Source: Candidatus Gastranaerophilales bacterium | Lineage (GTDB): Bacteria > Cyanobacteriota > Vampirovibrionia > Gastranaerophilales > Gastranaerophilaceae | NCBI GenBank assembly: GCA_944324365.1 | Contig: CALUWA010000002.1 | Span: 124,001 to 188,000, forward strand | Direction: 5' to 3' | DNA length: 64,000 bases | Shown here: positions 1-64,000 of the stretch, one piece after another | Layout of the letters: the number at the start of each line of letters is the position of its first letter | Numbering within the stretch: position 1 is the first letter of the stretch | Made by a program: the position numbers and the translations under genes | The notes under the pieces: model-generated | Database searches by the model: none | The model's input: only the letters and a program-made list of their open reading frames with translations | What the model was told of the DNA's origin: nothing

Positions 1-1407
1 GCCGGGATTATTATCTGTGAGGACGGATGGAATGATTTTGACTTCTTCGACAAAAATCTTTATGCCGTTGATCCTGTTGAAGAGGTTGTCAAAAAACAGC
101 ATCCGGATTATTTGATAAATTGCTCCGCTTCTATTACAAGGGCGAAAAAAGAGCAGCTTAAGCACAATATGCTGTCCTTTGCAGCCAAAAAGCACAAAAC
201 CCCGATTGTTTATGTCAATCAGGTAGGTTCCGGCGAATGTCTTTCATTTGAAGGAGCAAGCAGGGTTTATGATGCTGACGGAAACCTGACTGCGATGGCA
301 AAATCTTATTCTGAACAATTTTTTATAGTTGATGTTGATGACAAAAACGGGCAGATTAATCCGCTTCCGAAAGGATTGGAAAAAACTTTAAATTCCCAAA
401 AAGCTTTCAGTCTTGATCATGAGCCGGATTTGGAACGAACTTATTTGACGATAGTTCAATCTATAAAAGATTATTTTAAAAAGACAGGATTTAAACGTGC
501 CGTGCTCGGGCTTTCCGGAGGTTTAGATTCTACGGTTTGCGCAGTTCTTTTAGCAGATGCTCTGGGTGAAGAGAATGTTTTTGGAATCAGCATGCCGTCG
601 CGTATTACAAGCAGCGAGAGTAAAAATGATGCACGCGATTTGGCGCATAATCTCGGCATAAATTTCCTTGAAATTCCGATTGGCGATATGTTTGACGTAA
701 CAAGAACAAAGTTTGACGAACTTTTCGGAAAAATGGAAGAAAGATGGAATTGCCGTTATAAAAATTCGTATACAAATGATAATATTCAAGCAAGAGCTAG
801 AGCAACTATCCTTTGGGGTGTGGCGAACGAGTTCGAAAAATGTCTGTCGATTGCAACTTCCGATAAATCGGAAGCTTATATGGGTTATGCAACAATTAAC
901 GGCGATATGTCTGGCGGGTTTGCACCTATTGCAGATGTAACAAAAACAAAATTATTTGCGCTTGCAAAATGGATGAATGAAAACCGTAAGGTGAAAAACG
1001 TAATTCCTCAATCAGTGATAGAAAAACGTCCGGGAGCCGAGCTTGCAATTAATCCTAAGACCGGGAAACCCCTTCTTGCGGAAGAAGCACTTATGCCTTA
1101 CGAGTTTTTGGATGAAGTTATCTGGAGAGTTGAAAACCTTCATCAGACAATCGGTGATATGATTGATGTAGAATTTTTATACGAAAAGAAAACACCGGTT
1201 TCAAAAGAACAAAAGAAAGAATGGCTTGAAAAATTCTTTAGAAGAATGTCTTTTGCAGTGTACAAGTGGTCAATTTTGCCGCCGGCGCCTGTTGTCGATG
1301 CACGTTCAATTAATAAAACGGAGTATCGTCATCCGATTATTGCTTCCGGAATAAATTTCAATAAAACATCTGCAGAAGAGAAATATGCCTTCCTTCTTAA
1401 TAATTGA
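1..1407 (+). CDS. nadE: Glutamine-dependent NAD+ synthetase, 5' end missing
   Basis: Makes NAD+ from deamido-NAD+, ATP and glutamine-derived ammonia in the cytoplasm. The frame is open from base 1, so the start lies outside the window. The first residues (GIIICEDGWNDF) carry the nitrilase-type amidase cysteine (CEDGW), followed by the end of the glutaminase domain (NQVGSGECLSFEGAS). The C-terminal synthetase domain has the PP-loop SGGLDST (about base 511) and KSEAYMGYATINGDMSGG. The gene ends with the family tail EYRHPIIASGINFNK. About the first 170 residues of a usual 540-600 residue enzyme are missing, only because of the window edge. No strong terminator follows. Function is near certain. 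Confidence 0.95.
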   Translation, partial: AGIIICEDGWNDFDFFDKNLYAVDPVEEVVKKQHPDYLINCSASITRAKKEQLKHNMLSFAAKKHKTPIVYVNQVGSGECLSFEGASRVYDADGNLTAMAKSYSEQFFIVDVDDKNGQINPLPKGLEKTLNSQKAFSLDHEPDLERTYLTIVQSIKDYFKKTGFKRAVLGLSGGLDSTVCAVLLADALGEENVFGISMPSRITSSESKNDARDLAHNLGINFLEIPIGDMFDVTRTKFDELFGKMEERWNCRYKNSYTNDNIQARARATILWGVANEFEKCLSIATSDKSEAYMGYATINGDMSGGFAPIADVTKTKLFALAKWMNENRKVKNVIPQSVIEKRPGAELAINPKTGKPLLAEEALMPYEFLDEVIWRVENLHQTIGDMIDVEFLYEKKTPVSKEQKKEWLEKFFRRMSFAVYKWSILPPAPVVDARSINKTEYRHPIIASGINFNKTSAEEKYAFLLNN

Positions 1408-1492
1408 GCCTTATTTTCGTAGAGTATGGTTTAATAGGCTTCATTAATAAATTTATTTGTCTTATAAAAAAAAATGAAGTTAAACTTTTAGT

Positions 1493-1702
1493 ATGTTGGA
1501 TATTAAAGAAGAAATACAAATTATACTTTTAAGAAAGGGGCTTTCTATGCGCAAATTGGCACGCAAAATGCGCGAAGAAGGAATAGATGTCCCGGCAGAA
1601 AGCGGTCTGTCGTATGCATTTAATCAAAAACGCATACGTTTCCAAACCGTTCAGGAAATTCTCGATTACCTTGGTTTTAGATTAGAAATCAGAAAAAAAT
1701 AA
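1493..1702 (+). CDS. Small helix-turn-helix-like protein
   Basis: A 69-residue basic protein. MRKLARKMREEGIDVP and SYAFNQKRIRFQTVQEILDYLGFRLEI resemble the helices of an XRE-type HTH (Lys/Arg-rich recognition region, then a 'when to apply' helix ending in LGFRLEI). There is no effector domain, so it could be a stand-alone DNA-binding protein or an antitoxin-like partner, but no toxin lies beside it. There is no Shine-Dalgarno sequence. TAAACT (1481-1486) sits exactly six bases before the ATG, with TTGTCT (1457-1462) 18 bases further up, so the mRNA may be leaderless. It stops one base before the convergent gene at 1704. Confidence 0.6.
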   Translation: MLDIKEEIQIILLRKGLSMRKLARKMREEGIDVPAESGLSYAFNQKRIRFQTVQEILDYLGFRLEIRKK

Positions 1703-1703
1703 A

Positions 1704-2315
1704 TTATTTTATTATAATTGTGTAAACATCTTTACCAAAGTGTGAGAATGTGAACTGCCCTTCTCTATCGGCTCTGAAAGAACCTTTAATGAATGGTCTG
1801 TCCGTATTTTGCGGATTGAAAAAATATTTATGGAAATTTTTGTTCGTATTGTTCCATAAGATATATTGCTGTGGAAATTTATCAGACTTGATAGTTATTT
1901 TCTGGTTTCTAAATGATGATATTTTGATTATTTTTGTATCAGGGAATAATTTTTGAATAGCTCTTTTGCTTAACTCTTTTTCTTGTACTTTGCCGTTTTT
2001 AATTTTAACTTCGGCAAATTTAAGGTCTTTATTTATTACGGCAATTAATTTGCCTCCTCTTACAAATTCATAGTTGGAACCCAAAACAAAAGCCGGTGTA
2101 CTATCGTTTTGCTGATAATATTCGGAAAATGAGCCAGTTCCTGAACTTGTTCTTTTCTTATATATAATTTTATCAGGTGCGGTTTTTGTAACAGACCATT
2201 GCTTCGTACTTGGAGAGTAAGTAACTTCTCCGCCGTCCAGTATCTCTTCATTAATTGCATTTGCCGGAATTGCAGCACTTAAAATAAGACATAAAATAAT
2301 AAATAATTTTTTCAT
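1704..2315 (-). CDS. Secreted protein of unknown function
   Basis: A 203-residue protein with a clear Sec signal peptide (MKKLFIILCLILSAAIPANA, cleavage after ANA). The mature part is beta-rich, with alternating Lys/Ser/Thr and hydrophobic residues (GGEVTYSPSTKQWSVTK, GGKLIAVINKDLKFAEVKIK), and has no Cys pattern or catalytic motif that I recognise. AAGGAGAAAA precedes the ATG at 2315. It is transcribed divergently from the nitrilase at 2396, and the 80-bp gap between them holds AT-rich promoter sequence. Export is well supported, function unknown. Confidence 0.75.
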   Translation of the reverse strand: MKKLFIILCLILSAAIPANAINEEILDGGEVTYSPSTKQWSVTKTAPDKIIYKKRTSSGTGSFSEYYQQNDSTPAFVLGSNYEFVRGGKLIAVINKDLKFAEVKIKNGKVQEKELSKRAIQKLFPDTKIIKISSFRNQKITIKSDKFPQQYILWNNTNKNFHKYFFNPQNTDRPFIKGSFRADREGQFTFSHFGKDVYTIIIK

Positions 2316-2395
2316 ATAAGTTTTCTCCTTTATTTAATATATATTCTACTATAATATTTTATGTTATAATCATCCAAAAAGGAGAAAGAGTTTTT

Positions 2396-3205
2396 ATGAA
2401 AGCAGGAATTTTAAGCGTTCAGTTCAACCCTATCTTAGGGGATAAGCAGGCAAATTTGGAAAAAGTTGAAGAAATTATTCACCAGCATAGTGATAATAAT
2501 CTGGACTTAATTGTGCTGCCGGAATTTTTTTCCACAGGTATTTGCGATAAAGAATTTATCAATTCTCCGGAAGATGAAACCGGTGGAGAGGTTATTGCCA
2601 AATTAAAAGAAACCGCAAAAAGATACAATACAAACATTGCCGCAGGAACCGTAATTGAACTGGTCGACGGAAAACGCTACAATACTTGCTTTGTAATTAA
2701 CCGCCAGGGAGAAATTGCCGGCAAGTACAGAAAGAAACATCTATATAATTTTGCAGGCGGCAACGAAGATAAATATCTTACTCCGGGAAATGAAACTTTT
2801 GTGGCTGATTTGGATTTTGCAAAAGTTGGGATTAGCGTATGTTTTGATATAAAATTTCCGATGCTGTACAGAGATTTAATTAAAAAAGGTGCGGAAATTA
2901 TCGTTTCGCCGTCTGCTTGGTCAACTTTATCCGCATTTTCTGAAAAATCCAAAGATGATTTTGTAAAAACATGGCAGGGCATGAATATGTGCAGAGCCGC
3001 AGAAACTTTGACCTATTTTGTAACTGCGAATTTGGTTGGAATGGCTGAAAATAACGTTCTAAGTATAGGCAACTCTATGATATGTGATCCTGTAGGCGCA
3101 GTTGTTGCGGGCTGTGATACATATGAATCCGGTGTTTATGCCGAGGTTGATTTATCTATCGTAAGGGATTTCAAAAGACTTTATCCGGTCGCGGAAATGG
3201 AATAA
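2396..3205 (+). CDS. Carbon-nitrogen hydrolase (nitrilase superfamily)
   Basis: A 269-residue cytoplasmic amidase-type enzyme. The superfamily's Glu-Lys-Cys triad is visible: Glu in VLPEFFSTG, Lys in YRKKHLYNF and Cys in ISVCFDIKFP. The length fits a stand-alone nitrilase domain with no fused synthetase. Family members hydrolyse omega-amides, carbamoyl-putrescine or similar amides, and the substrate cannot be read from the sequence. GGAGA lies upstream of the ATG, and TATAAT at about 2371-2376 is a likely -10 element. It could share nitrogen metabolism with the nearby nadE, but this is only positional. Confidence 0.85.
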   Translation: MKAGILSVQFNPILGDKQANLEKVEEIIHQHSDNNLDLIVLPEFFSTGICDKEFINSPEDETGGEVIAKLKETAKRYNTNIAAGTVIELVDGKRYNTCFVINRQGEIAGKYRKKHLYNFAGGNEDKYLTPGNETFVADLDFAKVGISVCFDIKFPMLYRDLIKKGAEIIVSPSAWSTLSAFSEKSKDDFVKTWQGMNMCRAAETLTYFVTANLVGMAENNVLSIGNSMICDPVGAVVAGCDTYESGVYAEVDLSIVRDFKRLYPVAEME

Positions 3206-3261
3206 ATGGTCATTTAGTGACTAAGCAGCTAAGTTATTAGGTCATTAAGCCGGGATTTGCT

Positions 3262-3676
3262 TACATAACCCATGTTAGTGCCTGAGGCACTACACTATAA
3301 CGCGTCTTAGATTATTGGCGGCTCGACCGGCTCAACGCAGCTCTTGCCCGGACGAGTTTTGCTGCGGCGGTTTGCTTTGTAAGAATGGCACGAGGCGTCA
3401 TTGCGAGCGTTAGCGAAGCAATCCATAGGTCGCGCAACAAGTGCGCGATGACATATTTTGGCACATTTCACCAGCAACATGTCATCGCGGAAAACCAAAG
3501 GTTTGTCCGCGATCTTTTCTCCTGGATTGCTTCGCTGCGCTCGCAATGACGGAAAAGAGATTCTTCGGGCTGCGCCCTCTGAATGACGCATGGTGTCATC
3601 CTTACAAAGCGAACCGCCGCAACGAAGTGAGGACGAGTGAGCCTGTATGCAGAGCTGAACTTGGTTCCTAGCGGCT
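3262..3676. repeat. Composite interspersed repeat cluster I
   Basis: Opens with TACATAACCCATGTTA joined to the 17-bp palindrome TAGTGCCTGAGGCACTA (3276-3292). Inward-facing copies follow: a Gly-Gly-rich arm ending ...GCGGCGGTTTGCTTTGTAAG with its inverted partner (CTTACAAAGCGAACCGCCGC, about 3600-3620), and CATTGCGAGCG...GCAATCC facing GGATTGC...CGCAATGACGG. CGCGCAACAAGTGCGCGATGACA and ATGTCATCGCGGAAAACCAAAGG sit between them. The same modules recur at 5462-5619, 5755-6187, 39549-39812 and 51735-52160. Base composition is much more GC-rich than its surroundings. No gene is supported inside it. Confidence 0.85.
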
Positions 3677-3758
3677 AAACTAGTCGTAAGTGGATAGCCA
3701 ATTAGAGAATAATATTCAGAGCATAAATATATATAATAAATCTTACAGGAGAAAAAAG

Positions 3759-4325
3759 ATGAAAACTAATTTTTTTATTTATATTATTTTGTTAATAGCT
3801 TATTTATTCTTTGTCCAAGCCGCAAAGGCTGAAGATATTCATTTCAATAACGAAATCTATTCACTCAAGCTGAGCCGGATATCTGCAGAAACCAACGGCT
3901 ATGAAAATGAATATTTTCCGGGTGCCGAAACCTCGCAGAACTGGACAAAAATGATTGGCATATATTACTATCCTGATGTTTCTAATCCAAGAAAATTTGC
4001 TGAGGATTCCGAAAAAAATATAGAGAAAAAAGAAACAGTAGCACTTTTAAAATTTATTCAAAATAAAAAACAGGATAAAGCTTTATACAGCTATCTGGAA
4101 AACGGCAGTACGCAAGGAAAAGATTATTTTGAATATAATTTATACAAGTACGAAAAACATCCTGATAAGGGTATGATGGTTTTAAGATTTGCAAAAAAAT
4201 ATTTTTTCAAAACGAATGACGAAATTAAAAAAATCGGACACGAAGTGAAGGGTATAAACGATGACCTGATGGAACAGCTGATTGTAACTCCTATCCCGCC
4301 GATTGTAGAAAAAGATATCCCTTAA
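3759..4325 (+). CDS. Secreted protein of unknown function
   Basis: 188 residues from the ATG at 3759, which follows AGGAGA with 8-nt spacing; the frame is open further upstream into the repeat, but without a ribosome binding site. Signal peptide MKTNFFIYIILLIAYLFFVQ ends at AKA before EDIH. The mature part is Lys/Glu/Tyr-rich, with no recognised domain and no cysteines. It lies between a repeat cluster and a truncated gene remnant, in what looks like an accessory island. Export is likely, function unknown. Confidence 0.7.
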   Translation: MKTNFFIYIILLIAYLFFVQAAKAEDIHFNNEIYSLKLSRISAETNGYENEYFPGAETSQNWTKMIGIYYYPDVSNPRKFAEDSEKNIEKKETVALLKFIQNKKQDKALYSYLENGSTQGKDYFEYNLYKYEKHPDKGMMVLRFAKKYFFKTNDEIKKIGHEVKGINDDLMEQLIVTPIPPIVEKDIP

Positions 4326-4360
4326 TTTATTCTTTTAACAAACTTTTTACGACATTATAG

Positions 4361-5353
4361 ACATATTCGATTGCAGGAATAAGATTACAGGACGGCAAGC
4401 AGGTTTTAGGCCAGGGTGCGGTATCTGTTGTAAATCCGGGACGTTCGGATGCGGTTGTTAAAGTTAAAGCTTCTGTCGGAGAAAACGGAAAAATTTTATC
4501 AGCAAACGGCTTTATTGACGGCGGCAGACCCGCTGATGCAAAAGATATTGCAGCCGGGTTTACAAGAAGAGGCGGGAATGTTACCGCGGATGTTTCATCC
4601 GGCAGAGCTTTCAGTGCGCATCTTGCCGTAAATGAAAACGAGGCAGTCAGACTGGCTGACAGATTTGGAGCTGATGATCTTTTAAAAGGTTACACCCAAA
4701 CAACAAACAAATTACAGCAGCAACTTGATGAATTAATGGTAAATGCGAGACAATTGCTTCGCGGGGGATCATCAACCACTCCGCCACGACCGACAGTACA
4801 GCATATTAAGGCGGATAAGGTTTTTAAAGCGGAGAAAGATTTAATTAAAGACTCCTCCAAAACAGTAATCCCAGCTGTTTTACCGCCAAAACAGCAGGTT
4901 ATCTACGCAGATACATTCGAACAAATATTTGGCATAACAGATAAGAATATGGTTAAAAAGCTGAGTCAACTTGCCAAAACTGACAGAGTAGAATTTGAAA
5001 AAATTCGCAGATATATGGGTGAAAAAGGCTGGCAGCCGTATTTTGACGGTCAAACCGGAAAGCTTAAATTAATGAAAGCTAAAGATATGGACGAAGTAAC
5101 AAAAAAATTGAAAGCAACACTTCCGTCACCTCAATCTTATACTGAACAGAGCAGAATGAGATACAGTGCGGAAAGAACATATAACCGGGTAAAAAATGCA
5201 GAATATTCACCGGAAAAAATGCACGCTTATAAACAAAAAGAACTGGAAAATGCATTTGCAAACTTTGAAGACAAAGTTCCGCTAAACAAAAGAGAATGGA
5301 GCGAAATTCTTCATCAGAATGTAGATGATATCATAGAATCAAGATTCATCTAG
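4361..5353 (+). pseudogene. 5'-truncated remnant of a larger unknown gene
   Basis: One frame is open from 4361, just after a stop, to the TAG at 5351-5353, but the first in-frame ATG is only at 4736 and has no ribosome binding site. The coding-like sequence upstream (QDGKQVLGQGAVSVVNPGRS, GFIDGGRPADAKDIAAGF, NENEAVRLADRFGADDLLKG) reads as a continuous acidic/basic protein, so the start appears lost. The C-terminal part is helical and charged (DTFEQIFGITDKNMVKKLSQ, KMHAYKQKELENAFANFEDK). No family is recognised. An intact Rho-independent terminator follows at once. The piece looks like the tail of a protein whose N-terminus was deleted by rearrangement. Confidence 0.6.
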
Positions 5354-5370
5354 CAAATAAAACCGAATAA

Positions 5371-5400
5371 AAAAGGAACATCATTTGATGTTCCTTTTTT
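5371..5400 (+). terminator. Rho-independent terminator
   Basis: GGAACATC, loop ATTT, then GATGTTCC, followed by six T. It is 20 bases after the stop of the truncated gene. Confidence 0.85.
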
Positions 5401-5461
5401 AGCTTATTGTGAATAAATTAAGAAGAATTTTTCTGTAAAAGATAGCGAATGGGCTTCACTT

Positions 5462-5619
5462 TCCGCGATGACATGTGTCTGGTGGAAGGTTCCAAAATAT
5501 GTCATCGCGCACTTGTTGCGCGATCAATGGATTGCTTCGTCGCGTTGCTCCTCGCAATGACGTAAAACGCGCTGCGTTGTCCTTAACAGCGCAGCGTTCT
5601 AATGTCGTGCCTCAGGCAC
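5462..5619. repeat. Interspersed repeat cluster II
   Basis: Contains CCGCGATGACATGTG, ATGTCATCGCGCACTTGTTGCGCGAT, GGATTGCTTCGTCGCGTTGC with CTCGCAATGACG, and the palindrome GTGCCTCAGGCAC (5607-5619). These are modules of the family described at 3262-3676. The cluster lies directly upstream of prepilin A and, with the terminator at 5371-5400, fills the 5354-5670 gap. Confidence 0.85.
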
Positions 5620-5670
5620 TTGCAAAATTTGCGAACATCGTTTATACTAAGGAAAAAGGAGGATAAAAAC

Positions 5671-6903
5671 ATGCAAAAGCCAAGTATAACACGGGAATAC
5701 CGGGGGGGGGTATCTACATCTAAGTCAGGACAAGGATTTATGCCTATTTGCCATTGCGGCGGTTCTGATATTTTAAGGGGTTTAATCAGAAGTTTTTATA
5801 AAGCAGTCATTCAGAGGTGCGAAGCACCGAAGTATCTCGTTAATAAGAGATCCTTCGCTAATCTTCAGCTCTGCATACAGGCTCACACGTCCTCACTTCG
5901 TTGCGGCGGTTCGCTTTGTAAGGATGACAATGTGGCTTCGCTTTGCAAGGACGACATGAGGCGTCATTGCGAGGAGCTTGCGACGAAGCAATCCACTAGG
6001 TTAAAGTGTATTCTCCAGGATTGCTTCGTAGTATCGGATTATTCGGGTTGTCGCCGGAGTAACGTCCGGCTCCAACTAACGGGCTGGGGCACTTCGTGCC
6101 ACGGCGCCCTACCGAAAATCCGAGCTCGCAATGACGAGAAATATTTGCTTAGTACCCCTCTACCAAAAATCCGGCCTCAGAATGACAAAAAGAAAGCCGC
6201 GTTTACGCTTGCGGAGGTGCTCATAACTTTGGGTGTAATCGGCATAGTTGCGGCAATGACAATGCCAATGATAGTTGAAAATACCAAAAAGCAGCAGACA
6301 GTTGTGCAATTAAAGAAATCATATTCCGTTTTATCCCAAGCTGTGGCATTGTCTGAATTGGAAAATGGAAGCTGTGATTATTGGGATTATACATTGCCTG
6401 TAGACCAATTTGTAAAAAAATATTTGACCAAATTTTTGGAAATACGCGAAACAAGAGTATCAGATTCAGGCCAGAATTACAAATATTTAAACGGTTCCCC
6501 ATGTGCTGAAGCATTGTGTACAGAAGCATCATATGTAATAAGTGTTGTGGATGGAACAAATTTTGTAGTATCACGCTGTTACTGGCTGGATAACGGGCGT
6601 GTTGTGCTGATAGATATTAATGGAGATAAACAGCCAAATACACTTGGCAAAGATGTATTCTCATTCGCAATTCAGCCCGGAGTAAAGGTTTCTCCATTTG
6701 GTTATGGAACATTTGGCTTAGCAGGAGCGCCAGATATTGGCGACGGTGAGGAACTTTCGGGTGCTCAGTATTTTGGCAAATATGACAGAGATGTCCTGCT
6801 GGGTGGCGATACTTACGCCTGCTCAAATGGTAACCGCGGTTTCTGGTGTGCGGCTCTTATACTCTCTGACGGTTGGGAAATAAGGGACGATTACCCTTGG
6901 TAA
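5671..6903 (+). CDS. Prepilin-like protein A, poly-G tract in frame (ON), repeat-filled leader
   Basis: A type IV pilin/pseudopilin-like protein. The ATG at 5671 follows AAGGAGG with 8-nt spacing. The frame runs through G9 (5702-5710, giving R-G-G-V) and then about 430 bp of interspersed repeat before the class III cleavage motif KKAAFTLAEVLITLGVIG. Its Phe codon is at 6202, giving a 177-residue leader instead of the usual 5-30. The mature part is about 234 residues: a hydrophobic N-terminal helix, KKSYSVLSQAVALSELENGS, and the motif DINGDKQPNTLGKDVF shared by the other pilins here, ending GWEIRDDYPW. Whether such a leader is used whole or translation starts inside it is unknown. A terminator follows. 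Confidence 0.75.
   Translation: MQKPSITREYRGGVSTSKSGQGFMPICHCGGSDILRGLIRSFYKAVIQRCEAPKYLVNKRSFANLQLCIQAHTSSLRCGGSLCKDDNVASLCKDDMRRHCEELATKQSTRLKCILQDCFVVSDYSGCRRSNVRLQLTGWGTSCHGALPKIRARNDEKYLLSTPLPKIRPQNDKKKAAFTLAEVLITLGVIGIVAAMTMPMIVENTKKQQTVVQLKKSYSVLSQAVALSELENGSCDYWDYTLPVDQFVKKYLTKFLEIRETRVSDSGQNYKYLNGSPCAEALCTEASYVISVVDGTNFVVSRCYWLDNGRVVLIDINGDKQPNTLGKDVFSFAIQPGVKVSPFGYGTFGLAGAPDIGDGEELSGAQYFGKYDRDVLLGGDTYACSNGNRGFWCAALILSDGWEIRDDYPW
5702..5710 (+). other. Poly-G tract (G9) in prepilin A leader
   Basis: Nine G in a row at codons 11-14 of prepilin A. Nine keeps the RBS-linked ATG in frame with the pilin; 8 or 10 would not. Candidate slipped-strand phase-variation tract, like those at 10198, 39434 and 52216. 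Confidence 0.7.
5755..6187. repeat. Interspersed repeat cluster III, inside prepilin A leader
   Basis: Carries the inverse of the arm at 3600-3660 (CAGCTCTGCATACAGGCTCA, GCGGCGGTTCGCTTTGTAAG), then CATTGCGAGGAG...GACGAAGCAATCC, GGATTGCTTCG, and AAAATCCG(A/G)GCTCGCAATGACG-like ends. Despite its repeat nature it contains no stop codon in the pilin frame. Confidence 0.8.
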
Positions 6904-6928
6904 TTTAATATTTATAGTTTTTATTTGG

Positions 6929-6966
6929 CACCGGATATGTGTATTGCTTGCATATCCGGTGTTTTA
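6929..6966 (+). terminator. Rho-independent terminator of prepilin A
   Basis: CACCGGATATG (6929-6939) pairs with CATATCCGGTG (6951-6961), followed by TTTTAAAT. It separates the pilin gene from atpD. Confidence 0.75.
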
Positions 6967-6974
6967 AATATTAC

Positions 6975-7003
6975 TTGCGAAAAAAAATCTCTTGTTGTAA
7001 CAT
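6975..7003 (+). promoter_or_regulatory. Candidate sigma70-type promoter for atpD-atpC
   Basis: TTGCGA (6975-6980), a 17-base spacer, then TAACAT (6998-7003), placed between the pilin terminator and the atpD ribosome binding site (AGGAG, 7015-7019). Confidence 0.5.
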
Positions 7004-7014
7004 AAAACTATTAG

Positions 7015-8439
<1,425 letters not shown>

Positions 8440-8450
8440 GTTTCAAGCTT

Positions 8451-8476
8451 GCGGAATAAGGCTGAACTTATTCCGC
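8451..8476 (+). other. Intercistronic hairpin between atpD and atpC
   Basis: GCGGAATAAG (8451-8460), loop GCTGAA, CTTATTCCGC (8467-8476): a perfect 10-bp stem with no T-run, ending 9 bases before the atpC Shine-Dalgarno (AAAGGAG). It may tune the beta:epsilon ratio by RNA processing or mRNA stability. Confidence 0.65.
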
Positions 8477-8496
8477 CGGCTTTGTAAAGGAGCTTT

Positions 8497-8889
8497 ATGC
8501 ACTTAAAGATTATTACACATGAAAAAGTTGTTTTTGATGAAGATGTTGATGAAATATATTCACGCGGAGTAGACGGTGAGTTTGGTATTTTACCTAATCA
8601 CATCCCGGTAATGACTGCGTTGGATATCGGGGTTACAAAAGTTATCCAAAGCGGGACTCCGAGATATTTTACGACTATGGGCGGAGTTTTCCAGTTTAAG
8701 GATAACGAAGGTATACTTTTGACGACTACCGCGGAAGATGGCAGGGATATTGATGTTGCCCGTGCAAAAGAGGCTTTGGAAAGAGCCAAGGCTCATCTTG
8801 CAGAGCATAATGCTGAACTCGATATCAAACGTGCAGAAGCAGCATTAGCTCGTGCTATGGCAAGGTTGAAAGCATCTTTGAATAATTAG
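8497..8889 (+). CDS. atpC: ATP synthase F1 subunit epsilon
   Basis: 130 residues. An N-terminal beta-sandwich (LKIITHEKVVFDEDVDEIYS, GEFGILPNHIPVMTALDIGV) is followed by the two-helix C-terminal domain (DVARAKEALERAKAHLAEHN, AALARAMARLKAS). Central-stalk subunit that links F1 to the c-ring and can inhibit ATP hydrolysis. AAAGGAG lies 5 bases before the ATG. It is co-transcribed with atpD, separated by a stable hairpin. A long hairpin follows the gene. Confidence 0.96.
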   Translation: MHLKIITHEKVVFDEDVDEIYSRGVDGEFGILPNHIPVMTALDIGVTKVIQSGTPRYFTTMGGVFQFKDNEGILLTTTAEDGRDIDVARAKEALERAKAHLAEHNAELDIKRAEAALARAMARLKASLNN

Positions 8890-8911
8890 AATACAATTAT
8901 AACTACACAAT

Positions 8912-8950
8912 AAATACTTTATCTGTTTACAGGTAAAGTATTTGTAATTT
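8912..8950 (+). terminator. Likely terminator of atpD-atpC
   Basis: AAATACTTTATCTG pairs with CAGGTAAAGTATTT around a short loop, followed by TGTAATTTTA. The stem is long but the T-run is interrupted, so termination may be partial. Confidence 0.6.
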
Positions 8951-8965
8951 TATAACAGGTGAAAT

Positions 8966-9490
8966 TTGGTATCCGCACAAATAAATAACTATATAGAAAA
9001 TTCCAAAATCAATGGCAGGCTTTGCGGGTGGGATAAGTCTGTTGTTAATGTGTTCATTACACCGCTAATCTCTTCTGATAGGCGTGAGTTTTGGTATTCA
9101 CAAGTTGAGCGGGCAATTTTTGCATGGAATTCTGTTTTGAAATTGAACGGTGTTAACGTTCAGTTTGTGAGGGTTCAGTCTGCGCAGGCGGCTGATATAG
9201 TTGTGCATTGGGTTAAAGTCGGACGAATTTATGAGGGCATGTGTAAGTACCTTAGTGTGGTGAATGGGATGCTTAGAAAAATCTCGATAGAAATCGGCAT
9301 GCCAAATGAATATTCCGGAAAAGATACTACAGACTTGAGCATATATTGCGCTATTATGCATGAATTCGGGCATGCTCTGGGATTGGGGCACGGGGTTGAT
9401 GTTGATGATATTATGTTTGTGCCCCATCAGAAGAATATTTCTGTCCCGAGCGAAAATGATATTTACGTTTTGAAGCATATATATTTCTAA
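8966..9490 (+). CDS. Matrixin-type zinc metalloprotease, catalytic domain only
   Basis: 174 residues. The zinc signature HEFGHALGLGH (HExxHxxGxxH) is followed by a Met-turn-like DDIMF, typical of matrixins. An upstream strand/helix region (REFWYSQVERAIFAWNSVLK, VQFVRVQSAQAADIVVHWVK) matches the usual N-lobe of the fold. There is no recognisable signal peptide or propeptide, so it is either cytoplasmic or exported by another route. The start is TTG at 8966, shortly after AGGTGAAA; no ATG is available before the domain. Its 3' end overlaps that of convergent prepilin B by 4 bp. Confidence 0.8.
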   Translation: MVSAQINNYIENSKINGRLCGWDKSVVNVFITPLISSDRREFWYSQVERAIFAWNSVLKLNGVNVQFVRVQSAQAADIVVHWVKVGRIYEGMCKYLSVVNGMLRKISIEIGMPNEYSGKDTTDLSIYCAIMHEFGHALGLGHGVDVDDIMFVPHQKNISVPSENDIYVLKHIYF

Positions 9491-10240
9491 AGCTTAAACG
9501 GGTAATCGTCAGAGATATGCCAGCCGTCATATTGTATTAATGCAGCACAACTTGCTAGTGAATGAGGGCTGTTTTCGGCATTTATGCAATATTTTAACAA
9601 CTCTTTTCTGTCTGTGACATTAAATGTTTGAAGACCGCCAGCCTTGAATATAAAAGATTTATTTCTTCTATACTGTATGACGAAATCAAACATATCTTTA
9701 TTATTTTCATTTGGTTTTCCAAGGCAATTAATATCGTATCTAAAATGAAGCATTCCGCCATCATCATTTGTACCGCCTGGTAATATAGCAAAACATCCGC
9801 CATCCATAAATATATATACAGGAAACCTGTAAGTAGAGCTTTGGTGTAATTGGTTCGATATTTTGGCGCAGTTTCCTCCGCTTTTTGAATCATTGTAGGA
9901 ACATTCTTTTATTCCGGCAAGATATGGGAATAAATACTTATTAACAAATGTACTCATTTGTTCTCCGTTGTTCTGTTTTGTGGGGTAATCCCAATATTCC
10001 ATCTCTCCGTTTTGAGCTACAGAAAGCAATAAAGCGTTGGAGAATGTAGAATAAAACTTTTTTAATCTGACTTCGACTTCGTGTTTTTTGTAACTTTCAA
10101 TTAGCATTGGCAGTGTTAATGCCGCAATAATTCCGATAATTCCCAGAGTAATAAGTACTTCGGCAAGGGTAAAAGCCTTATTATTCAGCCACGGTTGCCC
10201 CCCCCCCCCCCTGGAATGCAGCTATAATTGGGTTTTTCAT
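9487..10240 (-). CDS. Prepilin-like protein B, frameshifted by G14 tract (OFF)
   Basis: The ATG at 10240 follows AAAGGAGGAATT. The peptide MKNPIIAAFQGGGGATVAE then stops, because G14 (10211-10198) shifts the frame. With one G fewer the leader would be 22 residues (MKNPIIAAFQGGGGQPWLNN) and join KAFTLAEVLITLGIIGIIAA, a standard prepilin site. The downstream frame (stop at 9487) is intact: KKFYSTFSNALLLSVAQNGE, a pilin-like DINCLGKPNENNKDMF motif and the ending GWHISDDYPFKL. The body shows no other lesion, which argues for reversible phase variation over decay. Translated as is, no pilin would be made. Confidence 0.75.
10198..10211 (-). other. Poly-G tract (G14) in prepilin B leader
   Basis: Fourteen C on the plus strand, i.e. 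G14 in the message, at codons 10-15. ON requires a count of 1 modulo 3 (13 or 16); 14 is OFF. Confidence 0.75.
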
Positions 10241-10324
10241 AATTCCTCCTTTAAAAATTATTGTATACTCTATAATTTTACCATATTTCTGGATAATGTT
10301 CAAGTATACGAGAAAATAATTAGT

Positions 10325-10807
10325 TACATAACCCATGTTATCGGTACCTTTTTTGATATACAAAGGTACCGTTTATGTTCACTTCTTTCTCTTTATTTGC
10401 GAAGCAAAGAGAAAGAAGTGAACCGAAGAAAGAGAAAGCACGCAAACGTTCCCTGCATTTCGCTGACGCTCAATGCCAAAATGTTATTTGAGCTTTCAGC
10501 TCAAATTCTTTCTAGGCTCACTATCGCACTTCGTGCACGTTCGCCTGACTCACTTACGTGAGTAACAGATGGCAGTTTTGCGTGTGCGTAAGCACGATAG
10601 CAAAACCTAAAAGATTTTGTGAGCGAAGCGAACAAAATGTACGTCCATTCGGTCGAAGCGATGCCGAAGGCAGCGCAAAAATCATTTGCGTGTTTTTCTT
10701 TTTCGGTTCACTTTTTCTTTTTTCCTCGCAACAAAAAAGAAAAAGTGAACAAAGATTTACATAACTTATGTATGTGGTCGATAGATGCACATAACATGGG
10801 TTATGTA
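10325..10807. mobile_element. MITE-like element with 17-bp terminal inverted repeats
   Basis: TACATAACCCATGTTAT at 10325-10341 is repeated exactly, inverted, at 10791-10807. Inside there are three perfect hairpins: a 10-bp stem CGGTACCTTT/AAAGGTACCG (10342-10371), an 18-bp stem GTTCACTTCTTTCTCTTT (10377-10394 with 10406-10423), and a related 18-bp stem GTTCACTTTTTCTTTTTT (10706-10723 with 10733-10750). There is no transposase or credible gene, so it would be non-autonomous. A flanking TA may be the target duplication. It fills most of the 610-bp gap between prepilin B and chrA. A lone end-like copy occurs at 3263-3278. Confidence 0.7.
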
Positions 10808-10838
10808 TTGTCTTATCCACTTAATAACTTTTTTAAGC

Positions 10839-10844
10839 TATAAT
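10839..10844 (+). promoter_or_regulatory. -10 box for a leaderless chrA transcript
   Basis: TATAAT exactly six bases before the ATG at 10851, with no Shine-Dalgarno in between. The expected +1 falls at or next to the ATG. No good -35 box is seen. Confidence 0.55.
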
Positions 10845-10850
10845 TATTTT

Positions 10851-11402
10851 ATGGATAAATCTTTTTGGAATATATATAAGATTTTTTTTAAAATAGGGTT
10901 GCTTTTGCTGGGAGGCGGGTATGTTATCTTACCTCTTTTGCAGAATGAACTTGTCGATAAAAAAGGCTGGATTAACGGGGATGAATTATGTGAATATTAT
11001 GCACTGTCACAGAGTTTACCCGGACTGATTGCAGCAAATGTTTCTATTTTTACGGGCTTTAAGCTTCATGGATATTTGGGGGCTGTTGCGGCTCTTGCAG
11101 GGTGTATTACCCCGGCATTTTTGTCTATTGTGTTGGTTGCAAGTATATTGGAAAAAATTGTAAATAATTCCGTTATTCATTATATATTCTGGGGTGTGGG
11201 TGTCGGCGTTGTTATTCTGCTTTTCCTTGCTGTAAAAGAAATGTGGAGCAGAAGTGTTGTCGATAAATTTACCTGGCTGATATTTGCTTATGCACTTATT
11301 TTATCAGTGTTTAAAATTTCTCCGGTGTTTGTAATTCTCTCAAGTATAGCATTTGGAATTATCTATAAAATTGCAGTTAAGCCAAAAAAGGAGAATGAAT
11401 AA
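10851..11402 (+). CDS. chrA: CHR-family (chromate-type) transporter, first half
   Basis: 183 residues from the ATG at 10851. The open frame continues upstream into the MITE, but that extension has no support. LLLGGGYVILPLLQNELVDK and YALSQSLPGLIAANVSIFTG are the CHR-domain signatures, with about five membrane helices. This is a short CHR protein; such proteins work as a pair of half-size subunits with opposite topology. It overlaps the second half by one base (TAATG), so the two are translationally coupled. The substrate of such pairs in anaerobes is often untested, and chromate export is only the family name. Confidence 0.88.
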   Translation: MDKSFWNIYKIFFKIGLLLLGGGYVILPLLQNELVDKKGWINGDELCEYYALSQSLPGLIAANVSIFTGFKLHGYLGAVAALAGCITPAFLSIVLVASILEKIVNNSVIHYIFWGVGVGVVILLFLAVKEMWSRSVVDKFTWLIFAYALILSVFKISPVFVILSSIAFGIIYKIAVKPKKENE

Positions 11403-11932
11403 TGCTTTTTGTGCAGTTAATATATGAGTTTTTTAAAACAGGATTATTCTCTTTCGGCGGCGGATATGCAACTTTGCCGTTTTTGTATCATATATCCGAA
11501 ACATACGGCTGGTTTACCTCCAAACAGTTATCGGATATGATTGCGGTGTCTACGATTACGCCGGGGCCTTTGGGGGTTAATGTTGCGACATTTGCCGGGT
11601 TTATGACATCCGGGATTCTTGGTGCTTTTATTGCTACGACTGCCGTGATTTTACCGTCTTATATAATTGTTATCATTGTATTTAAGCTGCTTGAAAAATT
11701 CAGACAAAATAAGCATGTTCAGTCTGCGATTTACGCGTTAAAACCTGCGGGGTGCGGTTTGCTTACGGCTGTCGGAGTTCAGATTTTCAGGGAGAATGTT
11801 ACTAATATTTGGGCAGTGATTTTGTTTTTGGGCTTGCTTGTGTTGACTTTTAAAGCAAACCGAGATCCGCTGATATATCTTGGTATTTCTGCTGTTTGGG
11901 GTGTAGTGATAGGTTTTTGTCATCTTATATAA
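11402..11932 (+). CDS. chrA: CHR-family (chromate-type) transporter, second half
   Basis: 176 residues. FKTGLFSFGGGYATLPFLYH and AVSTITPGPLGVNVATFAGF are CHR-domain motifs, followed by hydrophobic helices (GAFIATTAVILPSYIIVIIV, NIWAVILFLGLLVLTF). Integral membrane protein. The TAATG overlap with the preceding gene means it forms an obligate pair. GGAG at the end of the first gene is the ribosome binding site. No ChrB-like regulator lies nearby. Confidence 0.88.
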   Translation: MLFVQLIYEFFKTGLFSFGGGYATLPFLYHISETYGWFTSKQLSDMIAVSTITPGPLGVNVATFAGFMTSGILGAFIATTAVILPSYIIVIIVFKLLEKFRQNKHVQSAIYALKPAGCGLLTAVGVQIFRENVTNIWAVILFLGLLVLTFKANRDPLIYLGISAVWGVVIGFCHLI

Positions 11933-11982
11933 TTCCCGTTTGTAATCATCTAAACAGACGAAATACAGCCGCCAAAAACGAT

Positions 11983-12010
11983 TTACTTTTAAAAAGTCAT
12001 GTGCTACAAT
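11983..12010 (+). promoter_or_regulatory. Candidate promoter of ppdK
   Basis: TTTACT (11983-11988), 16 bases, then TACAAT (12005-12010). The gene's AAAGGAGA ribosome binding site follows about 40 bases later. Confidence 0.5.
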
Positions 12011-12062
12011 ACTTTTATAGAAGTTTTCTATGGTTTAGTGAGTATAAAAAAGGAGAGACACT

Positions 12063-14741
12063 ATGACAGAAAAACGAGTATGGCTCTTCCATGAGGGTAA
12101 CGCAAATATGCGTAATCTTCTTGGGGGTAAAGGTGCTAACCTGGCCGAAATGACCAATTTGGGGCTGCCTGTTCCTCCGGGATTGACTATTACAACAGAA
12201 ACTTGTATGGATTATATCAATCACGGAAACAAAATGCCTGCAGGGTTAATGGATGAGGTAAAATATTACCTAAAAGAAGTTGAGGATGAAGCAGGAAAGA
12301 AATTCGGCGATGCTGAAAATCCTCTTTTAGTTTCTGTTCGTTCCGGCGCAAGACTTTCAATGCCTGGTATGATGGAAACAATTTTGAACCTTGGTTTAAA
12401 TGACCAAACTGTCGAAGGTATGATTAAATTAACAAGCAATCCAAGATTCTGCTATGATTCATACCGTCGTTTCTTGACAATGTTTGGATCAGTTGCCTGG
12501 GATATTGACAGACAAAAATTTGAAGATTATCTCGACAAGATTAAAGAAGAAAAAGGTTATAAATCAGATACTGATTTGACTGCAGAAGATTGGAAATCTT
12601 TAATCGAACCTTACAAAGAATTGATTAAAAATGAAACAGGAAAAGAATTTCCGCAAGATCCTTATGTACAGTTGGAAGAAGCAATTGAAGCTGTATTCAG
12701 ATCCTGGAATATTCCTCGTGCGGTTGCTTACAGAAACCACTATAAAATCGACCATAACTACGGTACTGCTGTTAACGTTCAAACAATGGTATTCGGTAAT
12801 ATGGGCGATGATTGCGCAACTGGTGTTTCATTTACAAGAAACCCTTCAACCGGTGAAAATAAATTCTACGGTGAATATTTGACAAATGCGCAAGGTGAAG
12901 ATGTTGTTGCAGGTATCAGAACACCTAAACCTATTGCGGAACTTGAACATGAAATGCCTGATTTGTACAGACAATACGTTGATATTGCCAAAAAGCTTGA
13001 AAAAGGCTATAAAGATGTTCAGGATATGGAATTTACTATTGAAAAAGGTAAATTATATATCCTTCAAACCCGTAACGGTAAAAGAACTGCAGCCGCTTCC
13101 GTAAGAATTGCCGTTGAAATGGCAGAAGAAGGCATTATTGATAAGGAAAGAGCAATAGAACTTGTTGATCCTAACCAGATTTATCAAGTATTGCTTCCTT
13201 GTTTTGATGTAGAAGCTAAAAAGAGCGCAAAACAAATCGCTAAAGGTCTTGCCGCATCTCCTGGTGCTGCTGTAGGTAAGATTGTATTTGATACCGAAGA
13301 AGCTGCTGAACGCGGTAAAAACGGTGAAAAAGTTATCCTTGTTCGTATCGAAACATGTCCTGATGACATTCACGGTATGATTGAATCTCAGGGTGTTTTG
13401 ACACTCAGAGGCGGGATGACTTCTCACGCTGCCGTTGTTGCAAAAGGTATGGGCAAACCTTGTGTTGCAGGCTGCGAAGCTTTGCAAATTGATTTGAAAA
13501 ACGAAACCCTGACAGCTGCTGACGGAACTGTATATCATAAAAATGATATTATTTCCCTCGACGGCGGTACCGGCGAAGTTATGGAAGGCGCTGTACATTT
13601 GGTTCCGCCAACTATGGATGAAAACTTCAAAAAACTCTTTACTTGGGTTAATGAAGTTAAAATCCTTGGCGTGAGAGCTAACGCTGATACTCCGGCTGAT
13701 GTTGCAAAAGCACTTGAGCTTGGCGCGGAAGGCGTAGGGCTTTGCAGAACGGAACATATGTTTATGGCACCTGAAAGACTTCCTTGGGTTCAGAAGATGA
13801 TTATTGCAGGCACTCCGGAAGCCAGAAAAGAAGCGTTGGATCACTTGCTTCCTATGCAGTACAGTGATTTCTACTCTATGTTCAAGGCTTTGGGCGACAA
13901 ACCTATGACTATCAGATTGCTGGATCCGCCGCTTCATGAATTCTTGCCTAACAAAGAAGAATTGATTGCAACTGTTGCAACAAAGAAAGCTTTGGGTCAG
14001 GATTATAAAGCTGATGAAGAAATGCTTAACTTAGTTGAAGCGATGTCTGAATCTAACCCTATGATGGGCTTGAGAGGATGCCGTTTGGGCTTGATGTATC
14101 CTGAAATTAACGAAATGCAGGTAAAAGCTATTTTCTATGCTGCTTGTGATTTGGCTAAAGAAGGATTGAAAGTTAAGCCTGAAATCATGATTCCTCTTGT
14201 AGGACACGTAAATGAACTTAAAGAAGCAAGAAGCGTTCTTGAACGTGTTGCTCAGGATGTTATGAGAGAAAAAGCTGTAGAAATTGACTATATGTTCGGT
14301 ACGATGATTGAAATTCCTCGTGCTGCTCTGACAGCTGATCAGATTGCAAAATATGCCGAATTCTTCTCATTCGGTACTAACGACCTGACTCAGATGACAT
14401 TCGGGTTCTCAAGAGATGATGCGGAAGGTAAATTCTTACACAAGTATGTTGATGATAAGATTTTACCTGCTAACCCGTTCCAGACACTTGATCAGGAAGG
14501 TGTAGGCCAGTTAATGAAAATTGCGTTAGACAAAGCATTAACTGTACGTCCTCACTTGAAACGCGGTATCTGCGGCGAACACGGCGGAGATCCTGCTTCT
14601 GTTAAATTCTGTCACAGAATCGGTTTGAACTATGTTTCATGTTCACCGTTCAGAGTTCCGCAAGCAAGACTTGCAGCAGCTCAAGCGGTAATCGAATTCA
14701 AACACAGTAAAGAAGAAGAAGGCCCGCTCGGTTGTAAGTAA
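12063..14741 (+). CDS. ppdK: Pyruvate, phosphate dikinase
   Basis: Interconverts pyruvate, ATP and phosphate with PEP, AMP and pyrophosphate; in fermenters it often runs as a PPi-saving glycolytic step. 892 residues, the normal bacterial length. The N-terminal ATP-grasp domain starts GGKGANLAEMTNLGLPVPPG. The swivelling domain holds the phospho-His in LRGGMTSHAAVVAKGMGKPC. The C-terminal PEP-binding barrel contains EGVGLCRTEHMF, SFGTNDLTQMTFGFSRDD and the catalytic Cys in GICGEHGGDP. It is monocistronic, with its own promoter, AAAGGAGA ribosome binding site and terminator. Codon use suggests high expression. Confidence 0.98.
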   Translation: MTEKRVWLFHEGNANMRNLLGGKGANLAEMTNLGLPVPPGLTITTETCMDYINHGNKMPAGLMDEVKYYLKEVEDEAGKKFGDAENPLLVSVRSGARLSMPGMMETILNLGLNDQTVEGMIKLTSNPRFCYDSYRRFLTMFGSVAWDIDRQKFEDYLDKIKEEKGYKSDTDLTAEDWKSLIEPYKELIKNETGKEFPQDPYVQLEEAIEAVFRSWNIPRAVAYRNHYKIDHNYGTAVNVQTMVFGNMGDDCATGVSFTRNPSTGENKFYGEYLTNAQGEDVVAGIRTPKPIAELEHEMPDLYRQYVDIAKKLEKGYKDVQDMEFTIEKGKLYILQTRNGKRTAAASVRIAVEMAEEGIIDKERAIELVDPNQIYQVLLPCFDVEAKKSAKQIAKGLAASPGAAVGKIVFDTEEAAERGKNGEKVILVRIETCPDDIHGMIESQGVLTLRGGMTSHAAVVAKGMGKPCVAGCEALQIDLKNETLTAADGTVYHKNDIISLDGGTGEVMEGAVHLVPPTMDENFKKLFTWVNEVKILGVRANADTPADVAKALELGAEGVGLCRTEHMFMAPERLPWVQKMIIAGTPEARKEALDHLLPMQYSDFYSMFKALGDKPMTIRLLDPPLHEFLPNKEELIATVATKKALGQDYKADEEMLNLVEAMSESNPMMGLRGCRLGLMYPEINEMQVKAIFYAACDLAKEGLKVKPEIMIPLVGHVNELKEARSVLERVAQDVMREKAVEIDYMFGTMIEIPRAALTADQIAKYAEFFSFGTNDLTQMTFGFSRDDAEGKFLHKYVDDKILPANPFQTLDQEGVGQLMKIALDKALTVRPHLKRGICGEHGGDPASVKFCHRIGLNYVSCSPFRVPQARLAAAQAVIEFKHSKEEEGPLGCK

Positions 14742-14760
14742 GATACTTATAAAAGACAAG

Positions 14761-14791
14761 ACAGCTCCGGTATTTGCCGGGGCTGTTTTTT
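14761..14791 (+). terminator. Rho-independent terminator of ppdK
   Basis: ACAGCTCCGG, loop TATTTG, CCGGGGCTGT, then a T-run. Confidence 0.9.
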
Positions 14792-14875
14792 AATATTACA
14801 TCAGCTAAATGAGGCGGTAAAACCATGGGAATGCTATCATAATCATAAAGTATTACGTAATAAGAGGTTAGAAAA

Positions 14876-17548
14876 GTGCAGCTTACCCAACATTTGCAAT
14901 ATATAATTCATTCGGCAAAAACTATTGCTTACGCAAGAGATTACAAGTTTGTAGAGCCTGAGCATATTATGCTCGCACTGTTTATGGATGAAAATGACCT
15001 GCCAAAATTATTTTTGAGCAATATTGGACTTGATAATCCGCGCCTTATAAGAGATTTCAACAACAGTATTCCGCGAAATGCCGGCACAAGAACCAAATAT
15101 ACTGATACTCCGCTTTCTCCGGCAACAATAAAGCTGCTTGAGGATGCCGAAAAAGAAGGTTTGAAATATAAAGACGATGTTGTCGGGATTGAATATATAC
15201 TGCTTGCGCTTTTTAAATCAAATAACCCTTTGATGAAATATATATTCGGGCAATACAGTATAGATCTTTACGAACTGTACCAGAAGATGAAAGAGCAGGT
15301 CGGAAATATTGAACATGTTGATATTATCGACGGCAAACCAGTAAGTCATGGTAAGAAAACCGAAAACCCGGATGATACTTCTGCGAAAAAAGAAGTCAAA
15401 AAGGACAAATCTCCTTCAAATTCGGCAAAAGATAAAGAAGGCAGTGCGCTGGAAAAATTTACAAGTGATTTGACAAAAATAGCTATAGAAAATAAGCTTG
15501 ATCCTGTTATCGGACGTGATGATGAGATTAGGCGTGTAATACAAATTCTCAACCGGCGCTCAAAGAATAATCCTGTAATCGTAGGTGAGCCGGGTGTGGG
15601 TAAAACCGCTGTTATTGAGGGGTTGGCTCAAAGAATTGCGACCGGCGATGTGCCTGAAAGTTTGAAGAATGATAAAATTTTATCCCTTGATTTGGGTGCA
15701 CTTTTGGCAGGTGCTTCCTACCGCGGGGAGTTTGAGGATAGGTTAAAAAATGTTTTAAAAGAAGTTGAGGCTCAAACTGATGATTTGATTTTATTTATTG
15801 ATGAAATCCATACAATTATGGGTATGGGGGCTTCCGAGGGTTCTGTTGATGCCGGGAACCTTCTAAAACCGATGCTTGCAAGAGGAAGCATAAGAGTAAT
15901 CGGTGCAACAACTCTTGATGAATACAAAAAATATATAGAAAAAGACAAAGCTTTGGAACGCCGTTTCCAGCCGGTAGTTGTGGATGAACCTTCAATTGAT
16001 GTTGCAGTAAGTATTCTCCGCGGTCTGAAAAATAATTATGAGGTGTTTCACGGAATAAAAATTCTTGATGAGGCGATTGTTCAGGCTGTGAAGCTTTCCC
16101 ACAGATATATTACTGACAGATACCTGCCGGATAAAGCCATTGACCTTATAGATGAAGCGGCTTCATCTCTCAGAATGAATATCGATACAACTCCGGAAGA
16201 AATTGATATTTATACAAGAGAAAAACTTCAGCTGGAACTGGAGCGCAAAAATCTTACTGAGGAGCATACCAAAGAGGCTGATGCCAAAATTGCTAAAATT
16301 TCCAAAAAAATTGAAACATTGGAAGGTAAGATTAATAAGCTGAAAACCCAATGGGCTCAGGAAAAGAAAATCCTTGATTCAACTACTACAGTGAAGAAAA
16401 ATCTGGAAGTTTTGCATGCCCAGATAGAACTTGCTCAGAAAAAAGGCGAGCTGACAACAGCTCTGGAGCAAAAATATAAAGAAATGCTTTCGATGGAAGA
16501 CAAGTTGAAAAAATTGCAGTCTGATAAATCCAAAAAACATCTTTTGAAAGATTACCTGGATGCGGATGATATTTCGATGGTTATTGCAAAATGGACCGGT
16601 ATTCCGACAACAAGGCTTGTCGAAAATGAGTCCGAAAAATTATTGGGTATGGAAGAAAGTCTGCACAACCGCTTAATCGGACAGGATGAAGCTGTTCATA
16701 AAATTGCAAGCGCAATTCGGCTTTCCCGTTCGGGACTTCGTGATGCAAAGCGTCCAATAGGTTCATTCCTGTTTTTGGGGCCTACTGGTGTCGGTAAAAC
16801 AGAACTTGCCAAAGCGCTTGCGGAATTTTTGTTCAATGATGAAGATGCCCTTATCCGTATTGATATGAGTGAATTTATGGAAAAACAATCAATATCAAGG
16901 TTAACCGGAACGACTGCGGGTTATGTCGGCTACGAAGAAGGCGGACAGCTTACGGAAGCTGTCAGAAGAAAACCGTATTCCGTTGTGTTGTTTGACGAAA
17001 TAGAAAAAGCACATGCGGATATATTTAATATAATGCTTCAGATGTTTGATGACGGCAGACTGACAGATGGCCAGGGCAAGCTGATTGATTTTAAAAATAC
17101 CGTAATTATTATGACAAGTAATATCGGCAGTGAAATTCTGCTTAATGACAGTTTGGGTTTTGAAGAACGGCGCAAACAGGTTAATGACCTTTTGAAATCC
17201 AAATTTAAACCGGAGTTTATTAACAGAATTGATGAAATTATAACGTTTAAACCGTTGACGCAGGAAGATTTGTCAAAGATTGTAAAAATTCAAACGGCTT
17301 CCCTGAAAAAACGTGTGGAAGAACAGGGAATGCAGCTTGAAATAACCGACAGTGCAAAACAATTCCTTGCGCAGGAGGGTTACGAACCGCTCTTTGGTGC
17401 AAGACCTCTCAGACGTGTGATAAGAAAAGAAATTGAAATTCCTCTGTCAACACAAATTCTTGAGAATAAATTCAAACGCGACGACAAAATTATTATTGAC
17501 TGCGAAAATAATGCACTTATATTCAGGGCAGAACCGGCAGTTGTTTAA
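14876..17548 (+). CDS. Clp ATPase, ClpB-like with a ClpP-type loop
   Basis: 890-residue AAA+ unfoldase. The Clp-N double repeat (1-150) is followed by a charged linker. D1 has Walker [16 protein letters not shown] long coiled-coil middle region of about 120 residues ([18 protein letters not shown]-like, then [20 protein letters not shown]) is of ClpB rather than ClpC length. D2 has [19 protein letters not shown] and DGRLTDGQG. The D2 loop after MTSNIGSE contains SLGFEERR, resembling the LGF/VGF tripeptide through which ClpC and ClpA dock on ClpP and which ClpB lacks. It could therefore be a ClpP partner or a disaggregase. The start is GTG at 14876; the gene is convergent with dxr. Confidence 0.9.
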
Positions 17549-17554
17549 TCTGGT

Positions 17555-18685
17555 CTAGAGAATAATTTGTGCGATATATGCTCTGGTTTTTTCTCTGATT
17601 GTATTATCGACTTCAAATATCTCATCAATCGTCGGGTTTTGAATTACTTCGTGTTCGTCAAATATTTTCTTTGTAATTTCATAAATCTGATACAGTTTAA
17701 TTTTTCCGTCAAGGAATGCAAAAACGGCCTCTTCATTGGCTGCATTCAGGCATGCTGTAGCTGTTCCGCCTATTTTACCCGCTTTGTATGCAAGTTTTAC
17801 CGTAGGGAATTTTTCAAAATCAGGTTCTTCAAAATCAAGTCTTGCAATTTCTGAAAAACTGAAACTGCGTGATTTTATTCCTTCAAATCTATCAGGATAA
17901 GTGATTGCGTATTGAATAGGAATATGCATGCTCGGCAGACCCAGCTGCGCAATTACACTTCCGTCTTTGTATTCGATTGCGGAGTGGACAATGCTTTGCG
18001 GATGGATAACAACTTCTATATCATCATAATCAAACCCGAAAAGATGATGCGCTTCAATAATTTCCAACCCCTTATTCATTAAAGTTGCGCTGTCAACTGT
18101 AATTTTTTTGCCCATATTCCATCTTGGATGTTTTAAGGTTTCCGCAACCGTTGCGTTTTTCATCTCGTCAACACTTTTGTGTAAGAACGGGCCTCCGCTT
18201 GCGGTTATAATTAGTTTATCCACTTGCGAAATATCTTTTATGCACTGGTGGATTGCGCAGTGTTCGCTGTCAACAGGGATAATTTTTACACCATGTTCTT
18301 TGGCTTTTTTCATTACGATATCCCCTGCCATAACAAGGGTTTCTTTGTTGGCAAGAGCTATGTCGATACCGTTTTCTATAGCTTTTAATGTCGGTTTTAG
18401 TCCGATTTTTCCGGAGCAGGCAACAAGGATAATATCATTTTCTTTATTTGCTGCTATTTCATCAAGACTGCTTAAAGTTTTTGTTCCGGAAACAGAAATC
18501 GGTTTTGAGGCATAAATATATTTTGGTTTAAATTTTTCTGCCTGGGATTTTAAGAGTTCAACATTATTCCCGCCGGCAAGCGCTATAATTTCAAATTTAT
18601 CCTGAAGTTTTTCAATGACTTCCAGCGCCTGGGTTCCGATAGAACCGGTAGACCCGATAATACTAATACACCTCTTCTTATTCAT
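17555..18685 (-). CDS. dxr: 1-deoxy-D-xylulose 5-phosphate reductoisomerase
   Basis: Second step of the MEP isoprenoid pathway: NADPH-dependent rearrangement of DXP to MEP. 376 residues. N-terminal Rossmann motif ISIIGSTGSIGTQALEVIEK; metal/substrate region PVDSEHCAIHQC; catalytic loop ASGGPFLHK; and GKKITVDSATLMNKGLEIIE, ending in the C-terminal helical domain. No Shine-Dalgarno: TATAAT (18697-18692) stands six bases before the ATG at 18685, so a leaderless mRNA is likely. Stop codons of dxr and the Clp gene are 6 bases apart, with no terminator between. Confidence 0.97.
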   Translation of the reverse strand: MNKKRCISIIGSTGSIGTQALEVIEKLQDKFEIIALAGGNNVELLKSQAEKFKPKYIYASKPISVSGTKTLSSLDEIAANKENDIILVACSGKIGLKPTLKAIENGIDIALANKETLVMAGDIVMKKAKEHGVKIIPVDSEHCAIHQCIKDISQVDKLIITASGGPFLHKSVDEMKNATVAETLKHPRWNMGKKITVDSATLMNKGLEIIEAHHLFGFDYDDIEVVIHPQSIVHSAIEYKDGSVIAQLGLPSMHIPIQYAITYPDRFEGIKSRSFSFSEIARLDFEEPDFEKFPTVKLAYKAGKIGGTATACLNAANEEAVFAFLDGKIKLYQIYEITKKIFDEHEVIQNPTIDEIFEVDNTIREKTRAYIAQIIL

Positions 18686-18691
18686 AACGGA

Positions 18692-18697
18692 ATTATA
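18692..18697 (-). promoter_or_regulatory. -10 box for a leaderless dxr transcript
   Basis: TATAAT followed by TCCGTT and the ATG at 18685. The six-base spacing is identical to that at chrA, rel and nanE. Confidence 0.6.
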
Positions 18698-18809
18698 TCA
18701 TAAAAATAATTTCGAATGAATTGCATATAATATGTTTGAGTTTTATTATAAAAGCGTGTGTAGAAATTTTTTAATAGTATAATATTTTCATAAATATATG
18801 AGGATAAAG

Positions 18810-20183
18810 ATGGCGAAAGTTAAGTCAAAATGGATTTGTCAGGAATGCGGGTATGAGACGGCCGGATATTTGGGAAAATGTCCTGAATGCGGAAGCTGGG
18901 GGTCTCTTGTTGAAGAGGTGCAGTTTGATGCAAAACTCCCAAATGCTGCGGCAAATGAATTTGTTAATACCGAAAAACCTGCGCTTTTGAAAGATATTCA
19001 TATTGGGGAAGAAGTTCGCATAAGTACAAATATTTCTGAATTTGACAGAATTTTGGGCGGCGGTTTCGTTCAGGGGTCTTTAATTCTTCTGGCAGGAGAT
19101 CCCGGTATCGGAAAATCAACAATTACGCTTCAAACTTGCGGACAGTTGTGTGAAGCGGGCAAAAAGGTTTTGTATATTTCCGCGGAAGAAAGTGCTTCCC
19201 AATTAAAATTAAGGGCAGAAAGACTCGGTATAAATTCAGACAGCCTGTATATTTATCCTCAAACCAATATGGAAAATATTAAATCGCAGATAGAAGAAAT
19301 TTCACCGGATTTTGTTATTATTGACAGTATTCAGGCTATTTATTCAAATAATGTAGCTAGTTCCGCAGGAAGCGTTTCACAGATTAGAGAATGCACAAAT
19401 ATTTTGATGCATATTGCAAAAAGCAAAAATATTACCACTATTGTAATCGGGCATGTTACAAAAGACGGGAATATTGCCGGGCCGAAGGTTCTTGAACATA
19501 TGGTGGATACGGTTATATATTTTGAGGGCGATAAATATAAGTCTTACAGAATGCTGCGCTCTATGAAAAATCGTTTCGGCAATACTTCGGAAGTCGGCAT
19601 ATTTGAAATGCATACTGACGGGCTTCACGAAATTAAAAATCCGAATGAACTTTTCTTAAATGAGCGCTCCCAAGTTGCAGCGCCGGGCAGTGCGATTATT
19701 GTAACTAACGAGGGTACTCGTCCTTTGCTGGTTGAAATTCAGGCGCTTGTGGGAACGACTTCTTATCCTGCTCCGCGCAGGGTTACGAACGGTGTTGATA
19801 CAAGCAGACTTCATCAGATTTTGGCTGTACTTGAAAAACGTGTCGGGCTTAATTTCTCCAAACAGGATGTCTATGTTAATGTAACAGGCGGAATTGAAGT
19901 TGATGAACCGAGTGCGGATTTGGGGATTGCAATTGCGATTGCAACCTGTGCAAGAGATGTTGTGGTTGACCCGCAGACGGTTATTATCGGAGAAATCGGG
20001 CTTTCCGGGGAAATTCATCCGGTTAATAATATCGAAAAACGCCTTAACGAAGCTGTAGTATCAGGCTTTAAAAAGGCTATTGTTCCTTATGCGAACGATA
20101 TTCCAAATAACTTCAAAAAGATTGAGATAATTAAAGTTAAGCGTCTGATTGATGCAATAACGGCATGTGTATCTGCCGGGTAA
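18810..20183 (+). CDS. radA: DNA repair protein RadA
   Basis: RecA-like ATPase that promotes branch migration in recombinational repair. N-terminal zinc finger CQECGYETAGYLGKCPEC, Walker A GDPGIGKST, the RadA-specific KNRFG motif (MKNRFGNTSEVGIF) and a C-terminal Lon-like domain (VTGGIEVDEPSADLGIAIAI). 457 residues from the ATG at 18810, which follows GAGGA; an in-frame ATG at 18798 overlaps the ribosome binding site and is less likely. It ends one base before the stop of the convergent 1273-residue gene. Confidence 0.97.
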   Translation: MAKVKSKWICQECGYETAGYLGKCPECGSWGSLVEEVQFDAKLPNAAANEFVNTEKPALLKDIHIGEEVRISTNISEFDRILGGGFVQGSLILLAGDPGIGKSTITLQTCGQLCEAGKKVLYISAEESASQLKLRAERLGINSDSLYIYPQTNMENIKSQIEEISPDFVIIDSIQAIYSNNVASSAGSVSQIRECTNILMHIAKSKNITTIVIGHVTKDGNIAGPKVLEHMVDTVIYFEGDKYKSYRMLRSMKNRFGNTSEVGIFEMHTDGLHEIKNPNELFLNERSQVAAPGSAIIVTNEGTRPLLVEIQALVGTTSYPAPRRVTNGVDTSRLHQILAVLEKRVGLNFSKQDVYVNVTGGIEVDEPSADLGIAIAIATCARDVVVDPQTVIIGEIGLSGEIHPVNNIEKRLNEAVVSGFKKAIVPYANDIPNNFKKIEIIKVKRLIDAITACVSAG

Positions 20184-23100
20184 TTATTTTGCGTTCATTG
20201 ATTTTTTAACTTCTTCAATACCGCGTTTAATTGCATCACGTTTTTTGCGTTCAAATTGCATCAGGACTTTTTTCTTGTTATCTTCTTTTGAATCTTTTTG
20301 CTGCAATCTGCCGCCATACTCTCTTATTGTCTGTTGTCCGGCTTCTGTTACCAAATCTTCAACAATGTCTTCTGTATTTTTTTGTGCTGCTGATTTAGCC
20401 AATTGGGTGGCCATTTGTTCTTCGACCTGTTCTGAAATAGCTTCCATCGTATCTTCAACACCGGTTTCTACAGTTCCTCTTGTGTTTTGAAGAATGCCGC
20501 CATCCTCAGGAGTGTTAAGTGCCGGCATAGAAGATTGTGCGGTTGATGCATCAATTTCTCTTACGGCATCTGTTCCAGCCGTTGCTATTGCTTCGGATTC
20601 GGCTTCTTTGAGTTCGGCAATGCCTGAATCTGCTTCAACTTCGCTGCCGGTTTCTTTTGCCCGTGCACTTGCGGTATCAATTTCGTCATCAACATTTATC
20701 GCCGCACCTGTAACTTGTCCTTCATCTGCAATGGCTTCTGCTTCTTCTGCTGCTGCAGATATTTGGGATGCAAGGTCAAGTCCGTCTGCGGCATCATTTT
20801 GAACGTTCGCTGCAGTACGTCTGATTTCTATATCGGCAATTTCCGGTGCCGGTGTTTGAGTTTCGGCAGGTTGCTGCGCTTCGTTTTGCGGAATATTTTC
20901 TGTTGTATTTTGCGGAGCTTCCGGCTCATTGTTAGTTCGTGCTGTATTATTTTCTGTTGTATCTAAAGAGTTTATTGTATTGCTGCTGTCAGTTGTATCA
21001 ACAATAATTTCTTGTGACTCTTCTGCAATACCGCCGAGTGTTGAGATGTTTTCTTCAACATCAGTGTCGGCATTGTTTATGCTGTTTGAAACAACTCTGC
21101 TGTTGCTAAATTCGGAAGCTGAATTTATTGAGCGTGAAACTGTTCCGCCTGAAGCTGCAATATCGCTTGCGTTATCGACAACGGCAGTTTCATCTTCAGC
21201 TTGAGAAGATAAGCTGTTAATTTGATTATTCACAGTTGTATTATCGTTTGTAATGCTTCTTATACCGGATTGAGCCAGTTGCAATCGAGTAATTTCATCA
21301 TTTTGATTTGCTGTGTTGTTTGTTGTGATTTCTTCATTTGTTGTGCCGGCAGGTGTTGCTTCCGGAATAGTTTCTGTTACGTTTGCTTCCGGTTGCGGAA
21401 GTTCGGTGGTTTGTTCCGGTAACGTTTGTTCTGTATCTGCGGCAGCCAAAGTATTTGCCTGTACATCTTGAGTTTCAGGTAATTGATTTTGGACTTCCGG
21501 AGTTTGTTCGGTTGCTGTGTTTGTATTATTTTGTGCAGCTTCCGGTTGTTCGTTTTGCTGAATTTGAGTATTATTTTCTGCAGGAATTGTTTGGTCTGTA
21601 ATTTCTGTTCCTTGTGCGGTTGTTTCTTGAGCAGTTGTTTCTGCAGGAGTTTCTTGTGCTGCGGTTTTGGCAGCAAATAACTGCTGGAATTCCTGCGCAA
21701 GCGGTGCAACTTTTGCGTTGTTTTCATTCATATTGCCTGTTAATTGTGATGAATACTGCGAAGCAAAACCGTTAAGTGAAGATGAGAATACTAAGACTCG
21801 TCTTGCTGATTTTGTTTGTTTTGCAAGTGCTTCTCCGCTTTCGATAACATCTCTGCCGACAGATTCTCCTTCTTTGCCGTAAAGTCTGTCGTATATACCG
21901 TCTTTACCGTCAGAAAGTCTTATTCTGTCCTGGCTTCCTGCGTTGTTTTCAAGTGCGTAAGCTTTGCCAGCTTCAATTGCGGAGTCTGCATAAGTGAGGT
22001 TTTCACTGCTTAAGGTCAGACCGGATTCAACTGTCGTAGAAAAATCATTCAGAACAGTAATTTTATTTTGCATATCAACAGAAAGCGAACCTGTCTGGGC
22101 ATCAAGAATGCCGTTTAATCTTTCGTATTCTGCCTGGTCTGCGTCGGATATTTCCGTTGCATTTCGTATTCTGCCTAAGAGATTTTCATACTGGCTGAAT
22201 GCGCTGTCAAATTCTGCTTTTGCCTTAATTGTATCTTTTAATCTGGATTGTCTTATGTCTTTAACCTGATCTCTCAATGTTGTCAGATTATTTGTAATTG
22301 TCTGCATTTCGGTTGATTTTGTATTGCAGCCGGTTAAGTATTCTCTGATAGCGGCTTCTTCCGGATCTGTTTGGGCTTCTGCCGGTGTATCCGCAGCAGC
22401 TGCATCTGTTTCGGTTGTATTTTCTGTCGCTGTTGCGTCTTCTACAGCAGTTTCACCTTCTGTGGTTGAAACTGTTGCAGCAGCTCCTGTTTGTGCGGTA
22501 TTTGTGGTCTGCGGAACATTATTTGCTTGAACAGTGTTATCCGGGGCAATGTTATCAAGTACTTGTGCAGCAGCTTCTTCCGTAACATTACCTGTTTGTA
22601 CAGAGTTAAACATATTTTCAACAATGTTTTCTTCTGTAGTTCTGGTTTGAGGAACTTCATTTGTTTGAGGTTCTGTTTCAAACGGCTGCAGTACAAGTGT
22701 TTCATCTTGTCCCGGTAAGGTTTGTTGTATAGTTGTATCTGTGTTTGTTTCAGGTTCAGTGTTTTGAGCCCCGTTTTGTGCAGGAGGGGTATTGTTTTCT
22801 TCAGGATTGATATTTTGTTGTGTATTTTCTCCGTTTGTATTTTCTTCTTCTGCCGGAGCCTGATTTGCCTGATTTTCCGCAATTCTGTTTGTGGTATTTT
22901 TATCAGGATTGATACTTTCTCCCTGAGATTCTATTGATTGAACTCTTGTTAATGTCGTATTTGCAATTTCGGTATTTGCATTTGCCTTAAATTGCAAAGC
23001 ATTTGAATTTAAGTCTAATTCTACGCCGATTACTCCTGAATTGGATGCAACGGACATACCTTGTGCAGCATATGAATATGCTTCCATAACTCCGAAGGTA

Positions 23101-24005
23101 TTTAAGCCGTTACTTCCGCCATAGGAATATGAATGGGTCTTGCCGCCTTCAGCAGCGGAATAAAGCAAGCTTAAATTTTCCAATGTGCGGCTTATATCTT
23201 TGTTAACATTTACAAGATTGCTAACGTCCTCCATTTGGGTTAACAGAGATTCAATATCGGCTTCTACATTATTTGATTGTGCAATAAGTTCTTCGCCCTG
23301 AGTGTTTAATAACAGCCCGAGTTCTTTATACCTGCGCATTTCTTCGTCTGTTAATGTTTCGCCGTTTTTGACTTTGTTATTTAATGTATCAAACTCATTC
23401 GAGATTTGATTTATTTTATCAAGAGTTAATTTCTGGTTCTTTTCTAAATCTGTTTGTACACTTTCAAGGTCCTGGCTTTGAGCCTGAAGTTCATTATCTT
23501 TTTCTCTGAGCAGTTCTTCCTGTTGTTCGGCTTTTGATGAAAATTTTTGAAGTTTTCTCTGCTGTCCCATTCTGGTAGTATCATCTGTACCTACTTCAAG
23601 GTTGCTTGCGGTATTGCTGTCAGAAGAAGCTGATTCTTCTATTTCATAAGCTGTTGTATCAGTATCAGCCATGGCATTTGCCCAGTCTAGGAATTCCTGC
23701 GGAACTTGTACACCGTCATTAGCCATTCCGAGTATCTCTTCGTATGTAAATTGCCCCCATACTGGATCCATCGGCTTTCCTGTTGCGGTAACATAACCCT
23801 CAAGCTGGGTTGTAATATTTTCTATAATCCCGTTACCGTACATACTTATTGCAATGCTTGTCAATTCGTCTTCCGAACACTTTGCATAGTGTGGATCTTC
23901 TTGTAACCTTGCAACAATATGTGCAACCCGGTCTTCTACGGGTTCGCCTTGCGGACGCTGATAATATGCTTGTTTCATTTTTTCTGTTAAATTTTCTATG
24001 CCCAT
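20184..24005 (-). CDS. Very large low-complexity coiled-coil protein, unknown function
   Basis: 1273 residues, acidic, extremely rich in Thr, Asn, Gln, Glu and Ala, with no signal peptide or transmembrane segment. The first ~125 residues look globular (MTEKMKQAYYQRP-like start, then DPHYAKCSEDELTSIAIS). Residues ~150-270 are helical, and a diverged second copy lies in the middle: compare LTDEEMRRYKELGLLLNTQG with ISDADQAEYERLNGILDAQT. Two long TENTQ-rich linkers separate these modules. The C-terminus is basic (KKVLMQFERKKRDAIKRG). This could be a scaffold or an unconventionally exported surface protein. Neighbours give no clue. The gene itself is certain; its function is not recognised. Confidence 0.8.
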   Translation of the reverse strand: MGIENLTEKMKQAYYQRPQGEPVEDRVAHIVARLQEDPHYAKCSEDELTSIAISMYGNGIIENITTQLEGYVTATGKPMDPVWGQFTYEEILGMANDGVQVPQEFLDWANAMADTDTTAYEIEESASSDSNTASNLEVGTDDTTRMGQQRKLQKFSSKAEQQEELLREKDNELQAQSQDLESVQTDLEKNQKLTLDKINQISNEFDTLNNKVKNGETLTDEEMRRYKELGLLLNTQGEELIAQSNNVEADIESLLTQMEDVSNLVNVNKDISRTLENLSLLYSAAEGGKTHSYSYGGSNGLNTFGVMEAYSYAAQGMSVASNSGVIGVELDLNSNALQFKANANTEIANTTLTRVQSIESQGESINPDKNTTNRIAENQANQAPAEEENTNGENTQQNINPEENNTPPAQNGAQNTEPETNTDTTIQQTLPGQDETLVLQPFETEPQTNEVPQTRTTEENIVENMFNSVQTGNVTEEAAAQVLDNIAPDNTVQANNVPQTTNTAQTGAAATVSTTEGETAVEDATATENTTETDAAAADTPAEAQTDPEEAAIREYLTGCNTKSTEMQTITNNLTTLRDQVKDIRQSRLKDTIKAKAEFDSAFSQYENLLGRIRNATEISDADQAEYERLNGILDAQTGSLSVDMQNKITVLNDFSTTVESGLTLSSENLTYADSAIEAGKAYALENNAGSQDRIRLSDGKDGIYDRLYGKEGESVGRDVIESGEALAKQTKSARRVLVFSSSLNGFASQYSSQLTGNMNENNAKVAPLAQEFQQLFAAKTAAQETPAETTAQETTAQGTEITDQTIPAENNTQIQQNEQPEAAQNNTNTATEQTPEVQNQLPETQDVQANTLAAADTEQTLPEQTTELPQPEANVTETIPEATPAGTTNEEITTNNTANQNDEITRLQLAQSGIRSITNDNTTVNNQINSLSSQAEDETAVVDNASDIAASGGTVSRSINSASEFSNSRVVSNSINNADTDVEENISTLGGIAEESQEIIVDTTDSSNTINSLDTTENNTARTNNEPEAPQNTTENIPQNEAQQPAETQTPAPEIADIEIRRTAANVQNDAADGLDLASQISAAAEEAEAIADEGQVTGAAINVDDEIDTASARAKETGSEVEADSGIAELKEAESEAIATAGTDAVREIDASTAQSSMPALNTPEDGGILQNTRGTVETGVEDTMEAISEQVEEQMATQLAKSAAQKNTEDIVEDLVTEAGQQTIREYGGRLQQKDSKEDNKKKVLMQFERKKRDAIKRGIEEVKKSMNAK

Positions 24006-24106
24006 TGAAGAAATGCCTTTCTTTCTCCTATTTATTCGATTTATAAAACGGCATATTCATTCATAAACTTTAGGACAATCCGGGGTATGTAACATAATTG
24101 TTACAC

Positions 24107-24145
24107 AAAAAACAGAACTCCTTTTATGTAAGGAATTCTGTTTTT
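24107..24145 (-). terminator. Rho-independent terminator of trxA
   Basis: On the minus strand CAGAATTCCTT pairs with AAGGAGTTCTG, followed by a T-run. It lies after the trxA stop and before the large gene's start, so that gene needs its own promoter. Confidence 0.85.
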
Positions 24146-24166
24146 AGCCTTCTATAATATTTAAAT

Positions 24167-24490
24167 TTACATATGTTTTTCAATGTTTGAAACAATTGAA
24201 GATTTTGGCATTAAACCTACCAATCTTTCAACGGCTTTGCCGTTTTTAAAAACCAGCAGGCTTGGCAGACCGCTTATTGCATAATCTTTAGCTGTTTTAA
24301 GGTTTTCATCGGTGTTTACCTTGACGAATTTTACTTTGTCGCCAAATTCAGCAGCGATTTCATCTAAAACCGGACTTAGTTTTCTGCAAGGCCCGCACCA
24401 TGTTGCCCAGAAATCCACAACGACAGGTTTGTCGCAGTTTAAAACTTCTGTTTCGAAGTTGGCATCGTTAATATCTATTGCATTTGACAT
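24167..24490 (-). CDS. trxA: Thioredoxin
   Basis: 107-residue disulfide reductase of the cytoplasm. The active site WCGPC sits in VVVDFWATWCGPCRKLSPVL, and the cis-Pro is in SGLPSLLVFKNGK. One compact Trx fold with no signal peptide. AGGAGT precedes the ATG at 24490. Transcribed alone and closed by a strong terminator. Confidence 0.97.
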   Translation of the reverse strand: MSNAIDINDANFETEVLNCDKPVVVDFWATWCGPCRKLSPVLDEIAAEFGDKVKFVKVNTDENLKTAKDYAISGLPSLLVFKNGKAVERLVGLMPKSSIVSNIEKHM

Positions 24491-24584
24491 GACAAATACT
24501 CCTTATTTTAAATTTCCTGGAAGTATTCTACCATGGAAAATTTTTTTATGCTATTATCTGATTAGAACATTATAGGGTAAGAAT

Positions 24585-25502
24585 ATGGGAAGAAAAAAAA
24601 CTATAGAAATTGTCTTGGATACGGAAACAACCGGCTTGGATTATACTAAGGAGAGAATGGTTGAATTTGCGGCGGTAAGGCTCGAAAACGGCAAAGTAAA
24701 AGACGAATTTCAGACATTGATTAATCCGCAGCAGCATATTAGAAAATCAAGTATTGCAATACACGGAATTACTCCGGAAATGGTTGAGGATGCGCCTACG
24801 GAAGAAGAAGTTATGCCGCAGATAATGGAGTTTATTCAGGATTACCCTATTGTTGCTCATAATGCAATTTTTGACTATACGTTTATTAATGAAGCAAGTA
24901 AGCGGGTTTTCGGTCATGAAATAAATAACCCGCGAATTGATTCCCAGCAGATGTTTAAAGAGATTTATCCCGATTTGGAATCGCACGGACTGGAAGCTTT
25001 AACAACAAAATTTAAAGTTCCTCTTGATAACCATCACCGGGCTATGGCTGATACTATGGGATTGGCTCTTGCTTACCCTAAATTGAAAAAATTGTATCTG
25101 CAAAAATATGATTGGGAATCTAAACAGCTTGAAAATGTTGAATATCTGTTTGAAAGGTATTTGAGAATTCAACAGACTGTTACAACATTGCAGTCCGAGC
25201 TCCAGGATTTAAAATCCGTATTTAAACTTTATTTTGAACAGGGCGGCCAGCCAATTGTTTCTCAATCCGGGGAAACTCTTGTTTATAATTCAAAACAAAC
25301 TTTCGGATATGATTTTCATCAGATTAAAGATGTTTTGGAAGAAGTCGGAGCTTTTGAAAAAGCCGTTAAAGTAAATACCGGATTTATAGACAGGCTTGTT
25401 TGCGGCTGCAGACTTGACGAAGAGAAAAAAGAAATTATCAAAGACGCTCGTCAGGAAATTAATGAAACAAGAAATATTCAAATTATAAAAGCAGGAAAAT
25501 AG
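24585..25502 (+). CDS. DnaQ-like 3'-5' exonuclease (Pol III epsilon family)
   Basis: 305 residues. The N-terminal exonuclease domain has the DEDDh residues: DTETTG (motif I), HNAIFDYTF (motif II) and HRAMADT (motif III). About 120 extra C-terminal residues (LRIQQTVTTLQSELQDLKSV, then KEIIKDARQEINETRNIQII) are helical and unassigned. It may be the proofreading subunit or a general DNA/RNA exonuclease. The next gene starts 5 bases after its stop, so the two are probably one operon, although the functions look unrelated. Confidence 0.87.
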   Translation: MGRKKTIEIVLDTETTGLDYTKERMVEFAAVRLENGKVKDEFQTLINPQQHIRKSSIAIHGITPEMVEDAPTEEEVMPQIMEFIQDYPIVAHNAIFDYTFINEASKRVFGHEINNPRIDSQQMFKEIYPDLESHGLEALTTKFKVPLDNHHRAMADTMGLALAYPKLKKLYLQKYDWESKQLENVEYLFERYLRIQQTVTTLQSELQDLKSVFKLYFEQGGQPIVSQSGETLVYNSKQTFGYDFHQIKDVLEEVGAFEKAVKVNTGFIDRLVCGCRLDEEKKEIIKDARQEINETRNIQIIKAGK

Positions 25503-25507
25503 GAAGT

Positions 25508-26911
25508 ATGGCTAATAAATTTATCGAGTTTTTTAAAGAGCCGCCGGCTGCAGAACCGATTAAAGATGAAGCGGAAATTAGCAAGCTGTATTCACATTTT
25601 CGCTGGAGAATTTTTTACGCAAGTTTTGTTGCGTATGTCGTATTTCATCTTTGCAGAAAAAATATTGCAGTTGCACTTCCTGCAATGGGAGAAGCGCTCC
25701 ACCTTTCAAATACGGAATTAGGGCTTTTGGGTTCTACTTTATATGTAACCTATGGTATAGGTAAATTTGTTAACGGTGTTATTGCGGATAAGGCGAATGT
25801 CAGAACATTTTTGCCTACGGCATTGATAATTTCTGCTGTATGTAATATTTGTTTTGTTTTAAGTGCGATATTTGTAACTCCGGGGCATATAAGCTTTTTC
25901 GGACTTCCTTCCGGAACTATTTTGCTATGGCTTCTTGCTTTTTTCTGGGGGGCTAACGGATGGTTTCAGTCATGCGGTTTCCCGCCGGTTGCAAAGAGTT
26001 TATCTTACTGGTTTTCAAATTCAGAAAGAGGTACTAAATGGTCACTGTGGTCAACTTCCCATCAAATCGGTGTGTTTGCGGCTGTGACATTATCCGGATT
26101 TGTTATTGAAAAATTCGGCTGGATGGCGGCATTTTATGTTCCGGCGGTGATTTGTATTATAATCGGTTTGTGGCTTTTTGACAGACTCAGGGATAAGCCG
26201 CAAAGTCTTGGACTTCCTGATATAGAAAAATATAATAGTGAACCGGTTGTTGAAAATTGCGAACCTCAACACGAAGAAGACAAACTTTCCTATTTTCAGA
26301 TTTTTAAGAAACATATTTTGTGTAACCCTGTTATCTGGATGCTGGCAATAGCTTATATTTTTGTATATATAATAAGGTTTGGAACAGAGGATTGGCTTGT
26401 TAAGTACCTGGTAGAGGTCAAAGGTAATTCTTTAACTCTGGCAAGTACAAAACTAAGCTCGCTTGCATTGGTTGGGGCTATGGGTGCTATTTGTGCGGGT
26501 GTTATTTCTGATAGAATTTATAAAGGTAACAGAACTCCTATAAATATTGTATTTCTTATTTGCTTGATTTTAAGTTTGCTGGCTTTTGCGGCTAATCCTG
26601 CTTCCAACCACATTATGGATTACGTATATGCTGCTATGATAGGGGCGTTTACAGCCGGGCCGCAGATGTTAATAGGCGGATTGTGCGCGGTTGAGAGTAG
26701 TTCTAAAAAAGTTGCGTCTGCTTCAATCGGGTTTACCGGAGTTTTTGGTTATGTGGGTGCGGCCTTATCATCGGGAGGAACCGGTTTCGTGGTTGATAAA
26801 TTTGGTTGGAACGGTGCAATTGCTTTCTGGATGATATCAACATTTATTTGTATTATAATTTGTACAATTCTTTTAACATACGAAAAAATCAGAAAAAAGT
26901 GTAAGGCATAA
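25508..26911 (+). CDS. MFS transporter, organophosphate:phosphate antiporter type (GlpT/UhpT-like)
   Basis: 467 residues with about 12 membrane helices. The helix-1 Arg region CRKNIAVALPAMGEALHLSN and the loop after STLYVTYGIGKFVNGVIADK match GlpT/UhpT-type antiporters. This family imports sugar phosphates or glycerol 3-phosphate in exchange for phosphate, and the second conserved Arg would be in the C-terminal half (YIIRFGTEDWLVKYL). The substrate cannot be fixed by eye. It shares a transcript with the preceding exonuclease, separated by AGGAAG, and is followed by a strong terminator. Confidence 0.87.
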   Translation: MANKFIEFFKEPPAAEPIKDEAEISKLYSHFRWRIFYASFVAYVVFHLCRKNIAVALPAMGEALHLSNTELGLLGSTLYVTYGIGKFVNGVIADKANVRTFLPTALIISAVCNICFVLSAIFVTPGHISFFGLPSGTILLWLLAFFWGANGWFQSCGFPPVAKSLSYWFSNSERGTKWSLWSTSHQIGVFAAVTLSGFVIEKFGWMAAFYVPAVICIIIGLWLFDRLRDKPQSLGLPDIEKYNSEPVVENCEPQHEEDKLSYFQIFKKHILCNPVIWMLAIAYIFVYIIRFGTEDWLVKYLVEVKGNSLTLASTKLSSLALVGAMGAICAGVISDRIYKGNRTPINIVFLICLILSLLAFAANPASNHIMDYVYAAMIGAFTAGPQMLIGGLCAVESSSKKVASASIGFTGVFGYVGAALSSGGTGFVVDKFGWNGAIAFWMISTFICIIICTILLTYEKIRKKCKA

Positions 26912-26931
26912 AACTTATTAATATAAATAAT

Positions 26932-26966
26932 AAAAGGATGATTGATGATAATCATCCTTTTATTTG
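26932..26966 (+). terminator. Rho-independent terminator
   Basis: AAAAGGATGATT pairs with AATCATCCTTTT around GATGAT; ends ATTTG. It closes the exonuclease-transporter operon. Confidence 0.8.
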
Positions 26967-27115
26967 TTACCCGAAATTTTAAATAGCCCGACTGAATAAG
27001 CCCTTGCGGTAATGTTTATCAGGCAAAATAAAGTACATAATCAGGTATAAGTTTGTTTTTTAAACTTTTTTCGGGTATTTCTCGTAAAAACCCGCCACAA
27101 CACAAGGAGGTAAAA

Positions 27116-29170
27116 ATGACAATTAAAAAACTTACTGTGGCAGCTGCAATTGCCGTTGGAATAGCAACGTGTTCCTTGAATCAAGCAATGGCAGCTTGCC
27201 CTTGTACACAACAGGCCACACCGCAGGCTCCGTGTGCAGAACCTTTACCTGTAGTTACAGGTCCGGCATGTCCATGTACTAAAACCCCGACATGCGACAA
27301 TTGCCAAAAATCTTTTGACGAATGCGACTGTCAAAAGGCTGACCCTTGCGATGATCCGTGCAAACAGGATCCATGCGAAAAAAAGAAAAGTGACTGCGGA
27401 TGCGAAAATGAAAATCTAGGCTGCGATGCTCCGGCAGTTCCGTCTTGCGCAGTTTGTCCGGGAACAGGTAAGCCCGATAGAAAAGACATGAAGCAGGTTT
27501 ACGGTTATCCGAATGCAATTTATGGTGCAAACAACTATATGGGAGAACCGGCAAACTCAATTCTTTCAACTGATACGGCTGCAACCGGCGCTGCTGCTGC
27601 AACTATGTCATCTGCCGTTAACGGTGTAACTGTATCTTCACAAGGTCAGGTTACCGGTGCTGCAACACAGATGCCATGTTTAGGAGAAGATCCTACACGC
27701 CATAACGGTATTCCTATTGAAAGAAACGAAAGAATTATGGACGGAAATAACTGTCCTGTAGATATTCAGACAGAAAATTCAATGCAGGCGGTTAAAAAGA
27801 CATTAGTCCCTTTCGACATTAAAGCTGCGTTGGGCAATGGTGCACCTATAGGTGCTGCGGCTCCGGCATCAGGATGTATGTTCCCTGATGTTCCAAACGG
27901 TTATTGGGCGGCTTGTGATATTGACAAACTTGCTATGAATAATGTTGTAGTAGGGTATCCTGACGGTATGTTTAAACCGGGCAGAGATATTACCCGTGCT
28001 GAATTTGCAACTATGCTCGTTAAAGGTTTCAACCTGAACGAATGTGGTATGCCGCAAAAAGCATTATTCAGCGACGTTCCTCAGAACAACTGGGCTAATG
28101 CTGCAATTGCAAAAGCCGTTGAAGAGGACCTTTTGGCAGGTTATCCGAATGGTAAATTTGAGCCTAATCACAAAGTTACCCGTGCTGAGGCTTTGACCTC
28201 AATTTCAAAAGGTATGACCTGTGATATTGACGAATGCCGTGCAAATGAAATTCTGTCAAAATATGCAGACGGTAATACTGTACCGAACTGGGCTAGAATT
28301 CCGGTTGCAAAATCACTTGAAAACGGTGCATTGAAAGATTCTCCGACCCCGAATATGATATTCCCGAACAGAGAAGCTTCCCGTGCGGATATTGCTTCAA
28401 TGATGCAGACTATACGTGTGGCATTGGGCTATGATACTAACCCTAAAACAGCCAATGAAATCTGCCCTGTATGTCCTATAGATAAACAGGCATTCGTTGA
28501 AAACGAAGAAATTGTAAAAATTCCTACATTAAAAGTTAAGATGATTGACCAGTTAACAGCAAAATCATCTCACGTAGGCCAATACTTCAGAGCAAACACT
28601 CTTGAAGAAGTTACAATCAACGGTGTTACATTCCCTTGCGGTTCAACCGTAACCGGTCAGGTTGTAGAGGTCATAAGACCTTCCGGATGTAACAAGGGCG
28701 CCCTTAAATTATCATTTACAAGCATTAAAAATGGTGACTGCAAGGCAAATCTGCCAAAACAAATTTTGCAAGCTCAGGTAAACAAATCAAAACAAGTAAA
28801 CCCTGTTGCAAGATTGGTTGAAGCTCCGTTTACTCTTGCCGGTTCACTGGTTGGTATTGTCGGCAGAACAACCGGCGGTGCAATCGCTAACCTCGGTAAC
28901 GCTGTAGAAAATGTTTCTAACGATGCAGGTTATATGCTTGGCCACGTATTCCAGGGTAAATTCGGAGCTGCGGCCAGAAACCTTGGAGATGGTTTGTGGG
29001 AAACTGTTAAGGCACCTATTGATATCACGCGTACTGCAATATCAGGTACAGTTGGTTTATTCCAAACCACAGGCGACGAATTTGCTTACCTTGTTGACCC
29101 TAAGGGATACAAAATCTCTGCAGTTAATCCAAGAGAACACGTTACTATTGCCTTCGGCTGTAATGAATAA
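27116..29170 (+). CDS. Cys-rich SLH-domain surface protein
   Basis: 684 residues from the ATG at 27116 (AAGGAGG, 5-nt spacing). Signal peptide ending SLNQAMAA. Next comes a Cys-rich segment (CPCTQQATPQAPC, CDNCQKSFDECDCQKADPC, CGCENENLGC, CAVC) with about 20 Cys in 110 residues. Three S-layer-homology repeats follow: FPDVPNGYWAACDIDKLA with GYPDGMFKPGRDITRAEF, FSDVPQNNWANAAIAKAVEE with GYPNGKFEPNHKVTRAEA, and a weaker third. The C-terminal part has no recognised domain and no evident porin barrel. SLH domains bind peptidoglycan-linked polymers, so this is probably an envelope anchor. Its own terminator follows. Confidence 0.85.
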   Translation: MTIKKLTVAAAIAVGIATCSLNQAMAACPCTQQATPQAPCAEPLPVVTGPACPCTKTPTCDNCQKSFDECDCQKADPCDDPCKQDPCEKKKSDCGCENENLGCDAPAVPSCAVCPGTGKPDRKDMKQVYGYPNAIYGANNYMGEPANSILSTDTAATGAAAATMSSAVNGVTVSSQGQVTGAATQMPCLGEDPTRHNGIPIERNERIMDGNNCPVDIQTENSMQAVKKTLVPFDIKAALGNGAPIGAAAPASGCMFPDVPNGYWAACDIDKLAMNNVVVGYPDGMFKPGRDITRAEFATMLVKGFNLNECGMPQKALFSDVPQNNWANAAIAKAVEEDLLAGYPNGKFEPNHKVTRAEALTSISKGMTCDIDECRANEILSKYADGNTVPNWARIPVAKSLENGALKDSPTPNMIFPNREASRADIASMMQTIRVALGYDTNPKTANEICPVCPIDKQAFVENEEIVKIPTLKVKMIDQLTAKSSHVGQYFRANTLEEVTINGVTFPCGSTVTGQVVEVIRPSGCNKGALKLSFTSIKNGDCKANLPKQILQAQVNKSKQVNPVARLVEAPFTLAGSLVGIVGRTTGGAIANLGNAVENVSNDAGYMLGHVFQGKFGAAARNLGDGLWETVKAPIDITRTAISGTVGLFQTTGDEFAYLVDPKGYKISAVNPREHVTIAFGCNE

Positions 29171-29202
29171 TTCAGCGAACACAGATAGTCATTCGTACGC
29201 CG

Positions 29203-29240
29203 GAAAAACCGTTCCTCATAGAGGGGCGGTTTTTCTTTTT
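29203..29240 (+). terminator. Rho-independent terminator of the SLH gene
   Basis: AAAAACCGTTCCTC, loop ATA, GAGGGGCGGTTTTT, then CTTTTT. Confidence 0.9.
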
Positions 29241-29338
29241 AATTACGCTCGGATAATGAAAAAGGCGACTTTTTCAAATCGCCTAATAACCAGATTTTAC
29301 ACTATATAAGTGTTCAGAAAGGAAGCCTTTTTCCTGTT

Positions 29339-30211
29339 CTATTCTCCCAAGTTAATCTGAGAGAATTGAACAATTTTATTTTTCCCGCGTTTTTTTGCGT
29401 TATAAAGTGCGTGTTCCGCATATCTGATGATGGTGTTAACGTCTTCGTCAACATTTTCCAGACAAGGATATGTGGAAATTCCGCCGGAAATCGTAATAGG
29501 ATGTCTTTCTTCTTCTCCAGCCGGAATAAATTCCATTCTTTCTATATCGCGTCTGAAACGTTCTGCAAAAAGATATGCATTTTCTTCCGAAGTATTTGGA
29601 AGAATTAACAAAAATTCTTCATCCCCGTAACGGGTCAAAATATCTTCCTTACGGATAAGCTGTTTTAATTTGTCCGCAATAGAGCGAAGCAAAACATCTC
29701 CCCAGTCATATCCGTAAATATCATTTACTACTTTGAAGAAATCCAAATCAAATAACAGGCAGGAAAGCTTTGTCCCGTAACGTTTTGCACGCGACATTTC
29801 CTGTTCAAGACGTTCATGCAGATACTTTCTGTTATGAAGTCCTGTGAGCTCATCTGTTGTAGATACCTGTGTAAGTTTATCTCTTAATTCTTTAATCTTT
29901 AATAATGATTTTGCACGAATAACAAGTTCGTCCTTATCAACAGGAGTTTTAATTAAATCATAAGTAACCGCACGAACAACGGTTCCTTTAAACGGTTCCC
30001 CTATGAATAATACAGGTGATTTGAATTTTGTCACCATCAATACATCTTTTATATTCGGTACATCTTCTATAACAATCAAACCAGGATTGAGTTTTTCATA
30101 ATCTCTGAGGTTTGCGGCATCTTCTATTCTTACATTTGTATCATCAATAGAAGCCAAAATATCTGCCAAATCAGAAGCCTTTTTGGTTGTATAAACAATT
30201 ATATTTTTCAT
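29339..30211 (-). CDS. GGDEF-domain protein with receiver-like N-terminus, degenerate active-site motif
   Basis: 290 residues from the ATG at 30211 (AAAGGGAT upstream). Residues 1-110 resemble a response-regulator receiver (IVIEDVPNIKDV, then the KTPVDKDELVIRAKSLL end), but a phospho-acceptor Asp is not obvious. The C-terminal domain is a GGDEF fold (TTDELTGLHNRKYLHERLEQ, CLLFDLDFFKVVNDIYGYDW). The signature reads RYGDEEF where RYGG(D/E)EF is usual: the second Gly is replaced. The RxxD inhibitory site (RKED) is kept. It could be a weak cyclase or a c-di-GMP/GTP sensor. Confidence 0.88.
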   Translation of the reverse strand: MKNIIVYTTKKASDLADILASIDDTNVRIEDAANLRDYEKLNPGLIVIEDVPNIKDVLMVTKFKSPVLFIGEPFKGTVVRAVTYDLIKTPVDKDELVIRAKSLLKIKELRDKLTQVSTTDELTGLHNRKYLHERLEQEMSRAKRYGTKLSCLLFDLDFFKVVNDIYGYDWGDVLLRSIADKLKQLIRKEDILTRYGDEEFLLILPNTSEENAYLFAERFRRDIERMEFIPAGEEERHPITISGGISTYPCLENVDEDVNTIIRYAEHALYNAKKRGKNKIVQFSQINLGE

Positions 30212-30280
30212 TACTATCCCTTTTAAAATCTCTTCTTCTGTACTTTTAATACTAACACAATACATTGCAGCTTGCAATTT

Positions 30281-30341
30281 GTAACGAATTGTTAAAGTTC
30301 GCTCGGGAGTGTTTTTTGGGAAATATGTAACAAATTGTTAA
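30281..30341. promoter_or_regulatory. Pair of near-identical 15-bp operator-like sites
   Basis: GTAACGAATTGTTAA (30281-30295) and GTAACAAATTGTTAA (30327-30341) differ at one base, start 46 bp apart and are imperfect inverted repeats. They lie in the divergent region between the GGDEF gene and the gene at 30429. A related inverted site GTAACA-N4-TGTTAC is at 24089-24104. Confidence 0.4.
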
Positions 30342-30428
30342 TAAAAATTCCAAAAGTTTAAAGTTTTTCATAAGGCAAACCGTAAAAAAAAATATCAGAC
30401 AAAGAAATGAAAGGACGGATGAATACTT

Positions 30429-31568
30429 ATGGGAATGGCTGCATCACAGGCAAGACTGTTAAGCATTACTGCAAGATTGACCGACAATGAAAATTCCGGT
30501 CAGAGTCTTTCTTATTCAAAAATCCGTCTGGCAGATCAGACAGAAGAAGTCAATAATGATTACCTTGAAGCATTAAAAGCTACAAAATTGACTGTTCTTA
30601 CAGGTTTTAACGGTTCTGAAGAAGTTTATACCGATATTTCATACGCTCTTATGACAGGGTATAATACGGTAGCATCTGGTACACAATACATAGTTACGGA
30701 TAAAAAAGGGAAAATTCTGGTAACAGAAAAGCAGGCAAAAGCTTTTGAAGCGGGGAACGGAGATTTTAACAAATTTCTTGCTGAACTCGGATATTCTCAA
30801 ACGGATATCACAATCAAAAATGACAGCACTACAGCAACAGATCAGGAAAAAGCAAAAGCTTACCAGCAAATTCACGAGGCTTGGGATCAATATCTAACCT
30901 CTGTAGGGTTACATATTGGCGAAGATGAAGAACACGGTTTGGATTTTGGGTACACTTCATTTAGTAATACCCCATTTGACGGTTATCCGACTTATACTGT
31001 AACGGATTTAACTACCGGTGAAAAAACTACAAAAGCTCTTAACTACGAGGGTACAACCCAGGAACAAAGAGAGTTTTATGATTATGCAGCGGCATTGACA
31101 GAGGCATATTACGGAACATCTAATTCCGGAAATGCATTAAAAACTGCGGATGATCAATACAATGCCGGGTATATTAACTATTTGAAGAATATTTTCCAAA
31201 AAATGGCATCCGCTGGTTATTATACCGAAGATGACGAGCAGAAAACTATTAAAGATAATTCGTGGTTTGAAGACGGATTACGCAATGGTGACTTGCAGCT
31301 TGAATACTATTCTGCTGTTGAACAGAAATTTGTATCAACATCAGTTGATTCTGATTCATCCATTCAAGAAGTAACTGATGAGCGTGAAATTGCTTTAATC
31401 GAACAGGAATATCAGATGAAGCTGGATGATTTGGAACAAAAAGACAACAAGTTTGACCTTGAATTGAGAAAACTTGATACCGAACACAGTGCACTGCAAA
31501 CAGAGTACGATTCTATCAAAAACGTTATTGATAAAAACGTTGAAAGTTCGTTCAAGACTTTCTCTTAA
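30429..31568 (+). CDS. Conserved MGMAASQARLL-type protein, unknown function
   Basis: 379 residues with no signal peptide. The N-terminus MGMAASQARLLSITARLTDN is distinctive and resembles uncharacterised proteins that I recall from Melainabacteria and some Firmicutes. An Asn/Gln-rich helical region follows (SYSKIRLADQTEEVNNDYLE), then a Tyr/Thr-rich middle and a C-terminal coiled coil (EQEYQMKLDDLEQKDNKFDL). GGACGG lies upstream of the start. The overall look (helical ends, variable middle) recalls flagellin or hook-associated proteins, but no flagellar gene is near. Function is not recognised. Confidence 0.7.
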   Translation: MGMAASQARLLSITARLTDNENSGQSLSYSKIRLADQTEEVNNDYLEALKATKLTVLTGFNGSEEVYTDISYALMTGYNTVASGTQYIVTDKKGKILVTEKQAKAFEAGNGDFNKFLAELGYSQTDITIKNDSTTATDQEKAKAYQQIHEAWDQYLTSVGLHIGEDEEHGLDFGYTSFSNTPFDGYPTYTVTDLTTGEKTTKALNYEGTTQEQREFYDYAAALTEAYYGTSNSGNALKTADDQYNAGYINYLKNIFQKMASAGYYTEDDEQKTIKDNSWFEDGLRNGDLQLEYYSAVEQKFVSTSVDSDSSIQEVTDEREIALIEQEYQMKLDDLEQKDNKFDLELRKLDTEHSALQTEYDSIKNVIDKNVESSFKTFS

Positions 31569-31633
31569 GAAATTTTTATTGATTCCTTTTCCTTTTATTT
31601 CCTTATTTACACAAATTTCGTAACTTTTCCCCT

Positions 31634-31662
31634 ACCGCTTTCTAGACAAAGCGGTTTTTCTT
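31634..31662 (+). terminator. Rho-independent terminator
   Basis: ACCGCTTT, loop CTAGAC, AAAGCGGT, then TTTTCTTTT, 65 bases after the MGMAASQ gene. Confidence 0.85.
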
Positions 31663-31702
31663 TTGTGTTAAAATAAATTAGGTAAATAAGGAGATTATTT
31701 TT

Positions 31703-32668
31703 ATGAAAGCTGTTGTGTTTGATGAAGGTTTAAAACTTGATAATAATTATAAAAAGCCGGTTCCGCAAAAAGGAGAAGCTCTCGTAAGAGTTACACTGGC
31801 GGGAATTTGTAATACGGATTACGAGATAACCAAAGGTTATATGGGTTACAAAGGAATTTTGGGACATGAAGCTGTCGGAGTCGTGGAAGAGATTAACGAT
31901 GACGACAAATCGCTGCTTGGAAAAAGAGTCGTAGCTGAAATAAGCTATGGCTGTAAAAAGCCGGATTGCCCATATTGTGCCGAAAAATTATATCGTCATT
32001 GTCCGGATAGGCATACTCTTGGCATTTGGCGTAAAGACGGTTGTTTTGCAGAATATTTTACAATGCCTTTGGAGGTATTGTTTGAAGTGCCGGATAACGT
32101 TCCGGATGAACAGGCTGTATTTGTGGAACCGCTTGCTGCAGCGTGCGAAATAACGGAACAGCTTCATATAAAACCGTTTGAAAAAGTTATAGTTTTGGGT
32201 GACGGTAAGCTGGGTTTGATTACTGCATTAACGTTAAATGCACAAAATATTGATGTCCTGCTTGTCGGAAAACATCAGAATAAACTTGATATTGCAAAAG
32301 AGCAGGGTGTTGAAACCTGTCTTTTAAATGATTTAAAAATTGAGAAAAAATATGATGTCGTGGTTGAAGCAACCGGTTCTATTTCTGGTTTTGAAACGGC
32401 ACTTGCCTTAACAAAACCGCGCGGAGTGCTCGTTTTAAAAAGTACTGTTGCTGCTTCAAAAGAGTTTAATCTTGCGCCGATTGTTATAGATGAAATAACT
32501 GTTCTAGGTTCTAGATGCGGACAGTTTCCTGCGGCATTAAGATTGCTGAAATCGGAGAGAATTGATTTTTCTCCGCTGATTTCTGCGGTTTACGATGCAG
32601 ATGATGCGATTGAAGCGTTTGAGAAAAATAAAGAAAAAGAAACCCTTAAGGTTCTTTTGAAATTTTAA
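31703..32668 (+). CDS. Zinc-dependent alcohol/polyol dehydrogenase (MDR family)
   Basis: 321 residues, slightly short. Catalytic zinc ligands: Cys in TLAGICNTDYEITKG and His-Glu in GILGHEAVGVVEE. The structural zinc lobe is GCKKPDCPYCAEKLYRHC, with four Cys. The Rossmann motif is VIVLGDGKLGLITALTL. The family oxidises alcohols, polyols or threonine with NAD(P)+; the substrate is unclear. AAGGAG lies upstream of the ATG. Flanked by a terminator before and rpsT after. Confidence 0.88.
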   Translation: MKAVVFDEGLKLDNNYKKPVPQKGEALVRVTLAGICNTDYEITKGYMGYKGILGHEAVGVVEEINDDDKSLLGKRVVAEISYGCKKPDCPYCAEKLYRHCPDRHTLGIWRKDGCFAEYFTMPLEVLFEVPDNVPDEQAVFVEPLAAACEITEQLHIKPFEKVIVLGDGKLGLITALTLNAQNIDVLLVGKHQNKLDIAKEQGVETCLLNDLKIEKKYDVVVEATGSISGFETALALTKPRGVLVLKSTVAASKEFNLAPIVIDEITVLGSRCGQFPAALRLLKSERIDFSPLISAVYDADDAIEAFEKNKEKETLKVLLKF

Positions 32669-32780
32669 AAACTCTTAACAGAAGAGTTGCAAAATGATAT
32701 TTTTTATTTAAAATGAAGTTACTCACATCCTCGAGTATGGCACCGTCATTAAGTGCCGCAAATATGAAAGGTAAAATAAA

Positions 32781-33053
32781 ATGGCAAATATTAAATCTGC
32801 TAAAAAAAGAGTACTTATAGCTGAAAGAAACAGACTTAGAAATGTAGCTTTCAAATCTTCTATCAAAACTGCTTTGAAAAAAGTTTTGGAACTTGCAAAA
32901 GGTGAAGATACAGAAGCTTTAAATACTGCTATTTCAAAAGCATATCAATTATGCGACAAAGCTGTAAGTAAAGGTGTTTTGCACAAAAACACAGCAGCAA
33001 GAAAAAAATCAAGACTTGTTCTTGCAGTTAAGAGAATACAAGCTGCAAAATAG
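32781..33053 (+). CDS. rpsT: 30S ribosomal protein S20
   Basis: 90 residues with the typical MANIKSAKKRVLIAERNRLR start and a Lys/Arg-rich three-helix bundle ending in HKNTAARKKSRLVLAVK. Binds 16S rRNA early in 30S assembly. GAAAGG precedes the ATG. The 110-bp leader has a small hairpin (AACTCTT/GAAGAGTT, about 32671-32689) that more likely ends the upstream gene. A strong terminator follows. Confidence 0.97.
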   Translation: MANIKSAKKRVLIAERNRLRNVAFKSSIKTALKKVLELAKGEDTEALNTAISKAYQLCDKAVSKGVLHKNTAARKKSRLVLAVKRIQAAK

Positions 33054-33069
33054 TTTTGAGCCAAGAGTT

Positions 33070-33103
33070 AAAAACAGCTTCCGAATTTCGGGAGCTGTTT
33101 TTT
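33070..33103 (+). terminator. Rho-independent terminator of rpsT
   Basis: AACAGCTTCCG, loop AATTT, CGGGAGCTGTT, then TTTTT. Confidence 0.9.
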
Positions 33104-33159
33104 ATACAATAGTGAAAAATCGCGGATAAGCTATGCTTTCCGCGATAATTTTGTAATTT

Positions 33160-34191
33160 TTATTTTTGCAATTTTTTTGCATCTGTAACTTTCATTGCAA
33201 AATACGGTTTGCCCTTTTCTTGCAGGAAGATTACATAGTCATCATCAAAATAGAATTTTCTTGGTTCGGTTTTTGGTTCAATCATTGCTTTCATTGTTGC
33301 AATGCCGGCTTCTGATTTAAGTTTTACCCCTTCGTTATCCATTTTGAATTCAACGGTTTCGATAGCTTTATCAATCATTAAATCTGAATCTTTTATTGCT
33401 TTGTGGCAAAGCTCGTCAAATGAACGCTCTGTTTTAAAGTCAATATTTGGAGCCTTAAATTCATCTGATTTTGTGAATTTCGGATTGCTTATAGATGTTC
33501 TGTATTTTTTCATCATATCAAGATAAAGCTTATCCAAAGTTTTTTCATCATTGGTTCTGTATAAGTATACGGTATCATTTTGTCTTGTAGTAATAGCTAA
33601 TGCAAAGTCTTTTTTATTATTGTAGAAAAGAACATGAACAGTATCTCTTACATCGCCTTTTGTATTTTTATCAATACCGAAGTATTGAACTTTTCCTTTG
33701 CTGCCTTTGAATTTGGCGTCGTCAAGTTTGTCAAAAGGCTTTAGGTATTCAAAGTCTTTTTTCAGCATTGCATAAAGAATATATTTCCCGTTGTCAGGAG
33801 TCCAGTCAAAGCTGTTGAGGATATCACTTTTTTCATTGAATTTTTCCATGATGCCCTGTTCAATTTCAGCTTTTAATTCAGGAGAAGCAAGTCCCCATTT
33901 TTTATAATAAGCACTGTCTGACAAATATTCTGTTGTGAATGACTGTTTGTTAAGTTCTTCTGCCATTACTGACTTGTAACCTTTAAACTCGATAGGATGT
34001 TTAATTATTTCATTTACAAGATCGTTCCAAACGAGCTGAAATGTTCCTACCCAAACTTGGTTCACAGCTTCGGATTTAGATTCCATCGTCGGCAAAATTT
34101 CAATATCGGCTTTTTTCTTGCCGAAAGCTGATGCCGAAAGTCCGCACATTACAAGCAAGCCGGCTAAGACTAATGCCAGTGTTTTTTTCAT
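33160..34191 (-). CDS. Secreted protein of unknown function
   Basis: 343 residues. Signal peptide MKKTLALVLAGLLVMCGLSA with cleavage near ASA-FG. The mature protein begins with a conserved-looking NQVWVGTFQLVWNDLVNEII and has a lysine-rich middle. Its C-terminus pairs a KMDNEGVKLKSEAGIATM stretch with FYFDDDYVIFLQEKGKPYF, which recalls the hinge and last strands of serpins, but no serpin N-terminal motif is seen, so I do not assign it. AGGAG lies upstream of the ATG at 34191. It follows the DUF167 gene with a 15-bp gap, so the two may be co-transcribed. Confidence 0.75.
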   Translation of the reverse strand: MKKTLALVLAGLLVMCGLSASAFGKKKADIEILPTMESKSEAVNQVWVGTFQLVWNDLVNEIIKHPIEFKGYKSVMAEELNKQSFTTEYLSDSAYYKKWGLASPELKAEIEQGIMEKFNEKSDILNSFDWTPDNGKYILYAMLKKDFEYLKPFDKLDDAKFKGSKGKVQYFGIDKNTKGDVRDTVHVLFYNNKKDFALAITTRQNDTVYLYRTNDEKTLDKLYLDMMKKYRTSISNPKFTKSDEFKAPNIDFKTERSFDELCHKAIKDSDLMIDKAIETVEFKMDNEGVKLKSEAGIATMKAMIEPKTEPRKFYFDDDYVIFLQEKGKPYFAMKVTDAKKLQK

Positions 34192-34209
34192 AACTAATAA
34201 CTCCTTTCT

Positions 34210-34494
34210 TTACTCCAAAATATTCCGTATATTTTCAATTTTATCATTATCAAAAATTTTAATCAACAGAGTTTTTTCTTTTGAAGTTTCACCTTTGAGT
34301 ATTTCAATTGATGTTTTCGGAATTTTTAACTGTTTGGATAAAAATTCAATAAGAGCCTTGTTGGCTTTACCTTCAATCGGCTGGGCTGTAAGCTTTATTT
34401 TTAAGCCCGTTTCATCTTTGAGAATAATATTTTTGCTCGAATTCGGAGATATTTTTATATTAAGAATAAGTCCATCTTTTGTTTGTTTTAGCAT
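34210..34494 (-). CDS. DUF167 / YggU-family protein
   Basis: 94 residues. The family core is clear: NIKISPNSSKNIILKDETG, KIKLTAQPIEGKANKALIEF and ILKGETSKEKTLLIK. A small conserved protein of unknown biochemical role. AAGGA precedes the ATG at 34494. The secreted-protein gene follows closely on the same strand, and rel starts divergently about 75 bp away. Confidence 0.92.
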   Translation of the reverse strand: MLKQTKDGLILNIKISPNSSKNIILKDETGLKIKLTAQPIEGKANKALIEFLSKQLKIPKTSIEILKGETSKEKTLLIKIFDNDKIENIRNILE

Positions 34495-34558
34495 TTTACA
34501 TAATCCTTATGTATGAAATTTGCCGATTTTGCTTGAAAATCGTGTGTCATATCATTAT

Positions 34559-34564
34559 TATAAT
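34559..34564 (+). promoter_or_regulatory. -10 box for a leaderless rel transcript
   Basis: TATAAT, then TATATC, then the ATG at 34571, with no Shine-Dalgarno. It supports this ATG over the TTG at 34520. Confidence 0.55.
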
Positions 34565-34570
34565 TATATC

Positions 34571-36787
34571 ATGTCTGAAAAACCGCTTTTTGAAGAAATA
34601 AAACAAACTCTTATTGCACAGCATAGAGAAGAGGATGAGATAGCCAAGATTGAAGAGGCGTTTGAATTTGCGAAACGGCTTCACGAGGGGCAATACAGAA
34701 TTTCAGAAGAGCCTTATATTATCCATCCTGTCGAAGTTGCGAAAATTCTTCTTGATTTAAAAGTTGATTCTCATACGCTTATTGCGGCATTTTTGCATGA
34801 TATTCTCGAAGATACCGATACAAAACCAGAAGAAATAGAAGAGCGCTTTGGTAATGATGTTTTGTCGCTGGTGCAGGGAGTTACAAAACTTAGCAAACTC
34901 CAGTTTAAATCCAAAGAAGAACGTCAGGCAGAAAATTTCAGACGTCTGTTTATTGCAATGGCAAACGATATCCGCGTGATTTTTCTAAAGCTTGCAGACA
35001 GACTTCATAACATGAGAACACTTAATTTTATGGCTGCGCAAAAACAGCAGAAAATTGCAAGAGAAACACTTGATATTTTTGCTCCGCTTGCAAACCGTTT
35101 AGGTATGGGGAAAATTAAGGCAGAACTTGAGGATTTGTCTTTAAGATATCTTGAACCTGATAAATATTTTGAAATAGCACAGCTTGTTTCGCAAACTAAA
35201 GCTGAAAGAGAAATGACTGTTCAGCTCCTTATTGACCAGATTTCGAAAGATGTTAAGAAAAACGGCATAAATGCTCAAATAACGGGACGGGCAAAGCATT
35301 ACTACAGTATTTATTCCAAAATGAAACGTTTGAATATCGCGTTTCATGATTTGTATGATATTACCGCTGTTCGTGTAATTGTTGATACCGAAAAAGAATG
35401 CTATGAAGTTTTGGGGCTGATTCATTCACAGTTTAAGCCTATTCCGGGGCGGTTTAAGGATTACATTGCAATGCCTAAGGGCAATATGTACCAGTCTTTG
35501 CATACGTCAGTAATCGGGCCGCGCTCTAAACCTTTGGAAGTTCAGATAAGAACCTGGGAAATGCATGAAGTTGCTGAATATGGTGTTGCCGCGCACTGGA
35601 GATATAAGGAAAAAGGTTCGCAGAAAGCAAACAATCCGGCTGATATGCAGTTTTCGTGGATGAGAAAAATGGTCGAATACGATAAAGATATGACGTCGGC
35701 CGAAGATTACGTTAATTCTGTTAAACTGGATTTGTTTTCGGATCAGGTTTTTGCATTTACACCAAACGGGGATGTATTGGACTTGCCGATAAACGCTACC
35801 CCTGTGGATTTTGCATACCGTATTCACTCTGATGTGGGACATAGAACTGTTGGGGCGCTTATTAACGGCAGAATTGCGCAGCTTGATACAAAACTAAACA
35901 ACGGTGATATTGTTGAGATTTTAACCTCAAAAACTCCGGCACCGCGTTTGGATTGGCTGAATTTTGTAGTGACAAAGCAGGCTTCATCAAAAATTAAACA
36001 GTGGTTTAAAAAGAATAACCGCGAAAGCCATATTGAAGTCGGACGGGCTAACCTTGAACACGAACTTACAAAAGCCGTGTTTGATGAGTATACCAAACAG
36101 GGTGAGTTTGAAAAAGTTGCAAAACAAATGAATTACCAGAGTTCGGAAGATTTGTTTGCGGCTCTGGGGTATGGTGAAACTACTGTAAATAAAATTTTAA
36201 ACAAACTCCGCAAGCCGCAGCAAAAAACACACGAAGGAAATTTCCACTCCTCAAACCGCAAGAAATCAGAAAAAGATATTGTCGGGCTTGAAGGTTTGCT
36301 ATATTCGTTTGCAAAATGTTGTTCTCCTATTCCGGGAGAACCTATTGTCGGGGTTGTAACGCGTTCAAAGGGCGTTACTGTTCACAGAATTGATTGCAAG
36401 ACATTAGAAAATATTCAGCCGGAAAGGTTGATGGATATTCATTGGTCGGGCGATAATACCAATAAAACTTATACTACAACCATACGTATTGAAACCGGAG
36501 AAAAGCTTGGACTTTTAAAAGATATTATTGCGGCGGTTTCCGATAACAATACAAATATTACATATGCAAATGTAAAATCTAAAAACAACCGCATAGGGAT
36601 AATAGAGCTCGGAATGGAACTTGATAACGTTGAAACTCTCAAAAAAGTTATTAACTGTATTCAGGCTATTCCTGATGTGTTCAGTGTAAAACGTATTCAA
36701 ACATCTTATTCCGGCGGCGGACACCAGAATAATTCACGTTCAAGGCAAAACAAGCCGAATAAAAATCAAAAAAGAAAAAATTCCTAG
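34571..36787 (+). CDS. rel: RelA/SpoT bifunctional (p)ppGpp synthetase/hydrolase
   Basis: 738 residues from the ATG at 34571. The HD hydrolase domain is intact (AAFLHDILEDTDTKPEEIEE), so it should degrade as well as make (p)ppGpp. The synthetase region is YSIYSKMKRLNIAFHDLYDI and RFKDYIAMPKGNMYQSLHT. Then come TGS (VFAFTPNGDVLDLPINATPV), a helical zone with a CCSPIPGEPIVG Cys motif, and a C-terminal ACT domain (IRIETGEKLGLLKDIIAAVS). Controls the stringent response. It is probably the only long RSH enzyme, but that cannot be judged from one window. Confidence 0.96.
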   Translation: MSEKPLFEEIKQTLIAQHREEDEIAKIEEAFEFAKRLHEGQYRISEEPYIIHPVEVAKILLDLKVDSHTLIAAFLHDILEDTDTKPEEIEERFGNDVLSLVQGVTKLSKLQFKSKEERQAENFRRLFIAMANDIRVIFLKLADRLHNMRTLNFMAAQKQQKIARETLDIFAPLANRLGMGKIKAELEDLSLRYLEPDKYFEIAQLVSQTKAEREMTVQLLIDQISKDVKKNGINAQITGRAKHYYSIYSKMKRLNIAFHDLYDITAVRVIVDTEKECYEVLGLIHSQFKPIPGRFKDYIAMPKGNMYQSLHTSVIGPRSKPLEVQIRTWEMHEVAEYGVAAHWRYKEKGSQKANNPADMQFSWMRKMVEYDKDMTSAEDYVNSVKLDLFSDQVFAFTPNGDVLDLPINATPVDFAYRIHSDVGHRTVGALINGRIAQLDTKLNNGDIVEILTSKTPAPRLDWLNFVVTKQASSKIKQWFKKNNRESHIEVGRANLEHELTKAVFDEYTKQGEFEKVAKQMNYQSSEDLFAALGYGETTVNKILNKLRKPQQKTHEGNFHSSNRKKSEKDIVGLEGLLYSFAKCCSPIPGEPIVGVVTRSKGVTVHRIDCKTLENIQPERLMDIHWSGDNTNKTYTTTIRIETGEKLGLLKDIIAAVSDNNTNITYANVKSKNNRIGIIELGMELDNVETLKKVINCIQAIPDVFSVKRIQTSYSGGGHQNNSRSRQNKPNKNQKRKNS

Positions 36788-36868
36788 ATAATACACGCCT
36801 GCTTTTAATATTTTTTTGAGCATGGTAAAATTTTGGCAGTGATATTAAAGGATGAGGAAGTTTTTACA

Positions 36869-38599
36869 ATGAAAATGTCAAAAATGTTTGTGCAGACAAT
36901 GAGAGAATTCCCTTCCGATGCAGAAGTTGTTTCTCATAAGATGCTTGCACGTGCCGGATATATAAAAAAGCTTACCAGCGGGGTATACAATTATATGCCT
37001 CTTATGTGGAGAGTTTTGAAAAAGATTGAAAATATAGTAAGAGAAGAAATGGATAGAGCAGGAGCTCAAGAGCTTTTGATGCCGTTTGTTCAGCCGAAAG
37101 AACTCTGGGAAGAATCAGGCAGATGGGATGCATACGGGAAAGAGCTTATGCGTCTGAAAGACAGGCATGACAGAGTTATGTGCCTGGGGCCTACGCACGA
37201 AGAAATTATTACGGCTCTTGCACGTGACGTTTTGAAATCATATAAGCAGATGCCTGTTAATTTATACCAAATTCAATCAAAATTCCGTGATGAAGTTCGT
37301 CCGAGATACGGGCTTTTGAGAGGCAGAGAATTTATAATGAAAGATGCCTATAGCTTTGATACATCACAGGAAGGCTTGAATAAAGAATATGAAAATATGG
37401 CGCAGGCTTATACTAAGATATTTAACCGCTGCGGACTTCCGACAAAAATGGTTCAATCAGATTCCGGCGCAATTGGCGGAAGCGTAAGCCATGAATTTAT
37501 GGTGCTGACAGATACAGATGCCGGCGAAAACGATGTTTTCTACTGTGATGACTGTGGATATGCTGCAAATTCCAACCACGCAGTATCAAAACTTTTGCCT
37601 GCTCAAACGGATGGCGCAAAATATTTCAGCAAAACTGAAATCATTGATACTCCAAATACCCATTCAATTGAAGAGTTGTCAAAATTTTTGAATATTCCTT
37701 CAACTTTGATATTAAAAACACTGGTTTATATAGTTGATAAAAAGCCTGTTCTTGCCCTAATCAGAGCGGATAAGGCTGTTGAAGAAACAAAGTTGATGAA
37801 TGCTGTCGGCGGAAATGATATAAGAATAGCATCTTCTGCGGAAATTGCCGAACTTATGGCAGAAAAAGGCTTTGATGCCGTTCCTGGATTTATCGGGCCG
37901 AACGGTATGGATGGTATTCAGATAATTGCGGATGAAACGGTTCGCGAGATGAAAAATTTTGTCGTCGGTATTAACCAAACAGACAAACACCTTGTCGGTG
38001 CAAATCTTTCTGATATTCCTGCCATAGAAAATTATGTTGATATAAGACTTGTAGAAGCAGGAGATCTTTGCCCTGAGTGCGGAAAGCCTTTGAAAGTTAC
38101 CCAGGGTATAGAAGTCGGAAATATTTTCCAGCTCGGTACAAAATATTCGGAACCTATGAAGGCGGTTTATTTGGATGAAAACGGCAAAACAAAACCTTAT
38201 ATTATGGGATGCTACGGAATAGGTATTTCCAGAACCGCAGCAGCTGCCGTTGAGGCTCACCACGATGAACACGGTATAAAATGGCCTATCGCCATTGCGC
38301 CTTATCATGTTGTAATTGTACCTGTTAATATCAAGGACGAATTGCAGATGAAAGTCGCAAATGAGATGTATGAAAAGCTGCTTGAGGCTGGTGTTGAAGT
38401 TGTTCTTGATGACAGGGACGAACGAGCCGGGGTTAAGTTTAAAGATGCGGATTTAATAGGGTTCCCGTTCAGAGTTACTGTCGGAAAAACTATTAATGAA
38501 GGTTTTGTTGAATATAAAATCAGGGAAACAGGCGAAATGTTAAAGCTTACTCCGGAAGAGGCAGTTAAGGATTTAATCAAAGAAATTTTAAATAAATAA
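36869..38599 (+). CDS. proS: Prolyl-tRNA synthetase
   Basis: Charges tRNA-Pro. 576 residues from the ATG at 36869 (GAGGA upstream); a TTG start at 36833 is in frame but unsupported. Class II motifs: SGVYNYMPLMWRVLKKIENI, the motif 2 region FRDEVRPRYGLLRGREFIMK, and CYGIGISRTAAAAVEAHHDE for motif 3. The bacterial-type editing insertion is present (TLVYIVDKKPVLALIRADKA), so mis-charged Ala-tRNA can be cleared. The anticodon-binding domain ends the protein. Confidence 0.97.
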   Translation: MKMSKMFVQTMREFPSDAEVVSHKMLARAGYIKKLTSGVYNYMPLMWRVLKKIENIVREEMDRAGAQELLMPFVQPKELWEESGRWDAYGKELMRLKDRHDRVMCLGPTHEEIITALARDVLKSYKQMPVNLYQIQSKFRDEVRPRYGLLRGREFIMKDAYSFDTSQEGLNKEYENMAQAYTKIFNRCGLPTKMVQSDSGAIGGSVSHEFMVLTDTDAGENDVFYCDDCGYAANSNHAVSKLLPAQTDGAKYFSKTEIIDTPNTHSIEELSKFLNIPSTLILKTLVYIVDKKPVLALIRADKAVEETKLMNAVGGNDIRIASSAEIAELMAEKGFDAVPGFIGPNGMDGIQIIADETVREMKNFVVGINQTDKHLVGANLSDIPAIENYVDIRLVEAGDLCPECGKPLKVTQGIEVGNIFQLGTKYSEPMKAVYLDENGKTKPYIMGCYGIGISRTAAAAVEAHHDEHGIKWPIAIAPYHVVIVPVNIKDELQMKVANEMYEKLLEAGVEVVLDDRDERAGVKFKDADLIGFPFRVTVGKTINEGFVEYKIRETGEMLKLTPEEAVKDLIKEILNK

Positions 38600-38605
38600 A
38601 TTGAA

Positions 38606-38630
38606 AGCGGGATTTATATCCCGCTATTTA
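38606..38630 (+). terminator. Terminator shared between proS and prepilin C
   Basis: AGCGGGAT, loop TTAT, ATCCCGCT, with short A/T runs on both sides. It lies between two convergent genes and could act on both. Confidence 0.6.
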
Positions 38631-39486
38631 TTCCTCAGGAACGCTGTATTGTATGTATTCAATTTCATCTGATGATAGAATTGTATTTATGTTTCCATAG
38701 CCAGCGACTTCTTTTAATTGTCCGTTTTCATGAACTCCTATTTGATAAATATCTGCGCCATATTGATTTGGTCCCAGGGTTCCGTTAGTGTCAATTATTA
38801 TGTTTGCACATCTTCTGTCCAGCCATTCATATTCTTCTCTTTCACAATCGCTTCCGTCACTGTTTGCAACAGGATTACCTGAGCTGTCAGTAATACACTT
38901 GGTTGCAGTTCTCATTGTACTACAAGAGGAATATTGACTGATTTTAAGAAAGCTGCCGTCTGCCAGTTTTAAATATGGCGGAGTGAATGTATCCATATAT
39001 TCCATGACACCAGTTATGACATTTGATTTTCCGTATTGCGCTTTGACACGATAAGCCCTACAGGAATTGGAATTGACAGAGTCGCATAATACTGCTCCTG
39101 TGAAATATTTTTTCATTGTTTCCAAAGTTTGCGCGCTTGTATTAGAGAGGTTAAATATTGATGTAATATTAGTCGTGTCGCCGATATCTGCTTTTGCAAG
39201 ATTTATTGCATTCGTGATAGTTGAATACGTTTTTTTTACCCTGGTTAATAAAACCATATTCTGATATTTTGCAAGCAGCATTGGCATCGTCATTGCGGCA
39301 ACTATACCTATTATGCCCAGTGTAACCAAAACTTCCGCAAGTGTGAATGCGGCTTTTTTGCGATATGCAGCGTGTAGTACTGGCTTTAGTCGACCTAAAA
39401 GGCTGAAGCTATCTCCAAAAGCGGAGAGCTTAGCCCCCCCCCCCCTGGAGAATACCGGTATTTCTAGTGTTTTCAGATTTTAACAT
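38628..39486 (-). CDS. Prepilin-like protein C, frameshifted by G12 tract (OFF)
   Basis: The ATG at 39486 follows GGAGG-ATATATCAA. The leader starts MLKSENTRNTGILQ and then meets G12 (39445-39434), after which the frame hits TAA. With G11 it would read AKLSAFGDSFSLLGRLKPVL and join KKAAFTLAEVLVTLGIIG, giving a 46-residue leader. The body, whose frame carries an internal GTG at 39329, is intact: KKTYSTITNAINLAKADIGD, a DTNGTLGPNQYGADIYQIGV motif and the stop at 38628. Prepilin D has an almost identical leader start and the same RBS but G11, in frame. This makes a reversible OFF state the simplest reading. Confidence 0.75.
39434..39445 (-). other. Poly-G tract (G12) in prepilin C leader
   Basis: Twelve C on the plus strand. 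ON requires 2 modulo 3 (11 or 14); 12 puts the leader out of frame with the pilin. Confidence 0.75.
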
Positions 39487-39548
39487 TTGATATATCCTCC
39501 AAAATTTAAATAACCATTTATATTTTAACTTATATTTGAAAATTTTAC

Positions 39549-39812
39549 AAGTGCCTACGGCACAACAGGTGTCATTGTGAGCTTAGATTTCCGGTAAGGA
39601 GGCGCGAGCGAACACATAAGTTGGAGCCGGTCATTAGAATAATCCGATGCTACGCGACGAAGCAATCCATAGATCGCGCAACAAGTGCGCGATGACATAT
39701 TTTAGCACCTTCCGCCATCCACATGTCATCGCGGAAAACCAAAGGTTTATCCGCTCCTTTTCCCTGGATTGTTTCGTTTCCTATCGGATTTTCGGTAGGA
39801 TGGAGCAGACAA
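39549..39812. repeat. Interspersed repeat cluster IV
   Basis: Starts with GTGCCTACGGCAC, then pieces seen elsewhere: GACGAAGCAATCCATAGATC, CGCGCAACAAGTGCGCGATG, ATGTCATCGCGGAAAACC and GGATTG...CGGATTTTCGGTAGG. It fills the 39487-39818 gap upstream of prepilin C; no gene is seen. Confidence 0.8.
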
Positions 39813-39818
39813 TATTTA

Positions 39819-40043
39819 TTATTGCACTAATCCTTGCAAGCTCATAACGGTTTCGTAACTGGCACCTGCTTCAAGGAGCTCTTCTGCCGAAAGTCCGAAC
39901 AGTGTTATCAAATTATAGGCTTCGTGTCCGCCATTATGTTTTTTTAACGCTTCAAGTGTTGCAATAACAGCGTCCTCGCGGGATAAATTTGTTATCCTGT
40001 CGTTAATTCCCAAATGCAGACTTCTTTTTTTAGCTTTTCCCAT
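39819..40043 (-). CDS. Small conserved-looking protein after the ROK kinase
   Basis: 74 residues, starting one base after the kinase stop codon, so probably translationally coupled. Basic N-terminus (MGKAKKRSLHLGINDRITNL) and a helical rest (REDAVIATLEALKKHNGGHE, LSAEELLEAGASYETVMSLQ). No family recognised. It ends at the edge of repeat cluster IV. Confidence 0.6.
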   Translation of the reverse strand: MGKAKKRSLHLGINDRITNLSREDAVIATLEALKKHNGGHEAYNLITLFGLSAEELLEAGASYETVMSLQGLVQ

Positions 40044-40044
40044 T

Positions 40045-40920
40045 TTATTTTGTTACTCCCAATGCCAAAAGACCTGCGCCTATCATCCCGGAATAGTTGC
40101 CGGCTGTAGCTTTTACTACTTTTGTCGGCTGGGTTACAATTTCTTCGTTTGTTCTTTTTGTCAGGTAATCAGTATCGACAAATTCGGCCATTGAACCCGA
40201 TAAGACAACTACATCAGGATCAAAAATATTTGCAAGTCCTATAATCCCGTTTAAAATGTCATTCTGCCAGCAGTTGAAAATTTCTGTCATTTGTTTGTCG
40301 TTATTTTTCAGCCCGTCTATAACGTCGTATGTAGTTATTTCTTTGTTTCCGGAAATTTCTTCCGCTGTACGTTTTAAGCCAGTCCCTGAAGCATATGACT
40401 CAAAGCAGTCCCAGCTTCCGCAGGTACATTGTCTGTGGGGTTTTCTTTCCATTTTAAAATGCATTTCTCCTGCTGCGCCGCTTTTGCCTTTGTATAATTT
40501 ATTATCAAGAATAATTCCTCCGCCGACGCCTGTGCCGAGAGTCAGCATAATCGAATACGGCATACCTTTTGAAGAACCTATGATATGTTCCGCCCAGGCT
40601 GCACAGTTTGCATCATTTTCTACAAAGACCGGTTTTGTACTTAATGCTTTAAAATTCATTGTCGGATATTCTTTTGCAATGTTGCCGGTAGAACCTAAAA
40701 TGCCGTCATTGCTGTTATTTACTGCACCGCACGTCGAAAATGCAATTACATCAACTTCGTATTCGTATTTTTTTACAATTTCTTCCAATACGGTTTTTAT
40801 TTCTTCAAATGTTTTTGGGGTGTGGCGTTTTTCTATTTCGCTTATAATTTCGCCCTGTTCATTTATTATTGTGTTATAAATTTTTGTTCCGCCGATATCA
40901 ATCGTGAGTGCTTTTTTCAT
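40045..40920 (-). CDS. ROK-family sugar kinase (glucokinase or N-acetylmannosamine kinase type)
   Basis: 291 residues. ATP-binding ALTIDIGGTKIYNTIINEQG, the second phosphate motif LTLGTGVGGGIILDNKLYKG, the catalytic region VENDANCAAWAEHIIG and the ROK zinc motif HRQCTCGSWDCFES (CxCGxxxCxE, with Asp replacing the usual Gly). Phosphorylates a hexose or an N-acetylhexosamine. The neighbouring nanE suggests ManNAc as substrate, i.e. a NanK role, but glucokinase cannot be excluded. Its start overlaps the end of the small gene before it. Confidence 0.88.
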   Translation of the reverse strand: MKKALTIDIGGTKIYNTIINEQGEIISEIEKRHTPKTFEEIKTVLEEIVKKYEYEVDVIAFSTCGAVNNSNDGILGSTGNIAKEYPTMNFKALSTKPVFVENDANCAAWAEHIIGSSKGMPYSIMLTLGTGVGGGIILDNKLYKGKSGAAGEMHFKMERKPHRQCTCGSWDCFESYASGTGLKRTAEEISGNKEITTYDVIDGLKNNDKQMTEIFNCWQNDILNGIIGLANIFDPDVVVLSGSMAEFVDTDYLTKRTNEEIVTQPTKVVKATAGNYSGMIGAGLLALGVTK

Positions 40921-41089
40921 TATTTATATCCTTACTTTTTATAAAGCTGTCTTTCGGTAATCTTTTGTCTATATTAGGCTGCGGGGTATGTTCGGAATAT
41001 TTTGGAGCCGAATGAAGTTTTTCGTAGTCATCCAAAATTTTAAGAAAATTCTTCATTTTATCATAGTTAGACATTAGTTTAATTTTCAT
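40898..41089 (-). CDS. Small protein between nanE and the ROK kinase
   Basis: 63 residues, Lys/Asp-rich (SNYDKMKNFLKILDDYEKLH). GAGGG lies 5 bases before its ATG and it fills the gap exactly: it begins 8 bases after the nanE stop and overlaps the kinase start by 23 bases. No family recognised. It could be a real linker gene or a coupling leader peptide. Confidence 0.45.
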   Translation of the reverse strand: MKIKLMSNYDKMKNFLKILDDYEKLHSAPKYSEHTPQPNIDKRLPKDSFIKSKDINNEKSTHD

Positions 41090-41096
41090 ATAACCC

Positions 41097-41786
41097 TCAA
41101 GTATTTCTTTGTACGAAGCGTTTTGTAATTAACTGCGGGCGGGTTATCGCAGAACCTATTACAACGCAGTGTGCGCCTAATTCAAACGCTTTGTCTACCT
41201 GCCATGGCTCCCATATTCTGCCTTCCAGAACGACAGGCTTGTTTGTTTCTTTAACAAGTGCTTCCAATAGATCAAAGTCCGGGCCGTCTAATGAAACATT
41301 TTTTGATTCCTGAGTATAGCCGGACAAAGTGGTTGAGAGAATATTTGCGCCTAATTTTGCAGCGTTTACCCCTTCTTCAACGGTAGAAACATCTGCCATT
41401 GAAATTCTTTTGTTAATTCGGATGTATTTAATAATTTCCGCCAGAGTGCATCCGCCTTCTCTTTGGCGCATTGTGCCGTCAAATGCTATAATATCCGCTC
41501 CGGCATCGATTAACGATATAACTTCTTTTAAGGTAGGCGTTATATAGACTATTTCCTGCCAGTTTTTAGGGATAACATCCGGTTTGGTAAGCCCTATTAT
41601 CGGTACATCAAAAAGATGCTTTGCATTTTTTACATCTCTTACTCCGGCAACTCTCAATGCGCCGGCTCCGCCTTTGAGGACAGACTTCATCATAGCAACC
41701 ATGCATTTTTCCAAATACAACGGCTCGCTTGGCATTGCCTGCACAGAAACCACTACCTTATGTTCCAAACGATTAATCATATCCAT
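41097..41786 (-). CDS. nanE: N-acetylmannosamine-6-phosphate 2-epimerase
   Basis: 229-residue TIM-barrel enzyme converting ManNAc-6-P to GlcNAc-6-P in sialic acid or ManNAc use. Family motifs: VVSVQAMPSEPL, GGAGALRVAGVRDVKNAKHL, IIGLTKPDVI, ADIIAFDGTMRQREGGCTLA and GAHCVVIGSAITRPQLITKR. No Shine-Dalgarno: TATAAT (41798-41793) is six bases before the ATG at 41786. With the ROK kinase downstream it makes a short catabolic cluster. No NanA lyase, NagA/NagB or transporter is in the window. Confidence 0.95.
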   Translation of the reverse strand: MDMINRLEHKVVVSVQAMPSEPLYLEKCMVAMMKSVLKGGAGALRVAGVRDVKNAKHLFDVPIIGLTKPDVIPKNWQEIVYITPTLKEVISLIDAGADIIAFDGTMRQREGGCTLAEIIKYIRINKRISMADVSTVEEGVNAAKLGANILSTTLSGYTQESKNVSLDGPDFDLLEALVKETNKPVVLEGRIWEPWQVDKAFELGAHCVVIGSAITRPQLITKRFVQRNT

Positions 41787-41792
41787 ATTCTG

Positions 41793-41798
41793 ATTATA
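41793..41798 (-). promoter_or_regulatory. -10 box for a leaderless nanE transcript
   Basis: TATAAT, then CAGAAT, then the ATG at 41786; identical spacing to the chrA, dxr and rel starts. Confidence 0.6.
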
Positions 41799-41873
41799 GC
41801 ATAAAATTTGTATTTTATGTATAATGATTATGAAATTTAATATGCATATAATGTTTATTAACAGAGGGTAATT

Positions 41874-43202
41874 ATGAAGAAAACTTTAGTGAAATATCCG
41901 TTTTTAACAGAAGATGTAGAGATTTACGAACGCGAAAACGGGCATAAAATTGTTTTGGCGCATAAAGACGGCGATATGGCAAATGTCAGCACCTGGGTTA
42001 AAACAGGTTCAATAAACGAGGATGACGAAATTAACGGGATTTCGCATTTTCTTGAACATTTGATGTTTAAAGGAACTCATAAGCACCCGGCGGGATATTT
42101 TGACAGAACTCTTGAGGCAAAGGGCGCAATTGTTAATGCTGCAACCTGGAAAGATTATACATTCTACTATGTTACCCTTCCAAAAGGACCTGAAAATAAA
42201 GATCTTAACCTTGCAATAGAACTTCATGCAGATATGATGCTTGATCCGGTATTACCGGAAGATGAAATCGGGGCTCCGTTTGATTTGAACGATACAACTG
42301 TTACGGATAAAAGAGAACGCCATGTTGTAATCGAAGAAATCAGAATGAGAGATGATCAGAACTGGACAAAGATTTATAACGCCTGCAACTTCAATATGTA
42401 TACAAATCATCCGTACAAACGGGATGTAATCGGCACCCCTGAAATTATTTCCCGTGTTACACGCGATGATATTATGAATTATTATCAAAAATTCTATACC
42501 CCTGCAAATATGACAACAATTGTTGTTGGGGATTTCAATACTCAGGAAGTTCTTGCAAAAATTGAAAAAGAATTTGATTTTAAAGGCAGGGAAAACGGTC
42601 CTAAGCGTGTTTATGAAATAGATAAACCAGTTCAGGAAAAGAAAGTTATAACAAATTCGGCGCATGTTAATACGACATATTTTATGTACGGCTGGCTTGG
42701 GCCAAAGGCTTGTGATATAAAAGGTACAATTTGTCTTGATATTATAAGTATAATTTTCGGGGACGGTACAAGTTCACGATTATACCAGAACTTAATCGAA
42801 AAACAGCCTGAACCTATTTTCAACGTGATAAATTCCGAGCATTATCAATTCAAAGACGGCAACAATTTCTTTGTTCAGGCAAACTGCAAGCCTGAATTGA
42901 AGGATTTGGCTATTGAACTTGTTGAAAAAGAACTTGCAAATCTGCTTAATAATCCGATTACGGAAGATGAACTTAAAAAAGCTAAGAAAAAAATTAAATC
43001 AAGGTTTGCATTTTCTGCAGAAACAGTATCCGAAATTGGTGAAACTATTGGTTACTATATGACAGTTTGCGAAGATTTGAAGCTCATTGAAGAGTATCTA
43101 AAGGATTTAGAATCAATTACAATTGAGGATTTGAATACTTCTATAAAGACGTATTTGAATATAAATAATGCGGTGCTTTCTGTTCTTGTTCCGGAAGAAT
43201 AA
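41874..43202 (+). CDS. M16-family zinc peptidase (processing-peptidase type)
   Basis: 442 residues. The inverted zinc motif HFLEH is in GISHFLEHLMFKGTHKHPAG, with the downstream Glu in VVIEEIRMRDD. The second, inactive M16 half follows (FMYGWLGPKACD, DGTSSRLYQNLIEKQPEP). One-chain PqqL/MPP-like peptidases of this size degrade or trim peptides. No signal peptide. AGAGGG lies upstream. It is the first gene of a close-packed trio with ilvB and a pilin-like gene. Confidence 0.93.
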   Translation: MKKTLVKYPFLTEDVEIYERENGHKIVLAHKDGDMANVSTWVKTGSINEDDEINGISHFLEHLMFKGTHKHPAGYFDRTLEAKGAIVNAATWKDYTFYYVTLPKGPENKDLNLAIELHADMMLDPVLPEDEIGAPFDLNDTTVTDKRERHVVIEEIRMRDDQNWTKIYNACNFNMYTNHPYKRDVIGTPEIISRVTRDDIMNYYQKFYTPANMTTIVVGDFNTQEVLAKIEKEFDFKGRENGPKRVYEIDKPVQEKKVITNSAHVNTTYFMYGWLGPKACDIKGTICLDIISIIFGDGTSSRLYQNLIEKQPEPIFNVINSEHYQFKDGNNFFVQANCKPELKDLAIELVEKELANLLNNPITEDELKKAKKKIKSRFAFSAETVSEIGETIGYYMTVCEDLKLIEEYLKDLESITIEDLNTSIKTYLNINNAVLSVLVPEE

Positions 43203-43223
43203 GTATCGTATAAGGAGTTTTTT

Positions 43224-44870
43224 ATGACAGTTTTAAATAAAGAGAAAACAGAAATTCTGACCGGTGCGCAGATTATTGTTAAAACCCTGAAACAACTGGG
43301 GGTGGATACAATATTCGGTTATCCGGGCGGTATTGTTTTGAGTATTTATGACGAACTGTTTAAGCAGAATGATATAAAGCATTATCTTGTCCGACATGAA
43401 CAGGCTGCCGTGCACGCTGCAGAGGGTTATGCAAGGGTTTCCGGAAAGTGCGGGGTTGTTCTTGTAACATCCGGGCCTGGTGCGTCAAATACCGTATCCG
43501 GAATTGCTAATGCCTACCTTGACGGGTATCCTCTTGTGGTTTTAACAGGTCAGGTCGTTTCAAATCTTATCGGGAAAAACGCTTTTCAGGAAGTTAATAT
43601 TGTAGATATTACAAAATCTTGTACAAAGGCTGCGTTTCAGGTAACTTCTGTTAATAATTTAGAGAATACTCTTGTTCGGGCGTTTGATTGTGCAATGTCC
43701 GGCAAACGCGGTCCTGTTGTTGTTGATATGGCGAAAGATATTTTTACTGCCGAATGCAAATATATGCCTGAGGTTAATTTGCAAGTAAATGAAACTAACG
43801 GGTTTGTCGGGGATGTAACAGAGATTTTAAATGAAATAATTTCAGCAAAACATCCGGTAGTTGTTGCAGGCGGAGGGGTAGTTGCATCAAAAGCCGATAA
43901 AGAACTTTTTAACTTTGTTAAAGCATTAGACATTCCTATAGTGAATACAATGATGGCGCTTGGAAGTTATCCGCAGAATGATAAAAATTATCTCGGAATG
44001 ATCGGAATATTCGGGCAGAAAAGTGCTAATCAGGTTTTGCGCGAGTCGGATTTGATTTTTTCTATCGGTGCAAGATTTAACGACAGAATTACCTGTTGTT
44101 TCAATAAAGAAGAGCTTGGCAGAAAATTTATTCAGCTTGATATAAGTGAGGATGAAATTTCGAGAAATATTCCGGCATTTTATACTCTTGTCGGGGATGC
44201 AAGGCTTATCCTTGGAAAAATGAATGAAGAACTTCAAAAAAGAGGATATTCCTCTGTTCATGAAGCTTGGCTTAATGAGGCGTGTGCTTTAAAGAAATTA
44301 AATGATACAAATGGAAAAATTTCAGAAAAGTTACACTCTTTTGAAGTTATTCAGGAAATTTATAATTATACAAAAGATATGAATTTGCCTGTAACGACGG
44401 AAGTCGGCCAGCATCAGCTCTGGACGGCGCAAAATTATAAATTTAAGTATCCGGGGCAATTTATTACATCAGGCGGAGCAGGAACTATGGGATTTGGTTT
44501 TCCTGCTGCAATTGGTGCAAGTATTGCCGGCGGCAAGAGTCCTGTTATATGTATCGCAGGAGACGGTTCTTTTCAAATGAATGAGCAGGAACTTGCGGTA
44601 TGTTATGATTATAATATTCCGGTAAAGATTTTCATATTAAATAACGGATATTTGGGAATGGTAAGACAGCTGCAGCAAAAAGGTTTTGAAGGGCGTTATG
44701 CCGAAACAAAAATTTCAAATCCTGATTTTATAAAATTAGCGGAAGCTTATAATATTCCCGGCATCCGGGTCGAAAAAAGAGAAGATATTCAAGCCGCATT
44801 GGATAAAGCTTTTGCGGTTTCATCTCCTTATGTTGTTGATTTTACAGTTGAACCTATGGAAGTTGTTTAA
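43224..44870 (+). CDS. ilvB: Acetolactate synthase, catalytic subunit
   Basis: 548-residue ThDP enzyme that makes acetolactate for Val/Leu/Ile synthesis. Catalytic Glu in VRHEQAAVHAAEGYARVSGK; GPGASNTVSGIANAYLDGYP; C-terminal ThDP motif GDGSFQMNEQELAVCYDYNI ending near ILNNGYLGMVRQLQQ. AAGGAG upstream. No ilvN regulatory subunit follows. Instead a pilin-like gene overlaps the stop by one base (TAATG), so an AlsS-like catabolic role without a small subunit is possible. Confidence 0.95.
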   Translation: MTVLNKEKTEILTGAQIIVKTLKQLGVDTIFGYPGGIVLSIYDELFKQNDIKHYLVRHEQAAVHAAEGYARVSGKCGVVLVTSGPGASNTVSGIANAYLDGYPLVVLTGQVVSNLIGKNAFQEVNIVDITKSCTKAAFQVTSVNNLENTLVRAFDCAMSGKRGPVVVDMAKDIFTAECKYMPEVNLQVNETNGFVGDVTEILNEIISAKHPVVVAGGGVVASKADKELFNFVKALDIPIVNTMMALGSYPQNDKNYLGMIGIFGQKSANQVLRESDLIFSIGARFNDRITCCFNKEELGRKFIQLDISEDEISRNIPAFYTLVGDARLILGKMNEELQKRGYSSVHEAWLNEACALKKLNDTNGKISEKLHSFEVIQEIYNYTKDMNLPVTTEVGQHQLWTAQNYKFKYPGQFITSGGAGTMGFGFPAAIGASIAGGKSPVICIAGDGSFQMNEQELAVCYDYNIPVKIFILNNGYLGMVRQLQQKGFEGRYAETKISNPDFIKLAEAYNIPGIRVEKREDIQAALDKAFAVSSPYVVDFTVEPMEVV

Positions 44871-45481
44871 TGAAACGTTTGGTAATATTGTTATTTATAT
44901 TTTTTATGGTAGTTGGGTTCGGAACGTATAGCGCCGTTAATAAGATCAAGTATAGAGAAATGCAAAACCGTTTTAGAAATTTTTATTCCGTATATGCCGG
45001 GCTTTTGCAAAGTACGGTTATGGATATGTCGGGAGAAACAGATTGTTATTATTCAACCTCCGGGGAAGCTAATATTTCCGGCTGCGACAATTTTTACAGA
45101 ACTTTTGTGCAAAAAATGAAAATAAAAAAATACTGTCAGAATAATGCTTTAGCTCAAAATTGTGTTGCCAGATACGAAGCGTATCCAACAACTCCAAAAT
45201 GTTATGGTTTTTTTGAGAGAATGATTAATGACGAAGACGATGTATTTGTTTTTGAAGACGGCAGCAGTATTATTATTTTTAACACAAAAGATGAACAGAG
45301 AACTCCGTTTTTTGCGGTGGATGTTAACGGTGTAAACCCTCCAAATAAAGCCGGAGAGGATTTGTTTACTATGCTTATAATGCGAAATGCCGGCGGGTCT
45401 TATTATTTTCATTCAAATATTACATATTGTCTGCCGGTGGAAAAAGGCGGTATCGAAAATATCCAGGATATTTATAAATAA
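44870..45481 (+). CDS. Pilin-like protein E without a prepilin leader
   Basis: 203 residues. The N-terminus is a plain membrane anchor or uncleaved signal (MKRLVILLFIFFMVVGFGTY), with no A-F-T-L-A-E site. After it the sequence follows the local pilins: RFRNFYSVYAGLLQSTVMDM and the motif VDVNGVNPPNKAGEDLFTML. There are several Cys (CYYS, CDN, CQN, CVA, CYGF) for disulfides. It is translationally coupled to ilvB. It may be a minor pseudopilin that uses the Sec pathway or a pilin that lost its leader. A strong terminator follows. Confidence 0.65.
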   Translation: MKRLVILLFIFFMVVGFGTYSAVNKIKYREMQNRFRNFYSVYAGLLQSTVMDMSGETDCYYSTSGEANISGCDNFYRTFVQKMKIKKYCQNNALAQNCVARYEAYPTTPKCYGFFERMINDEDDVFVFEDGSSIIIFNTKDEQRTPFFAVDVNGVNPPNKAGEDLFTMLIMRNAGGSYYFHSNITYCLPVEKGGIENIQDIYK

Positions 45482-45512
45482 AAAGTCTGAAGATTTATTC
45501 TTCAGACTTTTT
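45481..45512 (+). terminator. Rho-independent terminator of the M16-ilvB-pilin operon
   Basis: AAGTCTGAAGA, loop TTTAT, TCTTCAGACTT, then TTTTA. Confidence 0.92.
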
Positions 45513-45530
45513 TAGTTATTCCTTTTTGGG

Positions 45531-45848
45531 TTATTCAACAGTGAACAGCTCTTTCCATTGTTGTTTTTTTGTTTCAACCTTTTGTTTTCTTTCAGCCTGT
45601 TTCTTTTCCCGTTCCGCTTTCTTTGCAGCTATCTTTTTTTCACGCTCTTTTTGTTTTTGTATACGCTGAGCTTTTTTCTTTGCCGCTTTTTGTTTTTTGG
45701 CTTGAGCTTTTTGGTATGCAGACTGTTCTTTTTGCGAAACGCTTGAAGTTGTTTTTTTAAGCCAGCTTGAAATCGGGCCTTCTGCCGCATTTGCAGCCCC
45801 AACCGATATAACTGCAGCAGCCATCAGTAATACTAATACTTTTTTCAT
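45531..45848 (-). CDS. Small secreted Lys-rich coiled-coil protein
   Basis: 105 residues. Signal peptide MKKVLVLLMAAAVISVGAAN ending at ANA. The rest is almost entirely Lys/Gln/Glu/Ala helix (QKAAKKKAQRIQKQKEREKK). The C-terminus KQQWKELFTVE matches the EAWKELLSE end of the next protein upstream, so they are probably paralogues of one family. GGAGA upstream of the ATG. 16 bp after the neighbour's stop, hence one operon. Function unknown; a strongly basic periplasmic or surface helix. Confidence 0.7.
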   Translation of the reverse strand: MKKVLVLLMAAAVISVGAANAAEGPISSWLKKTTSSVSQKEQSAYQKAQAKKQKAAKKKAQRIQKQKEREKKIAAKKAEREKKQAERKQKVETKKQQWKELFTVE

Positions 45849-45864
45849 AGATTTTCTCCTTTAA

Positions 45865-46575
45865 TTATTCGGAAAGTAGTTCTTTCCAAGCTTCCTTTTT
45901 TTGTTCTATTTTTTGCTGTAATTCTTGTTTGTTTTTTTCACTTTCAGCTTGTCTTTGTTCTTGTTGCTGCTGCCAATCTTGTTTTCTCTGTTCCCAAGCT
46001 TCTTGCCTTTGTTCCTGTTGGTTTTCAAATTCCTGTTTTTTCTGCTCTATTGAATCTTGGAAATTTTGTTGTTGTTGTTTTAGTGCTTCTTGATTTTGTT
46101 CTTGTTGTTTTTGCCAATCTTGTTTCCTCTGTTCCCAAGCTTCTTGTCTTTGTTCCTGTTGATTCAGAAATTCTTGTTTCTTTTGCTCAAGCATATTTTG
46201 GTTATTTTGCTGCTGTTGTTGAACTTCCTGTTGTTTTTGTTCCCAGGCATTTTGTCTTTCTTCCTGTTGTTTCATAAACTCTTGTTTCTTTTGCTCAAGA
46301 GCATTTTGGAAGTCTTGCTGCTGCAGCTGGATTTCTTGTTTCTTTTGTTCCCAGGCTTCCTGATTTGCCTTTTGGTTTGCTGCAGCTGCATCTTCGCTTG
46401 CCTGTTGCAATTCCTGCAGTTTCTTTTCTGCATCAATTACTTTTTGTGTATGTTTTTGAATAAATTGTTCAGTATAAGTTGTTCCTGTTTCAGCCTCCGG
46501 TGCGGTTGTATCTGCAAAAGCTGCCGGAGCAAATATTATTGCAAGTACCATTGATGACATTAATAACTTTTTCAT
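45865..46575 (-). CDS. Secreted repetitive coiled-coil protein
   Basis: 236 residues. Signal peptide MKKLLMSSMVLAIIFAPAAF, cleavage after AFA. From about residue 75 the protein is built of 18-residue helical units in pairs, four ~36-residue copies beginning AWEQ(K/R)KQ, the third with an extra 11 residues. An 18-residue period is 7+11, a continuous coiled coil. It ends EAWKELLSE, like its downstream neighbour. Gln/Glu-rich and devoid of Cys. Copy number may vary between strains because the DNA repeats are similar. Confidence 0.75.
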   Translation of the reverse strand: MKKLLMSSMVLAIIFAPAAFADTTAPEAETGTTYTEQFIQKHTQKVIDAEKKLQELQQASEDAAAANQKANQEAWEQKKQEIQLQQQDFQNALEQKKQEFMKQQEERQNAWEQKQQEVQQQQQNNQNMLEQKKQEFLNQQEQRQEAWEQRKQDWQKQQEQNQEALKQQQQNFQDSIEQKKQEFENQQEQRQEAWEQRKQDWQQQQEQRQAESEKNKQELQQKIEQKKEAWKELLSE

Positions 46576-46604
46576 ATACTCTCCTTTCTTCTATTTTATT
46601 TATA

Positions 46605-47306
46605 CTATATTACATTATACATTTCAATTATTTTTTCAATCCCGTTTTTTGCAACGGCAAAAATTTCAAGCATTTGGTTATAATCATATGGTTCTCCTTC
46701 TGCCGTTGTTTGGAATTCTATTATTTTGCCGCTTTTGGTTAGAACAACATTGCTGTCAACCCGGGCATGTGAATCCTCTTCATAATTTAAATCAAGTCTG
46801 ATTTCATTATCAACAATTCCGGCAGATATTGCGGCAACCGGCTCAATAATAGGATTTTCTTTCAATTTACCTTCTTTTAACAGTTTTTCAACAGCTATTT
46901 TTAACGCCAGAAATCCTCCGCAAATACTTGCTGTTCTGGTTCCGCCGTCAGCTTGGATGACATCTGCGTCAATTGTTATTGTGATATCCGGCATTTTCTC
47001 TAAATCTACACATGCTCTCAGGCTTCTTCCGATAAGTCTTTGTATTTCCTGTGTTCTGCCGGAAATTTTAGTGCGTTCTCTCTGGCATCTTACGTTTGTT
47101 GATGACGGAAGAAGAGAATATTCTGCAGTAAGCCAGCCGCGCGGGTCATCTTTTTCCATCCATTTCGGTTTTCCTTCTTCAATGGATGCTGTTGTTATAA
47201 CTTTTGTATCGCCGAATTCAACCAGTACGGAGCCGAGCGCATTCTTGGTAAAATCTTTTGTAAATGCTATTTTCCTTAATTCATTATTTTTTCTGTCTGT
47301 TCGCAT
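46605..47306 (-). CDS. rph: Ribonuclease PH
   Basis: 233-residue phosphorolytic 3'-5' exoribonuclease that trims tRNA 3' ends. RTDRKNNELRKIAFTKDFTK, SVLVEFGDTKVITTASIEEG, the Arg-rich loop RERTKISGRTQEIQRLIGRS and DADVIQADGGTRTASICGGF are diagnostic. AAGGAA upstream of the ATG at 47306. The zinc-ribbon gene ends 3 bases before it. Confidence 0.96.
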   Translation of the reverse strand: MRTDRKNNELRKIAFTKDFTKNALGSVLVEFGDTKVITTASIEEGKPKWMEKDDPRGWLTAEYSLLPSSTNVRCQRERTKISGRTQEIQRLIGRSLRACVDLEKMPDITITIDADVIQADGGTRTASICGGFLALKIAVEKLLKEGKLKENPIIEPVAAISAGIVDNEIRLDLNYEEDSHARVDSNVVLTKSGKIIEFQTTAEGEPYDYNQMLEIFAVAKNGIEKIIEMYNVI

Positions 47307-47309
47307 AAC

Positions 47310-47534
47310 CTATTCCTTATAATCGTAATCCCACATATAAATCTGGCCGCAATATCTGCATACGGCATGCTCATTCATAAATCGTAAGTCCGGTATGAAT
47401 GTGTATCCGTCAACTGATATTTGAAGTTCCTTTTTCTTGTTGTAAGTCTGTTCAAATTTTCTTTCCCCTTGGTATTCCGGTGAAAACATTAATTCAAATT
47501 TATCTACTGATTTGCAGTTCTTACAGATAAACAT
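47310..47534 (-). CDS. Small zinc-ribbon protein
   Basis: 74 residues with two CxxC knuckles, CKNC near the start and CRYC near the end (AVCRYCGQIYMWD), which should form one zinc ribbon. GGAG lies upstream of the ATG at 47534. It is packed between the membrane protein (stop at 47552) and rph, so all three form one operon. Possibly nucleic-acid binding; no family is named. Confidence 0.7.
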   Translation of the reverse strand: MFICKNCKSVDKFELMFSPEYQGERKFEQTYNKKKELQISVDGYTFIPDLRFMNEHAVCRYCGQIYMWDYDYKE

Positions 47535-47551
47535 TATCTCTGCTCCGTTTA

Positions 47552-48526
47552 TTAATCTTTGTATTTGCGGTTTGCTCTTTCTATTATTTCCGGATCCAAC
47601 TGTTTTCTACCTGTTTTTCTCCTTTGTGATGGTTGATTTTCAGTAAGAGCCTTGTACCAAAGTGCCCAGCAAATACTTCTTAAAGGAAGCGTAAAACCTG
47701 CAACTATAAATGTAACGATTTGGGCAACAAAACTGTTCGCAACTTTGTCCGGAGTTATTAAGTTAAATGAGGAATTAATCCTGAGCATTGTGTCATTTAT
47801 CGCATCAATCGGAACATAGTTTACAAGAGTCGCTTCAAAAAATTCAGATAAAAAGCCTGTTAGTTTTGTGAAATCAAAAATAACGGAAACACCTTCCACA
47901 AAAAGAAATGTTACAGTTCCGATTGCAATAAGTATAAGGAGCGTTCTTATGCTGTTACCGCGTATTATTTGAAAACTTCTTTTAAAACAGCCTGCTGCAG
48001 ACACATCAGGTTCAAAAGAGAATACCTGGAAAATCAGTATAAAGTATATAAAGAAAAATGCCCCGACAACCCAGAAAAACGGTATAAATGCAACAAGCCA
48101 AAAAAGTGAATACAAAAGCCAAAGAGCTATGAATTTAATTGAGCGGCGGGTTACGGTTTCATTGTGAGCCGGAAAATCGTATATTTTTCCGGAGCTTAAA
48201 AAGCCTTCTGTAATAGAATTTACGGCTCCGTATGCAACAAGATAATCCCAAAACGCTTTCATAAAGATTAAAAGACCCGGGATTATAATTATCATTATTG
48301 CCAGTGTTATTGTTGACATATCCCGTAAGATGTCATACTTTAAAGCCAAATCCGGAAGGTAATAATTGAACATCGCGGCAAGACCGAATACAAGTCCCAG
48401 CCCAAGGACTTGCCCAAGTACCGGAAATGCCATATATCCGCAAAATTTTAAGAAATTCCCGCTGTACATTCTTATTGCCGCAAGCACTACCCAGACCATA
48501 TTATCTTCAACTTTAATTTTTGCCAT
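47552..48526 (-). CDS. Multi-pass membrane protein of unknown function
   Basis: 324 residues with about six to seven hydrophobic segments (CGYMAFPVLGQVLGLGLVFG, LAIMIIIIPGLLIFMKAFWD, ALWLLYSLFWLVAFIPFFWV, LLILIAIGTVTFLFVEGVSV, VAQIVTFIVAGFTLP). The KRSFQIIRGNSIRTL turn followed by a helix resembles DUF975/YciC-like membrane proteins. The tail is basic (SQRRKTGRKQLDPEIIERAN). First gene of the membrane protein-zinc ribbon-rph operon; GGAGG upstream. Confidence 0.75.
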   Translation of the reverse strand: MAKIKVEDNMVWVVLAAIRMYSGNFLKFCGYMAFPVLGQVLGLGLVFGLAAMFNYYLPDLALKYDILRDMSTITLAIMIIIIPGLLIFMKAFWDYLVAYGAVNSITEGFLSSGKIYDFPAHNETVTRRSIKFIALWLLYSLFWLVAFIPFFWVVGAFFFIYFILIFQVFSFEPDVSAAGCFKRSFQIIRGNSIRTLLILIAIGTVTFLFVEGVSVIFDFTKLTGFLSEFFEATLVNYVPIDAINDTMLRINSSFNLITPDKVANSFVAQIVTFIVAGFTLPLRSICWALWYKALTENQPSQRRKTGRKQLDPEIIERANRKYKD

Positions 48527-48589
48527 GAATCCTCCATATAAGAGTTTTTATTGTATAATTATTCTATTACAAATAATGTTAAAAAAACA

Positions 48590-49225
48590 ATGACTGATTA
48601 CGAAGAAATTATAAAATCATTTGCGAAAGAAGATTACAGCCGAAACCTGGTTAATTTGCATATTCACACAACATTCTCCGACGGACTTGCGGATGCTGAA
48701 GATATTGTAAGACAGGCAAAAGACAAAGGTTATAAAAAAATTGCAATTTGCGACCATAATACGGTTGATGCCTATCTTAATACAAATATTATTAATGAAG
48801 ATATAGTTATTCCGGCGGTTGAATTTGATGTGTGGTGCGGGTATGTTTTTATGCATCTGCTGGGTTACGGAATAGATGTGCATAACGAAAATTTAAAACA
48901 GTTTTATGCCAAATCCAAAAAAGAAACGGAAGCGGATATTGTCAGAATATTTTCGACCCGTAATATAAAAAAGCTTATCAATGCAATTCATGATGCGGGC
49001 GGTATTGCGGTGCTGGCACATCCGGCATGCTGCTGGGCGCTTAGTATGGACAGATTTGTAAAAAAACTTATTTCATACGGGCTTGACGGGCTTGAAGTTT
49101 ATTATCCTTATCAAAGGCACCGCGGAATAATAAAATTCAGAACAGCGCATCATATAGAAAAACTTGCCGATAAATATAACCTGATAAAAACCGGCGGCAC
49201 GGATTTACATATAAAAAATCTATAG
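48590..49225 (+). CDS. PHP-domain phosphoesterase-like protein
   Basis: 211 residues from the ATG at 48590 (MTDYEEIIKSF); an in-frame upstream start overlaps promoter-like TATAAT at about 48553. Metal-binding PHP motifs: NLHIHTTFSDGLADAEDIVR, AICDHNTVDAY, AVLAHPACCWAL and TGGTDLHIKNL. Family members hydrolyse phosphate esters, such as histidinol phosphate or 3',5'-nucleotide bisphosphates. The tail is short, ending right after the last His motif. The 3' end overlaps the convergent gene by 6 bp. Confidence 0.85.
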   Translation: MTDYEEIIKSFAKEDYSRNLVNLHIHTTFSDGLADAEDIVRQAKDKGYKKIAICDHNTVDAYLNTNIINEDIVIPAVEFDVWCGYVFMHLLGYGIDVHNENLKQFYAKSKKETEADIVRIFSTRNIKKLINAIHDAGGIAVLAHPACCWALSMDRFVKKLISYGLDGLEVYYPYQRHRGIIKFRTAHHIEKLADKYNLIKTGGTDLHIKNL

Positions 49226-49873
49226 CCCGCCTTGCAGCCTGGATAAAGGCTCTTTACTGTTTGGCGGTAATATCATAATATTTGGATTTCTAAGGTTAAA
49301 CTTAAATCCGTAATTATTTTGTGTTTCCGGCGGAAATTCTTCGACCATGCCTATTACATTTTTGTACCAAGGCTTGGCTTCTCCTTTTGCAATAAGTTTT
49401 ATATTGCCTGAACACATTGTTTCGTCGCTTCTTCTTTGTGCAATTTGGAGAAGTCTTGTGCCTATATCTTTAAAATATTCTATTTTGTTGTTGTGGTAAG
49501 GAGTACCCGGTTTTGAATAATTCATCAATTTGTCCACAAATACATGACTCGGGTCTTCCGGGTATGTGAAGCTGTCATATGTACCGGGCAGATATTTTTT
49601 TATTACTATATCAGCTTCTCCGATAAGTTCGTTGTTGTCGTTTCTTATTGAATAATTTTCAGCATTGTGCCCTGTGTATTTTTTAAATACATTTAAAAAT
49701 CCCGGACTGTTGTCTGCTTTTCTGACATAAATTTTCCCGATATAACCTTCAAGGCAGCTTCCTATATTTGTATGTGTTAGGGTTTCAACACCCCAATGAC
49801 CGGTAAAATTCGGTGCCTTTGAGGTCGGTTTGCGGCAATATATCTGCGGATTATAATGAATACTGTTTATCAT
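49220..49873 (-). CDS. Unknown protein with a PNFTG-type N-terminus
   Basis: 217 residues with no signal peptide. It starts MINSIHYNPQIYCRKPTSKA then PNFTGHWGVET; a short Asn-rich lead into (N/S)FTG/FKG recurs, as I recall, in many uncharacterised Gastranaerophilales proteins. The body mixes Tyr/Pro/Asn (KKYLPGTYDSFTYPEDPSHV) with a helical segment (DIGTRLLQIAQRRSDE). No motif gives a function. No clear Shine-Dalgarno. Confidence 0.6.
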   Translation of the reverse strand: MINSIHYNPQIYCRKPTSKAPNFTGHWGVETLTHTNIGSCLEGYIGKIYVRKADNSPGFLNVFKKYTGHNAENYSIRNDNNELIGEADIVIKKYLPGTYDSFTYPEDPSHVFVDKLMNYSKPGTPYHNNKIEYFKDIGTRLLQIAQRRSDETMCSGNIKLIAKGEAKPWYKNVIGMVEEFPPETQNNYGFKFNLRNPNIMILPPNSKEPLSRLQGGL

Positions 49874-49948
49874 ATTTCTGTTAATGAAACTGATATGTTA
49901 AAATTGCCTAATTTTATAATTGCACTTAAAAAATCTTAACAAACCTTC

Positions 49949-50200
49949 TTATGCAATCCATTCTCTTGTTGCGCTTTTCGGCATAGGGGCTGGTTGCGCC
50001 GTGTCATACCTTGCAAGATTTTCGGCTAATTTTGAAGAATCTATATTTGGGGTAACTTTATCAATATTATAGCTTTGAGCTGACGGAGCTGTTACATTTG
50101 CCATTGTTGAAGCAGCAACAGCGGAATTTGCATCCCCGTATTGTGCTGCGAAGTTGCTTCCTGCTGTTGGTTGTATTGTAATTCCTTTAAACTGTAACAT
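49949..50200 (-). CDS. Small unknown protein, second of a pair
   Basis: 83 residues, Ala/Ser/Asn-rich (GDANSAVAASTMANVTAPSA), N-terminus MLQFKGITIQP. AAGGAGAGAACA precedes the ATG at 50200, within the 15-bp gap after the 97-residue gene. It lacks a signal peptide. No family recognised. The N-terminal FKG resembles the FTG start of the next gene. Confidence 0.55.
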   Translation of the reverse strand: MLQFKGITIQPTAGSNFAAQYGDANSAVAASTMANVTAPSAQSYNIDKVTPNIDSSKLAENLARYDTAQPAPMPKSATREWIA

Positions 50201-50215
50201 TTTTATGTTCTCTCC

Positions 50216-50509
50216 TTAAGCTATATTGTAATATGATACTTCCTGCGGAGCGTTGTACCCGAAAAATCTGCTCATCCCGCCTTGGTTGTAGTCCTGTATA
50301 ATGTCATAATTTTTAATAATGCCGTCCATGCCTTTTGATGCACCCATCGCATCGTTAACTTTCATAGCTATGTTTGCCATCCCAAGAGTTCGGTTGTCAA
50401 AGTTTGGCATGCTTATCTGGCTTGTTTTATATGTCCGTGAAATGTCACTTGAATCTGTATATCTGACGCGTCCGACTGCGCTTATACTTTGCTGGTCTTC
50501 GTAGCCCAT
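50216..50509 (-). CDS. Small unknown protein, first of a pair
   Basis: 97 residues (MGYEDQQSISAVGRVRYTDS, then MANIAMKVNDAMGASKGMDG). AAAAGGAAAAT lies before the ATG at 50509. No signal peptide, Cys or recognised motif. The paired 83-residue gene follows at once, so both are probably one transcript. Confidence 0.55.
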   Translation of the reverse strand: MGYEDQQSISAVGRVRYTDSSDISRTYKTSQISMPNFDNRTLGMANIAMKVNDAMGASKGMDGIIKNYDIIQDYNQGGMSRFFGYNAPQEVSYYNIA

Positions 50510-50748
50510 GATATTTTCCTTTTGTTCCTATTGTATAACTTATATATATAAAGTATATAATATTAGAAAAATTGCTTTTCAGGCCGCAGTGCTTGTTACA
50601 AAAGTTAATATACTGAACTATATCCTTTCTATATATATAATGCCCAAAAAATAACACTCTCAAAACAAATGTTAAGTTTTGTAAAGTGTAAAAACTACAC
50701 TATATTAAGGTTTTTCAGATATGTATAAAAATTTAAGAAAAGAAAATG

Positions 50749-50777
50749 TTGACATTTAAAATCTTCCATGCAATAAT
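50749..50777 (+). promoter_or_regulatory. Strong sigma70-type promoter without a downstream gene
   Basis: Consensus TTGACA (50749-50754), a 17-base spacer and AATAAT (50772-50777). There is no plus-strand coding gene within 1.7 kb, but a terminator is found 120 bases on. Confidence 0.65.
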
Positions 50778-50783
50778 AAGTAC

Positions 50784-50923
50784 ATAAGATTTAAGTGTAG
50801 TCGAAACACTAAATATAAATAGATTCATTAACCCCAAAAACATATAAACTCCTAAATAATAAACACTAAAAGAGACCATTAGGATGCAGAAAACGACCCA
50901 CTCAGAAATGAGTGGTTTTTTTT
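50784..50923 (+). ncRNA. Candidate small RNA, about 140 nt
   Basis: Bounded by the promoter above (+1 expected near 50784) and the hairpin CCACTCA-GAAA-TGAGTGG followed by eight T (50898-50923). The interior is A-rich and single-stranded-looking, with a small hairpin near the 5' end (GTGTAGTCGAAACAC, 50795-50809). No ORF with a ribosome binding site lies inside. It resembles no RNA family that I know by sequence. Together with the terminator at 50932 it accounts for the 50510-50983 gap. Confidence 0.5.
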
Positions 50924-50931
50924 ATGCTAAT

Positions 50932-50966
50932 AAAAATATCCCCGCAAACGATGCGAGGATATTTTT
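50932..50966 (-). terminator. Rho-independent terminator of prepilin D
   Basis: On the minus strand AAAAATATCCTCGC pairs with GCGGGGATATTTTT around ATCGTTT. Confidence 0.8.
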
Positions 50967-50983
50967 AAGTGTTAAGTATACAT

Positions 50984-52267
50984 TTATTCTTTTATATCAC
51001 CGGCTTTTAAGATTTCATTCCATTCTTCGGTAGTAATTTCCCTGTGCAGGTATTCCATATTGCCGGTAGCGATTACCCAGATTGCGCATGCTCCGCCTGA
51101 GTACCAGCCGCCTCCTGTGTAGCTTCTGGAGCAATAATTTTTGGTTACCCACCATAGATCGTAACCTGTAATTATTGGATAGCCTTTTTTAGTATTGAGG
51201 TATAAAAAGAAGAAATCTTTTCCCATTTGATTTGGTCCGGCGGCACCATTTGTATCAACGTATATTCCAACGCGTAATTTGTTGTCTACTTCGTCGATGC
51301 CGACATCAGAAAGTCCGCAAACCGCACCGTTAGCAAGAGCAAACATATAATGTTGTGAATCCCAGCCGTTAAATCCTGTTCCCTGCATAATACCATTCAG
51401 ATCCCGATAATGTGTTGGCAGGTTGTGAGAGCTATTTTGTGAATTTTGTTTCCAATCCTGCGCGAGATTAAGATAAGGCAGGAGTTTTTCTGCTACAATT
51501 CTTGCGGCTTCGGCTTTATCGTCTGTAGGCAAGTCCCAGTTTTTAATAACGCCGTGTTCCTGGTATGCCCTTAAATATGCTTGTGAAAGAACGGAATACG
51601 TAACTTTAAACTGCGTAAGCCAGGCTCTTTCCTGGTATTTGTTAACGAGTCCGGGTAAGGTCATAGCCGCGACAACCCCGATTACACCGAGAGTGATAAG
51701 TACTTCTGCAAGCGTGAATGCTGCTTTCTTTCTCCCGTCATTGCGAGCGTAAGCGAAGCAATCCAAGAGAGAATGTTTAAGCCTAATGGATTGCTTCGTC
51801 GCGTTGCTCCTCGCAATGACGGAATTAGATCGCGCAACGGAGTGCGCGATGACAGAATTTTGGACATCTTGCCTACCACATGTCATCGCGGAAGGCAAAG
51901 CCTGTCCGCGATCTGTGGATTGCTTCGTCGCAAGCTCCTCGCAATGACGATTGGTGCCATTCTTACACCGTGAGTCGCCAATACTCCAAGACGCATTATA
52001 ATGTCGTGCCTCAGGCACGGAGATTCTTCGGACTTCGTCCTCAGAATGACGCTTGGTGTCATCCTGAGCGATAGCGAAGGATCTCTTATTTAATGAGATT
52101 CTTCGGACTTTGTCCTCAGAATGACGGAATTGGGCAGCGCCCTCAGAATGACGACATAGCAGGGACTTTAACTTGTCTAAAAGGCTGAAACTATCTCCAA
52201 AAGCGGAGAGCTTAGCCCCCCCCCCCTGGAGAATATAGGTATAATCGGTGTTTTCAGATTTTAACAT
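50984..52267 (-). CDS. Prepilin-like protein D, poly-G tract in frame (ON), repeat-filled leader
   Basis: The ATG at 52267 follows GGAGG-ATATATCAA, identical to prepilin C. The leader starts MLKSENTDYTYILQGGGAKL with G11 in frame, then SAFGDSFSLLDKLKSLL as in C. It then runs on through about 425 bp of repeat before RKKAAFTLAEVLITLGVIG (Phe codon at 51718), making a 183-residue leader. The mature pilin is about 244 residues, with FKVTYSVLSQAYLRAYQEHG, the DTNGAAGPNQMGKDFFFLYL motif and Cys near the end. The leader's Arg/His/Cys-rich repeat translation looks unselected apart from the absence of stops. A terminator follows. Confidence 0.75.
   Translation of the reverse strand: MLKSENTDYTYILQGGGAKLSAFGDSFSLLDKLKSLLCRHSEGAAQFRHSEDKVRRISLNKRSFAIAQDDTKRHSEDEVRRISVPEARHYNASWSIGDSRCKNGTNRHCEELATKQSTDRGQALPSAMTCGRQDVQNSVIAHSVARSNSVIARSNATKQSIRLKHSLLDCFAYARNDGRKKAAFTLAEVLITLGVIGVVAAMTLPGLVNKYQERAWLTQFKVTYSVLSQAYLRAYQEHGVIKNWDLPTDDKAEAARIVAEKLLPYLNLAQDWKQNSQNSSHNLPTHYRDLNGIMQGTGFNGWDSQHYMFALANGAVCGLSDVGIDEVDNKLRVGIYVDTNGAAGPNQMGKDFFFLYLNTKKGYPIITGYDLWWVTKNYCSRSYTGGGWYSGGACAIWVIATGNMEYLHREITTEEWNEILKAGDIKE
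51735..52160. repeat. Interspersed repeat cluster V, inside prepilin D leader
   Basis: Holds GTCATTGCGAGCGTAAGCGA, GGATTGCTTCGTCGCGTTGC, CGCGCAACGGAGTGCGCGATG, ATGTCATCGCGGAAGGCAAAG, GTGCCTCAGGCAC (52006-52018) and tandem CTTCGGACTT(C/T)GTCCTCAGAATGAC units. Open in the pilin frame throughout. Confidence 0.8.
52216..52226 (-). other. Poly-G tract (G11) in prepilin D leader
   Basis: Eleven C on the plus strand. Flanking bases on both sides (CTTAGC...TGGAGAATA) match the prepilin C tract, which has twelve. Confidence 0.75.
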
Positions 52268-52499
52268 TTGATATATCCTCCGTAAATTCAAGTATCTATT
52301 AATATTTTAACGTATTTTTCTGCATTTTTCAATATAAGACAGATTTAAATCTCTTCTTGTCTTTAAAGTATGTGAGTGGTATAACCTTACATGTAGATAG
52401 TTAGGGGGATCCACCCCGGGGGTAAATGTTTATTTAAGTGTTGTTAATTGAACGCATATTTACCAAATAACCCAAAAGGATAAGGAAAGGATATTAAAA

Positions 52500-54293
52500 A
52501 TGGAAAAAAACAACGAAACTCTCCACGTGTTGAGGCATTCAACTTCACACATTATGGCACAGGCTGTGCAGAAGCTGTTTCCGTCGGCAAAGTTAGCTAT
52601 CGGACCGGCAACTGATACGGGTTTTTACTATGATTTCGATTTAACGGACGGCCATGCTTTTACAACGGAAGATCTCGCTAAAATTGAAGAAGAAATGAAA
52701 AATATCATTAAGCAGAATCTTACTTTTGAAAAGTATGTTATTCCTGATGTTGATGCTCAAATTGAAGAGTTCAAAAAAGAGGGCGAAATTTACAAAGCGG
52801 AATTACTGGAAGAACACAGAAACGACAACCCTACCTTGTATTTAACAAAGGATAAGGACGGAAAAGTTCTTTTTAATGACCTTTGTGCAGGACCTCATAT
52901 TCCAAACACCTCTTATATAAAAGGTAATGCAATAAAATTATTGAAAGTTGCCGGTGCTTATTGGCGCGGTAACGAAAATAATAAAATGCTTCAAAGAATT
53001 TATGCTACTGTTTTCTGGACAAAAGAAGATTTGGCCGATTATTTAAACTTCCTTGAAGAAGCCGAAAAACGCGACCACAGAAAATTGGGAGCAAAACTTG
53101 ATTTGTTCTCTACAAGAGAAGAGCTCGGCGGGGGGCTTGTATTGTGGCATCCGAACCTTGCTGTTGTAAGAGAAGAAATTGAAAATTACTGGAGAACGGA
53201 ACACAGAAAACGCGGCTATGTAATCGTTAATACTCCTCATATTGCAAAATCCAAATTATGGGAGATTTCAGGCCACGCTGACCATTACAGGGAAAATATG
53301 TTCTTTATCCAAAAAGACGAGGATAGCGACGACCAGTTTATTTTAAAACCGATGAATTGTCCTTTCCATATCTTAATTTATCAGGCAAACAGATATTCTT
53401 ATCGTTCACTGCCTTTGAGAATGGCTGAACTTGGGACTGTTTACAGAAAAGAAAAATCGGGTGCACTTTCCGGTTTAACCCGTGTTCAGGGATTTACTCA
53501 AGATGATGCGCATATTTTCTGTACTCCTGAACAGCTTGTGGATGAAATCAATGAAATTATTGATTTTGTTGCGGATACAATGAAAATTTTCAATATGAAG
53601 TTTGAAGTTGAACTTTCGACAAGACCTGAAAGTTTTGTCGGGGAAATTGAAAATTGGGACAGAGCGGAAGCCGGCTTAAAAGAAGCTATGGACAGACGCG
53701 GTATGACTTATGAAATCAATGAAGGCGACGGAGCGTTTTACGGGCCTAAGATTGATTTTAAAGTTAAAGACGCAATCGGCAGAATGTGGCAGTGTGCTAC
53801 AATTCAGCTGGATTTTAACCTTCCTGAAAGATTTGGTATAAAATATCAGGACAAAGACGGTCAAATGAAAACTCCTGTTATGCTTCATCGTGTAATATTC
53901 GGTTCAATGGAACGTTTCCACGGTATTCTTATTGAACATTATGCCGGCGCATTCCCGACATGGCTTGCACCAACTCAGGTTGCAATTGTTCCTATAAGTA
54001 ACGATAAGCATACCGAATTTGCAGAGCAGGTTTACAAAAAAATGCGTGCAGCGGGAATTCGAGTTCACCTTGACGACAGATCCGAAAGTATGAACTACAA
54101 AATCAGAGAAAGTCTTCAGGATAAGAAAATCCCTTACGTATGTGTAATCGGTGATAAAGAAATCGAGGCAAATTCTGTTGCTGTCCGTGCAAGAGGTATC
54201 GGACAAATAGGAACATTCTCCGTAGATGATTTTATTTCTAAAATAGAAGAAGAAATTAAATCAAGAAGCGGCGAATCTTTTGCCAAAGCGTAA
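52500..54293 (+). CDS. thrS: Threonyl-tRNA synthetase lacking the TGS domain
   Basis: 597 residues. The protein begins MEKNNETLHVLRHSTSHIMA, so it enters the editing (N2) domain at once and lacks the ~60-residue TGS domain of E. coli ThrS. Editing and zinc motifs are present (HSTSH, FNDLCAGPHIPNT). The class II core has ILKPMNCPFHILIYQAN, RMAELGTVYRKEKSGALSGL and PVMLHRVIFGSMERF, followed by the anticodon-binding domain. As I recall, cyanobacterial ThrS is similarly short. AAGGAAAGGA lies upstream. The leader contains GGGGGATCCACCCC but no T-box features. Confidence 0.96.
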   Translation: MEKNNETLHVLRHSTSHIMAQAVQKLFPSAKLAIGPATDTGFYYDFDLTDGHAFTTEDLAKIEEEMKNIIKQNLTFEKYVIPDVDAQIEEFKKEGEIYKAELLEEHRNDNPTLYLTKDKDGKVLFNDLCAGPHIPNTSYIKGNAIKLLKVAGAYWRGNENNKMLQRIYATVFWTKEDLADYLNFLEEAEKRDHRKLGAKLDLFSTREELGGGLVLWHPNLAVVREEIENYWRTEHRKRGYVIVNTPHIAKSKLWEISGHADHYRENMFFIQKDEDSDDQFILKPMNCPFHILIYQANRYSYRSLPLRMAELGTVYRKEKSGALSGLTRVQGFTQDDAHIFCTPEQLVDEINEIIDFVADTMKIFNMKFEVELSTRPESFVGEIENWDRAEAGLKEAMDRRGMTYEINEGDGAFYGPKIDFKVKDAIGRMWQCATIQLDFNLPERFGIKYQDKDGQMKTPVMLHRVIFGSMERFHGILIEHYAGAFPTWLAPTQVAIVPISNDKHTEFAEQVYKKMRAAGIRVHLDDRSESMNYKIRESLQDKKIPYVCVIGDKEIEANSVAVRARGIGQIGTFSVDDFISKIEEEIKSRSGESFAKA

Positions 54294-54316
54294 ACAACAA
54301 TAAATTGTAAAAGAAG

Positions 54317-54348
54317 GCGGAACATGTTTTAATATGTTCCGCTTTTTT
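54317..54348 (+). terminator. Rho-independent terminator of thrS
   Basis: GCGGAACAT, loop GTTTTAAT, ATGTTCCGC, then TTTTTT. Confidence 0.92.
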
Positions 54349-54392
54349 GAACTTTTTTATGATAATATCGTTTTACATATAAAGGGTTAATT

Positions 54393-54962
54393 ATGAAAAA
54401 TGTTGTTTTAGTATTATTTGCGTTATTACTGGCAAATTCCGCGGCTTTTGCCGGCAGCCGCTTCTATACGATACAAAGCGGTATCCCGAGTTTTTACGGC
54501 ACCACTCCTACCGGAAATTTTGTGGCCTCCTCGAGTTGTGATCCTTTTATGGTAAAAATTGACGGAATTAAATACTATATGATGTATAGCGGGTCGAATA
54601 ATCCGGGGCTGCAGACTCTGCTTGGCTGCTCAGGTATGAGAAAGATTGATTTCTTCACGCCATTAAGAGATTTAGAAAGTGACGGTGATGACTTGAAAAT
54701 TACAGGAGAGGAGCTTAAAAAAGCCGGTATAAGACTTGTTGCTTCCGATATCCATAATACCCTTTTGTATGATAAAATTGATAAAGATTTTGACATGAAT
54801 AAAGTTTCTTATATTGATATGAGCCGCCTGAGAATTACCCCGGCTGCCGTAGGATATGGAAGTTTTGATTTGTATATAAAGAAAGAAAACGGGAATTTAA
54901 AAAAGATTATTGGCAAAGTTTTTGTTCTGCCAACCCGACGCGGCGAAAGAATGTTTGACTAA
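54393..54962 (+). CDS. Secreted protein with EF-hand-like loops
   Basis: 189 residues. Signal peptide MKNVVLVLFALLLANSAAFA. Two Asp-rich segments, DLESDGDDLKITGEELKKAG and DKIDKDFDMNKVSYIDMSRL, resemble calcium-binding EF-hand or dockerin loops followed by helices. Two Cys (SSCDP, GCSG) may pair. No catalytic motif. GGGT upstream of the ATG. The 3' end overlaps that of rlmN by 4 bp (convergent). Export is confident; calcium binding is inference. Confidence 0.72.
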   Translation: MKNVVLVLFALLLANSAAFAGSRFYTIQSGIPSFYGTTPTGNFVASSSCDPFMVKIDGIKYYMMYSGSNNPGLQTLLGCSGMRKIDFFTPLRDLESDGDDLKITGEELKKAGIRLVASDIHNTLLYDKIDKDFDMNKVSYIDMSRLRITPAAVGYGSFDLYIKKENGNLKKIIGKVFVLPTRRGERMFD

Positions 54963-55978
54963 TCTACTTTTCCTTTCAGCTGACCGCATGCAGCGTCAAT
55001 ATCTGCTCCGCGTTCCAGTCTTACGGTAACTTTTTTCCCTGAATGCTCAAGAAGATATTTGAACTTCATTATAGAATTGTTGTTTGGCCGCTGATAGTCA
55101 TTTTCTGCGGTAGGGTTGTACGGAATTAAATTAATATTGCATTTTATGTCGTGCAGATACATTGCAAGCTGTTTGGCAGCCTCAACCGTATCGTTTAAAT
55201 CTTTTATTAAAAGATATTCTATTGTAATGCGGCGTCCGGTTTTATCCACATAATTTTTCAGCGCTTTTTTCAAATCGTTCATATTATATTTGTTTTCGAT
55301 TTGCATCAGCTGCTTTCTTATTTCATGGTTTGGTGCGTGCAGTGATATTGCAAGAGTTGACTGCATATCAAGTTCTGCAAGCTTATTTATTTGAGGAATA
55401 ATTCCGCTTGTTGAAACGGTTAATCTTCTTGCGCCTATATAGAAATCTTCGTTAAAAATTTCCATTGCCTTTAATACGTTGTCAAGATTCAGAAGCGGTT
55501 CTCCCTGGCCCATAAATACAACATTTGTAACTTTTAATCCGGTATCTCTTTGGATTGTTAGAACCTGTTCTATAATTTCTTTATAAGTAAGATTTCTGAT
55601 AAATCCGCGTTTGCCGGTTGCGCAAAAAGAACAATTAACAGCGCAGCCGACTTGGGAACTTACGCAGGCTGTCAGGTTTGCACGGTTGTCAAAGCGCATT
55701 AATACGGTTTCCACGCATTCTCCGTCAGGATATTCAAGGAGATACTTGATTGTCCCGTCAGAGCTTACCTGTTTTACCTTGATTTTTGTGTCGGAAACTT
55801 TTGCAACTTTTTTCAATTCTTCCCTGAATTTTACCGATAAGTCAGTCATTTCATCAATTGAAGAAACGGATTTGAGATAAATCCAATTATGAATTTGCCT
55901 TGCTCTGAATTTTGAAGCTTTCAGCGAATCCGTGATTTGTTCTATTTCCTGCTGCGTTAGTCCTGATAATATTTCCAT
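54959..55978 (-). CDS. rlmN: 23S rRNA/tRNA adenine-C2 methyltransferase RlmN
   Basis: 339-residue radical-SAM enzyme. SAM cluster motif CSFCATGKRG (CxxxCxxC with the preceding NCS), QVGCAVNCSFC, the GEPLLNLDNVLKAMEIF region, and the catalytic C-terminal Cys in DIDAACGQLKGK. Methylates A2503 of 23S rRNA and A37 of some tRNAs. The start at 55978 has AATAAT six bases upstream (55990-55985) and no Shine-Dalgarno, so a leaderless mRNA is possible. Confidence 0.96.
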   Translation of the reverse strand: MEILSGLTQQEIEQITDSLKASKFRARQIHNWIYLKSVSSIDEMTDLSVKFREELKKVAKVSDTKIKVKQVSSDGTIKYLLEYPDGECVETVLMRFDNRANLTACVSSQVGCAVNCSFCATGKRGFIRNLTYKEIIEQVLTIQRDTGLKVTNVVFMGQGEPLLNLDNVLKAMEIFNEDFYIGARRLTVSTSGIIPQINKLAELDMQSTLAISLHAPNHEIRKQLMQIENKYNMNDLKKALKNYVDKTGRRITIEYLLIKDLNDTVEAAKQLAMYLHDIKCNINLIPYNPTAENDYQRPNNNSIMKFKYLLEHSGKKVTVRLERGADIDAACGQLKGKVD

Positions 55979-56020
55979 ATCTAAATTATTGCATGCTGAA
56001 ATTCTTTCTACAATAATAAG

Positions 56021-56335
56021 TTATTTAATACTTTGATAAAATTTATAAATTAATTCCAGGATATGATCATTTGTTTTGATTGCATTTATTATTTCTTCCT
56101 GCATATCTTCTTTGGTTTTTAAGTGTTCAAACATATACAATTCGTAGGGATATACTCCTAATACATCAGATATTTTTTCAAGCGTATCCATTGAAGGTTC
56201 AAATCTGCCTGTTTCTATGTAACTTATATTTGGTGTTCCTATTCCTACCAGTTCTGCAAGTTTTTCCTGGGTAAGATTATTCTTTTTTCTTAGTTCCCGA
56301 ATTCTTGCTCCGAGTAATTGTTTTATGTTTCGCAT
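56021..56335 (-). CDS. XRE-family transcriptional regulator
   Basis: 104 residues. N-terminal HTH: IRELRKKNNLTQEKLAELVG, then IGTPNISYIETGRFEPSMDT, the classical XRE recognition helix. The C-terminal 35 residues are helical (KEDMQEEIINAIKTNDHILE) and probably dimerise. AAGAGGA precedes the ATG at 56335. It diverges from the GT8 gene, and a 19-bp perfect palindrome in the gap is its likely operator. Confidence 0.92.
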   Translation of the reverse strand: MRNIKQLLGARIRELRKKNNLTQEKLAELVGIGTPNISYIETGRFEPSMDTLEKISDVLGVYPYELYMFEHLKTKEDMQEEIINAIKTNDHILELIYKFYQSIK

Positions 56336-56414
56336 AAATCCTCTTATCTAATTAATTATCTTAGAATTTATACGAAATTATAATATTGTGTTGTAGTATA
56401 AATATTACAATATT

Positions 56415-56433
56415 ATACTATATTATAGTATAA
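56415..56433. promoter_or_regulatory. 19-bp palindromic operator candidate
   Basis: TATACTATATTATAGTATA is a perfect palindrome that overlaps TATAAT (56430-56435), the probable -10 of the GT8 gene, and lies 80 bp from the start of the XRE regulator. Confidence 0.5.
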
Positions 56434-56469
56434 TGTTGGGTAATAATTTATAAATTTTAAGAGGTTTGA

Positions 56470-57477
56470 ATGGAAAATTTTTTAAAACAAATGTTTTGCA
56501 GTGATAAAAAAATTGTCAATATTGTGTATATTACAGATGAAAGCTTTGTTATGCCGACAACGGTTTCTATAACATCTTTAAAAGTAAATAAAGATAAGAA
56601 TGTAGTATATAAAATTTTTGTTATCAGCAGGAATTTATCTGCTGAATCCAAAGAGAAAATTAAAATGCTGGAATCCGGGTCTTTTATTATAGAGTTTCGT
56701 GAAGCTGCTGAACTTTCCAAGTATGAAGATGCTTTAAATATTGAACGACATGTACCGAGAACCGCTGTTTTGAAATTTTTTATACCTGAAATTTTAAAAG
56801 AATTGGACAAGGTTCTTTATTTGGATGGTGATGTAATTGTTCAAAATGATTTGAGTGATTTTTTTAGCACTAATATTACCGAAGTTTATGCCGGAGTTGT
56901 TAAAGATATTGAAAATGATGAATGGGAGCATAGCGTTTGGCTGGAATTTCCATATGAACATATGTTTAATTCCGGAATGATGCTGATGAATTTGAATAAA
57001 ATGCGCAAAAACAATATATCCAAAAAACTTATAGATTACAGACTCAACGGGAAAAATTTCTTTATGGATCAGGACGCTTTAAATATGGTAATCGGAGCAA
57101 GTGTTAAATTTGTTGATTTTAAGTATAATATGCTGCATTTGTTTATAGAGCATTTTAGTAAAGAGAAACTTGAAGAATATTATGGAGTTCCTTTTGAAAA
57201 TTCCTGGATTGAAAATTATAAAAGGGCAGTGATTTTACATATTGCAGGTTCTTATAAACCTTGGCTTTTTAATCTTGAATATTTGACGGATTTGTACAGG
57301 CATTATTATATGCTTTCTCCGTATAAGTTTGATTATCATCCGATTTTAAACCCTGTCCAGCGCGGAAAAAAGACATTGAAACCGTTGCAAAAAATCTTTT
57401 CTGTGTCCAACGATTACGAGTATAAGCTTGTTTGTTTGTTTGGAATTAAAATGCGTTTTAAAAGGAACTTCCTATAA
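56470..57477 (+). CDS. Glycosyltransferase family 8 protein
   Basis: 335 residues. GT-A fold, retaining: NIVYITDESFVMPTTVSITS start, the metal-binding DxD in KVLYLDGDVIVQNDLSDFF, FNSGMMLMNLNKMRKNN, and the C-terminal HIAGSYKPW. GT8 enzymes add galactose or glucose to LPS/capsule sugars. AAGAGG precedes the ATG. The AT-rich upstream region and the adjacent XRE regulator suggest local repression, and perhaps transfer as a unit. The 3' end overlaps the convergent YkgJ gene by 6 bp. Confidence 0.92.
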   Translation: MENFLKQMFCSDKKIVNIVYITDESFVMPTTVSITSLKVNKDKNVVYKIFVISRNLSAESKEKIKMLESGSFIIEFREAAELSKYEDALNIERHVPRTAVLKFFIPEILKELDKVLYLDGDVIVQNDLSDFFSTNITEVYAGVVKDIENDEWEHSVWLEFPYEHMFNSGMMLMNLNKMRKNNISKKLIDYRLNGKNFFMDQDALNMVIGASVKFVDFKYNMLHLFIEHFSKEKLEEYYGVPFENSWIENYKRAVILHIAGSYKPWLFNLEYLTDLYRHYYMLSPYKFDYHPILNPVQRGKKTLKPLQKIFSVSNDYEYKLVCLFGIKMRFKRNFL

Positions 57478-58149
57478 TACGGAATTGATTTTACCGATAT
57501 AAAAATCTATAATTTCTACCATTGAATGAAGCATGAGTGCTATCGGTTCAACTTCTTCTTTCCATTTTTTATACCCGCAGGCTGATGGCAGAATACTCAG
57601 CGGGTTATCCGGAAAATCTCTGCAGATTTGAGGGCGGTTTTCATAGTCCGAGCATCTTTTATCTTCTGTTAATTTTGGGCAGTGATAAAAGTAAACATCA
57701 TATTCTTTATTTTTTTCAAGAAGTTCAATGTATTCGGGGTAAACTTTTCTTGCTTCTTCTTTTGAGTTGTACGGGATGAATACACTTAGAAACTGCTTTG
57801 CAAAATTATCTCCGTTTTGCGCTTTTTGCTTTAATTCTTCCGGAGAAAACTCACTGCAAGCCAGGTTACAGCAGGTTGCACATCCGACGCATTTAAATTT
57901 TGTACGGTATGCAAGAATTTCGTTGAGTTTCCTGTAAATCTCTTTTGAAATGTTATTTTGCAGCAGGTCTAACGTGTTTTTCTGCCACAAATAGCCGTCG
58001 GAATCTTTTTCGTATTTGTCAAAAATTTCCCCTTTAAGTCCTTTAGGGCGGATAGCCTCGACTTTTGTTTTTATTTCTTCGGCTGATTTCAAAAATATTT
58101 CTCTGTATTCTTTGCGCAAAGAGTTAATCGTATTATTTAAGTCACTCAT
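57472..58149 (-). CDS. YkgJ-family Cys-cluster protein
   Basis: 225 residues. The Cys cluster KCVGCATCCNLACSEF and the distal CxxY/CRDFP region (RCSDYENRPQICRDFP) are the marks of the YkgJ (UPF0153) zinc/Fe-S-type family. A helical N-terminus of about 90 residues precedes it. The biochemical role is unknown. TACAAT (58161-58156) stands six bases before the ATG at 58149, so a leaderless start is likely. A paralogue lies at 62475-63059. Confidence 0.88.
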   Translation of the reverse strand: MSDLNNTINSLRKEYREIFLKSAEEIKTKVEAIRPKGLKGEIFDKYEKDSDGYLWQKNTLDLLQNNISKEIYRKLNEILAYRTKFKCVGCATCCNLACSEFSPEELKQKAQNGDNFAKQFLSVFIPYNSKEEARKVYPEYIELLEKNKEYDVYFYHCPKLTEDKRCSDYENRPQICRDFPDNPLSILPSACGYKKWKEEVEPIALMLHSMVEIIDFYIGKINSVL

Positions 58150-58241
58150 ACTTATATTGTAGCATGAAATAAAGTGAATAAGTGGTTAATTATTTGTATT
58201 CAAACATATACATGTCAAGTAATTATTTGCATAATTCATGT

Positions 58242-58258
58242 TAGTGCCTGAGGCACTA
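58242..58258. repeat. Short palindromic repeat forming a stop codon
   Basis: TAGTGCCTGAGGCACTA, an exact copy of 3276-3292, again preceded by CATAA(C/T)(C/T)CATGT-like bases. Its last three bases supply the TAG stop of the next gene on the minus strand. Confidence 0.75.
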
Positions 58259-59260
58259 TGTAATATCCCATCTTCCGCAAGTGCCGCCCCAGCGGGCAAT
58301 GATGTTGCCTTTTATGTCTTTAATCTTGTCGTAATGCGGAACTTCGCCTTCGCCTTCCAATATTGTAATTACTTCGCAATTGTTAGAACATCCGTTGCAA
58401 TCGCAGGTGATTGAATGGAAATGCATATCTCCGACTTCCCAGCCTTTAAATTTTGTGGCTGTTTCGGCGTACTGGTGGTTTTCCATCGCAAGAAGCGCTG
58501 CCCCGATGGCTCCCATTGTCTGGTGATTGTCCGGAACAATAATTTTTTGTCCGAGTGCTTCTTCAAACGCTTTAACCATTCCGGAATTTGTTGCAACTCC
58601 GCCTTGGAAAGTTATTATCGGCAAAAGTTCTTTTCCTAACGCAAGGTTGCTCAAATAATTTCTTACAAGTGCCTGACAAAGTCCGTACAGTAAATCTTCT
58701 ACCGGATAACCAAGCTGCTGTTTGTGGATTAGGTCACTTTCAGCAAAAACTCCGCATCTTCCGGCAATTCTGGCAGGGTTTGTGGATTTCAGGGCTGTTT
58801 CCCCAAAAATTTCAATAGGAACATTCAGTCTGTTTGCCTGCTGATCCAAAAAACTTCCCGTGCCGGCTGCACAAACAGTGTTCATTGCAAAGTCAGTAAC
58901 AATACCATCTCTTAAGATAATAATTTTACTGTCCTGACCGCCTATTTCTAATATAGTTTGAACTCCAGGAACATAAGTGCTTGCGGCAACTGCGTGCGCC
59001 GTAATTTCATTTTTTATAATGTCAGCTCCGACAAGGGCTCCGGCAAGGTTTCTACCGGAACCTGTGGTTCCTACGCCCATGACTGTATAATCTGTTAATT
59101 TCTTTTTATAAAGTTCTTTTAACCCTTTTTGTACAGCAAGAACAGGTTTTCCTGCGGTTCTCAGCATGTAGCTGTCAACATATTTCCCGTTTTCATCAAC
59201 AAGTGCAAGCTTTGTTGTTACAGAGCCTACATCAATCCCTAAATATACTGTTAAACTCAT
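58256..59260 (-). CDS. CoA-dehydratase activator (BadF/HgdC-type ATPase)
   Basis: 334 residues from the ATG at 59260 (AAGAGGA upstream). ASKHA ATPase motifs: LGIDVGSVTTKLALVDENGK, TTGSGRNLAGALVGAD, EIGGQDSKIIILRDG, and the cluster-binding MNTVCAAGTGSFLDQQ with AGRCGVFAESD. These use ATP to inject an electron into 2-hydroxyacyl-CoA dehydratases or related enzymes. A C-terminal Cys set (CDCNGCSNNC) is extra. No dehydratase subunits are adjacent, so the partner is unknown. The stop codon lies in a mobile-looking palindrome, so the last residues may have changed. Confidence 0.88.
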   Translation of the reverse strand: MSLTVYLGIDVGSVTTKLALVDENGKYVDSYMLRTAGKPVLAVQKGLKELYKKKLTDYTVMGVGTTGSGRNLAGALVGADIIKNEITAHAVAASTYVPGVQTILEIGGQDSKIIILRDGIVTDFAMNTVCAAGTGSFLDQQANRLNVPIEIFGETALKSTNPARIAGRCGVFAESDLIHKQQLGYPVEDLLYGLCQALVRNYLSNLALGKELLPIITFQGGVATNSGMVKAFEEALGQKIIVPDNHQTMGAIGAALLAMENHQYAETATKFKGWEVGDMHFHSITCDCNGCSNNCEVITILEGEGEVPHYDKIKDIKGNIIARWGGTCGRWDIT

Positions 59261-59393
59261 TTGTAATCCTCTTTTACTATTCTTATGCACAAATAATAAC
59301 ACAAAAATGTAAATCATTTAACCGGGTAGTTACAAAAATATATTTGTTGTGATAAGATGTAGTTGTAAAAAATGAAGAGGTAGGGTTTTACAT

Positions 59394-59936
59394 ATGAAAA
59401 ATTCGAAATTATTTACGGCAATCCTGATATTAACAGCAGCATTCGGGCTTAGCGGTATTTCTATTGCCCAGAATGTTACTATTGATCCTATAAAGACAAT
59501 CTCGGCTATAAATGCTGCAAGCGGTGTAAAGTCAGCAGCTGAAAATACAAAAGTATATGAATATGCTCTTCCGCTTGCAATAGTTGCTAATCCTAAAGCA
59601 TATCTCGGGAAAAACGTAAAATTTAAAGCAAAATTTGATAAGTTTGCAACGCTCGGTTTGGATTATAAGCCGGCGTTCAGAAGCTCTGAAAAATATATTT
59701 CATTCCTGATTCAGCGTGATGATGTGAGAGATCATGATATTCCGCTTTCCGAGTTAAAGATATTTTTAACTCGTACGGAAGCTGAAAAACACATTGATTT
59801 AAATTCAGGTGATGAAGTTGAAGTTTGCGGCCGTGTATTCTCGACTGCGCTTGGAGATGCCTGGATGGATGTTGATAAATTTACAGTGTTGAAAACCACG
59901 TCAAAAGATGTGACTTCCGGAACCGTAAACAAATAA
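59394..59936 (+). CDS. Secreted protein, possible OB-fold
   Basis: 180 residues. Signal peptide of about 24 residues ending SIAQ. PKAYLGKNVKFKAKFDKFAT, EKYISFLIQRDD and NSGDEVEVCGRVFSTALGDA read as an OB-fold-like beta-barrel, similar in style to tRNA_anti-like secreted domains, but this is a weak match. GAGGTAGGG lies upstream. It is followed 24 bp later by the GH57 gene, so the two are probably co-transcribed. Confidence 0.72.
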   Translation: MKNSKLFTAILILTAAFGLSGISIAQNVTIDPIKTISAINAASGVKSAAENTKVYEYALPLAIVANPKAYLGKNVKFKAKFDKFATLGLDYKPAFRSSEKYISFLIQRDDVRDHDIPLSELKIFLTRTEAEKHIDLNSGDEVEVCGRVFSTALGDAWMDVDKFTVLKTTSKDVTSGTVNK

Positions 59937-59960
59937 AGTTTAAGAATTTGGAGTTAGGAA

Positions 59961-62474
59961 ATGGCAGAAACTGAAAATATTAAAGAAACAAAAAAAGAAG
60001 TTTTTTTGACAATTCACGGGCATTTTTACCAGCCGCCGCGTGAAAATCCTTGGCTTGAGGCGATAGAGCTTCAAGACAGTGCAAAGCCGTTTCATGACTG
60101 GAACGAAAGAATAAATAAAGAATGTTATAACCCGAATTCTGTTTCAAAAGTTGTGGACAGCCGCAATCGTATTCTTGATGTGGTAGATAACTATGAACAT
60201 ATGAGTTTTAACTTTGGCCCGACACTTTTGTCATGGATGGAAAGGTTTGCTCCGCATACATATGAGCGGATTTTGAAAGCTGATATCGACAGCCGTGCGG
60301 AACATAACGGGCATGGAAATGCCATTGCGCAGGTTTATAACCATATGATTATGCCGCTGGCAAACGAACACGACAAAGAAACCCAGGTAAAATGGGGTAT
60401 AACTGATTTTGAAACCCGTTTTGGCAGAAAGCCTGAAGGTATTTGGCTTGCTGAAACGGCCGTGGATGATGATACATTGAGAGTTTGCGAAGCAAACGGG
60501 ATAAAGTTTACGATTCTTTCACCTTATCAGGCATTGAAAATCAGAAAAGAAGGTTCGAACGACTGGCAGGATGTAAGCTGGGGAAATATTGACCCTGCGC
60601 GTTCTTACAGATACTACATAAAATCCGCGCCGGGTAAGTTTATTGATTTGTTTTTCTATGACGGTGCAATATCGCAGTCTGTCGCTTTTGATGAATTGCT
60701 GAAAGACGGAAACCGTTTTATCAAGCGTTTGAAAGAAGGTATTTCGGATGTAAGAGATTATCCTCAGCTTGTTCATATAGCAACTGACGGCGAAAGCTAC
60801 GGCCACCATACAAAATTCGGAGATATGGCGCTTGCATATGTTTTAAAATTCCGTGCGGAAGCAGAAGGGTTTAAGATAACAAATTATGCGGAATATCTCG
60901 AAAAATACAAAAGTGATTATGAAGTTGATATAAAGCAGGCGTCATCCTGGAGCTGTTTCCATGGTGTCGGCAGATGGAAAGAGGATTGCGGATGTTCTAC
61001 GGGCGGCCATCCTGGCTGGAATCAGAAATGGAGAACCCCTTTAAGAAATGCGCTTGATTATCTTCGCGATGAACTTGTAAAAATATTTGAAAAAGAAGGT
61101 GTCAAATATTTTGATGATGTTTGGACTGTCAGAAATAACTATATTTCTGTAATTTTAGATAGAAGCCGAATTAATGTTGACAAGTTCCAGAAAGATAATT
61201 TCTTCCCGAATTTGTCTGATGATGATAAAGTCCGGGCAATGGAGCTTCTTGAAATTCAGCGTCAGGCCATGCTTATGTATACAAGCTGCGGCTGGTTTTT
61301 CTCGGAAATTTCCGGTATTGAAACCGTTCAGATTATGAAATATGCAGCTCGTGCAATGCAGCTTGCGGCAAAATATACAAAGAAAAATCTGGAAACAAAG
61401 TTTTTGGAGCTTTTGTCCGAAGCTAAGAGCAATCTTCCGGAACACGGAACAGGCAAAGATATTTACGAAAAATTTGTTAAGCCTTCCGTTGTTACATTAA
61501 AGCAGATTGCAAGCTTGTGGGCAATTTCATCTTTGTACCAGGATTTTGAGGACGAAGAGAATGTTTATTGCTATATTGTAAAACGCAAGGATTACCAAAG
61601 AGTTGCAAAGGGTAACTCTACGCTGGTTATAGGCCATATTGTTGTTCAATCAAGAATAACCCTGCAAAAATCGAATTTAATGTTCGCTCTGATGCAATAT
61701 GCCGGCGGAGATTTTCATTGTGCTTTAAAAGAGTATTCGGATGATGAAGAATACAACAAGCTAAAACAAAATCTGACCAGAACCTTTATGTTAAATACCC
61801 TGACGGAAATTATAAGAGCATTGGATGAATATTTTGGTACCGAATATTTCACGTTAAAAGATATCTTTATTGAAGAGCGCAGAAAAATTCTTCAAATTCT
61901 TTTAAAAGATAAAATGGACAGATTTGCAAAGAACTATTTGGATATGTATGATGAGGCAAAAGGCTCTATATACCATATGCAGACTCTTGGGCTTTCTGTG
62001 CCTGAGGAATTTAAGATTGCGGCGAGATATGCTTTAAGCAAAAAGTTTAACGAACTGATTTTGAGTTCCGGTGGATTCGTTGAGCCTTCTGTTATTCAGG
62101 ATATTGTTGCGATAAATTATGAAGCGAAAAGTATCGGAATTAAGCTTGATAAGTCACGTTCAAATAAATTATTTGCAAAAAAAATCGAGCAGAATATCTC
62201 GCGGCTTGCATATAGTTTGGAAGTGCAGCAGGCTGATGTTTTGATGGAACTTTTTGACTATATAGAAAAGCTTGAATTGGAAATTGATATTGCAGAAGCT
62301 CAAAATACGTATTATACAAGAATTTATCACCGTATTGGAGAGATTATTGAGCTCAGCCAAAAATCAAAACGAGCAAGTGAAAAACGTTTTGCGCAAATGC
62401 TTCTTGATATCGGCGACAAGTTAAACATTAATACTGATTTTTACAGAAATATGCTCAATAAAATTAATGTATAA
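59961..62474 (+). CDS. GH57-type glycoside hydrolase with DUF3536
   Basis: 837 residues. The N-terminal GH57 barrel starts FLTIHGHFYQPPRENPWLEA; EGIWLAETAVDDDT carries the expected catalytic Glu, and IATDGESYGHHTKFGDMAL the catalytic Asp region. The C-terminal half (WSCFHGVGRWKEDCGCSTGG onward) matches the DUF3536 arrangement of large GH57 proteins from cyanobacteria and others. Probably acts on alpha-glucans such as glycogen. No signal peptide, so intracellular. TTAGGAA upstream. Confidence 0.92.
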   Translation: MAETENIKETKKEVFLTIHGHFYQPPRENPWLEAIELQDSAKPFHDWNERINKECYNPNSVSKVVDSRNRILDVVDNYEHMSFNFGPTLLSWMERFAPHTYERILKADIDSRAEHNGHGNAIAQVYNHMIMPLANEHDKETQVKWGITDFETRFGRKPEGIWLAETAVDDDTLRVCEANGIKFTILSPYQALKIRKEGSNDWQDVSWGNIDPARSYRYYIKSAPGKFIDLFFYDGAISQSVAFDELLKDGNRFIKRLKEGISDVRDYPQLVHIATDGESYGHHTKFGDMALAYVLKFRAEAEGFKITNYAEYLEKYKSDYEVDIKQASSWSCFHGVGRWKEDCGCSTGGHPGWNQKWRTPLRNALDYLRDELVKIFEKEGVKYFDDVWTVRNNYISVILDRSRINVDKFQKDNFFPNLSDDDKVRAMELLEIQRQAMLMYTSCGWFFSEISGIETVQIMKYAARAMQLAAKYTKKNLETKFLELLSEAKSNLPEHGTGKDIYEKFVKPSVVTLKQIASLWAISSLYQDFEDEENVYCYIVKRKDYQRVAKGNSTLVIGHIVVQSRITLQKSNLMFALMQYAGGDFHCALKEYSDDEEYNKLKQNLTRTFMLNTLTEIIRALDEYFGTEYFTLKDIFIEERRKILQILLKDKMDRFAKNYLDMYDEAKGSIYHMQTLGLSVPEEFKIAARYALSKKFNELILSSGGFVEPSVIQDIVAINYEAKSIGIKLDKSRSNKLFAKKIEQNISRLAYSLEVQQADVLMELFDYIEKLELEIDIAEAQNTYYTRIYHRIGEIIELSQKSKRASEKRFAQMLLDIGDKLNINTDFYRNMLNKINV

Positions 62475-63059
62475 TTACCAGTCCTGTGAGCCGTAAGGCT
62501 TAAAGATATCTATAGTATGAAGAATTTTCTTTTCTACTGATGCTATTTTGGCTAAAATTGCAGGGTCTTTTGTTTTCTTTTTTAGAAGCTGAAGCTCAAG
62601 ATATTCTTCTTTTGCGCGGCGAACTTTTTGTTTGTCTTCTTCTCGTTGTAAGAATAACCATCCTTCAAAACCGCAGCCCGGCGGAACTACTACCCAGCCG
62701 CTTGACGGGCAGTGTATACATAAAGTCGGACGTTCTTCATAAATTGAGCACATATTATTATCAAGAAGATATTTGCATTTGTAAAATGTTATTTTATCTT
62801 CGTCATATTTGTTATCCATTTTAAGATGTTCAATTATATTATCAACAATGCCTGCATCGACTTCTCTTGCGGCTTCAATTGACGGGTATGGCTCAAAAAT
62901 TTTTATAAAATCTTTTGCAAAGTCATTTCCTTCTCTTGCGAGTCGTCTGATTTCCTGATAAGTATATTTTGTGTTTGTGACAACACGGCAGCATTTGCCG
63001 CACATTTTACACAGACTTTGAGGACGCTTTTTTAAGTAGTTTTCTTCGTAACTTCCCAT
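62475..63059 (-). CDS. YkgJ-family Cys-cluster protein (second copy)
   Basis: 194 residues. CKMCGKCCRVV and the distal MCSIYEERPTLCIHCP match the same family as 57472-58149, with a shared FAK(D/Q)F and GYKKW/GFEGW pattern. No signal peptide. TATAAT (63071-63066) is exactly six bases before the ATG at 63059, with no Shine-Dalgarno. Its stop is adjacent to that of the convergent GH57 gene. Function unknown; a role in metal or oxidative chemistry is only a family guess. Confidence 0.87.
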   Translation of the reverse strand: MGSYEENYLKKRPQSLCKMCGKCCRVVTNTKYTYQEIRRLAREGNDFAKDFIKIFEPYPSIEAAREVDAGIVDNIIEHLKMDNKYDEDKITFYKCKYLLDNNMCSIYEERPTLCIHCPSSGWVVVPPGCGFEGWLFLQREEDKQKVRRAKEEYLELQLLKKKTKDPAILAKIASVEKKILHTIDIFKPYGSQDW

Positions 63060-63065
63060 ACTGTT

Positions 63066-63071
63066 ATTATA
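63066..63071 (-). promoter_or_regulatory. -10 box for a leaderless YkgJ transcript
   Basis: TATAAT, AACAGT, then the ATG at 63059. The homologous gene at 58149 has TACAAT at the same distance. Confidence 0.6.
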
Positions 63072-63185
63072 GGCAATTTGTATTTTAAGATAAAAATAGT
63101 TAATATTTCTTAAAGTTTTTCGATTTAGCGCAATTATTTTAGATTTTTATACTTTATTTATTTAGGTAGTTAAAAGGTTATTATC

Positions 63186-64000
63186 ATGCAAAATTCGATA
63201 ATGCACAATCAAATTCCAACGGCAGCAAATATGCAGCCTCAGGCGCAAATTCCGCCGCAGCAGGTGTATTCTGCTCCGGTGACGCCGCCGGTTTCTACTG
63301 CCAATCCGAATTATGCAGGGGTCAATATTCAGATTTTTAACCCAATGGTAGGTTCGCCGAACGGGTATGTATATCCGAACCAGACTGCATCTGCTTACGG
63401 ACCGGGGGGTAACGGGGGATGTTACCCTTCAAACTACTATACAACGGGACAATATCCGCAGGGAACATTTGTTCCGCAAAATCCTTACGGGCAGCCGGGT
63501 GGTCAAAATCCACCGGTTCAAAATGGGTATTATGACCAAAACGGGGCATATTATCCTTCCGGAACTCCGGGACAACCGTCCGGTAATACCGGAGCTGAGT
63601 CCAAACCGGTAAATCCGAATGATACAGCATCATCCGCTTCTCAGGCTGAACAACAAACTCCGGTTTCGCCTGTTCCGGATAACAAAAATCCTGAAAATAC
63701 GGCAGGGGCAACAGATGGAGCGAATACAAAAGATGCAGCAGCCTCTGAGGCCGCCGGAGGGGAAACCAGCCCTTCAAAAACAGATGAAAAAGACGGTAAG
63801 AAAACCGAAAAAAGACAGGTAGTTGAATTAACTGATGATTATATAAAAACTTTGGAAAACTATTTGAACAGTCAGGATACGGAAGTTCGTCTGATGGGCG
63901 CAAAAGAAGTCGTTAACAGGTTAACGGAAGACCCGTCAAGGAAGGATGATCCGGCATTGACCGCATTAGTTAACAAAATGCTCCAGGATCCGTCATCTAC
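63186..64000 (+). CDS. Pro/Gln/Asn-rich protein with a HEAT-like segment, 3' end missing
   Basis: Open from the ATG at 63186 (AAAAGG upstream) to the window edge, 271 codons so far. The first ~150 residues are low-complexity, rich in Pro, Gln, Asn, Gly and Tyr (MQNSIMHNQIPTAANMQPQA; PYGQPGGQNPPVQNGYY), with no signal peptide. A Thr/Glu/Lys-rich linker follows. From about residue 215, KTLENYLNSQDTEVRLMGAK and EVVNRLTEDPSRKDDPALTA look like the start of HEAT/ARM-type helical repeats. A disordered N-terminus plus a helical-repeat scaffold suggests an adaptor role; no family is named. Confidence 0.75.
   Translation, partial: MQNSIMHNQIPTAANMQPQAQIPPQQVYSAPVTPPVSTANPNYAGVNIQIFNPMVGSPNGYVYPNQTASAYGPGGNGGCYPSNYYTTGQYPQGTFVPQNPYGQPGGQNPPVQNGYYDQNGAYYPSGTPGQPSGNTGAESKPVNPNDTASSASQAEQQTPVSPVPDNKNPENTAGATDGANTKDAAASEAAGGETSPSKTDEKDGKKTEKRQVVELTDDYIKTLENYLNSQDTEVRLMGAKEVVNRLTEDPSRKDDPALTALVNKMLQDPSS

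Follow-up and report, generated by a model that had tools for sequence, protein, structure and literature searches.

Poly-G tracts between leader and pilin in a large prepilin gene family of Gastranaerophilales, a probable phase-variable repertoire

Prepilin genes and poly-G tracts in the window

The window, which is the whole 64-kb stretch of DNA analysed here, carries the prepilin genes A, B, C and D, each having a run of G between a short leader and the pilin. Overlapping G8 matches number 18 in the window against 0.35 expected, a count reached in 0 of 100 shuffles. A gene is described as ON where the recorded tract joins leader and pilin in one frame, and as OFF+1 where it holds one G too many. 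The features are as follows.

39522..39550, minus strand: putative promoter of gene C, TTGTAA-17-TAAAAT (consensus and conservation, weak)
39496..39500, minus strand: Shine-Dalgarno GGAGG of gene C, by direct reading, conserved in the MLKSEN cassette
39446..39486, minus strand: C leader before the tract, 41 nt in all including the ATG (39486), MLKSENTRNTGILQ
39434..39445, minus strand: C tract, G12, OFF as recorded, ON length 11 (+1 G)
39348..39433, minus strand: C leader after the tract, without a start codon, AKLSAFGDSFSLLGRLKPVLHAAYRKKAA
38628..39347, minus strand: C mature pilin, FTLAEVLVTLGIIG..., 239 aa and stop
52277..52281, minus strand: Shine-Dalgarno GGAGG of gene D, with the ATG at 52267
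52216..52226, minus strand: D tract, G11, ON as recorded
51719..52215, minus strand: post-tract leader of D, 165 codons without a stop in the pilin frame
50984..51718, minus strand: D mature pilin, 244 aa and stop
5671..6903, plus strand: prepilin gene A, MQKPSITREY leader, G9 at 5702-5710, ON as recorded
9487..10240, minus strand: prepilin gene B, MKNPIIAAF leader, G14 at 10198-10211, OFF+1 as recorded

On the minus strand, gene C reads GGAGGATATATCAAATG TTA AAA TCT GAA AAC ACT AGA AAT ACC GGT ATT CTC CA, then G12, then CTAAGCTCTCC, and the tract context is CA + G12 + CTAAG. Gene D has the same ribosome-binding site and a closely similar leader, followed by CA + G11 + CTAAGCTCTCC. Rereading and translation bore out the one-G difference and the frames that the original prediction had given for the two genes, while its notation, CAG+G12+GCTAAG, counted two flanking G's twice (making 14 G), the real runs being 12 and 11. 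With G12, C yields MLKSENTRNTGILQGGGG and a stop, that is, 18 aa and then TAA; translated with 9 to 15 G, it is full length at 11 and 14 only, encoding a prepilin of 285-286 aa (...YRKKAAFTLAEVLVTLGIIG...). The 28 codons between tract and pilin contain no in-frame start, and the pilin body is intact down to its VPEE-stop end, with no second lesion or further inactivating mutation. One G fewer thus restores an intact prepilin, and the tract alone sets the frame of C; it may also, as had been claimed, decide whether C is made.

The putative promoter of C matches 9 of 12 consensus positions, though such matches are no more numerous than in shuffled sequence; a T(A/T)(A/T)AAT-like element is found again at the same distance in other MLKSEN cassettes. 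Directly after the tract (in C just below 39434, minus strand), the MLKSEN cassette has an inverted repeat, TCTCC-GCTTTT-GGAGA, which could also pair with the Shine-Dalgarno GGAGG.

Genes C and D are 83% identical over the 60 nt before the tract and 80% over the 60 nt after it, and past both flanks identity falls to background (29-32%), so the sequence said to be common to both sides of the tract is confined to the immediate surroundings. Because their mature pilins are only 30% identical, the two are paralogues sharing a 5′ cassette and not two states of one gene. Their description as a natural ON/OFF pair therefore stands for the single G but not for the genes as wholes, D also having a 495-nt repeat-rich spacer, with its post-tract leader consisting mostly of translated dispersed repeats. 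A search of the genus for relatives of C that cover most of its length found none with more than 41% identity.

Prepilin identity and predicted processing

The C prepilin matched Pfam N_methyl PF07963 (6e-7) and TIGR02532 (9e-5), both above cut-off with a query that included the KKAA residues. The class III cleavage/methylation motif and the hydrophobic segment are present, and Glu+5 (E5) is invariant. Position -1 is Ala (KKAA^F) in C and most paralogues and Gly in some; Gly(-1) is usual in known prepilins but not strictly defining, and Ala is tolerated. In an AlphaFold model (pLDDT 75), residues 3-55 form a long N-terminal helix, which is followed by a beta sheet head; comparison of the model with PDB folds gave no match below E 0.4, with a FimA pilin at E 1.1. 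The source genome also contains a prepilin peptidase gene (contig C23, PF06750 match 3e-35).

The prepilin repertoire of the source genome

The source genome is a draft of 2.05 Mb in 36 contigs. It holds 38 G runs, 35 of at least nine G and three of exactly eight, and 29 of them are preceded by an SD-ATG and followed by a prepilin N-terminal motif, or 30 when one further locus (L026) is added on inspection. About 30 prepilin genes therein have the order SD-ATG-leader-G tract-prepilin, with tracts of G8-14. The C/D pair pointed out originally does hold, but these roughly 30 tract-bearing prepilins, whose OFF members are nearly all off in the same direction, had been overlooked.

The main cassette types are MLKSEN (C, D and eight more) and MQKSS (A in the window and others), and MKN/MKR, to which B belongs, is a further type. 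Spacers between tract and pilin range from 8 to 173 codons and consist in most genes largely of translated dispersed repeats (RHSEDEVRRISLNKRSFAIAQDD-like), which are open and in frame. About 30 of 32 uninterrupted cassettes are joined to the pilin in frame, only L021 and L030 failing. The leader codons showed no consistent third-position excess, which suggests that the frame and not the peptide is kept, and which removed selection on the leader amino acids as an explanation. A kept frame with a free peptide fits removal of the leader at the predicted cleavage site, KKAA^F. Repeats of the RHSEDEVRRISLNKRSFAIAQDD and ATKQS types (translated), which are otherwise dispersed in intergenic sequence, were seen in frame inside the leaders of about 20 paralogues and of D, lengthening leaders to as many as about 185-190 residues; cleavage of the leader may be the reason why such repeats are tolerated there.

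Cassettes and pilin bodies do not always travel together. The pilin of B, which follows an MKNPI leader, has a 78% identical relative with an MQKSS-type leader in another genus (L313), on a single contig for which a binning error is possible; L032 and L190 share 70% and have different leaders. The 5′ cassettes thus appear to be exchangeable among pilin bodies.

Distribution among relatives

We searched for the pattern GGAGG-N4-10-ATG-N12-40-G9, with the reversed pattern as control. Of the 191 family genomes, 55 have it, in 14 of 41 genera, and the control was almost always zero; the match counts of this search include several overlapping matches per tract. In the class-wide sample, all genomes with more than one match belong to Gastranaerophilaceae, and two genomes outside this family had a single match apiece, close to what the control gave. 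Within the genus the distribution is patchy: some species have 25-150 prepilin matches, others 0-6. Of the 13 genus genomes, 12 encode a MutS1 domain, whether they are rich or poor in tracts, and loss of mismatch repair was rejected as a cause on this ground.

ON and OFF states of the tracts

The recorded states are strongly skewed. The source genome has 6 ON, 22 OFF+1 and 1 OFF-1 members, and the genus, after removal of duplicates, has 13 ON, 66 OFF+1 and 12 OFF-1 (n = 91). ON members make up less than one third (13/91, p = 3e-5), and there are more OFF+1 than OFF-1 genes (p = 3.5e-10), p-values that overstate independence as the genes are related; taking the majority state per genome-by-leader group gives OFF+1 16, OFF-1 3 and ON 2. 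In other genera, 8 ON, 20 OFF+1 and 25 OFF-1 were recorded (ON 8/53, p = 0.002). The depletion of ON implies that selection can act on the state. At each of four tract lengths OFF+1 is the most frequent state, namely G10 (31/35), G11 (11/23), G12 (9/14) and G13 (11/11), and the state therefore follows the frame and not the length. Such a skew is not predicted by symmetric slippage, which would scatter the states.

In one genome of another genus (G033; loci L242 and L280-L290), all 12 sampled tracts are G10 behind a 27-nt leader and OFF-1, with diverged leaders. The remaining genomes from other genera have mixed states, including ON.

State comparisons were made between paralogues or cross-species orthologues, with one genome per species, and among them closer pairs than C and D were found. 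Over the 180 nt that surround their tracts, D (G11, ON) and L034 on contig C17 (G12, OFF) share 95% identity, with the extra G as the only gap there, and their mature pilins are 79% identical; judged by sequence, they make a cleaner, proper ON/OFF pair than C and D. The cross-species orthologues L140 (G005, ON) and L132 (G007, OFF-1) have mature pilins that are 98% identical, with leader differences that go beyond the tract. In another genome (G068), a single leader family has ON, OFF+1 and OFF-1 members.

Some tracts are interrupted. L318 has G7TG4, L322, L325 and L328 have G3AG6 (on contigs C6, C6, C3 and C2 of the source genome, respectively), and L017 has G8AG; the total of each corresponds to the OFF+1 frame. 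That three loci have G3AG6 in common implies that cassettes were copied between loci. The open join to the pilin is lost in two of the four G7TG4/G3AG6 cases and kept in the other two; the lost joins are what would be expected of genes locked off.

Proposed mechanism and alternative explanations

We consider it probable that C and D are members of a large prepilin repertoire, phase variable by slipped-strand mispairing, with exchangeable 5′ cassettes. The cassette would comprise the Shine-Dalgarno sequence, the ATG, about 6-14 leader codons, the G8-14 tract and about 20 more leader codons, and one cassette would be joined to many different pilin bodies. Mispairing at replication within a strain would add or remove one G. 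One residue class of tract lengths would join the leader to the prepilin and allow its expression, and the others would stop within about 14-50 codons. Prepilin peptidase would then remove the whole leader at KKAA^FTLAEV, leaving leader sequence and length nearly free, before the pilin could be assembled into a pilus. Few of the many pilins might thus be shown per cell, which might serve the evasion of phage or host.

Counter to free slippage, OFF+1 accounts for 66 of the 78 OFF genes of the genus, at lengths 10, 11, 12 and 13, and all 12 tracts sampled in G033 share the one state G10/OFF-1; the interrupted tracts (G7TG4, G3AG6), which should barely slip, are OFF+1 as well and count against it. 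Slippage may be slow, since MutS1 is present. In C. jejuni, rates are biased to insertion at G8-9 and to deletion at G10-11 (PMC8224891). Such rates would favour a toggle between n and n+1 where ON is G9 but not where it is G11 or G12, and a mutational bias of length only, as in C. jejuni, was rejected since the OFF+1 excess, which those rates do not explain, holds at G11-13 too. OFF+1 would then have been inherited with copied, slow-slipping cassettes, or selected.

If selected, the OFF+1 offset of this genus would be more than a plain off state: prepilins could arise solely by rare loss of a base, in DNA, in RNA or at the ribosome, and the 30-100 or so pilins of a genome would be expressed at a low level or one at a time; we regard this idea as doubtful. 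Programmed slippage, as a rival explanation, takes OFF+1 as the working state, in which RNA polymerase or the ribosome sometimes loses one base on the G run and keeps the prepilin at a low, fixed level. It would account for an offset, and not a G count, that is constant across unrelated leaders (66/91 OFF+1, lengths 10-13), for tract lengths that shift together with compensating flank changes, and for interrupted tracts that keep the offset, two of four with the join still open. It is nevertheless unlikely, for no single slip direction fits both the uniformly OFF-1 genome and the others, which are mixed and include ON; ON members coexist with the OFF ones, and no conserved stop, slippery site or context follows the tract. 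A four-base-decoding tRNA was rejected as well, since the anticodon loop of tRNA-Gly(CCC) is of the normal length, 7 nt, and UCC and GCC tRNAs are present too.

Most OFF copies might instead form a silent archive whose members recombine into a few ON loci, as gonococcal pilS does into pilE. Cassettes and bodies have been reassorted, as the B and L032/L190 comparisons indicate, the three loci with the same interrupted tract point to copying, and ON members are a small minority. The pilS copies, however, are without promoter and 5′ end, whereas the OFF copies here are full length and dispersed and keep their own Shine-Dalgarno sequence, start codon and in-frame join, which makes this explanation quite unlikely.

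An error of assembly or sequencing at C, where the real tract would be 11 G, is a highly improbable cause of its OFF state: homopolymers are error-prone, the genome is a draft and one extra G called systematically would look like the OFF+1 excess, but the same assembly also has ON tracts, of G9, G11 and G14, the same skew is seen in three other assemblies, and the five interrupted tracts, which have no run longer than G8 and are easier to call, are also OFF+1, which argues for real silent members.

Alternative starts were also rejected: in 56 of the 89 OFF genes, neither side of the tract holds an SD-backed start in frame with the pilin, and C has none after its tract. Three loci in relatives (L075, L081 and L088) have an SD-backed ATG four codons ahead of the pilin (MKKAFTLAEV), and in these the ORF that contains the tract may act as an upstream extension or a leader peptide rather than an on/off switch.

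Comparison with known systems

Gastranaerophilales are common, nearly uncultured, non-photosynthetic cyanobacterial relatives of animal guts. The class of mechanism that we propose for their prepilins is already known from Campylobacter poly-G tracts, Neisseria pilC and Opa. The poly-G targets of C. jejuni are mainly surface-modification genes. Its G7-13 tracts lie inside reading frames, change in single-base steps and occur at 12-29 loci per genome, and in a modelled switch G9 is ON and G10 OFF, with ON at one residue class (PMC8224891). The tracts described here resemble these in being in-frame poly-G, in their predicted single-base steps and in being ON at one residue class; they differ in that prepilin structural genes are targeted, that one cassette is common to dozens of paralogues and that MutS1 is present.

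Neisseria pilC has a poly-G tract (G9-20) in its reading frame, and there are about 15-19 poly-G tracts per genome (PMC5953494). As with pilC and pilE, the variation predicted here concerns type IV pili of host-associated bacteria, although by switching of the prepilin genes. PilC and pilin glycosyltransferases carry the tract in Neisseria, where silent copies supply the variation of the pilin by recombination and only 23 of 607 pilS alleles contain any repeat, whereas each pilin gene here has its own tract. The Opa tract is located in the signal region and is made of CTTCT pentamers, in about 2-12 copies of outer-membrane adhesin genes, in contrast to poly-G in 30 or more pilin genes here. 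The Opa surface proteins form a multigene family in which every member has a repeat tract and is independently ON or OFF (PMC5953494), and they are the closest functional parallel.

In the portion of Orsi et al. 2010 (PMC2831843) considered here, 5′ homopolymeric tracts are treated as a general off-switch, a frameshift leading to a very short peptide. The tracts described here are likewise near the 5′ end and give a short peptide on frameshift; the survey stressed poly-A/T tracts, and that portion describes no pilin family of such a kind. A limited literature search found neither a report of phase variation in Gastranaerophilales nor one of poly-G control of dozens of their prepilin genes via an exchangeable cassette, and a large switchable prepilin repertoire in this group is apparently undescribed so far. 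If the tracts switch, the exchangeable 5′ cassettes would give Gastranaerophilales a very large phase-variable pilin repertoire, and attachment, phage escape and the persistence of gut strains could be addressed with existing metagenome reads. The OFF+1 skew is, in addition, a measurable anomaly for theories of repeat-tract evolution.

Other poly-G tracts of the source genome

Tracts of G11-G14 also occur inside glycosyltransferase-like genes, three of them in one cluster (L011, contig C1, 206-210 kb), and in a polysaccharide pyruvyl transferase-like gene that is split by its own G tract (L019, contig C4, 69 kb), and thus glycans may be phase variable as well. A G9 run lies at an etfB/etfA-like junction, just ahead of the etfA start (L014, contig C2, 201945-201953).
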